Positions 1 to 64,000 of a DNA stretch of 64,000 nt are shown one piece after another. The notes beneath the pieces are model-generated. The model was not told the DNA's origin and did no database searches. It worked only from the letters and a program-made list of their open reading frames with translations. Every line of letters begins with the position of its first letter. The first letter of the stretch is position 1. A program made the position numbers and the translations under genes. The stretch is from Bacillota bacterium (GTDB lineage: Bacteria; Bacillota; Dehalobacteriia; UBA4068; UBA4997), in contig JAETNY010000005.1 in the NCBI GenBank assembly GCA_021771915.1, positions 62,001 to 126,000 on the forward strand. Reading direction: 5' to 3'.

Positions 1-3000
1 ATCATCTGCCGCATCAAGGGTTTGGCGCCCAATCAGTCCGCCAGCAGCAATTACACGGACAGCAGCCGTATTGCCAGCTGGGCCGCGCCGTATGTGGGCG
101 CTGCCACCCAGTTTGGTTATATGCAGGGTAACGGCGACGGCACATTCAACCCCACCAAAGCGCTTACCCGAGCCGAGGCGGCCACGGTGCTGGCCAAGGC
201 GGAATCCAGCAAAACATATACCACCACACCCGGCTCTTCAGGCAGTTCCAGCAGTTCTGGCAGTTCCAATAACAACAACAATAACGCTAACAATAATGTT
301 TTGGGCAAGCCCGGCGTTAGCAACAGCACTAACACCGACAAAGTTAAGGATTATACCATGAGTACCCGGGATAAAACGCTGGCCAACAAAACAATTACCG
401 GCAATCTTTATATCCCCAGCGGTATGAGTTCTTCTACCATCAATCTGGACGATTTAACCGTTGAGGGTACTGTTTATGTGCGCGGCGGCAGCACGATTGA
501 TGTAGATGACTGCGATTTCAACAAGGTTGTGATTGACAAATCCGGCGTCAGCTTTATTACGGATACCCACTCTACCATTGATGAACTGGAGTTCTGGCGC
601 AACGGCCGCATTGAGGGCAAAGGCTATGGCGAAGTTACCATTGCCGATAACAGCGTTTCCTCTGTTAATGTGAACGCAACCGTGGACAGCCTGCTGCTGG
701 ACACTGACTCTGATTTGCGTCTGGGCCGAAACACCAACATTGAGGAGTTGGAGGTAACCTCCAAAGCCAACAATGCGAATGTTTATTTCTCTGGCGACGC
801 TTATGTTGACGAGATGCGCATTTATGACCATATCGACATCACCGGCTCCGGCGAGATTAACAAAATGTATACCTATGTTTCCGGTATTTATTCCAGCATT
901 GAGCCTAATCGTCTTATAACCTCCGGCTCCGGCACCAAACCCAGTTATACCGACCGCTATGATGATGACGATGACGATGATAACTCCAATAACAACAATA
1001 ACAATAATAATAACAACAAACCCGGCAGCAGCAACACGCCGTCTGACAAAAATCTGATTGTAACCGGCAACATTGACGGCAGCGACGCTAAAAAAGGCAA
1101 CGCCACCTATGACACCGTTACGGTTACCAAAGCCGGCGTTACAATCAGCAATATTATTATTGATAAGAATTTGACGATTGAAGCAAGCGTGGCCGATGGC
1201 AATGTAACCTTAGACCATGTTACCATTAAAGGCCAGGTTTACATTCATGGCGGCGGTCAGAATTCTATCATCTTTTCTGACTGTGCGCTGGAAAAAAATA
1301 TTTACATTGATAAAAAGCCCACCGATAAGGTAAAACAGCCTGTGGGGCTGAAGTTGAACAACGGCACCACGCTTAAGGGCGATATCATTCTGCAAAACAA
1401 CGCCAACATCACCACCAGCCCCAAGGAATACACCCTTAATAGTGTGGTGGTAAACGGCACTTTGACTGAACCGCTGAAGATTGACGCTAATATTGATAAG
1501 TTAACCGTTAATACTTCCAGCAATCTGACTATTGAATTGGATAACAGCAACATTAATAATCTGGTTGCCAAAAAAGCGCCGGTTACAGCCAAAGGCAGCG
1601 GCAACATTAACGACGTTTCCAGCGTGCCCAATCTGAATGTGGATATGCTCACGCCGCCAGACGAGAACACCAAGCCCGACCTGCCTAACTTTAAGGCCAT
1701 TATCAGCTTGAGCGGTATTCCGGAAAAGATTGAAAAAGGCGGCACTGTTCAACTGAACAATATTCAGGCTAAATATTCCGATAACAGCACCGCTACTATC
1801 AGTAATGTTGAATGGAAAGTTACTGACGACAAGGCCGGGGTGACAATAACCGATAATTTGCTGACAGCCACCAAAACAGGCAGCTTTACACTGACCGGCA
1901 CTGTGAAAAACGGTATTAGCATTGGCAAGGATTTTGTTTCCGCACCCTTTAAGGTTACGGTTACTGAGGTATTTATTTCAGCGGAGAAAATTACCGCCAA
2001 TGTTCCCACAGCAGTTACGCTGAAAGAGGAAGGCACCACCAGAAAATGGGAAATTGACCTTAAAGCTACCGACGCCACGGTTACGCCCAGCAACGCCAGC
2101 AACAAGGACATAACCTGGAGCGTTAAAGGCGCGGGCGCTACCATTAATAAAGACAATGTGCTGATTTTAACCGAGCCCGGCGAGGTTACTTTAACAGCTA
2201 CGGTTCTTAATGGCAAGCCCAGCGGTAACTTGACCCAGGTATTTAAAATTAAGGTTGACGCGCCTTACAGAGCAGTTAAAAATATTACCTTAGACAAATT
2301 AAAGCCGACCACAGACCACGACGGCACATTAATCTATCAGGCTTATGCCGGCACCGAGTTTACACTCAGTACCAACGTAACCTCTGACAAAGAGGGTATT
2401 TCCCCAACCAAGTCAACTATTAAATGGACGCTGGTAAAAAGCGACAACACCGGCATTACTCAGGATAATTTCAAAAACAATCCCAGTCCCACGCTGAAAC
2501 CGACCAACCCCGGCGAGATTGTGTTGAATGCGGTTATTGAGGGCGGCGCCAACGAGGGCCGGGACGATTATGAGCAGGAAATCCGTATTAAGGTTAATCC
2601 CTCTCTGGTTGGTGAAGTTATAGTTACACCGGCTCCTCTTAAAGATGTAAACACCTACTACCCCGGCCAGACTATTACGTTCAAACTGGACGATAAAATT
2701 ATGGACGCTTATGAGGAGCAACTGGAATGGTCCATTAACAACCAGAAAACTCTGGACAGATACATTACCGACAAAAATGCAATGCCTACACTTACCCAAA
2801 ATAAGGGTATTGCCACGCTGACAATCCCAGCTTCTTTCCCGACCAAGAAAGATATTGGCTCAAATCTTGATATAGAAATTCGCGTTAAGCACGAAGATAA
2901 CCGCGACGCTTACAGAACCGCTATCATTACTGTGGCTAAATTTATTCCAGTTACCGATATTACCAATAAATTTGAAACAAAAGTTACCATGCCCAGCGAT

Positions 3001-5097
3001 GAAATGCGTTATGAAATTGATTTAAGCAAAATTGAAATTAAACCGACTGACGCAACCATGCAGGAGGTGACCTGGAGCATTAAAGAGGACAGCACAGCAA
3101 GCGGTCATGCGGACGGCGACACAACCACAACCACCGATAAAGCCGAAGCCGGCATAGATGGCAATACTCTGGTTATTACCAGCCCGGGCAAGGTTACCGT
3201 AACCGCAACCGTGAAAAACGGCGAAGCGCCCGGCAAAGACTTTCCCAAAGATTTTGAAATTGATGCTGCCGTGCCGCTGCTCAGTGATATTATTCTTGAA
3301 ACTGAACCGTTTGAACAGCTTGGCGAGGAGTATCTGGCCGGCCAAGTTCTGACCTTTACGATGCATAAAACCGTAATGGAAGAACATGGTGCAAACATTA
3401 AATGGAGCATTAGCGGCGCTGGCATTAATGAAGCGGACTATCCCAAAGACGCAACAACCAATAAGTTAATTTTCACCATTCCTGCTACCTTTAACGGCGG
3501 CACTATAACCGTAAAAGCGGAAAACACCGATGACGACGGCAAAACCGAAACTAAAAAACTGGATATAACCGCAAAAGCGTTTACTTCTTTTGACGGTACT
3601 ACGAATACTTTCACAATTTCCAAACCGACAACAACAGCCACAACAGATGTTAAAATTGGCGGAACATTGCAGCTTTCATACACCGCTAAAGGGATAACTG
3701 AAGACCTGCAAACCATAACCTGGGGCTTTGCAGCCGACGGCAAACCCAACAGCACCCAAACTAAAATTGACGCTACTGGCAAATTGACTATTGCTAGTAA
3801 TGAAACAGCGCCAACAATTAAAGTTGTTGCCACAATGGCTAATGGTAAATTAGTTGATAATAAACTGGACGCTGTTCTTTCCAATGAGTTACCAATTAAC
3901 ATTGATTTAGGCAAGGTTTCTATAATTGAGGCTAGACCACAGGGATTTGAAACCACAGAGGGTAGTGAAAACTATAAAAATACTTATTATTCTGGCCAAA
4001 AAATCACCTTGAAAGTAGATAATGGCGCAGCCGGATATGGTAATATAACATGGGATTTTGCTAACCAAAATGAAATAGATACAAATACTACTGGCGCCAA
4101 GCCCACTTTTAGTTCAACTACTGGTCAACAGGTTATCCTGACAATACCTACTGATTTTCAAACAAACAGTACTACTCTCAAAACGATTGATGTTCGCGCT
4201 TCCATAAACGGTGCAGGCGAGCAGATAATGCCAATAAGAGTTATTCCTTTCACCCCGGTAGAAAGTATTAACATTACTGCACCTGGTGTTACCAACAACA
4301 CTGTATATGTTGAAGTTAATGAAACGACTGGAGGTACATTGAAGTTCACAGCTGAGGTTTTACCAGCTAGCAGAAACCAGGATTATAGATGGAACTGTAC
4401 GCTTGACTCCACTTCAACAAAAGAAGGAACCAAAATAGAAAATGGCGTGTTGACTATTGATTCCAAACGAACAACAGCTTTTCCGGTTTATGCTACTATT
4501 CCAAATGGCAAAATTGTTAATGGCATAATGCAGGAAGTACAATCAAACAAAATAACAGTTAATCCTTTTACATCTGTAACTAACGTGGCTATTACATGCG
4601 AACCAGTAACGCCAGGTAAACAATTTAAGTTCACAGCTGATATTACACCAGCAAACTCAACCAACAAAACGGTTACATGGAAAATTGAGGGACAGCAAAC
4701 TGGTACTACTATAAACCCAACAACTGGTTCCCTGACTCTTGCCGATGGTGATGACAGTGAAATCACAGTTACAGCCACCATTACCAATGGCAAATTAGAG
4801 AATGGCACAAGAGTAAATTATATTGCAACAGTAAAATTCCAAAATGGCAGTATAATTTCACAAACAACAAAAGCTAATCCGTTTACAATCACCAAACCAA
4901 CGCCAACAGAAATTCCTCCCACCAATCAGTACGAGGAAGAGGAGGAAGAAGAAGATTATAAGTACAATGACGATAAAAAAACCGCCGCAGAACTGGAACG
5001 CGAAAGAATTGAAGCTGAAAAAGAAGCACAAAGAAAGCGTCAGTCTGCTCCAAAAATAGGAGGCGGCGTTAAAAAGAACACCGTATCAGCTGATTAA
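1..5097 (+). CDS. large SLH / Ig-like-repeat surface protein, 5' end outside window
   Basis: The reading frame is open to the left edge, so the N-terminus (signal peptide and earlier SLH repeats) is missing; about 1,698 residues are visible. It starts inside an S-layer-homology repeat (tyrosine/tryptophan-rich helix, then G-Y-M-x-G-N-G-D-G-T-F-x-P and L-T-R-A-E-A). A Ser/Asn linker, two stretches resembling right-handed beta-helix coils (about residues 125-310 and 345-540), separated by poly-Asp/poly-Asn, and many Ig-like (Big2-type) repeats with V-T-W-S/K-V and V-T-A-T-V-x-N-G motifs follow. The tail is acidic (run of Glu) then a charged helix. SLH domains normally anchor proteins to pyruvylated wall polymer, so this is probably an exported adhesin or S-layer-associated protein. 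From about 3600 the codons become visibly more AT-rich than in the first part. Confidence 0.85.
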   Translation: MICRIKGLAPNQSASSNYTDSSRIASWAAPYVGAATQFGYMQGNGDGTFNPTKALTRAEAATVLAKAESSKTYTTTPGSSGSSSSSGSSNNNNNNANNNVLGKPGVSNSTNTDKVKDYTMSTRDKTLANKTITGNLYIPSGMSSSTINLDDLTVEGTVYVRGGSTIDVDDCDFNKVVIDKSGVSFITDTHSTIDELEFWRNGRIEGKGYGEVTIADNSVSSVNVNATVDSLLLDTDSDLRLGRNTNIEELEVTSKANNANVYFSGDAYVDEMRIYDHIDITGSGEINKMYTYVSGIYSSIEPNRLITSGSGTKPSYTDRYDDDDDDDNSNNNNNNNNNNKPGSSNTPSDKNLIVTGNIDGSDAKKGNATYDTVTVTKAGVTISNIIIDKNLTIEASVADGNVTLDHVTIKGQVYIHGGGQNSIIFSDCALEKNIYIDKKPTDKVKQPVGLKLNNGTTLKGDIILQNNANITTSPKEYTLNSVVVNGTLTEPLKIDANIDKLTVNTSSNLTIELDNSNINNLVAKKAPVTAKGSGNINDVSSVPNLNVDMLTPPDENTKPDLPNFKAIISLSGIPEKIEKGGTVQLNNIQAKYSDNSTATISNVEWKVTDDKAGVTITDNLLTATKTGSFTLTGTVKNGISIGKDFVSAPFKVTVTEVFISAEKITANVPTAVTLKEEGTTRKWEIDLKATDATVTPSNASNKDITWSVKGAGATINKDNVLILTEPGEVTLTATVLNGKPSGNLTQVFKIKVDAPYRAVKNITLDKLKPTTDHDGTLIYQAYAGTEFTLSTNVTSDKEGISPTKSTIKWTLVKSDNTGITQDNFKNNPSPTLKPTNPGEIVLNAVIEGGANEGRDDYEQEIRIKVNPSLVGEVIVTPAPLKDVNTYYPGQTITFKLDDKIMDAYEEQLEWSINNQKTLDRYITDKNAMPTLTQNKGIATLTIPASFPTKKDIGSNLDIEIRVKHEDNRDAYRTAIITVAKFIPVTDITNKFETKVTMPSDEMRYEIDLSKIEIKPTDATMQEVTWSIKEDSTASGHADGDTTTTTDKAEAGIDGNTLVITSPGKVTVTATVKNGEAPGKDFPKDFEIDAAVPLLSDIILETEPFEQLGEEYLAGQVLTFTMHKTVMEEHGANIKWSISGAGINEADYPKDATTNKLIFTIPATFNGGTITVKAENTDDDGKTETKKLDITAKAFTSFDGTTNTFTISKPTTTATTDVKIGGTLQLSYTAKGITEDLQTITWGFAADGKPNSTQTKIDATGKLTIASNETAPTIKVVATMANGKLVDNKLDAVLSNELPINIDLGKVSIIEARPQGFETTEGSENYKNTYYSGQKITLKVDNGAAGYGNITWDFANQNEIDTNTTGAKPTFSSTTGQQVILTIPTDFQTNSTTLKTIDVRASINGAGEQIMPIRVIPFTPVESINITAPGVTNNTVYVEVNETTGGTLKFTAEVLPASRNQDYRWNCTLDSTSTKEGTKIENGVLTIDSKRTTAFPVYATIPNGKIVNGIMQEVQSNKITVNPFTSVTNVAITCEPVTPGKQFKFTADITPANSTNKTVTWKIEGQQTGTTINPTTGSLTLADGDDSEITVTATITNGKLENGTRVNYIATVKFQNGSIISQTTKANPFTITKPTPTEIPPTNQYEEEEEEEDYKYNDDKKTAAELERERIEAEKEAQRKRQSAPKIGGGVKKNTVSAD

Positions 5098-5112
5098 AAC
5101 TGAACAAAATCA

Positions 5113-5141
5113 AACAACCCTGCCAAAACGGCAGGGTTGTT
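5113..5141 (+). terminator. intrinsic terminator after SLH/Ig protein
   Basis: A perfect 12-bp stem (AACAACCCTGCC / GGCAGGGTTGTT) with a 5-nt loop is followed by a T-run, 15 nt after the stop codon at 5097. Confidence 0.9.
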
Positions 5142-5186
5142 TTTTTACTTATTATGCACTGGCAAGACATGTATAAAAAAATTGGA

Positions 5187-5216
5187 TTGACATTTAATCA
5201 AGAAAAATGCTATAAT
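5187..5216 (+). promoter_or_regulatory. sigma-A-type promoter of small hydrophobic peptide
   Basis: TTGACA at 5187-5192 and TATAAT at 5211-5216, spacer 18 bp. The predicted start near 5223 gives a leader of about 125 nt before the peptide start codon, long for a 31-codon gene and able to fold. Confidence 0.85.
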
Positions 5217-5349
5217 AAAAAAACAAAGAGTTGAAACTTAAATTGGCGGTTTGCCCTCAGAAGAACATAAATACATCTGTGTAAGGTGTATGGTTGGAAG
5301 ATGAGGGATTAGGGCCCTCCTCAAATTGTTCGGTGAGGAGGTGATGCTA

Positions 5350-5445
5350 ATGTTTTGGTTAAGCGTAGCGGCATTAGTTATGCAAACAATCCAACTTTGT
5401 CTGCAAGCTGTTGAGTTTATATTAAATCATGGCAAACAAAAATAA
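5350..5445 (+). CDS. 31-residue hydrophobic peptide, candidate type I toxin
   Basis: The short ORF starts ATG-TTT-TGG and ends TAA at 5443-5445; residues 2-27 are mostly hydrophobic (F-W-L-S-V-A-A-L-V, later F-I-L) and the tail is basic (H-G-K-Q-K). A GAGGAGG ribosome binding site at 5335-5341 lies 8 nt upstream of this ATG; an in-frame ATG at 5344 is too close to it. The site is buried in a perfect 8-bp hairpin (CCTCCTCA 5316-5323 / TGAGGAGG 5334-5341). A convergent antisense RNA with consensus promoter faces it and shares its terminator. This is the organisation of type I toxin-antitoxin loci, but the peptide matches no family I recognise. Alternative: a regulatory small membrane protein. 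Confidence 0.7.
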   Translation: MFWLSVAALVMQTIQLCLQAVEFILNHGKQK

Positions 5446-5475
5446 CCGCCCACTCTACAAAGTAACGGTTATTTT
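5439..5475. terminator. bidirectional terminator shared by peptide mRNA and antisense RNA
   Basis: Stem AAAATAACCG (5439-5448) / CGGTTATTTT (5466-5475), 17-nt loop, with A-rich and T-rich flanks so that it can end transcripts from both strands. It overlaps the peptide stop codon. Confidence 0.8.
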
Positions 5476-5527
5476 TTTATAGCTTCTACTTCTGTGGGCT
5501 GACCTGATTTGAGGGTCAGCTCTTTGC
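5439..5527 (-). ncRNA. predicted convergent antisense RNA (antitoxin) of the 5350-5445 peptide
   Basis: On the minus strand TTGACA (5562-5557) and TATAAT (5539-5534) are spaced by exactly 17 bp, placing a start near 5527. Transcription towards the peptide gene would end at the shared hairpin, giving an RNA of roughly 88 nt. It contains a hairpin (GCTGACC / GGTCAGC). Two 6-nt motifs of its template, TCTGTG (5491-5496) and TGAGGG (5510-5515), recur in the same order in the mRNA leader (5276-5281 and 5302-5307), so the RNA could pair there in addition to the terminator stem. No reading frame is implied. Confidence 0.65.
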
Positions 5528-5602
5528 GTTTTTATTATAACACTCCGTCTGGTTTTTGTCAAGCCCATTATTTAGTTGATATGCCAGCTGTTTTATAACG
5601 CC

Positions 5603-7060
5603 TTAAGCGCGCTTCTCCTCCATTTCTGGAATATCCAGCGGCTGCAAATTAAGTACATGCCGCTTAACCTGACCGCTTTCATTATGTAAAGCCGCATTAG
5701 CATTGGCCAGCATCAGCTTAATCCGATTTTCCTGATTGGTACGGGAAGCGCCGGGGTCATAATCAATAGCTACAATGTTGGCCTCCGGGTGGCGCTCTTT
5801 AACCGCCCTAATCATACCCTTAGCCACGATATGATTAGGCAGACAGCCAAAAGGCTGCGCCGACACAATATTATTCACGCCGCTTTCAATCAAATCCAGC
5901 ATTTCGCCCGTAAGCAGCCAGCCCTCGCCCATTTTAACGCCCTCGCCAATGCAGCCTTTGGCCGCGCGCTGAACCTGCCCAAAAGTGGCCGGCGGCATAA
6001 AAGTACCGTCCAGACGGATAACATTGCGCATGGCCTGCTGACCAATCGTCAGCAGCTTAAACAAAGGTTTCAACAAACAGCTTTTCAAAGTTGTACGGCT
6101 ATAAAGTTTGGCGTCCACAAAATTGTTATTCAAACTATACAGCATAAAATCCAAAACCCCGGTAACCACCGGCTGCGCGCCCTGACTAATCAGATAATTT
6201 TCCAGGTCATTGTTACCCAGCGGCGCATATTTCATGTAAATCTCGCCAACAATACCAACCTTGGGCTTAACCACATTCTGTCGCTTAATCTGCTTAAACG
6301 CGTTTATAATCTTAAAATAATTCGGCCCCAGCAGCAAATACTGCCCCGTAGCAAAAGCATAATCAAGCTGATTGGTGATAATCTCCACAACCTTATCCGT
6401 ATGCCCTGGCACTTCCTCATAAGGCTTGCACTGATTTTTCAGCCATAAAATCATGTCGCCATAATAACAGGCAAACAGACAGCGCAGCAACGTGCCCTTG
6501 CTTAAATAAAAACCACCCTCGGCCTGCAACTTATCCAGCCGCAAAGCAATCACGGGAATATGTGAAAGACCGTTCTTCTCCAGCGCCTTGCGCAGCAGAT
6601 AAATATAATTGCTGGCACGGCAGCCGCCGCCCGTCTGTGGCAACAGCAGGGCAATCTTATCCAAATCATATTTGCCGCTTTTGATGGCGTCCAAAAGCTG
6701 ACCGATTGCCAACAGCGCCGGATAACAGGTGTCATTATGCACATTCTGCAAACCATGCTCCGTCACACTATAACCAACATTCTCCAAAAATTCAATATTG
6801 TAACCCTGGCGGCGCAAAATACCGCCAATCAGCTTAAAATGAACCGGCAACATCTGCGGCACCAAAATAGTATAATCACGCTTCATATCCGTCGTAAACT
6901 GACGTAGGGGCATTTCATGCTCATGCAGCGGCATTTCCAATTCTTCGCGCTCGGCCTGGCTGAAAATCATTTCCCAAAGCGAGGTAAACGGTTCCGCCAG
7001 GCGATTTAGATGTGTATGCAAATTCTGGTTATTATCGGTTTTGTCTGACTTTTTCGACAT
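5603..7060 (-). CDS. 2-hydroxyacyl-CoA dehydratase-type protein (HgdB/DUF2229-like half)
   Basis: The 485-residue protein matches the C-terminal portion of the long clostridial 2-hydroxyacyl-CoA dehydratase/activase fusion proteins. Visible marks are the D-T-C-Y-P-A motif (about residue 111), L-P-Q-T-G-G-G-C-R-A-S-N-Y (about 140), and near the C-terminus Q-P-F-G-C-L-P-N-H and D-Y-D-P-G-A-S; the cysteines are candidate iron-sulfur ligands. Family members use ATP-driven one-electron reduction for difficult dehydrations or reductions; the substrate cannot be read here. A GGGAGG site precedes the start. It lies 77 bp downstream of the activase gene at 7138-10104, so the two probably form one operon and one complex. 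The next terminator downstream on this strand is the one at 5439-5475. Confidence 0.8.
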   Translation of the reverse strand: MSKKSDKTDNNQNLHTHLNRLAEPFTSLWEMIFSQAEREELEMPLHEHEMPLRQFTTDMKRDYTILVPQMLPVHFKLIGGILRRQGYNIEFLENVGYSVTEHGLQNVHNDTCYPALLAIGQLLDAIKSGKYDLDKIALLLPQTGGGCRASNYIYLLRKALEKNGLSHIPVIALRLDKLQAEGGFYLSKGTLLRCLFACYYGDMILWLKNQCKPYEEVPGHTDKVVEIITNQLDYAFATGQYLLLGPNYFKIINAFKQIKRQNVVKPKVGIVGEIYMKYAPLGNNDLENYLISQGAQPVVTGVLDFMLYSLNNNFVDAKLYSRTTLKSCLLKPLFKLLTIGQQAMRNVIRLDGTFMPPATFGQVQRAAKGCIGEGVKMGEGWLLTGEMLDLIESGVNNIVSAQPFGCLPNHIVAKGMIRAVKERHPEANIVAIDYDPGASRTNQENRIKLMLANANAALHNESGQVKRHVLNLQPLDIPEMEEKRA

Positions 7061-7137
7061 GATTTCATTCCTCCCTTACAAATCAGCGCCGCCTTTCCAA
7101 TAATAAAACAGCGGCTCATTGCTATTTTGCATTAATT

Positions 7138-10104
7138 TTAAGCGTTTTGTTTTAAATTATTTTCCTGTTTTTCCATCGCCGCCAAAAGACTGCGCGCTCT
7201 TATTTTAACCGCCGCCAGATTATTAACCTCGTCAATCTTCAGCTGCGTATAAATTTTACCATTTCGCTCTAAAATATCTTTCAATTCATCACTGGTAATC
7301 GCGTCCAGGCCACAGCCAAAGCTAACCAACTGCACCAGCTGCATGTTATCATGCCGGCAGACATAACGCGCCGCATTATACATGCGTGTGTGGAAAGTCC
7401 ACTGATTAAGCACATTCACCTTCTGGCTATACACCAAATCAGTCAAAACGCGCTCCGCCAACACCACAAAACCCAGCGAATTAAACATCTTATCAATACT
7501 ATGGTTAATCTCCCTATCCACATGATAGGGTCGGCCGGCCAGCACCACAACATTCCAGCCCATTTCCTCCGCCCGGCGCAGCGCCTGCACGCCATAATCC
7601 TCCACATCAGACCACCAGCTGCGATAAAAACGCCAGGCCTGATTAGCCGCCGTAATACAATGCGCCAACGAGAAATTTAACTCCGGATACAAATCATGAA
7701 AACGACTGCCCAAAATGGCCCGGTCATTCAAACTCAAATACGGAAACATGAAATTAACATCTTTCAACGCCGGCACATTGGCATGCAGCAGTTCCGGATA
7801 ATAGGCCACCACCGGGCAGTTATAATTCTTGTCGCCGCGCCCCTCGTCAATGTTATAGCTGGAGCAGGGATAGAAAATCCTGTCAACCCCTTTGTCCAGC
7901 AACGCCTCAATATGCCCATGCGCCAGCTTGGCCGGATAACAAACCGTATCCGAGGGAATTGTGAACTGCCCCTTGGCGTAAAGCTGCCGCGACGACTCAC
8001 CGGAAATTACAACATTACAGCCCAATTCCTTAAAAAAAGTATACCAGAACGGCAAATTCTCATACATATTCAAAACCAGCGGAATACCCACTGTCGGCCG
8101 CCCCGGCTCAACCGTCGCTTCAGCCTCCTGCATCAATTCCTTAAATTTGCCGTTAATATATTCATACACATTCGGCCTGTCCAACGGTTTACCACCCTGG
8201 CCGCGCTCACATTTATTACCGCTGATAAAGCGTCTGCCGTTGGGGAACAAATTCACAGTCAGCGAGCAATGGTTGGCACAACCCTGGCAGGTTACCGGCC
8301 TGGCTTCATGCTGAAAAGCCGCCACCTCCGCCGCCGACATAATACGGGACTGCTCCCTGCCCAACGCCTGATGTCGCTCCTGAGCATAAAGCGCCGCACC
8401 GAAAGCACCCATCAGGCCGGCAATATTCGGCCGCACCACATTATAACCCAATTCCCTCTCAAAACTGCGCAAAACTGCGTCATTTAAAAAGGTGCCGCCC
8501 TGTACCACAATATTCCGCCCCAACTCGCTGGCGCTATGTACGCGCAGCACCTTATAAATCGCATTTTTTACCACACTGATAGCCAGCCCGGCGCTGACGT
8601 CGCCAATCTCCGCGCCGTCGCGTTGCGCCTGCTTCACCGATGAATTCATAAACACCGTACAGCGCGAGCCCAAATCCACTGGCCGCCGGGCAAACAGCGC
8701 CAATCGGGCAAAATCAGCCGGCGAGTATCCCAGCGCCTCAGCAAAAGTCTGGATAAACGAGCCGCAGCCCGAACTGCAAGCCTCATTCAAAACAATGCTG
8801 TCAATCGTGTTATTACGAATGGTAAAACATTTCATATCCTGACCGCCGATGTCAATGATGTAATCCACCTGCGGCTCAAAAAAATGTGCGGCTGTAAAAT
8901 GCGCCACCGTTTCCACCAGACCATAATCAATATTAAATGCGTTCTGGATTAACTCCTCGCCGTATCCCGTAACCGCACCGGCGCGCAATTCAATATTATC
9001 GCCCAAAAGTTCATAGATATGCAAAAGCTGGGCTTTAATAATCGGCAAAGGGTTGCCCTGATTGCTGGCATAATAGGTATAAAGCAGATTGCCATTCTCA
9101 CTAATCAGCGCCAGCTTGGAAGTGGTACTACCCACGTCAATCCCCAGATATGCCGCACCGCGATAAGTATTAATGTCAGCCTCCGCCACCGCATTGCGCC
9201 GGTGCCTATCCTGAAACTGCGCATATTCTTCCTCGTCCGTAAAAAGCGGCGGCAAAAAACGACTCTTTCCCTTAATTACCGATTGCGAGTCCAACAAAAG
9301 TTTTTTCAGTTGCTTATAATTAAAAGTTTCCGGCTGACCGTCCGCATAAACAGCCGCGCCCAAAGCCACAAAATACTGACCCATTTCCGGGAAAACCGCA
9401 TTTTCCTCGTCTAGCTGTAAAGTTTCAATAAAACGCTGCCGCAGACCCATATTAAATGAAAGCGGCCCACCCAAAAAGAGTACGCGCCCTTCAATCCGCC
9501 GCCCCTGCGCCAGACCGGTCACCGTCTGTTCCGCTACTGCCTGATAAATGCTGGCCGCGATATCCTCCTTGGCGGCGCCCTGATTTATCAACGGCTGAAT
9601 ATCCGTCTTGGCAAAAACGCCGCAGCGAGAAGCAATCGGGTAAATCTTTTTATAATGCTGACTTAACTCGTCCAATTCCTCCACGCTGACATTCAGCAGC
9701 GTGGCCATCTGGTCAATAAAAGCGCCGGTACCGCCAGCACAGGTGCCATTCATGCGCTCCTCCATGCCGCCGGTTAAAAACAAAATTTTAGCGTCCTCGC
9801 CACCCAACTCAATCACCACGTCGGTGTTCGGTTCCAACTCCTCAACCGCGCCGGAAAGCGCATAAACTTCCTGCACAAATGGTATGCCGCTGGCTTCAGC
9901 CAAAGACATACCAGCCGAGCCGCTAATCGCCACCTTAACCATATGATTGTTCAAAAGCAGTGCCAGACCGCCGATAATCTCCGTCAATTTTTCGGCAATT
10001 CTGGAGCCATGCCGCTGATAAGTAGAGTATAACAGCGCACCGGTATCGTTAATCAGCACCACCTTAATTGTTGTGGAGCCGATATCAATACCCAATCTAT
10101 ACAT
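7138..10104 (-). CDS. acyl-CoA dehydratase activase (two BadF/BcrA ATPase domains plus DUF2229 N-part)
   Basis: The 988-residue protein has two ASKHA-type activase domains. The first begins Y-R-L-G-I-D-I-G-S-T-T and has C-A-G-G-T-G-A-F and S-R-C-G-V-F; the second begins Y-L-G-I-D-V-G-S-T-T-S and has C-S-S-G-C-G-S-F and S-R-C-T-V-F. These cysteines normally bind the interdomain [4Fe-4S] cluster. The C-terminal third carries C-x2-C-x3-C (T-C-Q-G-C-A-N-H-C) and the P-S-D-T-V-C-Y-P motif of the dehydratase part. The chosen ATG at 10104 has GGAGG 8 nt upstream and matches family N-termini; an in-frame ATG at 10158 preceded by AGGAAG would add 18 residues. In many clostridia this protein and the 5603-7060 product are one polypeptide. 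Confidence 0.85.
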   Translation of the reverse strand: MYRLGIDIGSTTIKVVLINDTGALLYSTYQRHGSRIAEKLTEIIGGLALLLNNHMVKVAISGSAGMSLAEASGIPFVQEVYALSGAVEELEPNTDVVIELGGEDAKILFLTGGMEERMNGTCAGGTGAFIDQMATLLNVSVEELDELSQHYKKIYPIASRCGVFAKTDIQPLINQGAAKEDIAASIYQAVAEQTVTGLAQGRRIEGRVLFLGGPLSFNMGLRQRFIETLQLDEENAVFPEMGQYFVALGAAVYADGQPETFNYKQLKKLLLDSQSVIKGKSRFLPPLFTDEEEYAQFQDRHRRNAVAEADINTYRGAAYLGIDVGSTTSKLALISENGNLLYTYYASNQGNPLPIIKAQLLHIYELLGDNIELRAGAVTGYGEELIQNAFNIDYGLVETVAHFTAAHFFEPQVDYIIDIGGQDMKCFTIRNNTIDSIVLNEACSSGCGSFIQTFAEALGYSPADFARLALFARRPVDLGSRCTVFMNSSVKQAQRDGAEIGDVSAGLAISVVKNAIYKVLRVHSASELGRNIVVQGGTFLNDAVLRSFERELGYNVVRPNIAGLMGAFGAALYAQERHQALGREQSRIMSAAEVAAFQHEARPVTCQGCANHCSLTVNLFPNGRRFISGNKCERGQGGKPLDRPNVYEYINGKFKELMQEAEATVEPGRPTVGIPLVLNMYENLPFWYTFFKELGCNVVISGESSRQLYAKGQFTIPSDTVCYPAKLAHGHIEALLDKGVDRIFYPCSSYNIDEGRGDKNYNCPVVAYYPELLHANVPALKDVNFMFPYLSLNDRAILGSRFHDLYPELNFSLAHCITAANQAWRFYRSWWSDVEDYGVQALRRAEEMGWNVVVLAGRPYHVDREINHSIDKMFNSLGFVVLAERVLTDLVYSQKVNVLNQWTFHTRMYNAARYVCRHDNMQLVQLVSFGCGLDAITSDELKDILERNGKIYTQLKIDEVNNLAAVKIRARSLLAAMEKQENNLKQNA

Positions 10105-10211
10105 GCAAACACCTCCGGGCAAAAATTTCCGCTTCAAGTTGTCGAGTTTTTTGGTCATATTTCTTCCTATTATAATATATAATTTTAAAAAAATCTAGTC
10201 TTTTTTTCTAC

Positions 10212-10240
10212 TTGTCAAAAATTATAATTTGGAGTATAAT
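10212..10240 (+). promoter_or_regulatory. promoter of the 10314-11030 gene pair
   Basis: TTGTCA (10212-10217), 17-bp spacer, TATAAT (10235-10240). It is divergent from the dehydratase operon and about 70 bp upstream of the first start codon. Confidence 0.7.
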
Positions 10241-10313
10241 AATGTAAGCATACTCTTTCAGCCAAGCCGTCACCCGTTGACATTGGCAATAAATTTTTAG
10301 GGAGGCACATTTT

Positions 10314-10691
10314 ATGCCGGCATATGTTAATGTTTTACTTAATTTGCTCGTTATCGCTTTGATTTTTGCTGCTATCGCGGCCATCATCATCAGTAAACTG
10401 CGTGAGAAACCATTGGAATGGCCTGATTTGGCTAATTACGGACAGCCGCGTGAACTTTGGCTGGAAGGTATGGAGGATTTAGACATTTTTCCGCAGTATG
10501 GTTATCATCGTTATCGTGATGTTTATTTGAACATGCGCCGTATTCCGATAGTAGTTGTGGAACCACAGATTATCAATGACCAGCTTTGTTACCATTTTTA
10601 TGATGTAAAGACAGGCGCAGAAGGTTATGATATACCACAGTTTGTAATGCTTCTGGGCAATGAAACTCCAGCCAAAATTGTTAGTTTTTAA
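10314..10691 (+). CDS. hypothetical protein with N-terminal membrane helix
   Basis: A 125-residue product whose first 27 residues form one hydrophobic helix (V-L-L-N-L-L-V-I-A-L-I-F-A-A-I-A-A-I-I-I-S), followed by a charged boundary and a soluble domain rich in Tyr and Asp. That is a type II-like membrane anchor or uncleaved signal. GGGAGG lies 9 nt before the ATG. The gene is followed 15 bp later by another small gene on the same strand, so the two are probably co-transcribed from the promoter at 10212-10240 to the terminator at 11046-11082. I do not recognise the family and assign no function. Confidence 0.7.
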   Translation: MPAYVNVLLNLLVIALIFAAIAAIIISKLREKPLEWPDLANYGQPRELWLEGMEDLDIFPQYGYHRYRDVYLNMRRIPIVVVEPQIINDQLCYHFYDVKTGAEGYDIPQFVMLLGNETPAKIVSF

Positions 10692-10706
10692 GGAGACTAA
10701 ACGGTA

Positions 10707-11030
10707 ATGAAATTTGACACAAATTATCAGCTGCTTGCGGACATGTATCAAGATGACTATTTTCCTGATTTTCTGGTGGATAAAATTAAAAATTTGCTGC
10801 AACAGGTTATTGAACTGCTAGAAACCGGAGAAACTGATATGACAATTATTCAGAACAAGTTTGATGAAGCAGTGGAGTCTATCAATGATTTGCAGGACGA
10901 ATTTGAAGAAAACGAAAGTGAGATTGAAACCGTGGCTCGTGACAGCATTGGAACAAGTGTTGATTATATTCTGCACTGGTTTGGTATTGATATTGACGTT
11001 GAGGACGCTATCAGCGCACGTGACTGGTAA
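10707..11030 (+). CDS. hypothetical acidic protein, DUF5713-like
   Basis: A 107-residue, strongly acidic, mostly helical protein with no membrane segment. The start of the sequence (M-Y-Q-D-D-Y-F-P-D-F-L-V-D-K-I-K) resembles, from memory, the DUF5713 family of small uncharacterised proteins; a profile search would settle this. AAGGAG precedes the ATG, and the gene sits 15 bp after the membrane-anchored 10314-10691 product, so the two may act together. No catalytic motif is visible. Confidence 0.65.
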   Translation: MKFDTNYQLLADMYQDDYFPDFLVDKIKNLLQQVIELLETGETDMTIIQNKFDEAVESINDLQDEFEENESEIETVARDSIGTSVDYILHWFGIDIDVEDAISARDW

Positions 11031-11045
11031 AACAGTTATAGAAAT

Positions 11046-11082
11046 AAAAAATCCCTTAATAATAATTATTAAGGGATTTTTT
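11046..11082. terminator. bidirectional terminator between 10707-11030 and atpC
   Basis: A 17-bp stem (AAAAAATCCCTTAATAA / TTATTAAGGGATTTTTT) with a 3-nt loop lies between two convergent genes, with T-runs in both directions. Confidence 0.9.
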
Positions 11083-11095
11083 ATTTATGCTTGAG

Positions 11096-11509
11096 TTATT
11101 TCAGTTTACTGGCCTTAATACGATTAATGGCTCTGTGCAGAGAAAGCTCACAGCGCAGCATATCCAAATCTTTTCTGCTGCTGTGGTCATGCAGACGTTC
11201 CTCCGCCCTGGCCTTAGAGGCCTGTGCTCTGGCCACATTAATCTCCTCGGCGCGTTCGGCTGCCTCGGCCAACACAATTACCGTATTGTCCTTAATCTCG
11301 GCAAAACCGCCGCTTACCGTCAGATATCGGTCAGTATTAGCCTGATTATATTTCACAATGCCAATATCCAATGTCGTCATCAAAGGTGCGTGGTTCTTCA
11401 AAACGCCCATGGAGCCTTTGCTCGCAGGCAAATTTACCGCCGCCACATTCTCAGACATCAACAAACCGGCAGGTGTAACAATATCCAAGCGGATTACATC
11501 TTCAGCCAT
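11096..11509 (-). CDS. atpC: F1F0 ATP synthase epsilon subunit
   Basis: The 137-residue protein has the N-terminal beta-sandwich of epsilon subunits (I-R-L-D-I-V-T-P-A-G; G-S-M-G-V-L-K-N-H-A-P-L) and a C-terminal helical pair with A-x-A-R-A-E-E-R-L. It couples the gamma shaft to the c-ring and can inhibit ATP hydrolysis. It is the last gene of the operon, starting 3 nt after the atpD stop codon, and ends at the convergent terminator 11046-11082. Confidence 0.95.
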   Translation of the reverse strand: MAEDVIRLDIVTPAGLLMSENVAAVNLPASKGSMGVLKNHAPLMTTLDIGIVKYNQANTDRYLTVSGGFAEIKDNTVIVLAEAAERAEEINVARAQASKARAEERLHDHSSRKDLDMLRCELSLHRAINRIKASKLK

Positions 11510-11512
11510 AGC

Positions 11513-12913
<1,401 letters not shown>

Positions 12914-12956
12914 TCAACCTCCTTAAAAGCAGGGTTCTTTTTATCATCGTGCTGCT

Positions 12957-13844
12957 TTATTCAAGCGCAGCAGCACCGCCGACAATCTCGGTAATTTCTG
13001 TCGTAATCTGTGCCTGACGCGCCCGGTTGAGTGAAAGCGTCAGTTTATCAATTAATTCAGAGGCGTTGTCGGTCGCCGAATCCATCGCCGTCATACGAGC
13101 GCCATGCTCACCGGCTTTGGCTTCCAAAAGCAGACGGTAAATAGAGGAGTCTACATATTTGGGCAAAATAACGTCCAAAATCTCCTTGCCGCCCGGCTCA
13201 AATATATAATCAGTTTCAGCCTGCATGCCATTCCCGTCAGCTTCAGCCTCGGCCTTTTCAATTTGCTGAATAGGCAACACCTGCTGACAATCCGGCACCT
13301 GTGTTAACACTGAAACAAACCGAGAGTACACAACATGAACCTCGTCAACCTCACCATCAAGGTATTTTTTGATTACATAATCACTCAGCGCCTTACCTTG
13401 GCTGACATTGGGCGCATCACCAATGTTGGTAAACACGTCCATAACATTAAACTGCGGCCGTGTGCGGAAATGCTCATAGGTTTTGTTGCCAATCAGCAAC
13501 ATCTCGCCTTTTTTGCCCTCTGGCACAGCTTTCAGCTGTTCCTCAGCAAACCGCAGCAGGTTGATATTGTAGCCGCCGCAAAGCCCTCGGTCACCGGCAA
13601 TTACAATATACAAAATATTTTTCACCTCATCACGAGGCTGCAAAAACGGAGTATCATATTTCTCGCCGCCGGCAAGCAGGTGGTCCATAACCTCCTGAAT
13701 TTTATCCGAATAAGGGCGTATCGCCACCAAAGTAGACTGCGTTTTGCGCAGCTTGGCCGCGGAAACCATCTTCATGGCTTTCGTGATTTTCTGGGTGCTG
13801 GCAACGCTCTTAATGCGGCGTCTGATGTCACGCATATTAGCCAA
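12957..13844 (-). CDS. atpG: F1F0 ATP synthase gamma subunit
   Basis: The 295-residue central-stalk subunit shows the diagnostic N-terminus (M-R-D-I-R-R-R-I-K-S-V-x-S-T-Q-K-I-T-K-A-M) and C-terminus (A-R-M-T-A-M-D-S-A-T-D-N-A, then N-R-A-R-Q-A-x-I-T-T-E-I-T-E-I). Family alignment (M-A-x-x-R-D-I) favours the TTG start at 13844; the ATG three codons later (13835) is the alternative. It lies between atpA and atpD in the operon. Confidence 0.96.
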   Translation of the reverse strand: MANMRDIRRRIKSVASTQKITKAMKMVSAAKLRKTQSTLVAIRPYSDKIQEVMDHLLAGGEKYDTPFLQPRDEVKNILYIVIAGDRGLCGGYNINLLRFAEEQLKAVPEGKKGEMLLIGNKTYEHFRTRPQFNVMDVFTNIGDAPNVSQGKALSDYVIKKYLDGEVDEVHVVYSRFVSVLTQVPDCQQVLPIQQIEKAEAEADGNGMQAETDYIFEPGGKEILDVILPKYVDSSIYRLLLEAKAGEHGARMTAMDSATDNASELIDKLTLSLNRARQAQITTEITEIVGGAAALE

Positions 13845-13932
13845 AGCAATCTCACCACCTTTACGCTGTAATCGAAATCAAATATCAAGGCTTTAGTCAG
13901 GGCAAAGCCAACCGCCTTGCCCTGCCGCCGCT

Positions 13933-15444
<1,512 letters not shown>

Positions 15445-15493
15445 TCACCTCTCTAAGTTCAAGTTCTAACTTAAATTTATTACAACGTCCTGC

Positions 15494-16036
15494 TTATTCC
15501 ATCGTAAGCGATTCTTTTAAAGAACGCAGCTGCTGGCTAATGCTGGCGTCATATACTGTATCATCAATCTGCACCTTAATGCCCCCGATAAGATTTTTAT
15601 CCACCTGAGCCTTAAGACGAACTTTGGCGTTTAATTTATTCGCCAGAGCCTTTTCCAACTCTGCCGCCTCTTTGTCTGCCAGCGGCACCGCTGTATGCAC
15701 CAAAACCTGACGCACACCGTCCGCCTCATCACAAAGTTCCTGATAAGCCGCCCAAAATTCCGGCAAACTGCTTTCACGCCCCTTGTCCAGAATTACATAA
15801 ATGAAATTCTCCACGTCCTTAGGCGCGTTATCCTTGACCAAAAGCTGGCCAATTAACCTTTTTTTGTCAGAAGTTGACATGATTTTGCCATAAATCAGCT
15901 GTTTAAGCTCATCATTTTGCTGCAAAAGCTCCACAAAATCATGCAATGCACAACCAAAATCGGCCTGCTGCTGTTTGGCATTCGCCAGTTCCAGCAAAGC
16001 TTTGGCATAGCGTTTTGTCAAACCGGCCTTAATCAT
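15494..16036 (-). CDS. atpH: F1F0 ATP synthase delta subunit
   Basis: The 180-residue peripheral-stalk protein begins M-I-K-A-G-L-T-K-R-Y-A-K-A-L-L-E-L-A, the family signature, and ends with the conserved V-D-K-N-L-I-G-G-I-K-V-Q-I-D-D-T-V-Y-D-A-S region. The frame is open a further 11 codons upstream, but the ATG at 16036 matches homologues and overlaps the atpF stop by 8 nt, suggesting translational coupling. Confidence 0.95.
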   Translation of the reverse strand: MIKAGLTKRYAKALLELANAKQQQADFGCALHDFVELLQQNDELKQLIYGKIMSTSDKKRLIGQLLVKDNAPKDVENFIYVILDKGRESSLPEFWAAYQELCDEADGVRQVLVHTAVPLADKEAAELEKALANKLNAKVRLKAQVDKNLIGGIKVQIDDTVYDASISQQLRSLKESLTME

Positions 16037-16517
16037 TTTTTGCCGCCACCTCTGCAATATATTTGTCAACCAAAGCCATATGCTGCTTATCGCTCATATC
16101 CTCAGCCAACAAACGGCCAGCCACAGATACCACCATATCCGCAACCTCGCCTTTGATAGCCAGAATAGCATCAGCTTTTTCCTTGGCAATTTCAGCCTCT
16201 GCCCGAGCCAGAATACTATCCGCAGAATTTCTGGCCTGCGCCAAAATATCTTCCTTGGTAACCTCTGCATTCTTTTGAGCTTCGTCCAAAATAGCCTTGG
16301 CCTGACGTCTGGCATCGGCAATTTCCTCCGCCAGCTTTGCACTCATCTGCTCGGCCTCACGACGCGCTTCATCAGCCTTATTCAGGCTATCGTCAATGGT
16401 CTGCTGCCGAGAATCAATCATGCGGATAACCGGACCCCACATGAATTTATATAAAATAGCCACGAGAATTAAAAAATTCGCCATGACAAATATTAATGTC
16501 TGAATACTGATATCCAT
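16029..16517 (-). CDS. atpF: F1F0 ATP synthase b subunit
   Basis: The 162-residue protein has one N-terminal membrane helix (L-I-F-V-M-A-N-F-L-I-L-V-A-I-L-Y-K-F) followed by a long charged coiled coil rich in Ala, Glu and Lys (A-D-E-A-R-R-E-A-E-Q), as expected for the peripheral stalk. The ATG at 16517 is preceded by AAAGGAGG; the open frame extends 25 codons further, without family support. The stop overlaps the atpH start. Confidence 0.95.
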   Translation of the reverse strand: MDISIQTLIFVMANFLILVAILYKFMWGPVIRMIDSRQQTIDDSLNKADEARREAEQMSAKLAEEIADARRQAKAILDEAQKNAEVTKEDILAQARNSADSILARAEAEIAKEKADAILAIKGEVADMVVSVAGRLLAEDMSDKQHMALVDKYIAEVAAKND

Positions 16518-16631
16518 AAAAGGCGGTTGCCTCCTTTCGGTTGATACTCTTTGTTGGAATTGACGCTGCACTGCCCATGCGCCCATGCACACGCAGAGCG
16601 CACAGACAGGCAGGTCAACAAATAGCTTTTA

Positions 16632-16862
16632 TTAACCGATGTTGCCAACAATCATGAAAGCAATCAGCAGACCATAAATGGTCAAAGCTTCCAACAAAGC
16701 CATTGCCAAAATCATAGCTGTACGAATATCGCCGGCAGCCTCAGGCTGACGAGCGATACTCTCCATAGCAGCAGCACCAACCTTGCCCTGGCCCAAAGCC
16801 GGGAAGATAGTGGAAACAGCAATAGCCAAAGCAGCAGCCAAAGCAATCAATGCACTCTCCAT
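16632..16862 (-). CDS. atpE: F1F0 ATP synthase c subunit
   Basis: The 76-residue hairpin of two membrane helices is joined by the polar A-R-Q-P-E loop. The ion-binding carboxylate is the Glu in L-L-E-A-L-T-I-Y-G. The residues after it (A-L-T) lack the Ser/Thr seen in Na+-coupled rings (E-S-T), so proton coupling is the better inference. AAAGGAGG precedes the ATG at 16862; the 11 upstream in-frame codons are not expected in the protein. Confidence 0.95.
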   Translation of the reverse strand: MESALIALAAALAIAVSTIFPALGQGKVGAAAMESIARQPEAAGDIRTAMILAMALLEALTIYGLLIAFMIVGNIG

Positions 16863-16982
16863 AATTTTGTTCCTCCTTTCCAAATTCGGCGCCAAAAATT
16901 TTGCCGAACTTTAAAACTTTATACGAATAATACTTAAACGAGAAAACAATTTTTTAGTTCGGGCCAAAATCGAATAATCAAA

Positions 16983-17654
16983 TTAATGCCCTGCGCCGGT
17001 TGCCGTGTCAATATAAATGGCAGAAAGCATTGTAAACACCAGCGCCTGAATAAAGCCAAAAAGCAAACTCAATCCCATAATGACGATTGGCGCCCCCAGC
17101 GGAATTAAACCACTAACTTGGTGCAGCACCGTTTCTTCACCATAGATATTGCCAAAAAGACGCAAAGAAAGAGATAACGGGTGCGTGACCTCTTCCAGCA
17201 GCATCAAAGGCAGCAGCGGTGCCACTGGCTTCACAAAATGCCCTAAATAATGCACGCCATGATATTTGAAACCGCCAAACTGCGTGGTTAAAAACGTAAC
17301 CAAAGCCAAACCAACCGTACAGCTAAGAGTACCCGTTGGCGGCTGAAAACCTGGCAGTTCGCCGGCAAACGGCAAAAGACCGCTGTAATTGGAAATTATA
17401 ATATATAGAAACAGCGTTCCCAAAACCGGCAAAAAAACCGTGGCTTTTTCCTTACCAATAATACTGCCATAAAAATCGCGCAAGCCGCCCACCACGTATT
17501 CCAGCGCGCTTTGCAAGCGGCCAGGCTGACGTTCTTTCAGATTGCGCGTACCAGCAATCGACACCACACTCAACACGGCTGTAATCGCCAGAGAAGTGGT
17601 CATTACGCTATCTACCTCAAAGCCGCCGATTTCAAACAAAGTAGCGTTAGACAT
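16983..17654 (-). CDS. atpB: F1F0 ATP synthase a subunit
   Basis: The 223-residue integral membrane protein contains the essential Arg in L-S-L-S-L-R-L-F-G-N-I-Y-G-E-E and the C-terminal F-G-F-I-Q-A-L-V-F-T-M-L motif that lines the ion half-channels. AAAGGAGG lies upstream of the ATG. It is separated from the atpI-like gene by a 176-bp AT-rich gap in which I see no gene. Confidence 0.96.
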   Translation of the reverse strand: MSNATLFEIGGFEVDSVMTTSLAITAVLSVVSIAGTRNLKERQPGRLQSALEYVVGGLRDFYGSIIGKEKATVFLPVLGTLFLYIIISNYSGLLPFAGELPGFQPPTGTLSCTVGLALVTFLTTQFGGFKYHGVHYLGHFVKPVAPLLPLMLLEEVTHPLSLSLRLFGNIYGEETVLHQVSGLIPLGAPIVIMGLSLLFGFIQALVFTMLSAIYIDTATGAGH

Positions 17655-17830
17655 ATATACCTGCCTCCTTTCTTTGCAAACTTAATGTAAAATATTTAAA
17701 AACTTTTTTACATTCCACTTTTTCAGGATTTTTTTAAAATCCATATAAAATTTTTAAGGTTTTTACCAAATCCAAATATAAGCTAAAACTTGAAAGAACT
17801 AAAATATTTAATAAGCAAAAGCTGAAAAAT

Positions 17831-18184
17831 CTATTTTTTACCCAGCCGTTTATTAACGCCCGTGCAGGCCAATAACAACTGAAAGAATATAGTCAGCATA
17901 ACGCCCACGGCCAGCAGAATAAAATCCCAACGAAACGGCAGCCAATCTCTGGCCAGAAACAGCGCCAGCAAAACCAGAACATCAAGCAAATATTTGCTGA
18001 CATAAAATTTCAAAATAGCGTTCAGAGTTTTGCGATTAACCTCTTTGGCGTCTGCGCCGGCAGCCAAAGCCGCCGCCGCTTTCTTATCCTGACGTTTAAG
18101 CACAGACAAAAGCAAAGCCAGGGCAAGCAATGCTAAAACGCCGCCGATAGCTGTTCCCAGCAGCAGCGCATAAACAATCTCCAT
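17831..18184 (-). CDS. atpI: AtpI-like small membrane protein of the ATP synthase operon
   Basis: The 117-residue protein has an N-terminal membrane helix, a polar basic loop (R-Q-D-K-K-A-A-A-A-L) and two hydrophobic helices near the C-terminus. It is the first gene upstream of atpB. Position and topology match the AtpI family, which assists c-ring assembly or ion uptake, but sequence conservation in that family is low, so the name rests mainly on context. The start at 18184 has GGGAGG 11 nt upstream. Confidence 0.7.
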   Translation of the reverse strand: MEIVYALLLGTAIGGVLALLALALLLSVLKRQDKKAAAALAAGADAKEVNRKTLNAILKFYVSKYLLDVLVLLALFLARDWLPFRWDFILLAVGVMLTIFFQLLLACTGVNKRLGKK

Positions 18185-18280
18185 AAAGCCCTGACCTCCC
18201 GTCAATTTCTGCCACCCGACAGCATTTTTTTGGCCTGTCCATTTTTAATAAAAATGTATAAAGCCGCTTTTCCAATTATT

Positions 18281-18309
18281 ATTATACAAAAGAGGACGGC
18301 AAAAGGCAA
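18281..18309 (-). promoter_or_regulatory. promoter of the ATP synthase operon
   Basis: On the minus strand TTGCCT (18309-18304), 17-bp spacer, TATAAT (18286-18281), about 100 bp upstream of the atpI-like gene. Confidence 0.7.
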
Positions 18310-18371
18310 TAGCAAAATTCCATTTTACGCAAAATTTTTCAAAAATATTTTATTTTAGCAAACAAAAAAAG

Positions 18372-18401
18372 CAATGACGGCCCATTTTATGACCGTCATT
18401 G
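18372..18401 (-). terminator. terminator of ridA
   Basis: Stem CAATGACGG (18372-18380) / CCGTCATTG (18393-18401) with T-runs on both strands. It lies 13 bp after the ridA stop codon and separates ridA from the ATP synthase promoter. Confidence 0.85.
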
Positions 18402-18413
18402 TTTTTTTTACAT

Positions 18414-18803
18414 TTATTTTTCCGGAATTTTGGCAATTAATTCCACTTCCAAAAGACTGCCTTTAGGCAGGGCGACAATCTGCACACAGGAACGCGCCGG
18501 ATAGGGCTGCACAAAATAATCAGCATAAATCTCATTCACTGCGGCAAAATTGGCCAGGTCGGTTAAAAACACCGTAGTTTTAACCACATCGGCAAAACCG
18601 CAGCCAGCGGCAGCCAGAACCTGCTGTAAATTATTAAAAACCTGTTTGGCCTGTGTTTCCACATCAGTCCCGGCCAATTCACCGGTTGCCGGATCAATCG
18701 GCACCTGACCGGAGGCAAACAGAAAACCGCCGGCCAGAATAGCCTGAGAATATGGTCCCAAAGCAGCCGGCGCCGCTGTTGTTGCAATTTGTTCTTTTGA
18801 CAT
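18414..18803 (-). CDS. ridA: RidA-family imine/enamine deaminase
   Basis: The 129-residue protein is of normal RidA/YjgF length. The signature elements are A-P-A-A-L-G-P-Y-S-Q-A at the N-terminus, F-A-S-G-Q-V-P, and the C-terminal P-A-R-S-C-V-Q-I-V-A-L-P-K-G-S-L-L-E-V-E with the conserved Arg that binds substrate carboxylate. RidA hydrolyses reactive imines released by PLP enzymes such as threonine dehydratase, protecting branched-chain and one-carbon metabolism. It is apparently monocistronic, ending at the 18372-18401 hairpin. Confidence 0.93.
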   Translation of the reverse strand: MSKEQIATTAAPAALGPYSQAILAGGFLFASGQVPIDPATGELAGTDVETQAKQVFNNLQQVLAAAGCGFADVVKTTVFLTDLANFAAVNEIYADYFVQPYPARSCVQIVALPKGSLLEVELIAKIPEK

Positions 18804-18833
18804 TCAAAATTCCTCTTTTCCAAACTTTTTGTA

Positions 18834-19958
18834 CTATCTATGATGACGGCCAGCAAGATGATGGCCAGTGCCCGCTGCATAATGATGCGTATGGTTTAAA
18901 GTGCAGTTCGCCGCACAATATTCATAGTTATGCGTATGATTTAAGGAGCAATTTGCCGCACAATATTCATAATTATGCGTATGATTTATGGAACAGTTCG
19001 CCGCACAATACAGATTGCCGGATACTGTCTGAACGGCGGCGCTGCTGCGCTGGCGTGATTGCTGATATAAATAATCATCACGCTCCACGTCCATATCCAA
19101 AAGCGCGCCGGAATATGCGTCTAATTTCATTTCATACTCGGTGAAATTATAATAAATCTCCACTTCATACTGCCAACGGCCATCATCATATTCCAGTTTC
19201 AGCTTAACAATATTATTTTCTGTTGCACCCGGCACCTGACGCAAAGCAGCAGCACGAGCCTCATCATTGCTCATAACCTGCGGCTGATTATCAGGATTAG
19301 ACGTTCCCGGTACACTGGGATTGCCCGGCTGGGTTGAGGTGCCAAAGCTGTCGGCGTCAGTCACAGTACTGCCGCCGGAGATGGTGTTACCCCCACCGGA
19401 AAGAGTAATCGTGCTGGTGTAACCGTTCCAGTCCACATTCTTGCCCATCAACTCGCCAATCGCGCGCAGAGGCAGATAAACAGAGCCGTTATAAAGCAGC
19501 GGATAAACATAAGTACCGTCGGAGTTGGTAAAACTGCGCCGCACACCGTCCAGCATGATAGTAAAATCCGGACGCAGCTGCGCATTGACATACTGCTGTT
19601 TAGCCGGAGCGGGCCGCCCCAAAGTCGGAGCCGCAGTACGTGTCCCAGCCAGACTGACGGTCAAATTGGCCTCGTCCCAATTAACATTTTTATTCATCAA
19701 CTCGCCAATCGCACGCAATGGCAGATAAGTAGTTCCATTATAAACCAGTGGATAAACCGGGCTGCCGGAAGAATTGTAAAAATTCTGCTGCACGCCGTCA
19801 ACAATAATCGTATAACCCGGATTTAGCTGTGCAGTAACATTAGTCGCCGCCGCATTCGCAATGCTCACAATGCCAGCCGTACCAATACCGATAGCCACCA
19901 ACAGCGCAATGGCCAAAATCAACGGTGTAACTTTGCTTTTTAAATGTAAACTTCTCAT
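18834..19958 (-). CDS. secreted copper-amine-oxidase-N / PepSY protein with Cys-His tandem repeats
   Basis: The 374-residue protein has a signal peptide (basic start, hydrophobic core, A-N-A-A). Two copper amine oxidase N-terminal-like domains follow (about 45-105 and 128-190), each with P-L-V/L-Y-N-G-T/S-x-Y-L-P-L-R-A-I-G-E-L-M. After a Gly/Ser linker there is a PepSY domain (about 225-290). The C-terminus has three 16-residue tandem repeats of the form Y-C-A-A-N-C-S/T-x-N-H-T-H-N/H-Y and a His-rich end (G-H-H, R-H-H-R). The CuAO-N domain alone is a structural wall module, not an oxidase. The Cys/His repeats suggest metal binding outside the cell, which is inference. GGAGG lies 10 nt before the ATG. 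Confidence 0.85.
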   Translation of the reverse strand: MRSLHLKSKVTPLILAIALLVAIGIGTAGIVSIANAAATNVTAQLNPGYTIIVDGVQQNFYNSSGSPVYPLVYNGTTYLPLRAIGELMNKNVNWDEANLTVSLAGTRTAAPTLGRPAPAKQQYVNAQLRPDFTIMLDGVRRSFTNSDGTYVYPLLYNGSVYLPLRAIGELMGKNVDWNGYTSTITLSGGGNTISGGSTVTDADSFGTSTQPGNPSVPGTSNPDNQPQVMSNDEARAAALRQVPGATENNIVKLKLEYDDGRWQYEVEIYYNFTEYEMKLDAYSGALLDMDVERDDYLYQQSRQRSSAAVQTVSGNLYCAANCSINHTHNYEYCAANCSLNHTHNYEYCAANCTLNHTHHYAAGTGHHLAGRHHR

Positions 19959-20087
19959 AAGCCATACCTCCCGATAAATATTTAATAATTTTTTACGCCC
20001 CTGGCGAATATAAGACCTTGAACAGAAACCTGTTATCCAACTGCAAAACTTACCTATTATAATATATTTATTACAGTCTACATTTAT

Positions 20088-20116
20088 ATTATAAATAATT
20101 TTCAGACATTGTGCAA
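20088..20116 (-). promoter_or_regulatory. promoter of the CuAO-N/PepSY gene
   Basis: Minus strand TTGCAC (20116-20111), 17-bp spacer, TATAAT (20093-20088). The predicted leader is about 120 nt to the start codon at 19958. Confidence 0.65.
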
Positions 20117-20146
20117 GCTTTTTTATAGTTTTTTATCTGGCAGATT

Positions 20147-22114
20147 TTAACGCTGGTTTATTTTTTTCAAAGCATCATTTCTTTTAGTTCTGGAGCGTTT
20201 AAATCGCCGCGGCTCCTCCGGGAATTTTACATAACGGTTTGAGGTACGACAGTCCTGCACCAAAAACTGCACATAACGGCGAATACTGGCCATAAAAACA
20301 TCTTCGGTCATGCGGCCGGCCGCAATAGCAGAAAGACCGCGCTCCCATTTGCCGGTAGTTTCCGGCGATTTCATTTCTATCGGCGCCACGTCTATCAACC
20401 GCTCACCCTTTTCCGTCGGCAACAGATTTTTGCTCTGCCGCCGGATATAGCCCACCTTAAGCAAACGCTCAATAATAGCCGCCCGGGTAGCCGGCGTGCC
20501 CAGACCGTTCTCTTTCAACTGCTCACGCAGCTCCTCGTCTTCCACAAAACGGCCGGCGTTTTCCATCGCCGAAAGTAAGCCGGCTTCTGTATAAGGTTTG
20601 GGCGGCTGGGTTTTCTTGCGTAGCGGCCGGGCCGCCATAACTCGCACCGCCTGCCCCGGCTGCAAATTAGGCAGTTGCTGATTTTCGCTCTCCCTGGCTG
20701 CGGTTTTTCGTTTGACGGCCGCTTTCTGTTCAGCGCCGTCCTCCGCCGTCTGCAAAGACTGATAGACCTGCTGCCAGCCCCAGGCCAGAACCTCCTGACC
20801 GCGCGAGGCAAAAACCGCCGTTTGCGGCTCCATGCCAGCCGGCAAATCTACTTCAGTTAAAATTCTGGTTACGGCATAGCGGTAGGACGGCATAAAAACC
20901 GCCAGAAAACGCAGCGCCACCAGCTGAAAGACCAGCATTTCCTCACGCGTAAGATTATCCAGCCGCAGCCGCCCCTCCGTGGGAATAATTGCATGATGGT
21001 CTGTTACCTTGCTGTTATCAATAATTCGCTTTCCAATAGCCAATGGACCTTGCAGCAGCGGCGCGGCCAGCGGCTTAAACTGCGGCAACTCCGCCAGACG
21101 CTGCACGCGCCCCAGCAGGCGCGGCGCCAGGTCGTCGCTTAAATAACGGCTGTCGGTACGCGGATAGGTTAAAAGTTTGCGCCGTTCATAAAGCCCCTGT
21201 GCAATATCCAGCGTTTTCTGCGCTGAAAAGCCATAGCGTTTATTACAATCTCGCTGTAACTCTGTCAAATCATAAAGCAGCGGCGGCGGCTGGCTTTTTT
21301 CCTCACGCGTAACATCGCGCACTCTGGCCGGCTGATTTTTCACACCAGCCGCCAGCGCCTTGGCCTGTTTAGCCGCCTCTGCCCCCAGAATACGGGTCTT
21401 GCCGTCTTTATCCTGCCAGATGCCCCAATATGTATTCAAGTCGTCAACGACAAAATCCGCACGTATTTCATAATATTCCTCCGGCACAAAAGCGGCAATT
21501 TCTCTGGCCCGAGCCACAATAATCGCCAGCGTGGGCGTTTGCACCCGTCCCACGGAAAGCAGTGTGTTATATTTCAGCGTATAAGCGCGACTGGCGTTAA
21601 TCCCCACCAGCCAATCCGCTTCTGAACGACAGCGCGCCGAAGCAAACAGGCGGTCATAATCCGCGCCGGGGCGCAGATTGGCAAAACCCTCCTGAATTGC
21701 CTGGTCGGTCATGCTGGAAACCCAAAGCCGGCAGAAAGGCTTGCAGCAACCGCAAAGCTGATAAATATAACGAAAAATCAGTTCGCCTTCCCGACCGGAA
21801 TCAGTGGCGCAGATTAGGCTGCCAACCTCCGGGCTGTGCAGCAGCTTACGCAAAACGGCCAGCTGACTGCGGCTGCCGGGTACGGCGCGCAGCTGCATTT
21901 CTTCCGGCATGATAGGCAAAGCGTCCATGCTCCATTTTTTCCAGGCCGGGTTATAATCCTCCGGGTCACAAAGCGCCGCCAAATGCCCCACCGCCCAGGT
22001 AACAATATGACTGGCACCGCTGATATAGCCGTCGCCCTTTTCCCGACAGCCCAAAACCCGGGCAATATCCCGGCCAACGGAAGGTTTTTCTGCAATTACC
22101 AAAACTTTCGACAT
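20147..22114 (-). CDS. topB: DNA topoisomerase III
   Basis: The 655-residue type IA topoisomerase has an N-terminal TOPRIM domain (V-L-V-I-A-E-K-P-S-V-G-R-D-I-A and A-T-D-S-G-R-E-G-E-L-I-F) and S-V-G-R-V-Q-T-P-T-L. The active-site Tyr is in L-T-Y-P-R-T-D-S-R-Y-L (about residue 316). No C-terminal zinc fingers are visible and the tail is basic. It relaxes or decatenates DNA using single-strand passage. The ATG at 22114 with AAAGGTG upstream is preferred to the longer frame from 22141. It lies 36 bp after the M18 peptidase gene on the same strand, so the two may be co-transcribed. Confidence 0.95.
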   Translation of the reverse strand: MSKVLVIAEKPSVGRDIARVLGCREKGDGYISGASHIVTWAVGHLAALCDPEDYNPAWKKWSMDALPIMPEEMQLRAVPGSRSQLAVLRKLLHSPEVGSLICATDSGREGELIFRYIYQLCGCCKPFCRLWVSSMTDQAIQEGFANLRPGADYDRLFASARCRSEADWLVGINASRAYTLKYNTLLSVGRVQTPTLAIIVARAREIAAFVPEEYYEIRADFVVDDLNTYWGIWQDKDGKTRILGAEAAKQAKALAAGVKNQPARVRDVTREEKSQPPPLLYDLTELQRDCNKRYGFSAQKTLDIAQGLYERRKLLTYPRTDSRYLSDDLAPRLLGRVQRLAELPQFKPLAAPLLQGPLAIGKRIIDNSKVTDHHAIIPTEGRLRLDNLTREEMLVFQLVALRFLAVFMPSYRYAVTRILTEVDLPAGMEPQTAVFASRGQEVLAWGWQQVYQSLQTAEDGAEQKAAVKRKTAARESENQQLPNLQPGQAVRVMAARPLRKKTQPPKPYTEAGLLSAMENAGRFVEDEELREQLKENGLGTPATRAAIIERLLKVGYIRRQSKNLLPTEKGERLIDVAPIEMKSPETTGKWERGLSAIAAGRMTEDVFMASIRRYVQFLVQDCRTSNRYVKFPEEPRRFKRSRTKRNDALKKINQR

Positions 22115-22150
22115 TTTTTCACCTTTATACCAAAAACGCACCCATTGAAC

Positions 22151-23566
22151 TTATGCCATTAAAAACGCTTTATAACCTTTATAAGCTTCATATATATCCG
22201 CCTTGCTGGTAACCTCCCAGGGCGCGTGCATACTCAAAACCGGCACGCCGCTGTCAATAACCTCCATACCATAAAGCGCCAGAATATAGGCAATGGTGCC
22301 GCCGCCGCCCAAATCTACTTTGCCCAACTCAGCCGTTTGATAATGTACGCCGGCCGCGTCCATAACCTGCCGCAGCCAGCCCAGATATTCCGCGTTAGCG
22401 TCATTGGAGCCGGATTTGCCGCGCGCACCGGTGAACTTGTTGAAAACCAGACCATGGCTCAAATAGGCCACGTTATTCTTCTCAAAGGCCGAAGCATAGG
22501 CTGGGTCATAGGCGGAACTAACGTCGGAAGAAAGCATGCGGCTGCGCTGTAAAAGCCGGCGCAGGTTTAATTCAGAAAATTCACCGGTTAAATTCAACAA
22601 CTCGGCCACCGCATTTTCAAAAAAGCGTGATTGCATACCCGTCGCACCCACACTGCCAATTTCCTCTTTATCCACCAGCAGACAGCAGGCGCAGCGCTGG
22701 CTGTTTTCCACCTCCAGCATAGCGCGCAGCGAGGGATAAGCGCAGGCAGAGTCGTCCTGACCATAAGCCAAAATCATACTGCGGTCCAAACCGGATTCTC
22801 TGGCTGCGCCAGCCGGCACAACCTCCAATTCGGCCGAAATAAAATCTTCTTCCTGCAAACCATATTTTTCTTCCAGCAGCCGCAAAATATTGGCCTTAAC
22901 CGCCTGTTTGGCCGCTTTTTTCTGCTCGTCGCTCTTATCCGCCGCGTCAATATCAGCCAGCGCCGCATTGCCAACCAGCAAATTAAGCGCCTCGCCCTCC
23001 ACTACGCGCGCGCCTTTTTTCTCCAGCTGTTCCTGCGCCAGATGTATCAGCAAATCGGTTACGCAGAAAACCGGGTCGTCCGCGTCCTCGCCAATCACAA
23101 TATCCACCGTCTGGCCGTCCTTTTTCACCACCACGCCATGCAAGGCCAGCGGCAATGTTACCCACTGATATTTTTTGATGCCGCCATAATAATGCGTATC
23201 CAAAAAGGCCAGCTCCCCGGCCTCAAACAGCGGATTTTGTTTGATATCCAAACGCGGCGAGTCAACATGCGCGCCTAATATGTTCAAACCAGCGCTTAGC
23301 GGCTGCTCACCCAGCCGAAACAGCGCCACCGCTTTGCCCATGCAAACTGTGTAAAGTTTAGCGCCCGGCTGCAACTGCTCGCCGCCGTTCTGCATTAAAT
23401 CTTCCATATTACGATAACCGGCCGCTTCCGCCTGCCGCACAACCTCGCGCACGCTTTCACGCTCCGTTTTGCAATCCGTCAAAAATTTACGGTAATCAGC
23501 CGCAAGCTGCTCCAGCTGACTGCGTTCTTCTTCATTATATAGCTTAAAACAATTTTGTCGTTCCAA
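22151..23566 (-). CDS. M18 family aminopeptidase
   Basis: The 471-residue zinc metallopeptidase of family M18 (aspartyl aminopeptidase type) shows G-A-H-V-D-S-P-R-L-D (metal His and Asp), K-E-E-I-G-S-V-G-A-T-G (catalytic Glu pair) and, near the end, S-M-H-A-P-W-E-V-T-S-K-A-D (metal His). M18 enzymes are large cytosolic dodecamers that trim N-terminal residues from peptides. Which residue is preferred cannot be read. A strong TTGTAA-17-TATAAT promoter (23628-23600) and AAGGAGGCG ribosome binding site precede it. Confidence 0.93.
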   Translation of the reverse strand: MERQNCFKLYNEEERSQLEQLAADYRKFLTDCKTERESVREVVRQAEAAGYRNMEDLMQNGGEQLQPGAKLYTVCMGKAVALFRLGEQPLSAGLNILGAHVDSPRLDIKQNPLFEAGELAFLDTHYYGGIKKYQWVTLPLALHGVVVKKDGQTVDIVIGEDADDPVFCVTDLLIHLAQEQLEKKGARVVEGEALNLLVGNAALADIDAADKSDEQKKAAKQAVKANILRLLEEKYGLQEEDFISAELEVVPAGAARESGLDRSMILAYGQDDSACAYPSLRAMLEVENSQRCACCLLVDKEEIGSVGATGMQSRFFENAVAELLNLTGEFSELNLRRLLQRSRMLSSDVSSAYDPAYASAFEKNNVAYLSHGLVFNKFTGARGKSGSNDANAEYLGWLRQVMDAAGVHYQTAELGKVDLGGGGTIAYILALYGMEVIDSGVPVLSMHAPWEVTSKADIYEAYKGYKAFLMA

Positions 23567-23599
23567 GCTTATCGCCTCCTTAAAAAAATATTACATATA

Positions 23600-23628
23600 A
23601 TTATAAGCTATTCCTCGCATAATTACAA
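23600..23628 (-). promoter_or_regulatory. promoter of the M18 aminopeptidase (and topB)
   Basis: Minus strand TTGTAA (23628-23623), 17-bp spacer, TATAAT (23605-23600). It is back-to-back with the Rrf2-gene promoter, whose -35 box begins 10 bp away, so the regulator could act on both. Confidence 0.7.
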
Positions 23629-23638
23629 TAGCCACCCC

Positions 23639-23667
23639 TTGAAAACCCAGTAAATATATGTTATTAT
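23639..23667 (+). promoter_or_regulatory. promoter of the Rrf2-family regulator
   Basis: TTGAAA (23639-23644), 17-bp spacer, TATTAT (23662-23667), 25 bp before the start codon. Confidence 0.7.
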
Positions 23668-23691
23668 AGGGTTAAGGAGTGTGCCAGAAAC

Positions 23692-24111
23692 ATGAAGATT
23701 TCAACCAAGGGGCGTTATGCCCTGCGTATGCTGTTGGATTTGGCCGAACATCAGGGCGAGGGGTTTATCGCCCTGAAAGATATTGCCAACCGCCAGCAGA
23801 TTTCTAAAAAATATCTGGAACAGATTGTTGCCATTTTAAATAAAACTGATATTCTGCAAACCAACCGCGGCTTTCAGGGCGGATATAAGCTGGCCAAAGA
23901 GCCGGCGCAATATACCGTGGGCAGTATTCTGCGCCAAACAGAGGGCAGTCTTTCTCCCGTGGCCTGTCTGGAACAGGACCCAACCAACTGCTCGCGCCAT
24001 AGCTGTTGCGCCACGCTGCCCGTCTGGCAGGGGCTGGAGCAGGTTATCAACGAATATCTGGACAGTATAACCTTACAGGATATTTTACAGCAGCTTGAAC
24101 AAAGCAAATAA
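23692..24111 (+). CDS. Rrf2-family transcriptional regulator with cysteine cluster
   Basis: The 139-residue protein opens with the Rrf2 winged-helix signature (M-K-I-S-T-K-G-R-Y-A-L-R-M-L-L-D-L-A) and continues I-S-K-K-Y-L-E-Q-I-V-A and G-G-Y-K-L-A. A cysteine-rich stretch at about 97-111 (C-x7-C-x4-C-C) could hold an iron-sulfur cluster, as in IscR and other Rrf2 sensors; CymR, the cysteine-metabolism member, lacks such residues. No isc/suf genes are next to it. It is divergent from the M18 aminopeptidase gene with abutting promoters, so that operon is a candidate target. Confidence 0.9.
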   Translation: MKISTKGRYALRMLLDLAEHQGEGFIALKDIANRQQISKKYLEQIVAILNKTDILQTNRGFQGGYKLAKEPAQYTVGSILRQTEGSLSPVACLEQDPTNCSRHSCCATLPVWQGLEQVINEYLDSITLQDILQQLEQSK

Positions 24112-24124
24112 AATTTTTCATACA

Positions 24125-24161
24125 AAAAGCCGCCGCTTGCCTTTAAGCAAACGGCGGTTTT
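24125..24161. terminator. terminator between the Rrf2 gene and glmM
   Basis: Stem CCGCCG/CGGCGG extended by TTGC/GCAA around a 6-nt loop, with A- and T-runs outside. It serves the convergent pair. Confidence 0.8.
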
Positions 24162-24177
24162 ATTATAATTTTAACTT

Positions 24178-25509
24178 TTAACTGATAACGGCCGCCAGCT
24201 GCGCGACATATTTCTGACACAACTCATCGGTGGCGGCCTCCACCATCACGCGCACCACCGGCTCCGTGCCGCTTGGGCGAATTAACACCCGGCCGTCGCC
24301 GGCCATCTGCTCTTCAATTTCTGCCGCCAGCTGCTGCAAAGCCGGATTTTGCAAAGCCGCTTCTTTATCCGCCACGCGCACATTCAGCAACAGCTGCGGA
24401 TAAGTCTTAACCGGCTCGGCCAGCTTGGAAAGCGGCAGTTTCCGCTCCAGAATAACCTCCATCAGCTTAATGGCCGTCAGAATTCCGTCCCCCGTGGAAG
24501 CGTATTTACTGAAAATAATATGCCCGGATTGTTCACCGCCCAGCCGGTGACCGTTTTGCAGCATATTTTCGTAAACAAAGCGGTCGCCCACCGCAGTTTT
24601 TTCATAATCAATCTCCGCCTCATCAAAAGCCTTATAAAGACCCAGGTTTGACATAACCGTAGTCACAACGGTATTATTAATCAGCTTGCCGCGCTCTTTC
24701 ATATAGCGGCCATAAATATACAGAATTTTATCGCCGTCTACTACGTTGCCCTGTTCATCAACCGCCAGACAACGGTCGGCGTCACCGTCAAAAGCAAAAC
24801 CAACGTCCAGATTCAACTCCCTGACCAGATTTTGCAATTCCTCAATATGTGTGGAGCCACAGTTCATGTTAATATTCGTGCCGTCCGGCTCATTGTTTAT
24901 AGCATAAGTTTTAGCGCCCAACGCATCAAAAATGCTTTTAGCCAGCGCCCAGGCGCTGCCGTTGGCACAATCCAAACCCACGCGCATACCCCGATAAGAA
25001 CGTATGGCCAGAGAAATAAGATAACCCATATAACGGTTGCGGCCAGCAGAATAATCAACCGTGCGGCCAATTTCATCACGCTGCGCCAGCGGCAGCTCCG
25101 GCGAGCCGGTATCCAGATACTCCTCCAGCCGTGTGATAGTTTCAGCGTCCATTTTTTCACCACGCTCATTCAACAGCTTGATGCCGTTATCATAAAACGG
25201 GTTATGGCTGGCTGAAATCATCAATCCGGCGTCAAAATCCTCCGTCCGCACCACATATGAAACACTGGGCGTGGTGGTTACATGCAGCAAATATGCATCG
25301 CCGCCGCAGGAAGTCAACCCGGAAACCAGCGCATATTCCAGCATATAGCTGGAACGCCGCGTATCCTTGCCGATAACAAATTTACAGCGCCGCCCCCGAA
25401 TCTGACGATAATAGCCGGCCAGAAAACGGCCGATTTTATAGGCATGCTGCGCCGTCAAATCCACATTGGCTTCGCCACGGAAACCATCTGTGCCAAAATA
25501 TTTTCCCAT
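24178..25509 (-). CDS. glmM: phosphoglucosamine mutase
   Basis: The 443-residue enzyme interconverts glucosamine-6-phosphate and glucosamine-1-phosphate on the route to UDP-GlcNAc and peptidoglycan. It shows Y-F-G-T-D-G-F-R-G-E-A at the N-terminus, the phosphoserine loop M-I-S-A-S-H-N-P (about residue 100), the Mg2+ site D-G-D-A-D-R and the C-terminal phosphate loop R-P-S-G-T-E-P. The ATG at 25509 has GGGGAGG upstream; an in-frame ATG at 25530 overlaps that ribosome binding site and is disfavoured. Confidence 0.96.
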   Translation of the reverse strand: MGKYFGTDGFRGEANVDLTAQHAYKIGRFLAGYYRQIRGRRCKFVIGKDTRRSSYMLEYALVSGLTSCGGDAYLLHVTTTPSVSYVVRTEDFDAGLMISASHNPFYDNGIKLLNERGEKMDAETITRLEEYLDTGSPELPLAQRDEIGRTVDYSAGRNRYMGYLISLAIRSYRGMRVGLDCANGSAWALAKSIFDALGAKTYAINNEPDGTNINMNCGSTHIEELQNLVRELNLDVGFAFDGDADRCLAVDEQGNVVDGDKILYIYGRYMKERGKLINNTVVTTVMSNLGLYKAFDEAEIDYEKTAVGDRFVYENMLQNGHRLGGEQSGHIIFSKYASTGDGILTAIKLMEVILERKLPLSKLAEPVKTYPQLLLNVRVADKEAALQNPALQQLAAEIEEQMAGDGRVLIRPSGTEPVVRVMVEAATDELCQKYVAQLAAVIS

Positions 25510-25645
25510 ATAGAAAATCCTCCCCATCACGGAAATATCTGCCTATATCTTAGCACAAAAATCGCCGTATGTCTATATCCTCAACTGTTAAAAAAACATT
25601 AAAAAAACTTCCAGCCAAAAAAAGGGGAAAAAGCACGATTTTTGC

Positions 25646-25675
25646 TTGACAAAGTATACTTGCATAGGTTATAGT
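25646..25675 (+). promoter_or_regulatory. promoter of the SatP-like transporter gene
   Basis: TTGACA (25646-25651), 18-bp spacer, TATAGT (25670-25675), about 30 bp before the start codon. Confidence 0.75.
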
Positions 25676-25705
25676 TAAATTATCAAATAATAAGGAGAGA
25701 TGAAA

Positions 25706-26242
25706 ATGTTACCCGTAAACCCCGAAGCGATCGGCTTGTTTGGTCTGATTGCCACTGTAATCTGCTTTGGTCTGGAGCAAATCGGCGTTGGCGTTAAAGG
25801 CGCTGACCATACCAAGCTGACCACCTCACTGGGGCTTATCGCCATTTTATTTGGCGGCCTTGCGCAAATTTTCACCGGCCTCTGTATGTATCTGTTCTCC
25901 GTCGGCGGCGACCACAGCATCTACCTGGGCACTGTATTCAGCTTTTTTGGTCTGTTCTGGGTTCTGGTTGGTCTGTTCTTCCTCAAAGGCGGCGACAAAA
26001 AGGTTATTGCCCATTTCTTTGCCACTGGCTTTATCCTCTGTGTAGGCTTCACCCTGAAAGCTTTCCAGGACGGTCTGGTTTGGCCGCTGGGTATTGACCT
26101 GATTGTGATTGACGTGCTGCTGGCAGTTCTGGTGCCAGCCTGGTACACCAACAATCCCCTGCTGACCAAAATTGCCGGCATCTGCAATTTAACGATTGGC
26201 ATAATCTCCATGTTTCTGCTGTTCCCGGCTATCGGTTTATAA
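25706..26242 (+). CDS. GPR1/FUN34/YaaH (SatP)-family acetate/succinate transporter
   Basis: The 178-residue protein has six predicted membrane helices. It begins with the family-type N-P-E-A-I-G-L-F-G-L motif, continues with G-L-A-Q-I-F-T-G and Y-L-G-T-V-F-S-F-F-G-L-F-W-V-L, and ends with W-Y-T-N-N-P and a final helix. The YaaH/SatP family carries acetate and succinate with protons. In an anaerobe it would export or take up fermentation acids; direction and substrate are inference. AAGGAG lies 8 nt before the ATG at 25706; the ATG at 25700 is too close. It is monocistronic between its own promoter and terminator. Confidence 0.82.
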   Translation: MLPVNPEAIGLFGLIATVICFGLEQIGVGVKGADHTKLTTSLGLIAILFGGLAQIFTGLCMYLFSVGGDHSIYLGTVFSFFGLFWVLVGLFFLKGGDKKVIAHFFATGFILCVGFTLKAFQDGLVWPLGIDLIVIDVLLAVLVPAWYTNNPLLTKIAGICNLTIGIISMFLLFPAIGL

Positions 26243-26263
26243 GCATTAACATCATTAATTGCT

Positions 26264-26292
26264 AAAAAGACGCTGACGCCCAGCGTCTTTTT
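26264..26292 (+). terminator. terminator of the SatP-like gene
   Basis: Perfect 12-bp stem AAAAAGACGCTG / CAGCGTCTTTTT with a 5-nt loop. Confidence 0.9.
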
Positions 26293-26363
26293 TATTTGCC
26301 ACCGTTTTTTCAACTGAACAGCGGACTATATTGCGCTTTTTTATAAAAAATTTACCAAAACCC

Positions 26364-26392
26364 TTGACAAGCAGCATTCTTTTTTGTATAAT
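26364..26392 (+). promoter_or_regulatory. tRNA operon promoter
   Basis: Consensus TTGACA (26364-26369), 17-bp spacer, TATAAT (26387-26392), 32 bp before the first tRNA. Confidence 0.9.
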
Positions 26393-26424
26393 ATTTTAAG
26401 CGTGATTGAAGGGCGCATTGCCGT

Positions 26425-26513
26425 GGAGAGGTACCGAAGTGGTCATAACGGAGCGGTCTTGAAAACCGTCGCACAGCAATGTGTCGTGGGTTCGAATCCC
26501 ACCCTCTCCGCCA
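26425..26513 (+). tRNA. tRNA-Ser (anticodon TGA)
   Basis: 89 nt including encoded CCA. The acceptor stem GGAGAGG/CCTCTCC is intact, the anticodon loop reads CTTGAAA, a long class II variable arm is present, and the T-loop is GTTCGAATC. It is the first of three tRNAs in tandem. Confidence 0.97.
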
Positions 26514-26532
26514 AAATCTACGCACTTGACAT

Positions 26533-26627
26533 GGAGAGTTGGCCGAGTCGGTCGAAGGCGCTCGCCTGCTAAGCGAGTATACGGGCAAAAACCTGTATCG
26601 GGGGTTCGAATCCCCTGCTCTCCGCCA
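26533..26627 (+). tRNA. tRNA-Ser (anticodon GCT)
   Basis: 95 nt with encoded CCA, class II variable arm, acceptor stem GGAGAG-, anticodon stem-loop CTCGCCTGCTAAGCGAG with GCT, and T-loop GTTCGAATC. It lies 19 bp after the previous tRNA. Confidence 0.97.
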
Positions 26628-26662
26628 TTTTTATGGTGTGCGTTACACAAAACCTGATTTAT

Positions 26663-26739
26663 GTGCTACTAGCTCAGCTGGATAGAGCGTCTGGCTACGG
26701 ACCAGAAGGTCGGGGGTTCGAATCCCTCGTAGCACGCCA
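26663..26739 (+). tRNA. tRNA-Arg (anticodon ACG)
   Basis: 77 nt with encoded CCA. Acceptor stem GTGCTAC/GTAGCAC; anticodon loop CTACGGA gives ACG, normally deaminated to ICG by TadA. The operon terminator starts 1 nt after the CCA. Confidence 0.97.
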
Positions 26740-26740
26740 T

Positions 26741-26770
26741 AAAGCGCCCACAGATTACTGTGGGCGCTTT
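26741..26770 (+). terminator. tRNA operon terminator
   Basis: Perfect 13-bp stem AAAGCGCCCACAG / CTGTGGGCGCTTT with a 4-nt loop. Confidence 0.92.
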
Positions 26771-26932
26771 GTTATGCTTAAAACAACCCCGGCCGTTTTG
26801 CATCTTAATTTGCAGCCGGCGGTGTTTATAAATGTTAACAAATGGGAAAACTTTAAACAGCTTTTTCAACCGAACAACTATTAAATATCCCTGCAATCCG
26901 CACCGCAAAAAGCTTGTCATAATACACACATC

Positions 26933-26973
26933 TGTGGAAAACCCTGTGGAAAAGTGTGGAAAACAGTGGAAAA
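26933..26973 (+). promoter_or_regulatory. cluster of four DnaA-box-like 9-mers upstream of sbcD
   Basis: TGTGGAAAA occurs at 26933, 26945 and 26955, and AGTGGAAAA at 26965. On the other strand these read TTTTCCACA, one base from the DnaA consensus TTATCCACA. The last three start exactly 10 bp apart, so they lie on one face of the helix. The same 9-mer occurs in the dnaA-dnaN gap and upstream of dnaA. About 55 bp separates the last box from the sbcD start codon. Confidence 0.65.
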
Positions 26974-27028
26974 CCCGGTGATTAAGTGTTTAAACCCTCT
27001 CAAACCAAGGAGATTTTTTAAAAAAATT

Positions 27029-28234
27029 ATGAAAATACTGCATTTAGCGGATTTGCATATTGGCAAACGCGTGAATGAAATTTCCATGCTGACCGAACAA
27101 CGCCATATCCTGCAACAGATTTTAACAATCGTGCAGCGAGAGCAGCCACAGGCGGCACTGCTGGCCGGGGATATTTATGATAAGACTATGCCGGCGGCCG
27201 AGGCCGTGCAGCTTTGCGATTGGTTTTTAACCCGTCTGTCGGCGCTGGTGCCGGCGGTTTTAATCATTCCCGGCAATCATGACAGCGCGGAGCGTTTGGC
27301 ATTTGCGGCCGGGCTTTTACAGGAACAGGGCGTTTATATTGCCCAGCCCTTTGCCGGACAGGTGCAGCGCGTGGAACTGGCCGATGAATTTGGGCCGATG
27401 GATTTTTATTTACTGCCCTTTTTGAAACCGGCTATCGTGCGCCGGGCGTTTACGCAACCGGAAACTGAAGCGCCGCCGGATTTGGCAGATTATAATGAAG
27501 CGGTGGGTCTGGTTATGCAGCAGGTCAATGCGCAGCTGCGCCCCCGGCCGGTACGCAACATTTTGCTGGCGCATCAGCTGATTACCGGCGCGGTTGTCTG
27601 CGATTCGGACGAGCTGGCTATCGGCGGTCTGGACAACGTCGATGTTAGCTGGTTCGCCGATTTTGATTATGTGGCGCTTGGCCATTTGCACAGCGCCCAA
27701 CAGGTGCGGCCCAAGCAGCCGGCAATGCGATATTGCGGCTCCCCCCTCAAGTATTCCTTTTCAGAAGCGCGGCAAAAAAAGTCGCTGACCCTGCTGGAGA
27801 TTGACGGCGATGGCCGGGTGCAGCTGCAAACAACGCCGCTCAATCCTCTGCATGATTTGCGTGAGATTAAAGGCGCTTTTGCAAATCTGACAGCGCCGGA
27901 TTTTCTGGCCGCTCAGGACTGCGCAGATTATCTGCATATCACTCTGACCGATGAGCATGATATACCGGACGCGGTACTGCGACTGCGCCAGTATTATCCC
28001 AATCTGATGAAGCTTGATTATGATAACCAGCGCACGCGCTCCAATCAGCGGCTGGCCCTTTCCGCCGCGGCGGCGGAGAGTCTGGTCGAGTTGGGGCCGT
28101 TTAAGCTGTTCAGCGATTTTTATGAGCAGCAGAACAATCAGCGACTGGACGCGGAACAGGAAAAATTTCTGCAACAACTGATTGAAGAAATCTGGGACAA
28201 TAAACAGGAGGAGCCATGCGCCCATTACATTTGA
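27029..28234 (+). CDS. sbcD: exonuclease SbcCD nuclease subunit
   Basis: The 401-residue Mre11-type phosphodiesterase begins M-K-I-L-H-L-A-D-L-H-I-G-K. The metal-binding motifs are D-x-H (residues 8-10), G-D-I-Y-D, G-N-H-D-S, L-A-H-Q and G-H-L-H-S. With SbcC it cleaves hairpins and DNA ends with Mn2+. The frame is open 25 codons further, but the ATG at 27029 fits the family; AAGGAG is unusually far (about 16 nt) upstream, so initiation may be weak. It overlaps sbcC by 19 nt. Confidence 0.95.
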   Translation: MKILHLADLHIGKRVNEISMLTEQRHILQQILTIVQREQPQAALLAGDIYDKTMPAAEAVQLCDWFLTRLSALVPAVLIIPGNHDSAERLAFAAGLLQEQGVYIAQPFAGQVQRVELADEFGPMDFYLLPFLKPAIVRRAFTQPETEAPPDLADYNEAVGLVMQQVNAQLRPRPVRNILLAHQLITGAVVCDSDELAIGGLDNVDVSWFADFDYVALGHLHSAQQVRPKQPAMRYCGSPLKYSFSEARQKKSLTLLEIDGDGRVQLQTTPLNPLHDLREIKGAFANLTAPDFLAAQDCADYLHITLTDEHDIPDAVLRLRQYYPNLMKLDYDNQRTRSNQRLALSAAAAESLVELGPFKLFSDFYEQQNNQRLDAEQEKFLQQLIEEIWDNKQEEPCAHYI

Positions 28235-30900
28235 CAATCTCCGCCTTTGGCCCCTATGCCGGCGAAGTTCAGCTTCCGCTGGCTGAACTGGGCGCCAGCG
28301 GTTTATATTTAATCTGCGGCGACACCGGCGCTGGCAAAACCACTATTTTTGACGCGATAAGCTTTGCCCTTTTTGGTGCGGCCAGCGGTGAAAATCGTGA
28401 GAACGTCTGGCTGCGCAGTAAATATGCCGAACCGTCACAGCCCACTTTTGTTCGTCTGCGTTTTCTATATCGCGGCAAGGAATATGAATTGCAGCGCAAT
28501 CCTGATTATCAGCGTCTGGCGCGGCGCGGCGGCGGTATGACCACCGAACGCGCTAATGCGCAACTGCTTTTCCCGGACGGCCAGCTGACAAGCGGCACTC
28601 GCCAAGTTGACGCCGCGGTGCGTGACTTGCTTGGTCTGGACCGCGAACAGTTTGCGCGCATCGCCATGATTGCGCAGGGTGATTTTATGAAGCTGCTGTT
28701 GGCTGATACGGCCACGCGCAGTTCTATCTTTCGGGAATTATTTAACACCGGGCTTTATGACCAGCTGCAAACTCGCTTAAAAGCGGCAACCAGCCAGTCC
28801 GAGCAGCTGTATAATCAGGCCAAACTGGCCGCGCAACATACGGTGGAGTTAATTCAGCCGACAGACGAATTTTTGACAGAGTTGCGTCAGAACTGGCTGC
28901 AAGGTCAGACCGAAAAAGCGGCCGCTGAACTGCCGGCCGCCCTGCAAGCCCAGAATACGGCCGATGAACAGCAAAACATTTTATTGCAGTCTCAGCTGAA
29001 AAATCTGGAAAATCAGCTGGCCAAGGTTAACCGCCTTTTGGGTACGGCCGAGCAAACCGAACGAAACCAGCAGAATTTGGCGGCACATCAGCAACAGCTA
29101 ATTCAGGTGCAAAATCAGCTTAAGCAGGCCGAAGAAACCTGGCAAGCGGAACAGGCCAAAGAGGACGAGCGCCAGAGTTTGGCCGCACAAATCCAGAAAT
29201 TACAGGAGCAATTACCGCTTTATCAGCAATTTGCCCAAACCCTGCACGAACAGCGAGAAGCAGAAAAACAGGCGGTTTATCGGCAAATTCAGCGTCAGTT
29301 TGCGGAAAAGCATGAGCAGCAGGCTACGATAAATAAGCTGTTAAATCAGATACAGACTGTACAGAATTTATATTTTGAGGTGAATGGCCTGCGTGACGAA
29401 TATCGCCGCAGCAAAACGGCTTATGATAAGCTGAAAATGGCGGCAGAACAGCAGGAACAGGCCTTTTTTGCAGCACAGGCCGGTTGGCTGGCGCAAAAAT
29501 TGCAGCCGAACACCCCCTGCCCGGTCTGCGGCAGTCAGGAACACCCACAACCAGCTGTGCTATCGGAGCAGGCGCCTAACCAGGAACAGCTGAAACAAAG
29601 TCAGGAACTGCGCCGCAATGCTGCGGAGGAACTTACCGCTATCTGCACCAAAGGCGACGAGCGCAAAAAGCTTTGGGAGCGTGAACTGGAAAACTGCCGT
29701 CTGCTTTGTCAGGAAAAGCTTACTCCGGATTTTTTGGCGGCGCTTAGTTATTCCCCAACCGCACAACCGCTCACTGACCTGCCGGCCGAACAGCTTAAGC
29801 CTGTTCTGACAGATTTACAGCAGCAGCTGACGCAAGAAGTTCGAACTTTGCAGCAACAGGCTAAACAGTTGGGAGTTCGAACAACACAAGACAGTATTAA
29901 TCTTGCCGCTTTGGCCGCAGAAACCGCTGCCTGGCAGGAAAAGGCGGCTAACCTGAAATTGCAGGCGGAAAAGCAGCAACGAGAATTGCCCTATTCCAGC
30001 CAAAACGAGTTAACACAGGCTTTACAGGATTTTCAACTGAAACAAAAAATTTTGCAGCAGGCTTTAAATCAGGCGCAAAATCAGCTAAACCATTGGCGTG
30101 AGCAACAGGCAGCCGAACAAAGTGCGATAGCGGCACTGGAAAAGGCTTTGGCAGAAAACACTGCGGCTGCGACACAAAATCAGCAGACGGCCGAGGAACT
30201 GCGTCAAGACGTAGCCGCTCTTAGGCAGCAGCAGGAACAAACTCTGGCACAGGCCGGTGAGTTGGCCGGCCGTCTGGCAGTTAATCGGAAAGCGGCCGCA
30301 GCCCTGCAACAACAACAGTGGGAACAGGCGCAGGCCGCTAAACGCTGGGGTTGGCTCAAAGCTTTAAGCGACACGGCTAATGGTCAGTTGACCGGCAAAG
30401 AGCGACTTTATTTTGAGGCCTACATTCAGCGTGTATATTTTGATGAGGTAATTGCACTGGCCAATCTGCGCTTTGCCAACATGACCGGCGGCCAGTATGA
30501 ACTTAAACGATGCGACGTTGCCGCAGACCGGCGCAGCCGCACTGGTCTGGAATTGGACGTTATCGACCACTATAACGGTACCGAGCGCAGTGTGAAAACC
30601 CTTTCCGGCGGCGAGTCCTTTAAGGCGGCACTGGCGCTGGCGCTAGGCTTGGCCGATGTTATTCAGGCCAATGCCGGCGGTATAGAATTAGATAGTATGT
30701 TTGTTGACGAGGGCTTTGGCTCATTAGATGAAAAATCTTTGCAGCAGGCTGTGCGCACACTGGCCGATTTATCCGAGGGCAAGCGTCTGGTTGGTATAAT
30801 CTCACATGTCAGCGAGTTAAAAGAGCGCATTGAAAAGCAAATTGTGGTAACTAAAGATAAAATTGGCGGTAGTCAGGCCGAAATTATTGCAAATACCTGA
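28216..30900 (+). CDS. sbcC: exonuclease SbcCD ATPase subunit
   Basis: The 894-residue SMC-like ATPase has an N-terminal Walker A (G-D-T-G-A-G-K-T-T), long Gln/Glu/Ala-rich coiled coils, and a zinc hook C-P-V-C at about 435. The C-terminal signature L-S-G-G-E-S-F-K-A-A-L-A-L-A-L and Walker B F-V-D-E-G-F-G-S-L-D complete it. It tethers DNA ends and drives the SbcD nuclease. It is somewhat shorter than E. coli SbcC because the coiled coils are shorter. AGGAGCC lies upstream of the ATG, inside sbcD. Confidence 0.95.
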   Translation: MRPLHLTISAFGPYAGEVQLPLAELGASGLYLICGDTGAGKTTIFDAISFALFGAASGENRENVWLRSKYAEPSQPTFVRLRFLYRGKEYELQRNPDYQRLARRGGGMTTERANAQLLFPDGQLTSGTRQVDAAVRDLLGLDREQFARIAMIAQGDFMKLLLADTATRSSIFRELFNTGLYDQLQTRLKAATSQSEQLYNQAKLAAQHTVELIQPTDEFLTELRQNWLQGQTEKAAAELPAALQAQNTADEQQNILLQSQLKNLENQLAKVNRLLGTAEQTERNQQNLAAHQQQLIQVQNQLKQAEETWQAEQAKEDERQSLAAQIQKLQEQLPLYQQFAQTLHEQREAEKQAVYRQIQRQFAEKHEQQATINKLLNQIQTVQNLYFEVNGLRDEYRRSKTAYDKLKMAAEQQEQAFFAAQAGWLAQKLQPNTPCPVCGSQEHPQPAVLSEQAPNQEQLKQSQELRRNAAEELTAICTKGDERKKLWERELENCRLLCQEKLTPDFLAALSYSPTAQPLTDLPAEQLKPVLTDLQQQLTQEVRTLQQQAKQLGVRTTQDSINLAALAAETAAWQEKAANLKLQAEKQQRELPYSSQNELTQALQDFQLKQKILQQALNQAQNQLNHWREQQAAEQSAIAALEKALAENTAAATQNQQTAEELRQDVAALRQQQEQTLAQAGELAGRLAVNRKAAAALQQQQWEQAQAAKRWGWLKALSDTANGQLTGKERLYFEAYIQRVYFDEVIALANLRFANMTGGQYELKRCDVAADRRSRTGLELDVIDHYNGTERSVKTLSGGESFKAALALALGLADVIQANAGGIELDSMFVDEGFGSLDEKSLQQAVRTLADLSEGKRLVGIISHVSELKERIEKQIVVTKDKIGGSQAEIIANT

Positions 30901-30915
30901 AATATGTGTTACAAT
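30887..30915 (+). promoter_or_regulatory. promoter of the DtxR-family regulator
   Basis: TTGCAA (30887-30892), 17-bp spacer, TACAAT (30910-30915), beginning inside the sbcC 3' end. A further DnaA-box-like CTATCCACA lies at 30939-30947 within the leader. Confidence 0.6.
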
Positions 30916-30985
30916 AAAAAAAATATCAAAAAAAGTTGCTATCCACAGGCTTTGTATAGCTTTTTTAGCAAGCGAGGTGGCTAAA

Positions 30986-31375
30986 ATGCAAATTCGAGAG
31001 TCCGCCGAGGATTATTTGGAAACTATATTAATCCTTAAAAATGAAAATGGCAATGTTCGTTCGATTGATATTGCGCATCATTTGGGGTTTTCTCGCCCCA
31101 GCGTCAGTATTGCCATGAAAAACCTGCGTGAAAACGGCTATATTAACGTATCCCCGGACGCTCTGATTACTCTGACCCCTAAAGGCAGAGAAATTGCGGA
31201 GCGCGTTTATGAACGTCATCAGGTGCTGACAGATTGCCTGTTGCGGCTGGGCGTTAACCCAAACGACGCAAAGGCTGACGCTTGCCGGCTTGAACATGAT
31301 TTAAGCAAGGATAGTTTTGCCAAAATCAAAGCATATTATTTACAAGTTTTAGCGGCTGATTCGTCCGCCGATTAA
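30986..31375 (+). CDS. DtxR/MntR-family metal-dependent regulator
   Basis: The 129-residue protein starts M-Q-I-R-E-S-A-E-D-Y-L-E-T-I-L, the DtxR/MntR signature, followed by a winged helix (I-A-H-H-L-G-F-S-R-P-S-V-S-I-A-M-K-N-L) and a helical dimerisation domain with metal-ligand-like residues (E-R-H-Q-V-L, C-R-L-E-H-D-L-S). It lacks the SH3-like third domain, so it is the short MntR-like type. Mn2+ or Fe2+ as effector is inference. GAGGTGG precedes the ATG at 30986; an open frame upstream overlaps sbcC and is not family-like. Confidence 0.88.
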   Translation: MQIRESAEDYLETILILKNENGNVRSIDIAHHLGFSRPSVSIAMKNLRENGYINVSPDALITLTPKGREIAERVYERHQVLTDCLLRLGVNPNDAKADACRLEHDLSKDSFAKIKAYYLQVLAADSSAD

Positions 31376-31429
31376 TTTATCAAGCGCAAAAAACTTCAAT
31401 TTTATCAATTCAAAAGGAGCCTATTTAAC

Positions 31430-33082
31430 ATGGAAGATAATGAAAAAGTTATGGCCGGAAATTTTATTCACGACGAAATTGACGCCGACCTGGCCGCCGG
31501 TCATGCGCCGGCTGTCCACACGCGTTTTCCGCCGGAACCCAACGGCTATTTGCATATTGGACATGCCAAAAGCATTTGCTTAAATTTTGGCACCGCGCAA
31601 AAATATAGGGGTCTTTGCAACCTGCGCTTTGACGATACCAACCCGGCCAAAGAGGAGCAGGAATTTATGGACTCTATTAAAGCCGATGTACATTGGCTGG
31701 GGTTCGATTGGCAGGACCGGCTTTTTTATGCCTCTGACTATTTTGAGCAGATTTATCAATACGCAGTTGAATTGATTAAAGCCGGCAAAGCTTACGTCTG
31801 CCAGCTTTCTGCTGATGAGATGCGCGAACATCGCGGCAGTATTGGTGTTCCGGCCACATCTCCCTGGCGTGACCGACCAATCGAAGAAAGTTTGGATTTA
31901 TTTAGCCGTATGCGTGCCGGCGAGTTTGCTGACGGTGAATATACCTTGCGTGCCAAAATTGATTTGGCTTCGCCCAATTTTGTTATGCGTGACCCAGTAA
32001 TTTATCGTATTCAGCATGGCGAGCATAATCGCACCGGCAACGACTGGTGTATTTATCCTATGTATGATTTTGCCCACCCCATTTCCGACTCTTTGGAGGG
32101 TATTACTCATTCAATTTGCACTATGGAATTTGAAATTCACCGTCCGCTTTACGATTGGGTAATTGCGAACACCACCTGTCCCACCAAAAGCCGGCAGATT
32201 GAATTTGCACGCTTAAACCTGACGCATACTGTAATGAGTAAGCGTTTCCTGCGTCGCCTGGTTGAAGATGGACATGTTCGCGGCTGGGACGACCCCAGAA
32301 TGCCTACCATTTCTGGACTGCGTCGCCGTGGTTATACCCCGGAAGCTATCCGTGATTTTTGCGAGCGCATTGGTGTTGCCAAAGCTGAAAGTATGGTTGA
32401 TGCCGCTCTGCTTGAGCACTGTTTGCGTGAGGACTTGAACACGCGAGCGGACCGGGTTATGTGCGTATTACGCCCACTTAAGGTAGTCATAACAAATTAT
32501 CCTGAAGACGGCCGCGAAATGTTACCTATTGAAAACAATCCTGAAAAACCGGAACGCGGCAAGCGTCTGCTACCATTTGGCCGGGAAATTTATATTGAGC
32601 AGGACGATTTTATGGAAGAACCGCCTAAAAAGTTTTTCCGCCTAAAGCCTGGCGGCGAAGTTCGCTTAAAAGCTGCTTATATTATAAAATGTGAAGAGGT
32701 TATTAAAGATGAAGCCGGCAATATTATTGAGTTGCATTGTACCTATGATTCGGAAACTATCAGCGGCGGCTCCAGCACTAAAAAAGTTAAAGGCACTATC
32801 CATTGGGTAAACGCCAAAGAATGTAAAACCGCCGAGGTTCGTCTTTATGATTATCTATTTACTGAAGATAATCCAACAGCCACAGACGGTGATTTTATGG
32901 CAAGTTTGAACCCAAACAGTTTGGAAGTTTTAACAAACGCAAAAATTGAACCTATTCTGCCCATGCCAGCTGAAAAATTTCAGTTTTTACGTCATGGTTA
33001 CTTTTGCGTTGACCCTGATACTGAAAATAATCACCCTGTATTTAATCGCATTGTATCGCTTAAATCTTCTTTTAAGGCTTAA
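31430..33082 (+). CDS. glnS: glutaminyl-tRNA synthetase
   Basis: The 550-residue class I enzyme has the HIGH motif in [15 protein letters not shown], the GlnRS-type [17 protein letters not shown], and the KMSKS equivalent V-M-S-K-R. The C-terminal beta-barrel anticodon-binding domains are intact. The sequence is GlnRS rather than GluRS. Many Firmicutes lack GlnRS and make Gln-tRNA by GatCAB amidation, so this gene is notable and may have been acquired. AAAAGGAG lies 9 nt before the ATG. Confidence 0.95.
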
Positions 33083-33112
33083 ATTCAACTTAATATATTT
33101 ATCTAATTAATA

Positions 33113-33148
33113 AATAAGGCTCCTCTGTTTTTACAGAAGAGCCTTATT
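33113..33148 (+). terminator. glnS terminator
   Basis: A long stem, AATAAGGCTC plus TCTGT pairing with ACAGA plus GAGCCTTATT, with a T-rich loop, 30 bp after the glnS stop codon. Confidence 0.88.
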
Positions 33149-33261
33149 TTCTTATCTTTTTCCCCTTTTACCTTTCGTGTTGAAAAAGGTTCGATTTTTT
33201 TCTGTCAAAATAACTATGCAAGCAGCCATCGCTGTTCAATGCCCGCCCGATAAACTGGAAT

Positions 33262-33357
33262 CTATATCTCCTTTTTACTCATAAGAGAACAACTGATAAC
33301 TACAAATAAACCAACTAAAATCCACGTAAATGCTCCTCCTAAAAAATCACTAACCAT
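33262..33357 (-). CDS. 31-residue hydrophobic peptide, function unknown
   Basis: A short minus-strand ORF begins M-V-S-D-F-L-G-G, continues with a membrane-length hydrophobic run (W-I-L-V-G-L-F-V-V-I-S) and ends S-K-K-E-I. A GGAG site lies about 9-10 nt before the ATG, and TATAAT (33401-33396) with a weak TTGTGT 17 bp upstream gives a 32-nt leader. It lies next to the four type I toxin modules but differs from them in sequence and strand. I see no antisense promoter for it. It could be a small membrane protein, a KdpF-like subunit or a lone toxin. Confidence 0.5.
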   Translation of the reverse strand: MVSDFLGGAFTWILVGLFVVISCSLMSKKEI

Positions 33358-33579
33358 ACTTCATTACTCCTTCAAAATCCCGATTTACCATTCTAATTAT
33401 ACTATCTCTGTAAGTTTTACACAAAATGCAGCTTAGTTAAAATGCCGGAAGTATCGGCCATCAACACAAAAGGTAAAAAGGACTATCTTTTCCATATTTC
33501 CCCAAAAATCTGGCTTTTCCGCAAACACTATGTTATAATATATACACTAAGCGCCTCTTGGCAGAAGGGAGGTGTTAAA

Positions 33580-33669
33580 ATGAATATACTATTCTCAATA
33601 GCCACTGCTATCGTGGCAAATATAATCTCCTATTATATTTGCAAATGGCTAGATAGTAGACGGCGCTAG
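33580..33669 (+). CDS. Fst/Ldr-like type I toxin peptide, module 1
   Basis: A 29-residue peptide: a 20-residue hydrophobic span (I-L-F-S-I-A-T-A-I-V-A-N-I-I-S-Y-Y-I), then K-W-L-D-S and three arginines. A hydrophobic helix followed by Trp-Leu and a charged tail is the hallmark of the Fst/Ldr family of membrane-damaging type I toxins. TATAAT is at 33534-33539 with a poor -35; the mRNA would run from about 33546 to the hairpin ending at 33738. GGGAGG is the ribosome binding site and can pair with CCTCTT just upstream. The 5' AGCGCC can pair with GGCGCT at the end of the ORF. An antisense RNA faces the gene. Confidence 0.8.
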   Translation: MNILFSIATAIVANIISYYICKWLDSRRR

Positions 33670-33710
33670 GTAGCCTAGGTCTAAGTCGCACCTACATATA
33701 AGCGAAATAG

Positions 33711-33738
33711 AAAAACCCCAGCTGCAACTGGGGTTTTT
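33711..33738. terminator. bidirectional terminator of module 1
   Basis: Perfect 11-bp stem AAAAACCCCAG / CTGGGGTTTTT, loop CTGCAA, functional in both directions. Confidence 0.88.
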
Positions 33739-33783
33739 CGCTGTACATTTTTGTGTTAAAATGAACATACTATTTTGCTATCT
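33711..33783 (-). ncRNA. predicted antisense antitoxin RNA, module 1
   Basis: The minus-strand promoter is TTGACA-17 bp-TATAAT (-10 at 33795-33790), with a start near 33783 and an end at the shared hairpin, giving about 73 nt. Positions 33753-33774 repeat the toxin start region 33572-33593 with one mismatch in 22, so the RNA can pair across the toxin start codon as well as at the terminator stem. This matches RNA II of the pAD1 par system. Confidence 0.75.
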
Positions 33784-33974
33784 GTTGATATTATACCACC
33801 AACCACCCTTTTTGTCAAGCAAAATACCTCCCCCAGATTTCCCGAAGAAGATTTTACCAGACTGTCTTATAAACACCCTCAATCTTCCATTTTTCCCCAA
33901 AAATCTGGCTTTTCCGCAAACAATATGTTATAATATATATACTAAGCGCCTCTTGGCAGAAAGGAGGTGTTAAA

Positions 33975-34064
33975 GTGAATATCTTGTTTTCCATAGCCTC
34001 CGCTATAATGATAAATATAATCTCCTATTATATTTGCAAATGGCTAGATGGTGAAAGGCGCTAG
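33975..34064 (+). CDS. Fst/Ldr-like type I toxin peptide, module 2 (GTG start)
   Basis: A 29-residue paralogue of the module 1 peptide with the same S-Y-Y-I-C-K-W-L-D core and tail G-E-R-R. It starts with GTG, unlike the other three, and has A-I-M-I-N instead of A-I-V-A-N. AGGAGG is 6-8 nt upstream and can pair with CCTCTT across GGCAGAA. TATAAT is at 33929-33934. The 3' GGCGCT is complementary to the 5' AGCGCC. The weaker start codon may lower its expression. Confidence 0.78.
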   Translation: MNILFSIASAIMINIISYYICKWLDGERR

Positions 34065-34105
34065 TTAGCCTAGGCTTCAGTTCGTGCCTACATATAAACG
34101 AATTA

Positions 34106-34136
34106 GAACCCCCTCGACCGGAACTCGAGGGGGTTC
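34106..34136. terminator. hairpin terminator of module 2, diverged stem
   Basis: Perfect 12-bp stem GAACCCCCTCGA / TCGAGGGGGTTC with loop CCGGAAC. The stem sequence differs from modules 1, 3 and 4 yet pairing is complete. The T-runs are weak, so termination may be less efficient. Confidence 0.75.
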
Positions 34137-34180
34137 GTTGTGCATTTTTGTGTTAAAATGAATACCTTGTTTTGTTTTCT
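34106..34180 (-). ncRNA. predicted antisense antitoxin RNA, module 2
   Basis: TTGACA-17 bp-TATAAT on the minus strand (-10 at 34192-34187) gives an RNA of about 75 nt. Positions 34150-34173 repeat the toxin 2 start region 33967-33990 with 2 mismatches in 24, including the module-specific CTTGTTTT. Confidence 0.75.
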
Positions 34181-34376
34181 GCGATAATTATACCAGCAAC
34201 CACCCTTTTTGTCAAGCACAAAAAAAATATCTCCCCCAGATTTCCCGAAGAAGATTTTACCAGACTGTCTTATAAACACCCTCAATATTCCATTTTTCTC
34301 CAAAAATCTGGCTTTTCCGCAAACACTATGCTATAATATATTCACTAAGCGCCTCTTGGCAGAAAGGAGGTGTGAA

Positions 34377-34466
34377 ATGAGCGTCATATTTTCTATAGCC
34401 TCTGCTATCGTGGCAAATATAATCTCCTATTATATTTGCAAATGGTTAGATAGTGGAAAGCGCTAG
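34377..34466 (+). CDS. Fst/Ldr-like type I toxin peptide, module 3
   Basis: A 29-residue peptide starting M-S-V-I-F-S-I-A-S, with the shared A-N-I-I-S-Y-Y-I-C-K-W-L-D-S core and tail G-K-R. TATAAT is at 34332-34337. GGAGG lies 5 nt before the ATG, the closest spacing of the four, and pairs with CCTCTT upstream. GCGCT at the ORF end can pair with AGCGC in the leader. Confidence 0.8.
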   Translation: MSVIFSIASAIVANIISYYICKWLDSGKR

Positions 34467-34506
34467 TTAGCCTAGGTTTAAGCCGTACCTACATATAAGC
34501 GGAATA

Positions 34507-34536
34507 GAAAGACCCCAGCTGCAACTGGGGTCTTTC
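34507..34536. terminator. bidirectional terminator of module 3
   Basis: 12-bp stem GAAAGACCCCAG / CTGGGGTCTTTC, loop CTGCAA. An A-to-G change relative to module 1 is matched by a T-to-C change on the other arm. Confidence 0.88.
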
Positions 34537-34579
34537 GTTTTACATTTTTGTGTAAAATGAACGTCATACTTTATTTTCC
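34507..34579 (-). ncRNA. predicted antisense antitoxin RNA, module 3
   Basis: TTGACA-17 bp-TATAAT on the minus strand (-10 at 34591-34586). The RNA of about 73 nt carries a repeat (34550-34572) of toxin 3 start sequence (34370-34392), 20 of 23 positions identical, including the module-specific CGTCATA. Confidence 0.75.
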
Positions 34580-34768
34580 AAATTAATTATACCACCACAA
34601 CAACACTTTGTCAAGCAAAATACCTCCCCCAGATTTTCTGAAGAAGATTTTACCAAACTGTCTTATAAACACCCTTAATATTCCATTTTTCTCCAAAAAT
34701 CTGGCTTTTTCGCAAACAATATGTTATAATATACTTACTAACGCCTCTGGCAGAGAGGAGGTGTAAGA

Positions 34769-34861
34769 ATGTACTTTTTTATCTCATTAGCCACTGTTGT
34801 CTTGGGTAACATAATCTCTCATTATGTTATCAAATGGTTGGATAGCAGATTTAGGCGGTAG
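34769..34861 (+). CDS. Fst/Ldr-like type I toxin peptide, module 4 (diverged)
   Basis: A 30-residue peptide, the most diverged copy: M-Y-F-F-I-S-L-A-T-V-V-L-G-N-I-I-S-H-Y-V-I-K-W-L with tail D-S-R-F-R-R, cited here only to show conserved K-W-L-D-S. TATAAT is at 34725-34730. The leader hairpin is changed to CCTCT-GGCAG-AGAGG, still able to pair near the GAGGAGG ribosome binding site. The end of the ORF (GGCGGTAGT) still complements the leader (ACTAACGCC) at 8 of 9 positions. Retained structure despite sequence change suggests selection. Confidence 0.78.
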   Translation: MYFFISLATVVLGNIISHYVIKWLDSRFRR

Positions 34862-34903
34862 TCAACCTAGGTCTAGGCTACCTTACTTAGTTAAAAAGCA
34901 TAG

Positions 34904-34931
34904 AAGAACCCCAGCTGCAACTGGGGTTCTT
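34904..34931. terminator. bidirectional terminator of module 4
   Basis: 11-bp stem AAGAACCCCAG / CTGGGGTTCTT with loop CTGCAA; again a compensated base pair relative to module 1. Confidence 0.88.
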
Positions 34932-34973
34932 TGTTGTACATTTTTTTGATGTCAGAATGTACTTTCTCTCATT
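34904..34973 (-). ncRNA. predicted antisense antitoxin RNA, module 4
   Basis: TTGACA (35008-35003), 17 bp, TATAAT (34985-34980) on the minus strand. The RNA of about 70 nt carries AGAATGTACTTT (34954-34965) plus CTCATT, matching toxin 4 start (34766-34777) and not the other modules. Confidence 0.73.
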
Positions 34974-35013
34974 GATATAATTATACCACCAACAACCCTT
35001 TTTGTCAAGCATA

Positions 35014-35047
35014 AAAAACCTCCCCCGATTTCTCGGAGGAGGTTTTT
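35014..35047 (-). terminator. terminator of the S-layer-type gene
   Basis: Stem AAAAACCTCC / GGAGGTTTTT extended by CCGA/TCGG, 121 bp after the S-layer stop codon. It insulates that highly expressed gene from the module 4 antitoxin promoter, which starts 6 bp further on. Confidence 0.85.
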
Positions 35048-35168
35048 AACTGTTTTATAAACAAGATTAATCTTCAAATTGTCTGTGTTTATTATTCAGT
35101 TTTCCGGCCTTATAGCCGTTTCTGTTCAAGTCAAACAGGAACCAAGATATTTTGGCAAATAATCTAAA

Positions 35169-38100
35169 TTATTTGCTGCTTACGGCTGTTACCTGAACTA
35201 CCGGAGTAGCATCAACACCAGCGGCTTTTGTAATCTTAACAGAACCATCGGTCAAAGAATAAGGTAAACCATTGTACATAACTACAACAGATGCAGCATC
35301 ATACAAATTCTTATCACGTGTTACGTTTACCTTTACAGTAAACTGTGTAGCTGTCTCGGTAACATTAGCTGTTACACTGATGCCGTCAGGAGCGGAAGTA
35401 CCCAAAGCAGTGGTGTTACCATATTTAACTAAGAAATAGTTAACTTTAGCTTTACCAGTTACATTAGTAGAACCGCCACCAGAAGGAGTAGTATTGTCTC
35501 TCGGATATTCATCAATCAGAACGATATCAGCATAACCATCGTCATCTACAACCGGAACATATACCCAAGCGTTTCTGGAGATGTCGCTTACAGAACCCTC
35601 TCTGTACTTGCCAGAGTTGGAGTCGATAACATAAACAACAGTATTAGCATCAGTCATTACGTTATAAACGCCTTTAGCTGTTTCAGAATTCTGCTTGTTA
35701 TGAATCATGTTAACAGTAGTACCGGAAACACTAATCTTATCAGAAGCAGTCCAACCAATTTCACCATCTTTCGGATTATTCGGGATAGTAATCAAACCAT
35801 CATTGAAACCGGTTACATACTTGGTATAAGGTCTCAAGTCTGCTTTGTTCTTGATAGCTGCAACAATAGTCAGTTTATCACCAGACAACTGGTAAACGAT
35901 AAATCTGTCATTACCAGCATCAACACTGTCCTCATTATCCAAATCATAAACTTTGTCATCACCCATCAAGGTAATAGCATAATCACCATTACCAGCATGG
36001 TCAGCGTCAGTAAACTTGTAGTTAGCAATTACACCATAATGATAATCTGTGCTGCCAGCGGCGGTATAAGCAAATGCTTTAATTGCACCGTTAGTATTCA
36101 GCTTAAATGCTGCATAAGCATCAACTTTTTCAGTCTTGGTATCACTATCAATAACAGCACCAGTAACTGTTTCAGGATTGAAATCACCACCACTCAACAG
36201 AGCAGAGCGAGTAATAAGAGACGGGTCAATAGCGCCGTTATCGTCTACGTCAACCTCAAAGATTACAGCATTAGCAGCCAGAGAACGCTGAACGCCATTC
36301 TCATCTACCAAATAAGCATTATTTTTAACTTCAATTTCAAAATACTCAGCGGTAGAAGTACCTGCAGTACCAGCTTTCAAACCAGCCTTAAATGTGCCAG
36401 CACCCTCGGCCATTTCTTTAACCAACTTAAAGGTCTTAATTTCACCATTGCTGTTCAGTTTGTATTCAACCAACTGACCCATAAATTTAGGAGCATCGGT
36501 CTTTGTATTCGGAATATCTTTAGAATTCTTCTCAAAATCGTAGGTTACATTGTAGCCTTCCTGTGTGAACAGGGTGATAGAATTCATGCTGGAACCCCAA
36601 GTGCTGTTCTTGCCAGCGTCCACAACGATACCATACAGAGTAGTACCGGTAGAAGTTTCGTCAACAATAATAGCAGATACGGAGTTATCTTTGTTTAACA
36701 ATAATTTTACATTGTTATTGTAAACGTCATCAGTAGCAATACCAGCAGCTTCCAATTCATCATCATAGAAGTCAGGTGTCAATGCGTTATTAGAACTGTT
36801 GTTCTTATAAACATAGTTTTTGCCACCAATTGTTACTTTGTGCTGATAACCAGTAGCAGGGTTTACTGCATTAGACAGGCTTACAGCAGCTACACGGGTC
36901 AAATCGCCAGAAATATCAGCAACTTTAGCGTACAACTCGCCTTCTCTAATCTCCATGATAGCATCGCCAACTTCCAAATCGGAAGGAGCAATAAACTTGC
37001 CATTATCATAAATCAGAGTATCAGCGTCAGCCATATTTACAGTCTTAGAACGGCTGTTCTCTGCGTCATTACCAACCAGACGAGCAGAAGCAGCAGTGAT
37101 ATTCTTAACATAGTAAGAACGTTCAACGAAATCACGGTCAGAAACGATACGATAAACCTGGTCGTCATCATTAAAATACATAATATAACCAGAGTTCTTG
37201 CTGTCAGTTTCGCTTCTGAAAGCATCTTTAGTAGCATTGTAGGTTGTTGTGTTAACCTTGGTTTTGCCGTTTGCAGGCTCACTCGGTCTGTCAGTTACAC
37301 TCTGAGTGTAAGATTCAACTTCAATGAAACGAGCATACAGTTTGCCATTCTCTTTTACATAGTAAACTTTGCCCTGATGATTTTCCAGGTCAAACAAACC
37401 AGTAGAATTATAGGAAACAGCAGTGTTTTCATCAATAATCAGGTTGCCGTTGTAGTTCTCAGAAGATACTTCAACTACAGCATTGTTGTTAGTAGAACTT
37501 GTGATAGTTTTCTCAGTTACAACTTCGCCAACAGACCAGTTCAGGGTCTTGCTGGCAACATCGCGTACCTGGTCAATTTTATCAAATTTGTCTACTTCCA
37601 GATAGGAACCCTCAAAGCTGTCTGCCAACAAAGTGATGTAGGAAGAACCGCTCTTTGTGGTCTGTTTGTAAACGAACTCATTGGTGTCTTTATCGTAAGT
37701 AACAATAGAAGTATCCAAAGCTTCGCCCAACATAACCACAACGTCGCCACGTTTAGCAGCAGCGCTGGCAACGATGTTAACATCGTCCAGCAAACCAATC
37801 TGGTTAGCTTTGGTTACATAGTTTACCGGCCAGCTGCCAGTCAGGTTGTCGTTGTAGCCCAACAGACGCAGCAATACGGTAATAGCCTCCTGGTTGGAGA
37901 TGGTATCATTCGGACGGAAGTTGCCGTTCTGGTCGCCCTTAAAGATGCCCAGGCTCTCAGCAGCATTAATCCAACCGGTATACCAGCTGTTTGCACGAAC
38001 GTCCTTGAAGCTGCTAGCGTTGGCCTCCAACATGGTAGCAGTCTCCTTAGCGCCCGCAGCGGTTACAGCAATTTTAGCAAATTCAGCACGGGTAATCGTT

Positions 38101-38282
38101 TTATCCGGACCAAATGTGCCGTCTTCGTAACCTTCAATAATGCCCAACGCAACAGCCTTAGCAATAGCGTCCTGCTCTGTTACTGAGCGCTCGGAAACAT
38201 CGCTGAAAGTAGCTGCGTAGGCACTGGCAGAGAATGCAAACATCATTACAACTGCCAAAAGAACTACGAGTTTCTTTTTCAT
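35169..38282 (-). CDS. S-layer-type protein with three SLH domains
   Basis: The 1,037-residue exported protein has a typical signal peptide (M-K-K-K, hydrophobic core, A-S-A-Y-A-A). Three SLH repeats span about residues 25-195; the clearest have G-Y-E-D-G-T-F-G-P-D-K-T-I-T-R-A-E-F and G-N-F-R-P-N-D-T-I-S-N-Q-E-A. The remaining ~840 residues are beta-rich, Asp/Asn/Thr-rich and almost Cys-free, as in self-assembling surface-layer proteins. A GC-poor, narrow codon choice, AAGGAGGAAAAAG ribosome binding site, long leader and strong terminator indicate high expression. It may be the main S-layer subunit, but the large 1-5097 protein shows that several SLH proteins exist. Confidence 0.88.
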   Translation of the reverse strand: MKKKLVVLLAVVMMFAFSASAYAATFSDVSERSVTEQDAIAKAVALGIIEGYEDGTFGPDKTITRAEFAKIAVTAAGAKETATMLEANASSFKDVRANSWYTGWINAAESLGIFKGDQNGNFRPNDTISNQEAITVLLRLLGYNDNLTGSWPVNYVTKANQIGLLDDVNIVASAAAKRGDVVVMLGEALDTSIVTYDKDTNEFVYKQTTKSGSSYITLLADSFEGSYLEVDKFDKIDQVRDVASKTLNWSVGEVVTEKTITSSTNNNAVVEVSSENYNGNLIIDENTAVSYNSTGLFDLENHQGKVYYVKENGKLYARFIEVESYTQSVTDRPSEPANGKTKVNTTTYNATKDAFRSETDSKNSGYIMYFNDDDQVYRIVSDRDFVERSYYVKNITAASARLVGNDAENSRSKTVNMADADTLIYDNGKFIAPSDLEVGDAIMEIREGELYAKVADISGDLTRVAAVSLSNAVNPATGYQHKVTIGGKNYVYKNNSSNNALTPDFYDDELEAAGIATDDVYNNNVKLLLNKDNSVSAIIVDETSTGTTLYGIVVDAGKNSTWGSSMNSITLFTQEGYNVTYDFEKNSKDIPNTKTDAPKFMGQLVEYKLNSNGEIKTFKLVKEMAEGAGTFKAGLKAGTAGTSTAEYFEIEVKNNAYLVDENGVQRSLAANAVIFEVDVDDNGAIDPSLITRSALLSGGDFNPETVTGAVIDSDTKTEKVDAYAAFKLNTNGAIKAFAYTAAGSTDYHYGVIANYKFTDADHAGNGDYAITLMGDDKVYDLDNEDSVDAGNDRFIVYQLSGDKLTIVAAIKNKADLRPYTKYVTGFNDGLITIPNNPKDGEIGWTASDKISVSGTTVNMIHNKQNSETAKGVYNVMTDANTVVYVIDSNSGKYREGSVSDISRNAWVYVPVVDDDGYADIVLIDEYPRDNTTPSGGGSTNVTGKAKVNYFLVKYGNTTALGTSAPDGISVTANVTETATQFTVKVNVTRDKNLYDAASVVVMYNGLPYSLTDGSVKITKAAGVDATPVVQVTAVSSK

Positions 38283-38764
38283 TTTTCTTTTTCCTCCTTA
38301 TAAAGTTGGTGTAAATTGATATCGGCTGAACTCTCAACCGATTGACCAAGCCCCTCCAGATGATTTTTTGAAACCTGCTGAAGAAACTTTTCACCATAAT
38401 TACAATCGTCAGCATAAAAAACTTGCGCAAAGTTAAAAATTTTTTTAGAAAATCTTAACGATTGGCAAGTTCGTAGAATGAAGCCAGAGTTTAGATTTTC
38501 TTAATCCAGACGCAAAGCGTCTGGAAACCTTTATACAAGCCTTATGCCGAACCAACTTTGCAGGCCATCTTCCCCGAGGCCGTCAATGCTGCCTCAAAAG
38601 TCAGCCCAAGCTGCTTCCCGGTCAACCTGTTTTGCCGAATAACAAGCCGCCCTTTCTGCCGCCGGGTCAAACCCCTTAAACAGTTTGACGGTTTTGCAAA
38701 ATCTGCACAGTCCAACAAAGCTTGTCCCTATGATGTGGTCAATAGTGAAACTTCCACCAATATC
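38283..38764 (-). other. long, partly structured 5' leader (or ncRNA) upstream of the S-layer gene
   Basis: No gene is supported between 38283 and 38896. A promoter at 38799-38771 would give a leader of about 480 nt. The part at 38500-38740 is clearly more GC-rich than its flanks and on the minus strand can form several hairpins: GTCAAAC/GTTTGAC, GGCC/GGCC, and CCAGACGC/GCGTCTGG at 38508-38526. The last lacks a T-run, so it is not a simple terminator. I could not match it to SRP RNA, 6S, RNase P or a known riboswitch. Confidence 0.5.
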
Positions 38765-38770
38765 ATATAT

Positions 38771-38799
38771 ATACTACTACAAATCGCTAAAAAAATCAA
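38771..38799 (-). promoter_or_regulatory. candidate promoter of the S-layer leader
   Basis: Minus strand TTGATT (38799-38794), 17-bp spacer, TAGTAT (38776-38771). Moderate match; another start closer to the gene is possible. Confidence 0.45.
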
Positions 38800-38896
38800 C
38801 CCTTTTTCTATAAATGTGCTTCTATTTTTAAAAATGAAAAAATCTTACAGATGTTTAGCAAAAAACAAACTTCCAGCACGATTTTGCTAAATAAAA

Positions 38897-38926
38897 AACC
38901 TCTCACTAACATTTCAGTGAGAGGTT
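38897..38926 (-). terminator. fabK terminator
   Basis: Perfect 11-bp stem AACCTCTCACT / AGTGAGAGGTT, 7 bp after the fabK stop codon, followed on the minus strand by a T-run. Confidence 0.9.
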
Positions 38927-38932
38927 AATCTT

Positions 38933-39889
38933 TTATCCCAACAAACTGGGCGCATTTTGCAGCGTCGCCATAGCTTCCTGCATAATTTCTTCCATAATAT
39001 GAGCGCAGCTTGCGCGCTGTTTAACCAGACCAGAAATCTGCCCGGCCATAAAACAGCCGCCCTCCAAATCGCCCTCTTTAGCTTTTAGCAAACCGCGCGC
39101 GGCCAAAGCTTCCAGTTCTTCCGGCGAGGTTCCCGGTTGTTTTTCCAACTCTGCATAACGCAGCGGCATCGGAGTTTTCAGGGCGCGCACCACATGAGAA
39201 GTGCCGCGGCCGGTAACAATCGTATCTGTATCAATCGCTTCAATCACCTTTTGCTTATAGAGGTCAGAAACAGGACACTCATCAGCCGGCAAAAATACCG
39301 TCCCCAGCTGTACGCCAACCGCGCCCAGCAGCAGCATCGCCGCCATGGAGCGTCCGTCGGCAATACCACCAGCCGCCAAAACCGGAATATTTACCGCCTG
39401 ACGCACCTGCGGCACCAAAGCCAGCGTAGTCATCTCACCAATATGGCCGCCGGATTCCGTACCCTCAGCCACCACGGCATAAGCACCGGCCGCCTCGGCC
39501 TTCTTCGCCGCTCGCACACTTGGAATAACCGGAATAACCTTAACACCAGCCGCCAAAAGTTTCGGCATATGCGGCGTGGGGTCACCCGCGCCCGTTGTAA
39601 CCACCGGCACCTTGGCCGTCACCACAAAATCAATAATCTGGGTAATTTCCGGGCTTTGCAGCATTAAATTTACACCGAAAGGCTTGCCCGGCTGCACCAG
39701 CTGCTGACAACGCCGGATTTCCTCGGCCACCTGCGCAGCGGTAAGGCCGCTGCTGCAAATCAGACCCAAGCCGCCGGCATTGCTCACCGCTGCGGCCAGC
39801 TCCGCCGTAGAAATATAAGCCATGCCGCCCTGAAAAATCGGATATTGCAAACCCAAATCCCGGCATAAAACGCTTTGAATTTGTTGCAT
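38933..39889 (-). CDS. fabK: FabK-type enoyl-ACP reductase II / nitronate monooxygenase family
   Basis: The 318-residue FMN-dependent TIM-barrel protein shows Y-P-I-F-Q-G-G-M-A, A-G-G-L-G-L-I, P-F-G-V-N-L-M-L, V-V-T-T-G-A-G-x-P, A-E-G-T-E-S-G-G-H-I-G with the active-site His, and A-A-G-G-I-A-D-G. The sequence follows pneumococcal FabK closely, so reduction of enoyl-ACP in fatty acid synthesis is the best call; the broader nitronate monooxygenase family is the alternative. The start is uncertain: ATG at 39889 fits homologues, ATG at 39913 adds eight residues, and neither has a strong ribosome binding site. No other fab genes are nearby. Confidence 0.85.
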   Translation of the reverse strand: MQQIQSVLCRDLGLQYPIFQGGMAYISTAELAAAVSNAGGLGLICSSGLTAAQVAEEIRRCQQLVQPGKPFGVNLMLQSPEITQIIDFVVTAKVPVVTTGAGDPTPHMPKLLAAGVKVIPVIPSVRAAKKAEAAGAYAVVAEGTESGGHIGEMTTLALVPQVRQAVNIPVLAAGGIADGRSMAAMLLLGAVGVQLGTVFLPADECPVSDLYKQKVIEAIDTDTIVTGRGTSHVVRALKTPMPLRYAELEKQPGTSPEELEALAARGLLKAKEGDLEGGCFMAGQISGLVKQRASCAHIMEEIMQEAMATLQNAPSLLG

Positions 39890-39996
39890 TTTCAAAAACC
39901 CCCATTTTGTCATGTTATATTAGCAAATTTAAGATGTTCAATAGTCACAATACATTTCATATAAATGAAGAAACAGTTGCGGCGCTATCAAATTTT

Positions 39997-41259
39997 CTAT
40001 TTAATATATTCAACGCCCATATATTTAACCAAAACATCAGGCACCTTAACACTGCCGTCCGGCTGCAAATAATTCTCCAAAATTGCGGCCACTGTCCGGC
40101 CCACCGCCAAACCTGAGCCGTTCAGAGTGTGCACATATTCCGGCTTACTCTTAGCATCACGGCGGAAACGGATATTAGCGCGCCGCGCCTGATAATCCTC
40201 AAAATTGCTGCAAGAAGAAATCTCGCGGTATACGCCCGCACCAGCCATATAAACCTCTATATCATAGGTCTTGGCAGAACTAAAGCCCAAATCGCCACCG
40301 CAGAGGGTAACCACCTGATAAGGCAGACCCAGCATCTGCAACAGCACCTCGGCGTCATGCGTCAATCCCTCCAATTCATCATAGCTGTTTTCCGGCATAC
40401 AGAATTTAACCAACTCAACTTTATTGAACTGATGTTGTCGAATAATGCCTCTGGTATCACGCCCAGCCGAGCCGGCCTCCGCCCGGAAACAGGCCGAATA
40501 GGCACAATGATGAATAGGCAGCTGTGCGCCGTCCAAAATTTCATCACTATAAAGATTGGTCACCGGCACCTCGGCAGTCGGAATTAAATAATAGTCTGTA
40601 CCCTCCACATGGAACATATCCTCGGCAAATTTCGGCAGCTGACCAGTACCAGTCATAGACTTGCTGTTAACCATATACGGCGGGAAAATTTCCACATAGC
40701 TTTTAGAGGTATGCACGTCCAGGAAGAAATTATAAACCGCACGTTCCAGACGCGCACCCAGGCCACGATAAACCACAAAACGCGCACCAGAGATTTTGGC
40801 TGCCCGTTCAAAATCGAGAATACCCAGATTATCGGCCACTTCCCAATGATTTTTCGGCTCGGCAATCTGCGGCAACTCGCCCCATTGGCGCTGCACCGGA
40901 TTATCCGCATCAGAATTGCCAAAAGGCACGCTCTCATTAGGAATATTCGGAATAGCCAGCAATGTATTGCGAATAGTTTCCTCGGCAGTTTTCACCTGCG
41001 CGTCCATAGCGTCAATCTCATCACCCAACTCACGCATTTTTTCCATAATCGGGGTAGCGTCCTGACCATTTTTTTTCAGCACGCCAATTTCCTTGGAAAC
41101 CGCATTGCGCTCCGCTTTCATATGCTCAACCTTGGCCAGAATTTCCTTGCGGCTGGCCTCGGCCTGCAAAAACGGTTGCAAATCGACCTCCATATTACGT
41201 TTTTTTAATTTTTCAACCACCAATTCCGGGTTGGCAGCCACAAATTTTGCATCTAACAT
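39997..41259 (-). CDS. serS: seryl-tRNA synthetase
   Basis: The 420-residue class II synthetase has an N-terminal antiparallel coiled-coil arm that grips the long variable arm of tRNA-Ser (about 30-105). The catalytic domain has [21 protein letters not shown] (motif 2), H-Q-F-N-K-V-E, and motif 3 with N-G-S-G-L-A-V-G-R. It is complete and of normal length, downstream of the HAD gene by 54 bp. I see no T-box in that gap. Confidence 0.97.
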
Positions 41260-41313
41260 TTTCTCTCCTCCTCAATCAGATTATAATAAGTTAATTTTCA
41301 TTATTTTTAGCAA

Positions 41314-41961
41314 TTATAACAACAGCAAACGCGCCAGCTCATTAACGTCATTCACATAATAGTCCGCGCCGGCTTCCAGCAATGACTCCTTACTGCCAAC
41401 ACCCCAGCCAACGCCAACAGTCTGCATACCGGCTGCCTTACCACAGGCCATATCCACCGCCGCGTCGCCAATAAAAGCCGTATTTTGAGCCTGTTCGGCA
41501 GAAATACCCATCTCAGCCAGGGCCAGCAGCGCCGGTTCCGGGTCTGGTTTATGCTTCTGGCTGGCCTCTATGCCGAATATCTTCACAAAACAACTCTGTA
41601 TACCCAAAATCTCCGCCGACCAATCCGCGCCCCACTGCAAACGGCTGGTAACAATGCACATCGGCACCGCCTCCTCCTGCAATTTGGCAATCAGCGTCGG
41701 AATACCGGCAAAAGGTCTAATCATCTTGGGTATATACAAAAAATTATACTCCCGAAAATTATCCATATATTCCTGTTCCCGACCCGGCGCAAATGCAGCG
41801 GCAGTTTCATACATCGGCCGGCCAATAAAGCTTTTGGCCTGCTCTTCGTTCCAGGGCAAGCCCATTTTTTCATGCGTAGCCAGAGAACTGCGCAAAATCA
41901 TCGGCACACTATCTGAAAGAGTACCATCTAAATCAAAAATTAAAGCAGCAAATTTGCTCAT
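41314..41961 (-). CDS. HAD-superfamily phosphatase (phosphoglycolate/pyrophosphatase type)
   Basis: The 215-residue protein has the HAD motifs F-D-L-D-G-T-L (I, nucleophile Asp), I-V-T-S (II), K-P-D-P-E-P (III) and F-I-G-D-A-A-V-D (IV), with an alpha-helical cap typical of Gph/PpaX-like enzymes. Substrate is not predictable; phosphoglycolate or pyrophosphate are the usual candidates. It lies 27 bp after parB and before serS, probably in one transcript. Confidence 0.88.
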   Translation of the reverse strand: MSKFAALIFDLDGTLSDSVPMILRSSLATHEKMGLPWNEEQAKSFIGRPMYETAAAFAPGREQEYMDNFREYNFLYIPKMIRPFAGIPTLIAKLQEEAVPMCIVTSRLQWGADWSAEILGIQSCFVKIFGIEASQKHKPDPEPALLALAEMGISAEQAQNTAFIGDAAVDMACGKAAGMQTVGVGWGVGSKESLLEAGADYYVNDVNELARLLLL

Positions 41962-41988
41962 TTAGCCTTACCCCTTTTCTCTACATAT

Positions 41989-42945
41989 TTAAAAGCTGGT
42001 ATCCGGTAAAAGTATCTCCAGCAAACGGGAAAGTTCATCATTACTATAATATTCCAGCATAATCCGGCCGCCCTTGGTCGTTTTTTGCAATTTAACCTTA
42101 GTTTGCAGCCGAGCGCAAAGTTTGTCGGAAATATCCTGCAAAAGCAGTTCCTCGGTACTCGGACGACTCTGCAACGGCGCGTCCTTAACGGCCGCGGCCG
42201 GCTTCTCCGCTTTATCACCCTTATCAGAAGCGGCTGGTTCCGGTGCAACCGCGTAAATCAGGTCCGGATTTTTCGCCATTTCCTCAGCCTGACGTACTGA
42301 CAAGCCCTCCGCCTGAATTTTCTCGGCCAACGCCAGCCGATCAGCCTCACTCTCCAGCATCAGCAAAGCCTTACCATGTCCGGCAGAAAGTCGCCCAGCC
42401 GTTATCATACTGCGGATTGATTCCGGCAAAGCCAGCAAACGCAAAGTATTAGCCACATAAACCCGGGATTTACCCAAACGAGTCGCCAATGAAGCCTGCG
42501 TATAACCATGTTCGTCCAATAAACGGCGATAAGTAGCAGCCTCTTCCAGAGAGTTCAAATCCTGACGCTGAATATTCTCAATCAATGCCACTTCCAGCGT
42601 CACATCATCATTTAATGATTTAACAATGGCCGGGATATCTTTTAAGCCGGCCATTTTGGCCGCACGCCAACGACGCTCACCGGCAACAATCTCATATTTA
42701 TTATGACTGCCAGCAACCGGGCGCACCAATATTGGTTGTAAAACGCCCTGTTCCTTGACGCTGGCCGCCAATTCACGCAGCTTACCCTCATCAAAAACCC
42801 GGCGCGGCTGTTCCGCATTGGGCGCCACTGAGTCAAGCGACAGTTGCAAAACCTGCTCGCCCTCCACTTTCGGCGTCAAAATCGGCTGATTGCCAAAAAG
42901 CGCGTTTACGCCGCTGCCCAAACCTTTCTTTACCATGCTGCTCAT
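41989..42945 (-). CDS. parB: chromosome-partitioning protein ParB (Spo0J)
   Basis: The 318-residue protein begins K-K-G-L-G-S-G-V-N-A-L-F. The ParB/Srx CTP-binding core contains P-R-R-V-F, the I-x-V-R-P motif and G-E-R-R-W-R-A-A, followed by I-E-N-I-Q-R-x-D-L-N and the helix-turn-helix (Y-T-Q-A-S-L-A-T-R-L-G-K-S-R-V-Y-V-A-N). The C-terminal dimer domain ends after a charged linker. It loads at parS (44831-44846 and 47359-47374) and spreads as a clamp, recruiting SMC. The start overlaps the parA stop (ATGA). Confidence 0.95.
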   Translation of the reverse strand: MSSMVKKGLGSGVNALFGNQPILTPKVEGEQVLQLSLDSVAPNAEQPRRVFDEGKLRELAASVKEQGVLQPILVRPVAGSHNKYEIVAGERRWRAAKMAGLKDIPAIVKSLNDDVTLEVALIENIQRQDLNSLEEAATYRRLLDEHGYTQASLATRLGKSRVYVANTLRLLALPESIRSMITAGRLSAGHGKALLMLESEADRLALAEKIQAEGLSVRQAEEMAKNPDLIYAVAPEPAASDKGDKAEKPAAAVKDAPLQSRPSTEELLLQDISDKLCARLQTKVKLQKTTKGGRIMLEYYSNDELSRLLEILLPDTSF

Positions 42946-43745
42946 TCCCCCTTGCCGCGATTAGGTTTTTTCTTCTTTTTTTGTTTAACACCAGTGCGCG
43001 CCAAAACCAACTCCGCCAAATCAGCATAAGCCTCAGCGCCGCGGCTCTTTGGCTCATAACGGCTGATAGGCAGGCCATGACTGGGCGCCTCTGACAAGCG
43101 AACATTGCGCGGAATAACCACCTCAAAAACCAGAGATGCGAAATGCTCCTTAACCTGCTCAACCACCTGCGCCGCCAAATTGACCCGGCCGTCATACATT
43201 GTCAGCAACACACCTAAAATATTCAAATTTGGATTGAATGTCTGGCGCACTTTCAAATAAGTGTTAACCAGCTGCTGCAAGCCCTCCAAAGCATAATATT
43301 CCGCCTGCACTGGTATAATCAAACTATCCGCAGCCGTCAGCGCATTAAGCGTCAACAAACCCAGCGAGGGCGGACAATCCACCAACACATAATCATAATC
43401 GGCAGCTACTGACTGCAAACCGCGCAGCAACCGGTTTTCCCTTTCCTCCAGCAAAACCAGCTCCAACTCGGCTCCGGCTAAATTGATATCAGCCGGCAGC
43501 AGCGCCAAATTCTCAAAAGCCGTCGGTATAATTGCTTCTGCCGCCATACATTCTTCTGTTAAAACCTGATAAACACTGGCCGTCAGTTCGCGCCGATTAA
43601 TACCCAAACCACTGGTGGCATTGCCCTGTGGGTCCAAATCAACCACCAGCGTTTTCCAGCCCAAACCAGCCAACGCATCAGCCAAATTTATTACCGTTGT
43701 GGTCTTTGCCACACCACCCTTTTGATTAGCAACCGCAATTATCAT
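42942..43745 (-). CDS. parA: chromosome-partitioning ATPase ParA (Soj)
   Basis: The 267-residue deviant-Walker ATPase starts I-I-A-V-A-N-Q-K-G-G-V-A-K-T-T-T, followed by D-L-D-P-Q-G-N-A-T and D-C-P-P-S-L-G-L-L-T-L-N-A. It has the short N-terminus of chromosomal Soj types, without a DNA-binding leader domain. The tail is a lysine-rich stretch (K-Q-K-K-K-K-K-P). It moves origin-proximal ParB-parS complexes and, in B. subtilis, regulates DnaA. Translationally coupled to parB. Confidence 0.96.
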   Translation of the reverse strand: MIIAVANQKGGVAKTTTVINLADALAGLGWKTLVVDLDPQGNATSGLGINRRELTASVYQVLTEECMAAEAIIPTAFENLALLPADINLAGAELELVLLEERENRLLRGLQSVAADYDYVLVDCPPSLGLLTLNALTAADSLIIPVQAEYYALEGLQQLVNTYLKVRQTFNPNLNILGVLLTMYDGRVNLAAQVVEQVKEHFASLVFEVVIPRNVRLSEAPSHGLPISRYEPKSRGAEAYADLAELVLARTGVKQKKKKKPNRGKGE

Positions 43746-43755
43746 TTTTTTAAAT

Positions 43756-43877
43756 CCCTTCGGGGTTTCTAATTAAACTTCCAATAAAATTCAATTAAGA
43801 TTTTCGCCCCAGTTTTTTCCCTTCGGGGCTTGTAATTAAACTTCTAATAAAATTCAATTAAGATTTTCGCCCCAGTT
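43756..43877. repeat. tandem duplication (~62 bp x 2) upstream of parA
   Basis: CCCTTCGGGG plus AATTAAACTT plus AATAAAATTCAATTAAGA plus TTTTCGCCCCAGTTTT occurs twice, at about 43756-43817 and 43818-43877, with few differences. It fills most of the 222-bp rsmG-parA gap. CTTCGGGG and CGCCCC can pair within each unit. Confidence 0.85.
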
Positions 43878-43967
43878 TTAATTTTATCGAGGAGTTTAAC
43901 TATTTTTACACCAAACTATCATTAATATTTATATTTTCTGGCGTCAAATACATTTATCATCAAAAAA

Positions 43968-44816
43968 TCAAAATGGATTTTTCTTGATAGCCGCAGAACG
44001 TCTGGGCAAATCACGGCGACAGGGAACAACTTTTTTAATTACCACGATACTGCGCTTTTCACCGCTCGGCAATTTATATTCGCGCACTTCCTCCAGCCGG
44101 CCGCCCAGTTGGAAAATAGCGTTTTTGGCCCCGTCCACTTCCTCCTGATAATTGTCGCCTTTCATTGCCAGAAAACAACCGTCCATTTTCACCATAGGCA
44201 GGCAATATTCAGTTAAAACATTCAGCGGCGCCACCGCTCTGGCCGTGGCAAACTCAAACTGTTCACGATACAGCGCCAAACGTCCGGCCTCCTCCGCACG
44301 CATGCGGCCAATATGAATATTACAAATATTTATCCGAACCGTAGCAAATTTAACAAATTCAAAGCGTTTATTCTGTGAGTCAATAACAGCAAAACGGTGG
44401 TCCGGGTGTGTAATAGCCAAAGGAATAGCCGGCATACCGGCTCCCGTGCCCACGTCAATCATGCGGTCCTTAGTGCTTTTGGTCAAAAAAGAAGAAAGCA
44501 TTAAACTATCAATGATATGCTTAACCGCAAATTCCTCTGGGTCAGTAATCGCCGTCAAATTGATATTAGCGTTACTGCGCACCACAACCTCATAATAATC
44601 GGCCAGCATTTCTTCCATTTCATCGTCCAATTCCACACCGGTTTGCTTAATATGCTTATTCACCGTTTTAAGAAATAATGCCCGGTCAATTTTTACACCG
44701 TCAGCCGTGTAATCGCGCAAATCCGTTAAATCCTCGTCAGCAACAGGCTCACCATAAGTAAATTTTTCCGCCGCCGGAGAATTAATCGTTACCCTCTTTT
44801 TAAATAAATTAAACAT
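43968..44816 (-). CDS. rsmG: 16S rRNA (guanine527-N7)-methyltransferase
   Basis: The 282-residue SAM-dependent enzyme methylates G527 of 16S rRNA. The core is recognisable: N-I-N-L-T-A-I-T-D, K-H-I-I-D-S-L, D-V-G-T-G-A-G-M-P-A-I-P-L-A (SAM loop), R-M-R-A-E-E, A-R-A-V-A-P-L-N-V-L-T-E-Y. About 43 extra residues precede the usual start and the basic tail is also long; typical RsmG is about 240. ATG at 44816 has GAGG upstream; GTG at 44822 is an alternative. A perfect parS lies 15 bp upstream of the start. Confidence 0.93.
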   Translation of the reverse strand: MFNLFKKRVTINSPAAEKFTYGEPVADEDLTDLRDYTADGVKIDRALFLKTVNKHIKQTGVELDDEMEEMLADYYEVVVRSNANINLTAITDPEEFAVKHIIDSLMLSSFLTKSTKDRMIDVGTGAGMPAIPLAITHPDHRFAVIDSQNKRFEFVKFATVRINICNIHIGRMRAEEAGRLALYREQFEFATARAVAPLNVLTEYCLPMVKMDGCFLAMKGDNYQEEVDGAKNAIFQLGGRLEEVREYKLPSGEKRSIVVIKKVVPCRRDLPRRSAAIKKNPF

Positions 44817-44830
44817 CTGCACCTCAACAT

Positions 44831-44846
44831 TGTTTCACGTGAAACA
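44831..44846. promoter_or_regulatory. parS: parS site (perfect)
   Basis: TGTTTCACGTGAAACA, the exact 16-bp palindromic consensus for ParB (Spo0J) binding, immediately upstream of rsmG. Confidence 0.97.
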
Positions 44847-44856
44847 TTTTATAATA

Positions 44857-45200
44857 TTGACAAACTATTTTACTTTATTTTTCTATTATCATTTTATCTT
44901 TAGAGAATAGGATTGCCTTACTAAAATATTAATCTAACCCTAACTCTGGATTGCCAAGGCTTTAAAAAATCTTGACAAACTATTTTACTTTATTCTTCTA
45001 TTATCATTTCATCTTTAGAGAATAGGATTGCCTTACTAAAATATTAATCTAACCCTAACTCTGGATTGCCAAGGCTTTAAAAAATCTTGACAAACTATTT
45101 TACTTTATTCTTCTATTATCATTTTATCTTTAGAGAATAGGATTGCCTTACTAACATATTAATTTAACCCTAACTCCGGATTGCCAAGGCTTTAAAAATA
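44857..45200. repeat. three tandem 115-bp intergenic repeats
   Basis: Units begin with TTGACAAACTATTTTACTT at 44857, 44972 and 45087, so the period is 115 bp, and are over 95% identical by eye. Each contains GGATTGCC twice and ends CCAAGGCTTTAAAAA. They fill the gap between rsmG and mnmG next to parS. TTGACA is present but no -10 box is correctly spaced. Confidence 0.92.
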
Positions 45201-45235
45201 TATTTCTAACATATATAATAGATTATTTTATTATG

Positions 45236-45289
45236 ATTGTCAATATCTTAAAGAATGTCAATATCTTAAAGATTGTTAATATCTTAAAA
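45236..45289. repeat. three 18-bp direct repeats after mnmG
   Basis: ATTGTCAATATCTTAAAG and two near-copies lie head-to-tail at 45236-45253, 45254-45271 and 45272-45289, ending 3 bp before the mnmG stop codon. Confidence 0.9.
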
Positions 45290-45291
45290 AA

Positions 45292-47202
45292 TCAAAGTGA
45301 ACGAAGCCAAACCAGCAAAACGGCAATATCGGCTGGCGAAACGCCGGTTATGCGTCCAGCCTGTCCAAGATTTTCCGGCTGAACGGTATTTAACTTCTGG
45401 CGTGCCTCCAAACTTAAGCCGTCAATTTTCAAATAATCCACATTTGCAGGCAACTTTTTACCCTCCAATTTAGCAAAACGCTCCACCTGCTCCTGCTGTT
45501 TTTTGATATAACCAGCATATTTAGCTTCAATATCCAACTGCTCGCCTATCTCGCGTGGCTGCGGCATACGCCCCAGCATAAAACAAATCTGCTGATAATC
45601 AATCCCGGGCCGTTTCATTAACTCCCAGGCACGAATATTAGATGCCAGCTGCAAACCATTCTCAGCTGCTTTTTCTGCCGTCACCACGGTTTGCTCCAAA
45701 TGCCGTTTTTCCTGTTCCACTGCCGCTGTTTTTCGCTGCCAGCGCTCATAGGCCGTTTGCTCCGTCAAACCAAGCTTAAAGCCTAACTCTGTCAAACGAT
45801 TATCCGCATTATCACTGCGTAGCAGCAGGCGATACTCCGCCAAAGAAGTAAACATACGATATGGCTCGGTAACGCCCTTGCTAACCAAGTCATCAATCAA
45901 AACGCCCAGATAAGCCTCGGCTCGGTTCAAAACCAATGCCGGACGTTTCAGCAAACTCAAAGCAGCATTTGCCCCAGCCAAAAGTCCCTGCCCGGCCGCC
46001 TCCTCATAACCGGAAGTACCATTAATCTGCCCGGCAGTATAAAGTCCGCTCACCAATTTAGTTTCCAGAGTTCGTTTAAGCTGTGTTGGCATTACAAAAT
46101 CATATTCAATAGCATAGGCCGGCCGGATAATCTTAACCTGCTCCATGCCAGGAATTGTACGCATAAAAGCATATTGCACATCTTCCGGCAAGCTGGTAGA
46201 CATACCTTGAACATAAAATTCATTAGTATGCAGACCTTCCGGTTCCAAAAAAAGCTGATGATGCGGCCTATCCGGAAAACGACGCAATTTATCCTCAATC
46301 GAGGGACAATAACGCGGCCCCACACCCTTAATCAAACCACTGTAAAGAGGACATCGATGCATATTATCCAATATTGCACGATGCGTTTCTTCATTAGTAT
46401 AAGTCAGCCAGCAAGAAATATTAGGCCGATTTAGTCCATCAGGCAGCGGCTGATAAGAAAAATGCAAACCGCTGGTATCCCCGGGCTGTTCTTCCATGCG
46501 ACCAAAATCCAAAGTTGTTTTATCAACCCTGGCCGGAGTTCCCGTCTTAAAACGCCCGAGTTCAAAACCAAGCTTTCTCAGACTATCCGAAAGATAAACC
46601 GCGGGCGGATAACCAGCCGGACCAGAGGGATAAGCACAACTACCCATAATCACACTGCCCTTAAGATAGGTGCCGCTGGTAATAATTAAACGCCGGCAAC
46701 GATAAATCGCCCCCGTACGCAACCGCAGACCACAAATCTGCTGTTTGCCCATCTCATCAGGGTTTGTCAAAATATCAACCGCTTCGCCCTGTTTAATATC
46801 TAAACCGGGTTGTGCTTGCAAATAAGCCAACATCGTCTGCTGATAAAGCTTTTTATCAATCTGAGCGCGCAACGCCTGCACTGCCGCTCCCTTGCTGGTG
46901 TTCAATAAACGTATCTGGATTTGAGTCAAATCCGTAATTTTTGCCATCGCGCCACCCAAGGCGTCAATCTCACGCACAATAACGCCTTTAGCTGGCCCGC
47001 CGATTGACGGATTACAAGGAGCCATGGCTACGCTGTCCATAGAAAGCGTCACCAAAAGCGTACTGACGCCCAGCCGCGCCGCCGCCAGGGCCGCCTCACA
47101 GCCCGCATGTCCAGCGCCCACCACAATTACATCATAAGCCCCAGCCTCAAAACAGTCCACATCATTATTATCCAAAAGTTCTTTTAAATCTTGACAAACC
47201 AT
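45292..47202 (-). CDS. mnmG: tRNA uridine-5-carboxymethylaminomethyl modification enzyme MnmG (GidA)
   Basis: The 636-residue FAD enzyme forms a complex with MnmE to modify U34 of tRNAs. Dinucleotide motif [12 protein letters not shown] (G29-G34), [10 protein letters not shown], the catalytic-loop Cys in [10 protein letters not shown], and [13 protein letters not shown] are present. The ATG at 47202 has no clear ribosome binding site, and its first codons coincide with a copy of the local repeat motif (ATGGTTTGTCAAGATTT), so the true start may lie further in. Its partner mnmE lies on the far side of dnaA at 62630. Confidence 0.95.
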
Positions 47203-47204
47203 TT

Positions 47205-47358
47205 TTTAAATATTGACAGAATATGCTCTGTCGCCTTTCAATTTAACTATTATCTTTAAATAAGATTACTTTCCGGCATACCAAACTATCTCTGTAAAAT
47301 AGTATTGCCTTACTGACATACTAATCTAACCTAAGTCCAGATTGCCAATGCCTTAAAA
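47205..47358. repeat. single diverged copy of the intergenic repeat upstream of mnmG
   Basis: It starts ATATTGACAGAATATGCTC and contains CTATTATC, AAATAAGATTAC, TATTGCCTTACTGACATAC and CAGATTGCCAATGCCTTAAAAA, ending at the parS site 47359-47374. Confidence 0.8.
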
Positions 47359-47374
47359 AGTTTCACGTGAAACA
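47359..47374. promoter_or_regulatory. parS: parS site (one mismatch)
   Basis: AGTTTCACGTGAAACA differs from the ParB consensus only at the first base. It lies 157 bp upstream of mnmG and 2.5 kb from the perfect parS. Confidence 0.93.
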
Positions 47375-47384
47375 TTTTTTAATA

Positions 47385-47818
47385 TTGACAAACTATGTTA
47401 CTGTCACCTTGCAATTTAACTATTATTTTTATAGAATAAGATTACTTTATTACCAAGGCCTTAAAAAACTTAACTAACCATTTTTAATATTGACAAACTA
47501 TGTTACTGTCACCTTGCAATTTAACTATTATCTTTATAGAATAAGATTACTTTATTACCAAGGCCTTAAAAAAACTTAACTAACCATTTTTAATATTGAC
47601 AAACTATGTTACTGTCGCCTTTCAATTTAACTATTATTTTTATAGAATAAGATTACTTTATTACCAAGGCCTTAAAAAAATTTAACTAACCATTTTTAAT
47701 ATTGACAAACTATGTTACTGTCGCCTTGCAATTTAACTATTATTTTTATAGAATAATATTACTTTCCTGCACAGCAAACTATATCTATAAAATAGTATTG
47801 TTTTACTAACATACTAAT
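47385..47818. repeat. four tandem ~106-bp intergenic repeats
   Basis: Units start TTGACAAACTATGTTACTG at 47385, 47490, 47596 and 47702 (period 105-106 bp). They are related to the 115-bp units at 44857 but lack the GGATTGCC block in three of four copies. The last unit merges into the 3' end of the 47819-48694 gene. No gene is seen in this 434-bp stretch. Confidence 0.92.
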
Positions 47819-48694
47819 TCAACTCTGCTCCAAATTGCCAAGGTTACAAAAAATATTAAGGTTTGCTTCAGCAGCACAATCCATAACTTTATCAAAAACA
47901 TGGAGCAAGCAAGGAATAAGCACATAACTATCGCTATTGATATCAATTTGCAACAGACAGAAATTTAGTGTTTGCCAATTTTTATTAAGTTCTGTCAACC
48001 AGAGTTCCACATCATCATCTTCAAAAAGGCCAAAACTGTTAACCGGCAAACTCATGGCACGCACGACAAAAAGCTGCTCAACCGCCCAGACAAACTCCTC
48101 AATATCCGCTTTCCAATCCAACTCACAGGCATAACCATGTTTAATTAAAATATCCACCAGACCAAGCAGCCATATTTTACCGCTGTCATAAGCCGCCAAA
48201 TCAGACATAGTATCAATGCCACGCTCAACAAAAGATTGCTTATGTGTATGAAAAAAATTTGAAGCTGAACCACTGTCAGCATAATTTATTTCATTCATTA
48301 CTGACATATCACCATTAGTCAACAGGCGCGCCAAATGTACAAAATGCAAAGGATCAGCTATATTAATTTTTGGCTCCAGAATTGTTTTATCAGCTTTTGC
48401 CGCCTTTTCGCGCTGTTCTGCCGCTCCCTTATAAGCGCACCAGGCGCCAAAACCGGTATCAACCTTACGGTTCGGTAAAAATAACAGATAACCCTGCAAT
48501 TCTGGCATTGTCATCAACAGCTGAATAAACTGCCTGTCCGTCATTTTCTCAATCACTGTGCAGGGCAGATTTTTCACCATTTCCTTAAACTGCGCAATAG
48601 AAACTTCCAAATTCAACTTTTTGCGCAGCTTCAGCAATTCCTTAGTATCCGCCGGCGCTTTAACTAATTGTACCTCACCCTGTTTATAAACCAT
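47819..48694 (-). CDS. hypothetical protein, possibly DUF6630-like
   Basis: A 291-residue soluble protein without signal or membrane segments. The N-terminal third is helical and Lys/Leu-rich. The C-terminal half has H-G-Y-A-C-E-L-D-W-K-A-D-I-E-E-F-V-W-A-V-E-Q-L and, later, I-D-I-N-S-D-S-Y-V-L-I-P, which recalls DUF6630 (named from memory; a profile search is needed). No catalytic motif is evident. It is flanked on both sides by copies of the intergenic repeat. AAAGGT is the only ribosome binding site seen before the ATG. Confidence 0.7.
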   Translation of the reverse strand: MVYKQGEVQLVKAPADTKELLKLRKKLNLEVSIAQFKEMVKNLPCTVIEKMTDRQFIQLLMTMPELQGYLLFLPNRKVDTGFGAWCAYKGAAEQREKAAKADKTILEPKINIADPLHFVHLARLLTNGDMSVMNEINYADSGSASNFFHTHKQSFVERGIDTMSDLAAYDSGKIWLLGLVDILIKHGYACELDWKADIEEFVWAVEQLFVVRAMSLPVNSFGLFEDDDVELWLTELNKNWQTLNFCLLQIDINSDSYVLIPCLLHVFDKVMDCAAEANLNIFCNLGNLEQS

Positions 48695-48701
48695 ACCTTT
48701 T

Positions 48702-48818
48702 AAAATATTGACAAACTATTTGCCGTTACCTTTCTATTAAAATTTCATCTTTATAGAATAGAATTGCTTTCTAGCATACTATTCCACCTTAATTCCGGAT
48801 TGCCAAGGCTTTAAAAAA
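48702..48818. repeat. single copy of the intergenic repeat between ilvN and 47819-48694
   Basis: AAAATATTGACAAACTATTTGCC through CTTTATAGAATAGAATTGC to CCGGATTGCCAAGGCTTTAAAAAA (quoted in parts), equivalent to one unit of the 44857 array. It fills the whole gap. Confidence 0.88.
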
Positions 48819-49334
48819 TCAAAAAGAGGAGGTGAAGCTGACAGGCTGAATGGAAAGAGATATTTCACCGGTGCGGATAATTTCAATAATACCATATTTT
48901 TGCATAATTTCGCAAAAAGCGTCAATTTTATGGCTATCATTTGTAACTTGAATAACCATAGACTGAGCGTTGAAATCAATAATCTGGCCGCGAAAAACCT
49001 GAACTACGCTTATAATTTCCTGACGCATCTCCTCGGAGGATTTAATTTTAACTAGCGCTAATTCACGCGTAATAGAAGCCGCTTTGGAAAGATGTATCAC
49101 CCGATACACCTGCACCAGCTTTTCCAGTTGAGCCATAATCTGCTCCAGCTGCCAATCCTCCGTTATTTGAACCACCAGAGAAATACGCGTTACATTATCC
49201 TTTTCGGTTTTAGAAGCCGCAATCGACTCAATATTATAACCACGACGAGAAATTAAACCGGAAACATGCGTTAAAACGCCGGGGCTATCCTCTACAAATA
49301 CGGCCAGCTGTTTTCTTTTCAATCGCTTTTCCAT
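48819..49334 (-). CDS. ilvN: acetolactate synthase small (regulatory) subunit
   Basis: The 171-residue protein has an N-terminal ACT domain (L-A-V-F-V-E-D-S-P-G-V-L-T-H-V-S-G-L-I-S-R-R-G-Y-N-I-E-S) and the conserved C-terminal domain (F-R-G-Q-I-I-D-F). It gives valine feedback control and full activity to IlvB. The ATG shares one base with the ilvB stop codon (TGATG), so the subunits are translationally coupled. Confidence 0.95.
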   Translation of the reverse strand: MEKRLKRKQLAVFVEDSPGVLTHVSGLISRRGYNIESIAASKTEKDNVTRISLVVQITEDWQLEQIMAQLEKLVQVYRVIHLSKAASITRELALVKIKSSEEMRQEIISVVQVFRGQIIDFNAQSMVIQVTNDSHKIDAFCEIMQKYGIIEIIRTGEISLSIQPVSFTSSF

Positions 49335-51031
49335 CAACAGTCACCTCCTGCAAAAACCATATCGGAAAGTGATTTGCCCGGCGCCACCATCGGCATAACA
49401 TTCTCCGCCTCATCAACCAAAACTTCAAGCACCACCGGACCGGCCGCCGCACGTGCCTGTTCCAGAGCGGCGGTTAAATCCTGCGGCCGCTCAACCGTCA
49501 GCCCCAGACAACCCATAGCCTCGCCCAGACGAGCAAAACTAAGCTTAAACTCATGCTTGGAAGCCGACATACGCTCATTATAAAACATACGCTGCCACTG
49601 CCGCACCATACCAAGCCCCCGATTATTCAGCACCAAAACCTTAACCGGCAGCTGCTCCTCGGCCAAAGTTGCCATTTCCTGACAATTCATCATAATACTG
49701 CCGTCACTGGAAATCAACCAGACCTCATGCGGCTTTTGGCTTTGCTCCTCGGCCAGCGCTGCGCCCAGCGCCGCCGGCAGGCCATAACCCATGGTGCCAA
49801 GACCACCGCTGGTCAGAAAACTGCGCGGTTGTTTAAAACTCATATACTGCGCCGTCCACATCTGATGTTGACCAACGTCAGTACAGATAACCGCTTCGCC
49901 CATGGTGAGACGGTTCAATTCTTCAATTACAGCCTCCGGCTTGATTATCTCTGCTGAATTTTCATAGGTAAGCGGCTTTTCTTCTTTCCAACGACGGCAA
50001 CTCGCCTGCCAATCGCTGATATTGCCAACAGAAGCCTGCGCATTGAGCAGACCAAGCGACCATTTCAAATCGCCCTGCAAACGCCAGTCCACACGAACAT
50101 TCTTATTAAATTCCGCCGGGTCAATGTCCAGATGCACAACGCGCGCCCCCGGCGCAAATGTCTGCAAAGTACCGGTCACACGGTCATCAAAGCGCACGCC
50201 CAGTCCCAGCAGCAAATCAGTATGCTGCACGGCCATATTCGCAGCATAAGTACCATGCATACCCAACATTCCCAAATGCAGCGGTTCATCAGTGGGATAA
50301 GCAGAAAGCCCCATAAGACTGGCGCAAACCGGAATACCGGTTTTCTCCACAAACTGGCGCAGCTGTTCCGAGGCATCACTGCTAACCAGACCGCCGCCCA
50401 CAAACAAAACCGGGCTATGACTGCGGCCCAGCGCATCACAAATTGCCTGCAAATCAGTTGTATCGCCTTCGCTTTGCGGCTGATAACTCCATTTCAAATC
50501 AGCCAGACTGGTTGGATAATTCCATTCGCCTTCTTCCACCAAAACGTCCTTGGGTATATCCACCACCACCGGGCCGGGCCGCCCCGTCCGGGCAATATAA
50601 AAAGCTTTTTTCAAAATCAAAGGCAGCTGCTGCACGTCCTGCACCAGAAAATTATGCTTAGTAATTGGCGTAGTAATGCCAATCATATCGGCTTCCTGAA
50701 AGGAATCCTTGCCAATGGCCGGCCGCGTCACCTGACAGGTTATGCAGACCAGCGGAATAGAATCCATATTAGCAGTAGCAATACCCGTCACCAGATTAGT
50801 CGCGCCCGGGCCGCTGGTGGAAACACAAACCCCCACCTGACCGGAACGCCGGGCAAAGCCGTCAGCCGCATGCACCGCACCCTGCTCATGCCGGGTCAGA
50901 ATATGCCGCAAGCCGCTGTCATAAATCGCATCATAAAGCGGCAATGCCTGTCCGCCCGGATAACCAAAAATTATACCAATACCCTCTGCCTTGATGGCCT
51001 CCACAACCATTCTTGCACCGCTTAACTGCAT
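49334..51031 (-). CDS. ilvB: acetolactate synthase large (catalytic) subunit
   Basis: The 565-residue ThDP/FAD enzyme catalyses the first common step of branched-chain amino acid synthesis. It has G-Y-P-G-G-Q-A-L-P-L-Y-D, the ThDP-activating Glu in R-H-E-Q-G-A-V-H-A-A-D-G-F-A-R, G-P-G-A-T-N, and the ThDP motif G-S-I-M-M-N-C-Q-E. The catabolic AlsS form normally has no small subunit, so pairing with ilvN supports biosynthesis. GGAGG lies within the end of scfB, and the two genes overlap by 10 nt. Confidence 0.95.
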   Translation of the reverse strand: MQLSGARMVVEAIKAEGIGIIFGYPGGQALPLYDAIYDSGLRHILTRHEQGAVHAADGFARRSGQVGVCVSTSGPGATNLVTGIATANMDSIPLVCITCQVTRPAIGKDSFQEADMIGITTPITKHNFLVQDVQQLPLILKKAFYIARTGRPGPVVVDIPKDVLVEEGEWNYPTSLADLKWSYQPQSEGDTTDLQAICDALGRSHSPVLFVGGGLVSSDASEQLRQFVEKTGIPVCASLMGLSAYPTDEPLHLGMLGMHGTYAANMAVQHTDLLLGLGVRFDDRVTGTLQTFAPGARVVHLDIDPAEFNKNVRVDWRLQGDLKWSLGLLNAQASVGNISDWQASCRRWKEEKPLTYENSAEIIKPEAVIEELNRLTMGEAVICTDVGQHQMWTAQYMSFKQPRSFLTSGGLGTMGYGLPAALGAALAEEQSQKPHEVWLISSDGSIMMNCQEMATLAEEQLPVKVLVLNNRGLGMVRQWQRMFYNERMSASKHEFKLSFARLGEAMGCLGLTVERPQDLTAALEQARAAAGPVVLEVLVDEAENVMPMVAPGKSLSDMVFAGGDC

Positions 51032-52374
51032 TGTTCAACCTCCTTTACAGCCAGCCAGATTGCACATTCCAAACGCATCTGACTGATTTGGCAACCCAAC
51101 TCATAAGGCTGCATAATATCATGATGAAAAAGTTCCGCATTAGCATGGCAGCCGCCGCTGCAAAAGAAGCGCGCCCAACAAATCCGACAGGATTTTTTAT
51201 TATAAACATGCGCCTGTCGAAACTGTTCAGATAATTCCTGACCATGCTCGGTAATACCGCCGGCCAAATCGCCCATTTTGAAACCCTCGCGGCCGACAAA
51301 CTGATGACAGGGGTATAATTCACCCTCCGGCGTTACCACCATATATTCATACCCGGCGCCGCAGCCAGTTAAACGCTTGGGCAGACAGGGCCCATGTTTT
51401 AAATCCAGCTTAAAATGAAAGAACTCAAAAGGCTGACCGTCCGTACGACGCTGCTCAAAAAGTTTGGCCAGTTTCCAATACTCATCTTTCAGCTGCGGTA
51501 AATCACTCTCATGCAAACAGCGCTCACCGTCCAACTCCACTGCTGGTTCCATGGAAAGCCGCGGAAAACCCAAATCCAGCCAATGTTTAATATCCTCGCA
51601 AAAATCCTTGTTAAAAGCTGTATAAGTGCCGCGCACAATCGCATTACCGCGTGAATTTTGCGCCAAAAACTGTTTAATATGTTCCGTAACCAGCTGATAA
51701 CTGCCTTTGTCATTGGCAAAAACTCGCTGTCGGTTATGCACCTCTGGCCGGCCGTCATGACTTAAAACCACGCTGACATTTTCAGCCTCCGCCCAGGCGG
51801 AAATCTCCGGGGTTAACCCCACGCAATTAGTAGTAAAGGTAAAACGCAGAGTTTTACCATATTCCTTTTCACGTTCGCGGCCATAAGCCACCAGCTGCTT
51901 AACTACATTAATATTTAAAAGCGGTTCGCCGCCAAAAAAATCAACCTCCAGAAAACGCCGCTTACCACTATGCTCCAACAGATAATCCAAAGCAGCCGCG
52001 CCAACTTCAAAACTCATGCGCGCCCTTTTGCCGCCAAAACTGCCGGTTGAAGCAAAACAATAACGACAGCGCAAATCACAATCATGACAAACGTTCAAAC
52101 AAAGTGATTTTAAAACTGGCGCCGGCGGTTCATATTTATCTTGATAAGCGTCATCACTGAAAAGCAGACCCTGCTGTTTCAGCTCAGCCAACTCTGCCAA
52201 AATCTCCGCGTCATCGGCCAAAGGTTGTTCGCCAGCCTGCAAACGCTCTAAACAATTTGCCGTATCCTCATCAATCCGCAACACAGAGCCGCTGTTAATA
52301 TCCAAAAGCAAAAAACCGTCCGGCACTGCAAACCAATGTATTTTTACCAGCTCATTAGCTGTAATATTCTGCAT
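51022..52374 (-). CDS. scfB: SCIFF peptide radical SAM maturase
   Basis: The 450-residue radical SAM/SPASM protein has the cluster motif C-D-L-R-C-R-Y-C preceded by further Cys, then F-F-G-G-E-P-L-L-N. A C-terminal SPASM region follows (C-G-A-G-Y-E-Y, L-Y-P-C-H-Q-F-V-G, C-R-I-C-W-A-R-F-F-C-S-G-G-C). An N-terminal winged-helix-like recognition domain (about 1-85) precedes the barrel. This family installs thioether bridges in the six-cysteine SCIFF peptide, which is encoded just upstream. The ATG at 52374 with AAGGAAG upstream is preferred; a longer frame to 52533 would overlap scfA. The gene overlaps ilvB by 10 nt. Confidence 0.93.
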   Translation of the reverse strand: MQNITANELVKIHWFAVPDGFLLLDINSGSVLRIDEDTANCLERLQAGEQPLADDAEILAELAELKQQGLLFSDDAYQDKYEPPAPVLKSLCLNVCHDCDLRCRYCFASTGSFGGKRARMSFEVGAAALDYLLEHSGKRRFLEVDFFGGEPLLNINVVKQLVAYGREREKEYGKTLRFTFTTNCVGLTPEISAWAEAENVSVVLSHDGRPEVHNRQRVFANDKGSYQLVTEHIKQFLAQNSRGNAIVRGTYTAFNKDFCEDIKHWLDLGFPRLSMEPAVELDGERCLHESDLPQLKDEYWKLAKLFEQRRTDGQPFEFFHFKLDLKHGPCLPKRLTGCGAGYEYMVVTPEGELYPCHQFVGREGFKMGDLAGGITEHGQELSEQFRQAHVYNKKSCRICWARFFCSGGCHANAELFHHDIMQPYELGCQISQMRLECAIWLAVKEVEQCS

Positions 52375-52420
52375 AATAATAACTTCCTTACTTATAATAA
52401 TTCGCAAAAATTGAGAAAAG

Positions 52421-52450
52421 ACAGAGGACGCGGCTTGGCCTGCGTCCCCT
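52421..52450 (-). terminator. possible leaky hairpin between scfA and scfB
   Basis: GAGGACGC / GCGTCCCC can pair around a 10-nt loop and on the minus strand is followed by T-rich TGTCTTTTCTC. Such hairpins between a precursor and its maturase let the peptide be made in excess. Confidence 0.45.
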
Positions 52451-52463
52451 GCATAACGCCCGC

Positions 52464-52601
52464 TTATTTTTCGCAAGCCTGATTGCCGACTGTGCAAGAA
52501 GTCTTGCAAGCCGACTGGCAGGAACTCTGACAACTGCCGCAGCCGCCGGTTTTTGCAGTCTGCTGCAATTTACCGGAAATCACAACTTGAATATGTTTCA
52601 T
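52464..52601 (-). CDS. scfA: SCIFF ranthipeptide precursor (six cysteines in 45 residues)
   Basis: A 45-codon ORF starts M-K-H-I-Q-V-V-I-S-G-K-L-Q and has exactly six cysteines in its C-terminal half (G-G-C-G-S-C-Q-S-S-C, S-A-C, T-S-C, Q-A-C-E-K). It agrees with the SCIFF (six-cysteines-in-forty-five) precursor at essentially every position. GGAGG lies 7 nt before the ATG, and the promoter at 52664-52636 drives it. The maturase scfB follows 90 bp downstream. SCIFF peptides are thioether-bridged RiPPs (ranthipeptides) widespread in clostridia, with proposed roles in signalling. Confidence 0.96.
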   Translation of the reverse strand: MKHIQVVISGKLQQTAKTGGCGSCQSSCQSACKTSCTVGNQACEK

Positions 52602-52635
52602 TTTTCTGCCTCCTTATTTTTTGCTTATTTGATTG

Positions 52636-52664
52636 ATTATAGCACAATCCGGCCGCTTCTTCAA
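52636..52664 (-). promoter_or_regulatory. promoter of scfA-scfB-ilvB-ilvN
   Basis: Minus strand TTGAAG (52664-52659), 17-bp spacer, TATAAT (52641-52636), about 40 bp before the scfA start. Confidence 0.75.
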
Positions 52665-52773
52665 TAGCCCAAGCCCAAAAAATATAAAACTGCTAAAAAA
52701 AACCATTATCCTGCACCACCCCCCTTTAATCAGCATAAATATAAGTATCAAAATTAAAAGGAGGTCATTCAAA

Positions 52774-53136
52774 ATGCTTTTGAACTCTATCTATGGCAAC
52801 ACTTGCAGCACCTGTGGTGGCTGCGGTAACAACGGCACCTTATTTGCCAACAACAATGGTTGTAACAGCTGCGGCTGCGGTAACGGCTGCAATAGCTGTG
52901 GCTGCAACAGCTGCAACAGCTGCAACAGCTGCGGCAATGGCTGCGGCTGCAACAGCTGCGGTAACGGCTGCAACGGCTTTGGCGCCTACGGCAACAATCT
53001 GGGCAACGCCGCTTATGGCTTTGTTGGGGATTGGGTAAACATTGTAGTTACCCTCACCGTACTGCAAAGCATTCTTGGCTTGGTCTGCAACTGGAATTGC
53101 GGCTGTGGCTGCGGCGCAACCACATACAACAACTAA
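52774..53136 (+). CDS. cysteine-rich Gly/Asn repeat protein with C-terminal hydrophobic segment
   Basis: A 120-residue protein. Residues 11-67 are a low-complexity array of Cys, Gly, Asn and Ser in C-N-S-C-G, C-G-N-G-C and C-N-S-C units; about 24 cysteines are present overall. A hydrophobic segment (W-V-N-I-V-V-T-L-T-V-L-Q-S-I-L-G-L-V) follows, then a final C-G-C-G-C-G cluster. AAAAGGAGG is 8 nt before the ATG. It is divergent from scfA. Possible roles are metal binding, a cross-linked surface or coat material, or a second substrate for the radical SAM enzyme; none is established. No signal peptide is seen. Confidence 0.75.
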   Translation: MLLNSIYGNTCSTCGGCGNNGTLFANNNGCNSCGCGNGCNSCGCNSCNSCNSCGNGCGCNSCGNGCNGFGAYGNNLGNAAYGFVGDWVNIVVTLTVLQSILGLVCNWNCGCGCGATTYNN

Positions 53137-53169
53137 GCAAGGCCAAAATTATTTAGTCGCAAAAATCAG

Positions 53170-53202
53170 GCGGCCGGTGCATAAAAAACCGGCCGCTTTT
53201 TT
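53170..53202 (+). terminator. terminator after the Cys-rich gene
   Basis: Stem GCGGCCGGT / ACCGGCCGC, 9-nt loop, followed by TTTTTT. It ends exactly where the ribosome binding site of the next gene begins. Confidence 0.85.
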
Positions 53203-53221
53203 AAAGGAGGTTACTTAAATT

Positions 53222-54157
53222 ATGAACAATCAGGAATTAATCAGCCGTTTGCAGGAAACCAGTCTGGCTCTGGAACAGTTGGCTCAACATTTAAGCGCTA
53301 TTGAACAGCCCCTTTCAGAAACTGCAACTTCCAGCGAAGCAGAAGAAAATGAACCATTACCGGAACCGCTGACAGAAGAATTAAACACTGAAGCCAAAGC
53401 TGAAATATCAGTTTCTGTTGAAGAAGCAACCGAACCAGAAACGGAAATGACCGATATTATTATCGAAACAACATTTGAGCCCATAGCTGAAGAAAGCGAA
53501 GAAAAAGCAGCAGAAAAAAAAGAAAACCCTCAAGCCGCTGCCGCCTCAAATAAAAACCCGGCTAATAATAATCCCTTTGCCAAAATTGTCAGCAATCTAC
53601 TGAACAAACCGCTGCCCAACGCCAACAGCATGCCAGGTTTTAATCCTCTGCAAATGTTAACCGGCGGTCTGGCTGGTATGTCTAATATGCCCGGTATATC
53701 AGGCTTAAGCGGTTTAACTGGTCTGCCTGGCTTAAATCAGCAATCGCTGCCCACAACTCTGGCTGAACTGCATGATAATCCCCAACTTTTAGGTATGATT
53801 AAAAATGTCAGCAACAATCCGCAAATGCTCAATATGCTGGCCGGCTTAACCGGTCAGGACAGCCAAACCTTACAGCAGACTCTGCAAAGCTTACAGCCAA
53901 ATGCTGCCGCAGATGTTGCCAATGCTGCTTCTGCCGCTGCTGCTGATACCGTCAATGCGGCTATTAACCCAACAGTCGCTGAAAGTGCTGCACCGGCTGC
54001 ACCCATGCCAAATATTAATTTTAATCCCATGGCCGCGGCTGCATCAACCAACCCCATGCCTTCCATGCCAACCAGCAATTTACCGGAAACCCCCTACCTT
54101 GATTCTCTGCTGGCAGAATGGCATTGGCAACCCTACGCTCGCGCCTGGATTTTTTAA
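53222..54157 (+). CDS. hypothetical low-complexity protein
   Basis: A 311-residue protein. An N-terminal helix with Leu/Gln heptads (residues 1-30) is followed by a Glu-rich acidic region (35-105), a Met/Gly/Asn/Pro-rich region with repeats of G-L-S-G-L-T-G-L-P-G-L, an Ala-rich region and a W-H-W near the end. No signal peptide or enzyme motif is seen. The helical part D-N-P-Q-L-L-G-M-I-K-N-V-S-N-N-P-Q-M-L-N-M-L resembles self-associating or STI1-like segments (inference). AAAGGAGG precedes the ATG directly after a terminator hairpin, so transcription may depend on read-through. Composition suggests a structural protein; I do not recognise it. Confidence 0.7.
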   Translation: MNNQELISRLQETSLALEQLAQHLSAIEQPLSETATSSEAEENEPLPEPLTEELNTEAKAEISVSVEEATEPETEMTDIIIETTFEPIAEESEEKAAEKKENPQAAAASNKNPANNNPFAKIVSNLLNKPLPNANSMPGFNPLQMLTGGLAGMSNMPGISGLSGLTGLPGLNQQSLPTTLAELHDNPQLLGMIKNVSNNPQMLNMLAGLTGQDSQTLQQTLQSLQPNAAADVANAASAAAADTVNAAINPTVAESAAPAAPMPNINFNPMAAAASTNPMPSMPTSNLPETPYLDSLLAEWHWQPYARAWIF

Positions 54158-54245
54158 AATATTGACAAACCATGTAAGGTAATGCCATTATTCAAATATA
54201 CTGCGTATAGAATATTTTTAAAATATTGGCAAACCATGTCAGATA
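54157..54245. repeat. two degenerate heads of the intergenic repeat family
   Basis: AAAATATTGACAAACCATGT (54157-54176) and AAAATATTGGCAAACCATGT (about 54219-54238), each followed by GATAATGCC/GGTAATGCC. The rest of the 273-bp gap to murI is AT-rich with only the shared terminator. Confidence 0.75.
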
Positions 54246-54383
54246 ATGCCAAGTAATGCCAGATAATGTCATTATATAATGATAACATCTATAAAACATC
54301 TTTAAGTTATCAATTAAATTTATCATTGTGATTATTACAGTTTATTTTATATAAAATAAAAAGTTCAATCAAGCATAAACACA

Positions 54384-54416
54384 GAAAAATCCGAGGTAAA
54401 AATCCTCGGATTTTTC
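54384..54416. terminator. bidirectional terminator between 53222-54157 and murI
   Basis: Perfect 13-bp stem GAAAAATCCGAGG / CCTCGGATTTTTC with a 7-nt loop, 14 bp from the murI stop codon. Confidence 0.92.
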
Positions 54417-54430
54417 TACATAATAGCTTT

Positions 54431-55237
54431 TTAATTTTTGGCCAACTGCAAATAAGCAGTAAATTTTTCCCGGCTCATACCAAAAACCGGAATATCTGTC
54501 TGACAACCAACAACCGAAGCGTCAGCCTCCTGCAAAAGGCCGGCCAGCTGCAAACGATGACGCAAATTTAAAGCCGTACCCAAATTTCCGTCATATAAAC
54601 GCAGCTTAGGATACATTTCTTTTAACAAACTGCGCAGAAAAATATAATGCGTGCAACCCAAAACCAGAGCCACATCTTCATTAACAGACAAAACCGAATT
54701 TAACTTATTTTGCAAATAATTACGAATAGCCTCCGTTTCCTGATTAATTAAATCAATTTCAATCAACTCCATCAAACCAGGACAAGGCAAAACCATAATT
54801 TCCGCCGCCGCTGAATTAGCCGCCAAAAGCCTTTGCAGCTTTGTACTGCGTGTAGTCACGTCCGTAGCCAGAGCAATAATCCTCTTTTCGCCATTTTTTA
54901 CAGCCAAATGCACCGCAGGCTCCATACCCAAAATCGGCAAATCAGGATTTTCCGCTCGTAAAGCCGCCGCCGCAGCACTGGTAGCCGTATTACAGGCAAT
55001 TACCATCGCCTTGACGCCGCGCTCCTTAAAAAAAGCCGTCACTACACGTGCGCGCTGTAAAATAAAATCCTGACTGCGCTCGCCATAAGGAGCATTAGCC
55101 AAATCGCCAAAATAAACCAGACGTTCCGCCGGCAATAAACGCTGCACCGACGGCAAAAAACTAATTCCGCCCACGCCAGAATCATAAACGCCAATTTCTG
55201 CCTGTACAATTTTAGCCTGCTCATCATTTATTTTCAT
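54431..55237 (-). CDS. murI: glutamate racemase
   Basis: The 268-residue enzyme makes D-glutamate for peptidoglycan. It has I-G-V-Y-D-S-G-V-G-G, Y-F-G-D-L-A-N-A-P-Y-G, the first catalytic Cys in V-I-A-C-N-T-A-T and the second in L-G-C-T-H-Y. It begins 3 nt after the recF stop codon and is therefore probably the last gene of the dnaA-proximal cluster, where many Firmicutes have gyrB instead. Confidence 0.94.
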   Translation of the reverse strand: MKINDEQAKIVQAEIGVYDSGVGGISFLPSVQRLLPAERLVYFGDLANAPYGERSQDFILQRARVVTAFFKERGVKAMVIACNTATSAAAAALRAENPDLPILGMEPAVHLAVKNGEKRIIALATDVTTRSTKLQRLLAANSAAAEIMVLPCPGLMELIEIDLINQETEAIRNYLQNKLNSVLSVNEDVALVLGCTHYIFLRSLLKEMYPKLRLYDGNLGTALNLRHRLQLAGLLQEADASVVGCQTDIPVFGMSREKFTAYLQLAKN

Positions 55238-55240
55238 TCT

Positions 55241-56392
55241 TCATGCTCCCAAAATACAACCGTTTTCAATTTCAAACAGCTGATAATCTTCTGACCGCAA
55301 ACTTTGCAATTCACCAGCCACCTCGGTGGCGGTAATAAAAATCTGTGCTTTACCCAACATTAAACGCAACAATTCGCGACGGCGGTTTTTGTCCAATTCC
55401 GAAAAAACATCGTCCAAAAGCAATAGTGGATAATAACCGGAAATCTGCCAGACCAATTCCAGTTCAGAAAGCTTTAAAGCCAGAGCCGCCGTTCGCTGCT
55501 GCCCCTGTGAAGCATAATACCGACCCTCTGTTTCATTAATATAAATCCGAAAATCATCACGATGCGGCCCCAGCAAAGTAGTCCGCCGCCGCTTGTCCTC
55601 CGGCCGGCCGTCCACATAAGCCTGACGCAGCCGGGCGGCAATCTCTGCCGGCTCTATTTTTTCAATATCCGCCGCCGACCAAACCGATAAATATTGCAGA
55701 CGCAGCTGCTCCCGACAATCAGTTAATTCCGCCTGAATTTTTTGCCCAATCTCATTCAGTAAATGCAGCAAATCCAAACGCTTTTTAATAATCACCGCAC
55801 CATTTTCAGCCAACTGCTCCTCCCAGACGGCCAGCTGTTCGTCAGCCTGAACAGACGCACTGTAATCAAGCTGCTTTAAAAGATTATTACGTTGCTGCAA
55901 GGCGCGCCGATAATTATTCAAATAAAGATAATAACCGCTATAAAGCTGCACCATTTCCCGGTCTAAAAACTTACGCCTAACCTCCGGCGACGATTTAACC
56001 AGCTGCAAATCTTCCGGCGTAAAAACTACGGTATGCAGTAAACCGGCAATCTCGCTGACCTTTCGGCAAGGATTTTCGTCACGCTTCCACAAACGACGGT
56101 TATGCGCTGCTTTTACACTTTGCGAGCCTACTGAAAGTAAATGCGAACCGCTTTTATTGCTGTAATTTGCTCGCAAAAAGAAAAAATCTTCACCCTGACG
56201 CCGCAGCTTATCATCACCCTGCTCCCGGAATGAAGAACCAAGGCTCAAATAAGCAATCGCCTCCAACAAATTGGTTTTGCCCTGAGCGTTATCGCCCAAA
56301 ATCAAATTAAGCCGGGGATTAAAGCTGACTTCAGCTTCTTTATAATTGCGAAAATTACGCATAATTAAAGAATTTAAGCGTAAAATAGCCAA
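55241..56392 (-). CDS. recF: DNA replication and repair protein RecF
   Basis: The 383-residue SMC-like ATPase has N-F-R-N-Y, L-I-L-G-D-N-A-Q-G-K-T-N-L-L-E-A-I (Walker A), F-T-P-E-D-L, G-P-H-R-D-D, and S-Q-G-Q-Q-R-T-A-A-L-A-L-K and L-L-L-D-D-V-F-S-E-L-D (signature and Walker B). It loads RecA at gaps. The start is unclear: the frame opens with TTG at 56392, but GGGAGGG ends only 1 nt before it; an ATT at 56386, about 7 nt after that site, fits family N-termini better. Confidence 0.95.
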   Translation of the reverse strand: MAILRLNSLIMRNFRNYKEAEVSFNPRLNLILGDNAQGKTNLLEAIAYLSLGSSFREQGDDKLRRQGEDFFFLRANYSNKSGSHLLSVGSQSVKAAHNRRLWKRDENPCRKVSEIAGLLHTVVFTPEDLQLVKSSPEVRRKFLDREMVQLYSGYYLYLNNYRRALQQRNNLLKQLDYSASVQADEQLAVWEEQLAENGAVIIKKRLDLLHLLNEIGQKIQAELTDCREQLRLQYLSVWSAADIEKIEPAEIAARLRQAYVDGRPEDKRRRTTLLGPHRDDFRIYINETEGRYYASQGQQRTAALALKLSELELVWQISGYYPLLLLDDVFSELDKNRRRELLRLMLGKAQIFITATEVAGELQSLRSEDYQLFEIENGCILGA

Positions 56393-56436
56393 TCCCTCCC
56401 GGTTTAATCATTCTTAAATATTGCGCCGCTGAAAAA

Positions 56437-56652
56437 TTAATCAGCCAATACCAGTTTATAATCCTGCTGTTCCACGCTAACAACATCATTCAGCTGCAAT
56501 TTCTGGCCGGCAGCAAGACAGGGCTTACCATTCAGCCTGACCATACCGGCATGCACCATTTCCTTGGCCTGACCACCGGTTAAAACCGCCCCCGACCATT
56601 TCAAAAACTGAACTAAAGTTATTGGCATTTTTTTAATTTCTATGTTCTGCAT
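56437..56652 (-). CDS. yaaA: S4-domain RNA-binding protein YaaA (RlbA)
   Basis: The 71-residue protein consists of a single S4 RNA-binding fold (I-T-L-V-Q-F-L-K-W-S-G-A-V-L-T-G-G-Q-A-K-E-M-V, V-R-L-N-G). Its position between dnaN and recF is conserved in Firmicutes. It probably binds rRNA or ribosome assembly intermediates; the exact role is not known. Confidence 0.9.
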   Translation of the reverse strand: MQNIEIKKMPITLVQFLKWSGAVLTGGQAKEMVHAGMVRLNGKPCLAAGQKLQLNDVVSVEQQDYKLVLAD

Positions 56653-56667
56653 AACTTTTACCCAAAT

Positions 56668-57780
56668 TTAATTAGCCAGACGCAGCGGCAGAATAATATA
56701 GGTAAAGCTGGCATTATCTTCTTCCGACATCACGCCGGGCGTCAAATTGCCGGACAGCTTCATATAAATATTTTCGCTGTTGCTGACTTTCAAAAAGTCC
56801 AGAATATATTTTAAGTTATAACCAACCAACAACTCCTCGCCCTGAAAATCGGCCGGAATAACCTCGCGGATATTGCCAATATCGGTAGTATTGGCAGTCA
56901 TCACAATCTTACCTTCCTTAAATTCCAGGCGTACCGTATTATTAGCGTCCTTACTGAGGAGGCTAGCACGTTTCAAAGCACTGCTCAAGAGCTGTTTATT
57001 AACAAAAACCTGATGTTTAAAGCTTTCCTCTTTGGGAATAATCGGCCGATAATCCGGAAACTGACCGGAAATCAATCTTGATACAAAGATAGTCGCTCCC
57101 ATTTTAAAGCAGGCGTTATTATGACTGATACTGATTTCCACCTGCTCCTCAGCGTCGGCCAGATTGGCCACGTCCAGCATGGTTTTAGCCGGCACGATAA
57201 CCTGTATCTGCTGCTGACTCTGAGTTTGCCAAAGTCCCTTTGTCAGAGTCAGACGATGAAAATCAGTTGCCACAAGACTTAAATTTTCGCCCTCAATATC
57301 CAACATAATACCGGTTAAAATCGGCTGAATTTCATCATTAGCGGAGGCAATTGCCGTCTGTTTAACCATACGCGCAAAAACCTCGCCTTTAATGCTGGCC
57401 TGTATATCGCCGGTCAGGCTTGGCAGCTGCGGAAACTGTTCGCTTTCAAAACCGCGCATATTAATAGAAGAAGACGCATAATTAATATTAATATCGCAAT
57501 CATTAATAAGGCTCAGGTTTATATTATTATCCGGCAGCTGACGCACAATATCAATAAAACGCTTACCGTCGGCAATTACCAGCTGACCGGGCTGCACCAC
57601 ATCAGCCGGCGCATTGCACTGAATAGCAATATCTAAATCAGTGGCGCGCAGAGTCAGAAAATTTTCCTCCGCAATCAGAAGAATACCATTCAAAATAGGC
57701 ATTGTATTTTTGGAGGAAATAGCTTTGCCGATAATCTGAACAGCATATAGCAAATCTTCCTTTTGGCAATTAATGTTCAT
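56668..57780 (-). CDS. dnaN: DNA polymerase III beta subunit (sliding clamp)
   Basis: The 370-residue clamp has three repeated domains. Landmarks are the start M-N-I-N-C-Q-K-E-D-L-L-Y-A-V-Q, N-T-M-P-I-L-N-G, A-T-D-L-D-I, A-T-D-F-H-R-L, and the C-terminal P-L-R-L-A-N. It lies downstream of dnaA with the candidate origin between them. Length is normal for the family. Confidence 0.97.
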   Translation of the reverse strand: MNINCQKEDLLYAVQIIGKAISSKNTMPILNGILLIAEENFLTLRATDLDIAIQCNAPADVVQPGQLVIADGKRFIDIVRQLPDNNINLSLINDCDININYASSSINMRGFESEQFPQLPSLTGDIQASIKGEVFARMVKQTAIASANDEIQPILTGIMLDIEGENLSLVATDFHRLTLTKGLWQTQSQQQIQVIVPAKTMLDVANLADAEEQVEISISHNNACFKMGATIFVSRLISGQFPDYRPIIPKEESFKHQVFVNKQLLSSALKRASLLSKDANNTVRLEFKEGKIVMTANTTDIGNIREVIPADFQGEELLVGYNLKYILDFLKVSNSENIYMKLSGNLTPGVMSEEDNASFTYIILPLRLAN

Positions 57781-57889
57781 AAGAAAACTCCTTAGTAAAA
57801 AATTTTTAGGATTGGTTATAAAAATTAAATCAGCATCATATAATTATTATTATAATATTTAAACGGTAGTAGTAGTAATAGGCGGTGTT

Positions 57890-58140
57890 TATTTTGTGGA
57901 AAACTTTTTTAACGCCTGTTTTTATGGGGATTTTTTTAATTTTTTGCTATTGGATAACCATGTGGATTTTGGCGGAAAATTGTGTGCATAATTTCCGTTA
58001 TACACCGCTTAATCTAATTTTTAACATTTAAACAACCAGCTTTGTGCAAAAAGTTTTCCCAAATTCTGTAAAACTCGGTGGAAAACTTTTATAGTGTTCA
58101 ATTATTATACTATAAATAACCGTTTTTCTCAATAGCTTTT
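57890..58140. other. oriC: candidate oriC: DnaA-box cluster in the dnaA-dnaN gap
   Basis: The 456-bp gap holds TGTGGAAAA (57895), TGTGGATTT (57961), TGTGCATAA (57983; TTATGCACA on the other strand), TTATACACC (57998), TGTGCAAAA (58043) and GGTGGAAAA (58077), all close to TTATNCACA or TTTTCCACA. An AT-rich stretch (58081-58175) that could unwind follows. Dense boxes plus AT-rich DNA next to dnaA is the usual Firmicutes arrangement. Start of replication is inferred, not shown. Confidence 0.75.
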
Positions 58141-58176
58141 TTAAAGACTTTTTGCAAATTAACAAAAAATCAACAA

Positions 58177-58211
58177 AGAAATAACCCTGCATTTTTTGCA
58201 GGGTTATTTCT
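58177..58211 (-). terminator. dnaA terminator
   Basis: 15-bp stem AGAAATAACCCTGCA / TGCAGGGTTATTTCT, 26 bp after the dnaA stop codon. It separates dnaA from dnaN, which therefore probably has its own promoter. Confidence 0.88.
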
Positions 58212-58236
58212 TTAAAAAATATTTTTCAACAAATAA

Positions 58237-59586
58237 TTAAGACCTGTTGATGATATCGGTTAATTCTTGAATGGATTTTTGCAAATTAATATCTGTTTTC
58301 AGGTTATTGGTGATTTTTTTTGTACCATTCAATACCGTAGTATGGTCGCGTTTGCCAAAATGCTCGCCAATATCGTTTAAGCTCATATGTAAAAGGGTTT
58401 GGCAAAGATACATGGCAATGTGTCTGGGCTTGGTAATGCTTTGGTCACGTCGGGGCGAAGCCAAATCGCCGCTTTGCAGATTAAAATAGCTGGATACGCA
58501 ATCTTTAATCAGATTGGGAGAAAGCGCCTGTTTCTGTTTATTAGGCAAAATATCGTCCATTACAGTTTCAGTCAGGCTTAAATTGATAACGGGTGAGTTA
58601 TTAACCAGCGCATAATATTTAACGCGGTTTAAGGCGCCTTCCAATTCACGGATATTAGAGGGAATATTGGTAGCTATATAAGCGATAGCGTCATTGGTAA
58701 TTTTCAGATTTTCAATAGAAGATTTATATTGCAGAATGGCAATACGCGTTTCCAAATCAGGTGGTTGAATATCAGTAATCAATCCGCCCTCAAAACGCGA
58801 GCGCAAACGCTCTTCCAATGTGGCGATATCCTTAGGGTGCCGGTCGGAACTTATAACAATTTGTTTGCCCTGCTCATAGAGGGCGTTAAAAGTATGGAAA
58901 AACTCCACCTGAGTTTCTTCTTTGCCTGTTAAAAACTGAATATCATCAACCAGAAAAATATCTGCGGTACGATAACGGTTTTTAAATTTGTGAGCAGAAC
59001 CCTGACGCACAGAGGAAATAAATTCATTAGTAAATGTTTCAGTTGAAATATACAAAATATTAGTATTGGGACGCAGATTTAACACTCGATGGCCGATAGC
59101 ATGCATTAAATGCGTTTTACCAAGACCGGAGCCGCCATATAAAAACAACGGATTATAATTTTTGGCCGGCCGGTCGGCTACTGCCAAAGCGGCCGCATGC
59201 GCAAAACGGTTGCTGCTGCCCACTACAAAACTTTCAAAATTATAACGGGGATTAAAATTAAAACGATTACTTTGATTATTATTATAAGCTTCTGATTGAT
59301 AGACGGTTTGTGTTTCATTCGGCTCATTACTGGCAAAGGCTTGATTTTCACCCATAATAAAAACAACGTCTAAATTTTCATCAGCCGCTTTTATAGCGCT
59401 TTCCTGCAAAATCTGAGCATAATGCTTTTCCATCCATTCAGCTTGGCCATCAGAATGAACCTTAATATAAAGCGTAGATTGCCTTTTATCTACATCAATA
59501 ATATTATTAAACCAGCGTTCAATGGTTTCCTGGCTTAAATGTTGTTTCAAATCTGACATAATTTCCGGCCATAATTCATACTTCAT
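58237..59586 (-). CDS. dnaA: chromosomal replication initiator DnaA
   Basis: The 449-residue AAA+ initiator has an N-terminal DnaB-contact domain, an Asn/Gln-rich linker (85-115), Walker A G-G-S-G-L-G-K-T at 151-158, Walker B I-F-L-V-D-D-I-Q-F-L, and a C-terminal DNA-binding domain with the signature P-R-H-I-A-M-Y-L-C-Q-T-L and R-D-H-T-T-V-L. The ATG at 59586 has GAGGAG 10 nt upstream; the open frame to 59625 is not family-like. DnaA boxes occur on both sides, one over its own predicted -35 box, suggesting autoregulation. Confidence 0.98.
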   Translation of the reverse strand: MKYELWPEIMSDLKQHLSQETIERWFNNIIDVDKRQSTLYIKVHSDGQAEWMEKHYAQILQESAIKAADENLDVVFIMGENQAFASNEPNETQTVYQSEAYNNNQSNRFNFNPRYNFESFVVGSSNRFAHAAALAVADRPAKNYNPLFLYGGSGLGKTHLMHAIGHRVLNLRPNTNILYISTETFTNEFISSVRQGSAHKFKNRYRTADIFLVDDIQFLTGKEETQVEFFHTFNALYEQGKQIVISSDRHPKDIATLEERLRSRFEGGLITDIQPPDLETRIAILQYKSSIENLKITNDAIAYIATNIPSNIRELEGALNRVKYYALVNNSPVINLSLTETVMDDILPNKQKQALSPNLIKDCVSSYFNLQSGDLASPRRDQSITKPRHIAMYLCQTLLHMSLNDIGEHFGKRDHTTVLNGTKKITNNLKTDINLQKSIQELTDIINRS

Positions 59587-59707
59587 AACACAAAATCTCC
59601 TCAATAGAACATCTAACAAACACATTTTAATAAATATCCGGAAAACATAACGGCCTGATATTTAAATTAAGGGTGCCGCTGCCAGGAATAATTAGTTAAT
59701 ATTGCTG

Positions 59708-59736
59708 ATTAGACTATAATATAAATAAATTATCAA
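59708..59736 (-). promoter_or_regulatory. candidate dnaA promoter overlapped by a DnaA box
   Basis: Minus strand TTGATA (59736-59731), 17-bp spacer, TCTAAT (59713-59708). TTATCAACA (59730-59738), one base from the DnaA consensus, covers the -35 box. Confidence 0.55.
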
Positions 59737-59813
59737 CATAAAACTGGGGATAAAAAGCTTTATGCCAAACAAATTCAGCAAAAAAAATTGCTGCTTATAT
59801 ATAATAACAAATT

Positions 59814-59847
59814 TTTTCCACTTTTACAAGGTATTTTTTGTGGAAAA
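59814..59847. promoter_or_regulatory. inverted pair of DnaA-box-like sites between dnaA and rpmH
   Basis: TTTTCCACT (59814-59822) and TGTGGAAAA (59839-59847) face each other across 16 bp of AT-rich DNA. With TTATCAACA at 59730 they form a second box group upstream of dnaA. Confidence 0.6.
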
Positions 59848-59911
59848 GTTTGGAGTTTTAAGAACAATTTTTTGTTAATGATTTTTTGTCATTATTTTGC
59901 TAATAAAATGC

Positions 59912-59940
59912 TTGACAAAAGACGTTGTTTTGTATATGAT
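59912..59940 (+). promoter_or_regulatory. rpmH promoter
   Basis: TTGACA (59912-59917), 17-bp spacer, TATGAT (59935-59940), 72 bp before rpmH. Confidence 0.8.
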
Positions 59941-60011
59941 ATAATTTGACTGTTATTTTAAATTAAAACTAAACAGTCGGTTTAACTGCAAACAGAATGG
60001 AGGTATAAATA

Positions 60012-60146
60012 ATGAAAAGAACTTATCAACCGAAAAGACGCGTACACAAGAGAGTACATGGTTTCATGGCGCGTATGAGCAGCAAAAACGGCCGCAAGGT
60101 TTTGAGCCGCCGGCGTGCTAAAGGGCGTAAACTGCTTTCTGCTTAA
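60012..60146 (+). CDS. rpmH: ribosomal protein bL34
   Basis: A 44-residue, very basic protein: [10 protein letters not shown], then [16 protein letters not shown] and [12 protein letters not shown], the canonical L34 pattern. TGGAGG precedes the ATG. First gene of the rightward rpmH-rnpA-yidD-yidC-jag-mnmE cluster. Confidence 0.98.
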
Positions 60147-60178
60147 TTTTCTGAAAGATTGGTCTTTGAACAGACAAA

Positions 60179-60616
60179 ATGCTGAAAAAACAATATAGGC
60201 TGAAAAGAAGACAGGATTTTCGTCGGGTTTATCAACGCGGTAAAGCGTTAAAAAACCGGGCTTTTGTGTTATGCTATCGACATGGTGGCGGTTATCAGCC
60301 TAAAAAAATGAAATCACAAAACAAACGCAGTGACCCCTCAACGGTGCGTTTGGGCTTTTCCGTGTCCAAAAAAATCGGCAAAGCGGTGGAGCGCAACCGA
60401 GTGCGCCGAAAATTGCGTGAGGCCTGCCGTCTGGAGTTGACTGCTTTTAAGCCGGGTTATGATTATGTGCTGATTGCACGGCAGGGTGCTAAAGCTGAAA
60501 GTGTGGTGGAACTGCGCCGGAGGCTTTTGCAAACCTTGCAGGAGGCAAAACTTGCCCAAAAACCGGCAGTCCCGATTTTATTGGCAGACAAAGAACAAAT
60601 TCACAGCAGCAATTAA
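60179..60616 (+). CDS. rnpA: ribonuclease P protein component
   Basis: The 145-residue basic protein begins [21 protein letters not shown] and has the RNR signature ([14 protein letters not shown]). It binds RNase P RNA and helps process tRNA 5' ends. A Lys/Ser-rich insertion lies at about 42-56. It lies 32 bp after rpmH; the RNase P RNA gene is not in this window. Confidence 0.96.
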
Positions 60617-60624
60617 AAAGGCAG

Positions 60625-60843
60625 ATGAAAAAAATGAGTAAGCTTTTATTAGCTTTAATTCGCTTTTACAGAGCAGCAATATCGCCGCTTTTGGGTGCAA
60701 ACTGCCGCTTTATCCCCACTTGCTCGGCTTATGCAATGCAGGCAATCGAAAAATATGGCGCATGGAAAGGCGGAATGATGGCATTGCGCCGTATTTTGCG
60801 TTGTCATCCTTTTTGTAAGGGTGGGTATGACCCGGTAAAATAA
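60625..60843 (+). CDS. yidD: membrane protein insertion efficiency factor YidD
   Basis: The 72-residue protein has [27 protein letters not shown] and [12 protein letters not shown] at the end, the full YidD pattern with conserved Cys. It is amphipathic, associates with the inner face of the membrane and assists YidC. It starts 8 nt after rnpA. Confidence 0.95.
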
Positions 60844-61000
60844 AGCTTTTGACAAGGTTATTTGTAATCTTTTAAGATGCTTAAAAATTTAGATGTTTTT
60901 ATATTGAAAGGAATTAAAAAAATTCGCTTTTTTCATAATCAGTTAATAAATAGAGTTTATGATTAAGGGCGAGAATAACGAGAGGAAATAATAAAAAAAT

Positions 61001-61888
61001 ATGTCATTACAAAGTTTTGTGGCGAATTGTTTGGAAGGGATATTTAATATAACCCAATCTTTAGGTTTTCCCAGCTACGCCATAGCTATTTTTGTTATTG
61101 CAATCATCATACGGTTAATATTGATGCCGCTGAACATTAATCAGCTGCGTTCCACAGTGGCCATGCAGCAAATTCAACCGCAAATACAGGAAATTCAGCA
61201 GCGCTATGCCAGTAATCCGGAACTGATGAATCAGAAAGTTATGCAGCTGTATCAGGATTATAATATTAATCCTTTGGCCGGTTGCCTGCCGATGCTGATA
61301 CAATTCCCGATTATGATTGGCCTTTATAATGGCTTAAGGCAGTTTGTGCCGCTGCATCAGGAATACTATAAATTTTTGTGGATACCTGACCTTGGTCAGA
61401 CCGATAGCACTTATATTATGGTGGTTCTGGTTGCTGCCAGCACCTTTTTGCAAAGCTATATTATAACCGGCAAACCTACACAGCCGATGCAGAAATATAT
61501 GCTTTTTGCCATGCCGTTAATGATGGGTTGGATGGCTGCTTCTTTCCCCTCTTTTTTGTGTATTTACTGGCTGGGCGTAACTATCGTGGGTATTGTTCAG
61601 CAGCTGGCTATCAATAAACCCATGCGCGCCAAGCTGGAGAAACGTGCAGCAGAGTTGGAAGAAGAAAAGCGTCAGAAAAATGAACAGCGTTCTAATCATA
61701 AAACAAAATCCAGCCGCGGCCGTAATTCAAAGAATGATAACGCTGAAAAAGAAGTTGACGCGGAAAATCAAAAAGTTTCTTTAAGCAAGAATAAGGAAGA
61801 TAATTCAGAAAATGCGGAAAATTCTGCTAAAGAAGCAAGCGCTGCAAATGACGATGCGCCAAAAAAACGTCGTCGTCGCCGTCGTTAA
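61001..61888 (+). CDS. yidC: membrane protein insertase YidC (OxaA/SpoIIIJ type)
   Basis: The 295-residue protein has five membrane helices with the conserved start Y-A-I-A-I-F-V-I-A-I-I-I-R-L-I-L-M-P-L and the substrate-groove Arg; Q-x-Q-P-Q-I-Q-E-I-Q-Q-R-Y and G-C-L-P-M-L-I-Q-F-P-I follow. The tail (about 210-295) is a long, charged, Lys/Glu/Asn-rich extension ending in R-R-R-R-R-R. There is no cleavable lipoprotein signal of the Bacillus kind. GAGAGGAA lies upstream of the ATG. The 157-bp gap before it has no gene. Confidence 0.95.
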   Translation: MSLQSFVANCLEGIFNITQSLGFPSYAIAIFVIAIIIRLILMPLNINQLRSTVAMQQIQPQIQEIQQRYASNPELMNQKVMQLYQDYNINPLAGCLPMLIQFPIMIGLYNGLRQFVPLHQEYYKFLWIPDLGQTDSTYIMVVLVAASTFLQSYIITGKPTQPMQKYMLFAMPLMMGWMAASFPSFLCIYWLGVTIVGIVQQLAINKPMRAKLEKRAAELEEEKRQKNEQRSNHKTKSSRGRNSKNDNAEKEVDAENQKVSLSKNKEDNSENAENSAKEASAANDDAPKKRRRRRR

Positions 61889-61937
61889 AAATTAGCAGCA
61901 CAAGGAAAACAAGGATATTTGAAAAGAGGATATATAG

Positions 61938-62630
61938 ATGAAAATTATGGAGAAGAAAGTTTTGCAAAAATCCGCAAAAACGGTGGACGCCGCTGTGCAA
62001 CTGGCATTGCAGGAAATTGGTTTAAGCCGTGACGAGGTGGAAATTGAGATTGTGGAGCCTGGCTCCAAGGGTGTGCTGGGTCTTTTTGGCGGCAAAGATG
62101 CAGTGGTACGCGTCAGCTATAATGACCAGGACCGTGGGCGTGATGCGATTGCTTTTTTGCAACCGATTTTTACAATGCTTAAAGTGGAAGAACAGCCCAC
62201 CTATACCATCGAGTTTAAAGAGGAGGACATGCTTTGGATTACCTTCTCCGGGCGTGGTTTGGGTTCTGTAATTGGTCGGCGCGGTGAAACTCTGGACGCT
62301 TTACAGTATTTGACCAATTTGGTGGTTAATCGCCAGTTTGAAGAAAAATGCCGTATTGTTTTGGACGTAGAGGGTTATCGGGCTGAGCGTGAAAAAACCC
62401 TGACCCATTTGGCTAAAAAAATGGCGGATAAGGCGCGCCGCAGCGGCCGCGATGTAATGCTGGAGCCTATGAGCCCTCATGAACGCCGGGTTATTCATAT
62501 TGCTTTGCAAGATGAAACCGGTATTAAAACAGTCAGCGTTGGCGAGGAACCTTACCGTAAAATTATTATCAAATGCCTGCATAATAATAGAAACAGAAAT
62601 CGGAACCGGGACGACCGGTCGCAATATTAA
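61938..62630 (+). CDS. khpB: RNA-binding protein Jag / KhpB
   Basis: The 230-residue protein has a Jag_N domain (V-L-Q-K-S-A-K-T-V-D-A-A, G-S-K-G-V-L-G-L-F-G), a KH domain (G-S-V-I-G-R-R-G-E-T-L-D-A-L-Q-Y-L) and an R3H domain (M-S-P-H-E-R-R-V-I-H). The C-terminus is Asn/Arg-rich. With KhpA it binds many RNAs and affects cell division. Its neighbour order yidC-jag-mnmE is conserved; the stop overlaps the mnmE start (TAATG). Confidence 0.95.
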   Translation: MKIMEKKVLQKSAKTVDAAVQLALQEIGLSRDEVEIEIVEPGSKGVLGLFGGKDAVVRVSYNDQDRGRDAIAFLQPIFTMLKVEEQPTYTIEFKEEDMLWITFSGRGLGSVIGRRGETLDALQYLTNLVVNRQFEEKCRIVLDVEGYRAEREKTLTHLAKKMADKARRSGRDVMLEPMSPHERRVIHIALQDETGIKTVSVGEEPYRKIIIKCLHNNRNRNRNRDDRSQY

Positions 62631-64000
62631 TGCTGGGCAATACGATTGCCGCTATTGCCACACCGCCAGGCAATGGCGGCATTGGCATTATCAGAATTAG
62701 CGGCGCTAATGCTCTGGTTTTATTGCAAAAAATGTTTTGGCCGGTGGGCGTTGCGTCTGCCGGCTTTTTAAACAGAACGGCTGAAAATTCTTGTTCTCAA
62801 AAAGAACAGCATCTATTTCAGCCGGAACCGCGCCGTTTATATCTGGGGCAGGTCAAGGATAATAACGGCGGCATTTTAGACCAGGCATTGGCTGTTTATA
62901 TGCCGGCTCCCCATTCCTATACCGGCGAAGATGTGGTGGAACTGCAATGTCATGGCGGTTATCTGGTCTGTCATGAAATATTGGCGGCAGCGGTGCAGGC
63001 CGGCGCGCAACTGGCCGAACCGGGTGAGTTTACCTCAAGAGCTTTTATCAACGGTAAAATTTCTTTGGACCAGGCGGAGGCTGTGGTTGATATTATTGAA
63101 GCCAAAAGCGCCGAAGCCTTGAAAATATCAGAACGCCAGCTGGCTGGTGGTTTGCAGCAGCAGTTGGCTGGCATGGCTGACGCTTTGTTGGATATTCTGG
63201 CTCAGCTGGAATTGGCGGTGGATTATCCTGAAGAAACTGACGAGCCGGTTTTGCAGCAACAAATTTTACAGCAACTTACTGTCGCCCGGCAAAATGTACA
63301 GAAATTGTTGGCTCAAACCAAAACCGGACGTTATTATCGAGAAGGAGCGCTGACGGCAATCGTCGGGCCGACCAATGCCGGCAAATCTACCCTGTTGAAT
63401 ACGCTTTTGCAGGTACAGCGCGCAATTGTAACGCCTATACCTGGCACTACGCGGGATACGGTGGAGGAATATTATCTGCTGGACGGCTTGCCTTTGCGTC
63501 TGGTGGATACCGCCGGAATTAGAGAAACTGACGATCTGGTGGAACAGGCCGGCATTGAGCGCAGCAAACAGGCTTTAGCAGCGGCAGATTTGGTGCTGCT
63601 GACTTTGGATTGCAGTCAGCCGATAGAAGAATTTTGGCTAAATTTGTTGCAGCAGCAGGCGCAGACAGAAAATAAAGTTATGCTTTTATTGAATAAGATT
63701 GATTTATTGCCGAGGGAAGATTTAGCTTCCAGCCAGAATTTGGCAAAAATCTACCAGATTTGTGCGGATTATGGAACGCCAATATTGCGCCTTTCCGCTA
63801 AGGACGGTTTTGGTCTGACGGAACTTAAACAGGCAATCAAGCAGATGTTAATGGCTAATCAGTCCGGTGGCGAGCCAATGGCGGCTTTATTGAACGACCG
63901 TCACAAGGCGGCGCTTTTAGCAGCTGATGCGGCCTTAAATTCTGCGGCGGAGGCTGCGGTTATAGCCTTTGATGCGGCAATGTTGAGTATTGATGTGCAA
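62630..64000 (+). CDS. mnmE: tRNA modification GTPase MnmE, 3' end outside window
   Basis: 457 codons are visible; the family length is about 460, but the C-terminal Cys motif is not yet reached, so some tens of residues are missing. The N-terminal folate-binding domain (T-I-A-A-I-A-T-P-P-G-N-G-G-I-G-I-I-R-I-S-G) is followed by helices and a G domain: V-G-P-T-N-A-G-K-S-T (G1), P-G-T-T-R-D-T-V (G2), D-T-A-G-I-R (G3) and N-K-I-D (G4). G1 reads G-P-T-N-A rather than the common G-R/K-P-N-V/A. It acts with MnmG on wobble uridines. Confidence 0.96.
   Translation, partial: MLGNTIAAIATPPGNGGIGIIRISGANALVLLQKMFWPVGVASAGFLNRTAENSCSQKEQHLFQPEPRRLYLGQVKDNNGGILDQALAVYMPAPHSYTGEDVVELQCHGGYLVCHEILAAAVQAGAQLAEPGEFTSRAFINGKISLDQAEAVVDIIEAKSAEALKISERQLAGGLQQQLAGMADALLDILAQLELAVDYPEETDEPVLQQQILQQLTVARQNVQKLLAQTKTGRYYREGALTAIVGPTNAGKSTLLNTLLQVQRAIVTPIPGTTRDTVEEYYLLDGLPLRLVDTAGIRETDDLVEQAGIERSKQALAAADLVLLTLDCSQPIEEFWLNLLQQQAQTENKVMLLLNKIDLLPREDLASSQNLAKIYQICADYGTPILRLSAKDGFGLTELKQAIKQMLMANQSGGEPMAALLNDRHKAALLAADAALNSAAEAAVIAFDAAMLSIDVQ

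Follow-up and report, generated by a model that had tools for sequence, protein, structure and literature searches.

Do positions 5187–5562 of the window, i.e. the whole 64-kb stretch of DNA analysed here, hold a real type I toxin-antitoxin (TA) locus, and is the small hydrophobic peptide encoded there the founder of a new toxin family or a distant member of a known one? The first-pass annotation had proposed such a locus, with a peptide resembling neither Fst, Ldr nor TxpA. Here the sequence parts of the locus, its relatives in other genomes, the selection on its ORF and the folding and pairing of its two RNAs were analysed.

Two convergent promoters, a sequestered RBS and a common terminator

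The features of the locus are collected in Table 1. Inspection at base level confirmed the two facing promoters, both perfect and of the extended sigma-A type, the perfect 8-bp hairpin around the GAGGAGG ribosome binding site (RBS), the start and translation of the 31-residue hydrophobic ORF, and the bidirectional terminator, all of which had been described at first pass. Seven perfect promoters of this kind were counted in the 64-kb window versus 0.09 expected in shuffles, and four of the five besides this locus's own two fall in a separate array. From the promoter spacing, toxin transcription is predicted to start at ~5223 on the plus strand. The Shine-Dalgarno (SD) GAGGAGG occupies 5335–5341 and is sequestered in the 5316–5341 hairpin; the peptide translated downstream has a single hydrophobic segment and ends in a basic stretch (KQK), and the toxin stop codon lies within the terminator stem, whose arms are 5438–5448 and 5466–5476. 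The start codon at 5350 is right: the SD spacing fits, and no other ATG stays in register across the family. On the opposite strand, R1, a covariance model of the antisense RNA built from 17 relatives, predicts a 5′ hairpin, a single-stranded stretch and the terminator, in this order.

Table 1. Observed and predicted features of the locus, in window coordinates
Feature	Position	Strand	Basis
Toxin promoter, TTGACA-18-TATAAT, TG before −10	5187–5216	+	12/12 consensus
Predicted toxin mRNA, about 255 nt	5223–5480	+	positions of promoter and terminator
mRNA 5′ module, CAAAGAGTTGAAACTTAAATTGGCGGTTTGCCCTCAGAAG	5224–5263	+	near copy, in the same sense, of the antisense 5′ module
Leader helix, CCCTCA / TGAGGG	5254–5259 / 5302–5307	+	98% of cells paired, 9 leaders
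RBS hairpin, CCTCCTCA / TGAGGAGG	5316–5323 / 5334–5341	+	8 bp perfect, encloses GAGGAGG
Putative toxin ORF, 31 aa, MFWLSVAALVMQTIQLCLQAVEFILNHGKQK	5350–5445	+	translation, family, selection
Bidirectional intrinsic terminator, common to both RNAs	5438–5476	both	inverted repeat, A/T tracts
Predicted antisense (antitoxin) RNA, about 90 nt	5436–5527	−	covariance model R1
Antisense 5′ module, CAAAGAGCTGACCCTCAAATCAGGTCAGCCCACAGAAG	5489–5526	−	similarity to mRNA 5′ module
Antisense promoter, TTGACA-17-TATAAT, TG before −10	5562–5534	−	12/12 consensus

The peptide is under purifying selection and has spread within one genus

A single 33-residue query retrieved clearly related ORFs from three other genomes of the genus, in several copies each, and profile searches yielded 16 long peptides (31–33 aa, conserved residues MQxxQLxxQ) plus about 11 of a short form (27 aa, MTFLEVSALLMLLLAVADFA...), all in four of the nine genus genomes, those carrying the peptide being Peptococcaceae metagenome assemblies. 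Within this one bacterial genus the peptide thus exists in dozens of copies. No relatives were retrieved from the rest of the order, the class or the phylum sample of 398 genomes, and no relatives of the long peptide from the viral contigs, phages and plasmids searched. In its own genome no intact copy besides that of the window was found; two remnants there have retained their antisense RNAs.

The ortholog of the window locus (G007:C1), with flanks 96% identical, keeps the peptide frame, and its ORF carries two synonymous and no nonsynonymous changes. Across the peptide family dN/dS was mostly 0.1–0.3, and in the long groups the pooled proportions of changed sites were about 0.34–0.45 for synonymous versus 0.11–0.13 for nonsynonymous sites. 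This substitution pattern indicates that the 31-codon ORF is coding and under purifying selection, and that 5187–5562 is a real, selected locus. In related genomes the promoter, the RBS hairpin and the antisense promoter are conserved together with the ORF.

The antisense RNA outlives the toxin in decayed copies

Where the leader is intact, at 23 loci, the toxin promoter, a conserved AAAGAG start, the leader helix, the RBS hairpin, the ORF, the terminator and the convergent antisense promoter recur at near-equal spacing. No toxin ORF whose leader is intact has lost the antisense promoter, which is usually the stronger one (11.1/12 versus 9.65/12 for the toxin promoter across the 23 loci, paired p = 0.002). 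The R1 search revealed many further antisense copies in the genus, among them about 15 toxin-less copies, in most of which leader and toxin are absent and the antisense transcript and terminator remain; the reverse case, a toxin ORF without an antisense partner, was found only once, with leader and promoter absent there too. Loss of the toxin with retention of the antisense RNA is the decay pattern predicted for a TA pair, and these counts alone are only suggestive, since the toxin transcript is the larger deletion target. The kept antisense promoters add to them as TA evidence, scoring 11–12/12 in 10 of 15 toxin-less copies versus 0.05% of background positions; the two toxin-less copies in the source genome have weak antisense promoters (7/12 and 9/12). 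The type I TA assignment made at first pass is supported by the retention of all parts in about 25 paralogs, by the selection on the peptide, and by antisense promoters that are the stronger ones and antisense RNAs that persist without a toxin.

Rearranged copies were observed as well. In L124 (G005:C113) the two promoters and the beginning of the leader persist, RBS and toxin are gone, and the leader 5′ module is fused to the terminator. At L031, L047 and L054, the last codons of the toxin are replaced by an ~100-bp insertion that terminates in AAGTGTTCACA and sits at the extreme 3′ end of the ORF.

Leader folding and RNA pairing

In leaders of the window's type both helices are retained (99% of cells) and nearly invariant, so that covariation says little about them: in the nine leaders compared, the RBS hairpin is paired in 100% of cells and is present in the minimum-energy fold, and the CCCTCA/TGAGGG helix is mostly invariant with one compensatory change. 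In the terminator, a compensatory G-C to A-U change is tied to the TAG/TAA stop codons of relatives. Folding of subtypes 2 and 3 showed that their leaders can form either of two mutually exclusive hairpins. Upon in silico removal of the 5′ module, the RBS was predicted to become free, with the better ON fold, in 14/14 leaders of these subtypes, and the OFF fold was still best in 7/9 of the window's subtype. A processing-triggered RNA switch is accordingly backed by folding in subtypes 2 and 3 only, and none is claimed for this locus, as the RBS of its subtype mostly stays closed.

Two hexamers, TCTGTG (5277 and 5491) and TGAGGG (5302 and 5510), had been recorded as repeated in the leader and the antisense region. 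Both exist, but the analysis does not support them as a pairing or par-like feature. Among relatives TCTGTG is not conserved, and GAGGG with its CCCTC partner largely is. The antisense 5′ part was no more complementary to the leader than shuffled controls were, and not in a cognate-specific way, and the duplex energies of 23 cognate pairs were no more favourable than those of shuffles or non-cognate pairs, so leader–antisense pairing via the hexamers was rejected in the form first stated and the repeats alone are no evidence for pairing. A possible alternative contact from leader to terminator, GGCGGUUA with UAACCGCC, was noted by eye and in one minimum-energy fold.

The two RNAs begin with same-sense 5′ modules

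The antisense 5′ part resembles the leader in the same sense at 25 of 26 genus loci (p ≤ 0.02), and the leader and antisense modules match best within most subtypes. At the window locus, CAAAGAGTTGAAACTTAAATTGGCGGTTTGCCCTCAGAAG of the mRNA was aligned against CAAAGAGCTGACCCTCAAATCAGGTCAGCCCACAGAAG of the antisense RNA, with a local similarity beyond shuffles that is kept in the genus family, and at L132, a divergent locus, both RNAs have another sequence in place of the usual CCCTC (CCTTACTC and CCTTAACTC). Same-sense 5′ modules were also found in 8/8 other-order loci. Furthermore, Hol_Tox loci (PF16935, 'putative holin-like toxin') from phages and plasmids of Bacilli were examined by a test that needs no start sites: same-sense similarity reached p < 0.05 in 10 of the 13, with a median z of 3.9 versus −0.2 for complementarity, the similarity at one of the ten positive loci (L177) partly reflecting the promoter −10.

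We tentatively propose that in Hol_Tox-like type I systems, this divergent branch among them, the antitoxin RNA may carry, in addition to its 3′ complementarity, a same-sense copy of the toxin mRNA 5′ module, the two copies co-evolving, so that the antitoxin might act by 3′ pairing and by competition from a leader mimic. Competition as the role of the mimic is what we infer from the similarity; at several Hol_Tox loci the common element is not an obvious anti-SD, so that a shared hairpin for processing or stability has to be taken seriously as an alternative. In the part of the literature covered by the search, leader mimicry was not described.

A probable RNA-level relative of the Hol_Tox/TxpA-BsrG systems

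The peptide has no match above cut-off in Pfam or NCBIfam, PF16935 included, and the PF16935 profile found no match anywhere in the source genome. An Rfam search of the locus, at gathering level and at E ≤ 10, returned nothing relevant, the BsrG RNA (RF01412) giving no match even at E ≤ 10. The RNA model reached further: R1 also finds loci outside the genus in the same order (34–39 bits, all 94 positions) and gives only 11–21 bits on Hol_Tox loci of Bacilli. In G028, a genome of another family, three of five R1 loci encode PF16935 Hol_Tox (E 4.7e-12, 2e-6 and 4e-11), and the Rfam BsrG model hits one leader at E 1.4e-8, short of its gathering score. At the peptide level, profile comparison via intermediates with hhalign gave P 6e-6 for long versus short toxins and P 1e-5 for short toxins versus Hol_Tox, with probabilities of 85% and 82%; the profiles are shallow and built from few, short, hydrophobic sequences, and so count as weak evidence.

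As the PF16935 match is absent, the locus is not filed as Hol_Tox and is called an RNA-level relative; as R1 reaches Hol_Tox loci in the same order, it is best read as a divergent superfamily relative and not as an isolated invention. The earlier suggestion of a new toxin family therefore stands in part: judged by profile searches, the peptide family is new to Pfam and NCBIfam, but its RNA architecture is of a known kind and links it, weakly also by peptide, to Hol_Tox/TxpA-BsrG, one of the families set aside at first pass. Like the Hol_Tox/TxpA-BsrG (RatA/SR4) systems, the locus has predicted convergent overlapping RNAs with 3′ pairing, GC-rich sequestering of the RBS, a hydrophobic peptide of about 27–31 aa and a same-sense 5′ module common to both RNAs; unlike Hol_Tox, its peptide lies outside PF16935, has other conserved residues and is expanded only in one Peptococcaceae genus. 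RatA pairs with the txpA 3′ end and promotes txpA degradation, and SR4 also blocks bsrG translation (PMC6562991). The clostridial pairs CD2517.1-RCd8, CD2907.1-RCd9 and CD0956.2-RCd10 of C. difficile share convergent overlapping genes and a toxin with hydrophobic N-terminus and basic C-terminus, but their toxins are other peptides, of 34–59 aa (PMC6563280).

Other TA-like loci in the window and in relatives

At 33560–35010 the window contains four tandem units of ~397 bp, each with a perfect minus-strand TTGACA-17-TATAAT; plus-strand small hydrophobic ORFs occur in two units, e.g. MNILFSIATAIVANIISYYICKWLDSRRR at 33580, with a weak Ldr-like Pfam score. In this array the antisense is complementary to the leader and there is no mimicry, the opposite of the 5187–5562 locus. 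The array is a different type I TA family, and the first-pass view that the two are unrelated holds, with leader–antisense complementarity and no common 5′ module found at 33.8–35.0 kb. L072 (G006) and L133 (G005), which belong to two other species and are orthologous to window positions 5100–5603, hold an array-type TA-like locus (MQFLLTLSAAVMGNVISYYIVKWL...), and the same intergenic site holds a 5187–5562-type locus in the window and G007; the site appears to exchange unrelated TA modules.

At L146 / L181 (G013:C1, about 16.2–17.4 kb), two TA-like units of this locus's architecture carry a type I-C CRISPR-repeat-like sequence where the RBS hairpin and toxin start are expected; the repeat copies are scattered, with no regular CRISPR array in 5.4 kb, and the arrangement recalls CRISPR-linked TA systems. 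L128 (G006:C43, about 33.1 kb) has a small ORF, MSLQIRLRIGNFTLTIELKRKHSKTATGQK, a leader element, GGCGGTTAG, and an AACCGCC terminator; its peptide is basic and quite different from the main family despite the common GGCGGTTAG element. L125 (G001:C2, about 107.6 kb), from a genome that lacks the main family, has the same layout with an unrelated-looking peptide, MSIENFVGILSLCLTSFSIGYLLGNKK, both RNAs starting with GGAGCTACC.

Discussion

Taken from comparative sequence evidence, 5187–5562 of this gut Peptococcaceae bacterium is very probably a chromosomal type I TA locus with an antisense-silenced membrane toxin, related at a distance to Hol_Tox/TxpA-BsrG by its RNA architecture. The plus-strand RNA would encode a membrane peptide of a single helix, toxic once it is made, and with the SD locked in the leader hairpin the primary transcript is predicted to be poorly translated. 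The ~90-nt RNA from the strong opposite-strand promoter would end at the terminator of the toxin mRNA, and owing to this common terminator the last 40 or so nt of both RNAs would be perfectly complementary. The two terminator hairpins may be where pairing begins, and since their loops vary from paralog to paralog, they could make it cognate-specific. Cleavage of the duplex would follow, with RNase III the probable enzyme, as in the txpA/RatA pair, and the toxin would remain untranslated. The antisense 5′ module might stand in for the mRNA's own and compete for the same partner near the RBS. The peptide would have drifted beyond Pfam's reach while multiplying in one Peptococcaceae genus.

Convergent promoters, a common bidirectional terminator, an SD-sequestering stem-loop and a ~30-aa peptide are exactly the layout of par on the Enterococcus plasmid pAD1 (PMC7472228), and TGAGGG lies in both the leader and the antisense region, as could be expected of a par/Fst family member, whose convergent RNAs share a terminator and whose direct repeats give leader–antisense complementarity. 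Membership is nevertheless very unlikely: the peptide has no Pfam match to Fst/Ldr and lacks the Fst signature, a tryptophan between membrane helix and charged C-terminus (PMC7472228), in line with the unlikeness claimed at first pass, and the leader–antisense complementarity is at chance, the conserved relation being an inverted and not a direct repeat. We give a little more weight, though still a low one, to a small regulatory membrane protein that is no toxin and whose translation is tuned by the antisense RNA, given that purifying selection is compatible with any function and that a proven role is often absent for chromosomal type I systems (PMC7472228); many paralogs per genome and the ~15 antisense-only copies are addiction-like, unlike a housekeeping peptide.

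The multicopy state and the likeness of the two ends in inverted orientation would also suit a short mobile element whose terminal inverted repeats bear the promoters and whose peptide is incidental, a reading that ranks slightly below par/Fst in our estimate, for the peptide is under purifying selection, the similarity spans the transcribed 5′ modules, and phages and plasmids show the same feature at Hol_Tox loci that occur singly. Short ORFs are common, and a random one between promoter-like AT-rich DNA and a bidirectional terminator could in principle arise by chance; such an origin has next to no probability and is refuted by the promoter count, by the conservation of the ensemble in about 25 paralogs and by the selection on the ORF.

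The antisense-silenced toxin locus favoured here would give gut Firmicutes of a group for which our literature search found no published type I system an unannotated toxin family, along with antitoxin RNAs that stand alone, and would tie the peptide family to the widespread, little-studied holin-like toxin superfamily. The solitary antitoxins would be a natural record of the order of decay, toxin first. If true, the leader mimic would be a new mode of action for a type I antitoxin, and the common start of toxin mRNA and antitoxin RNA poses a question that is open to test in any laboratory Bacillus system.
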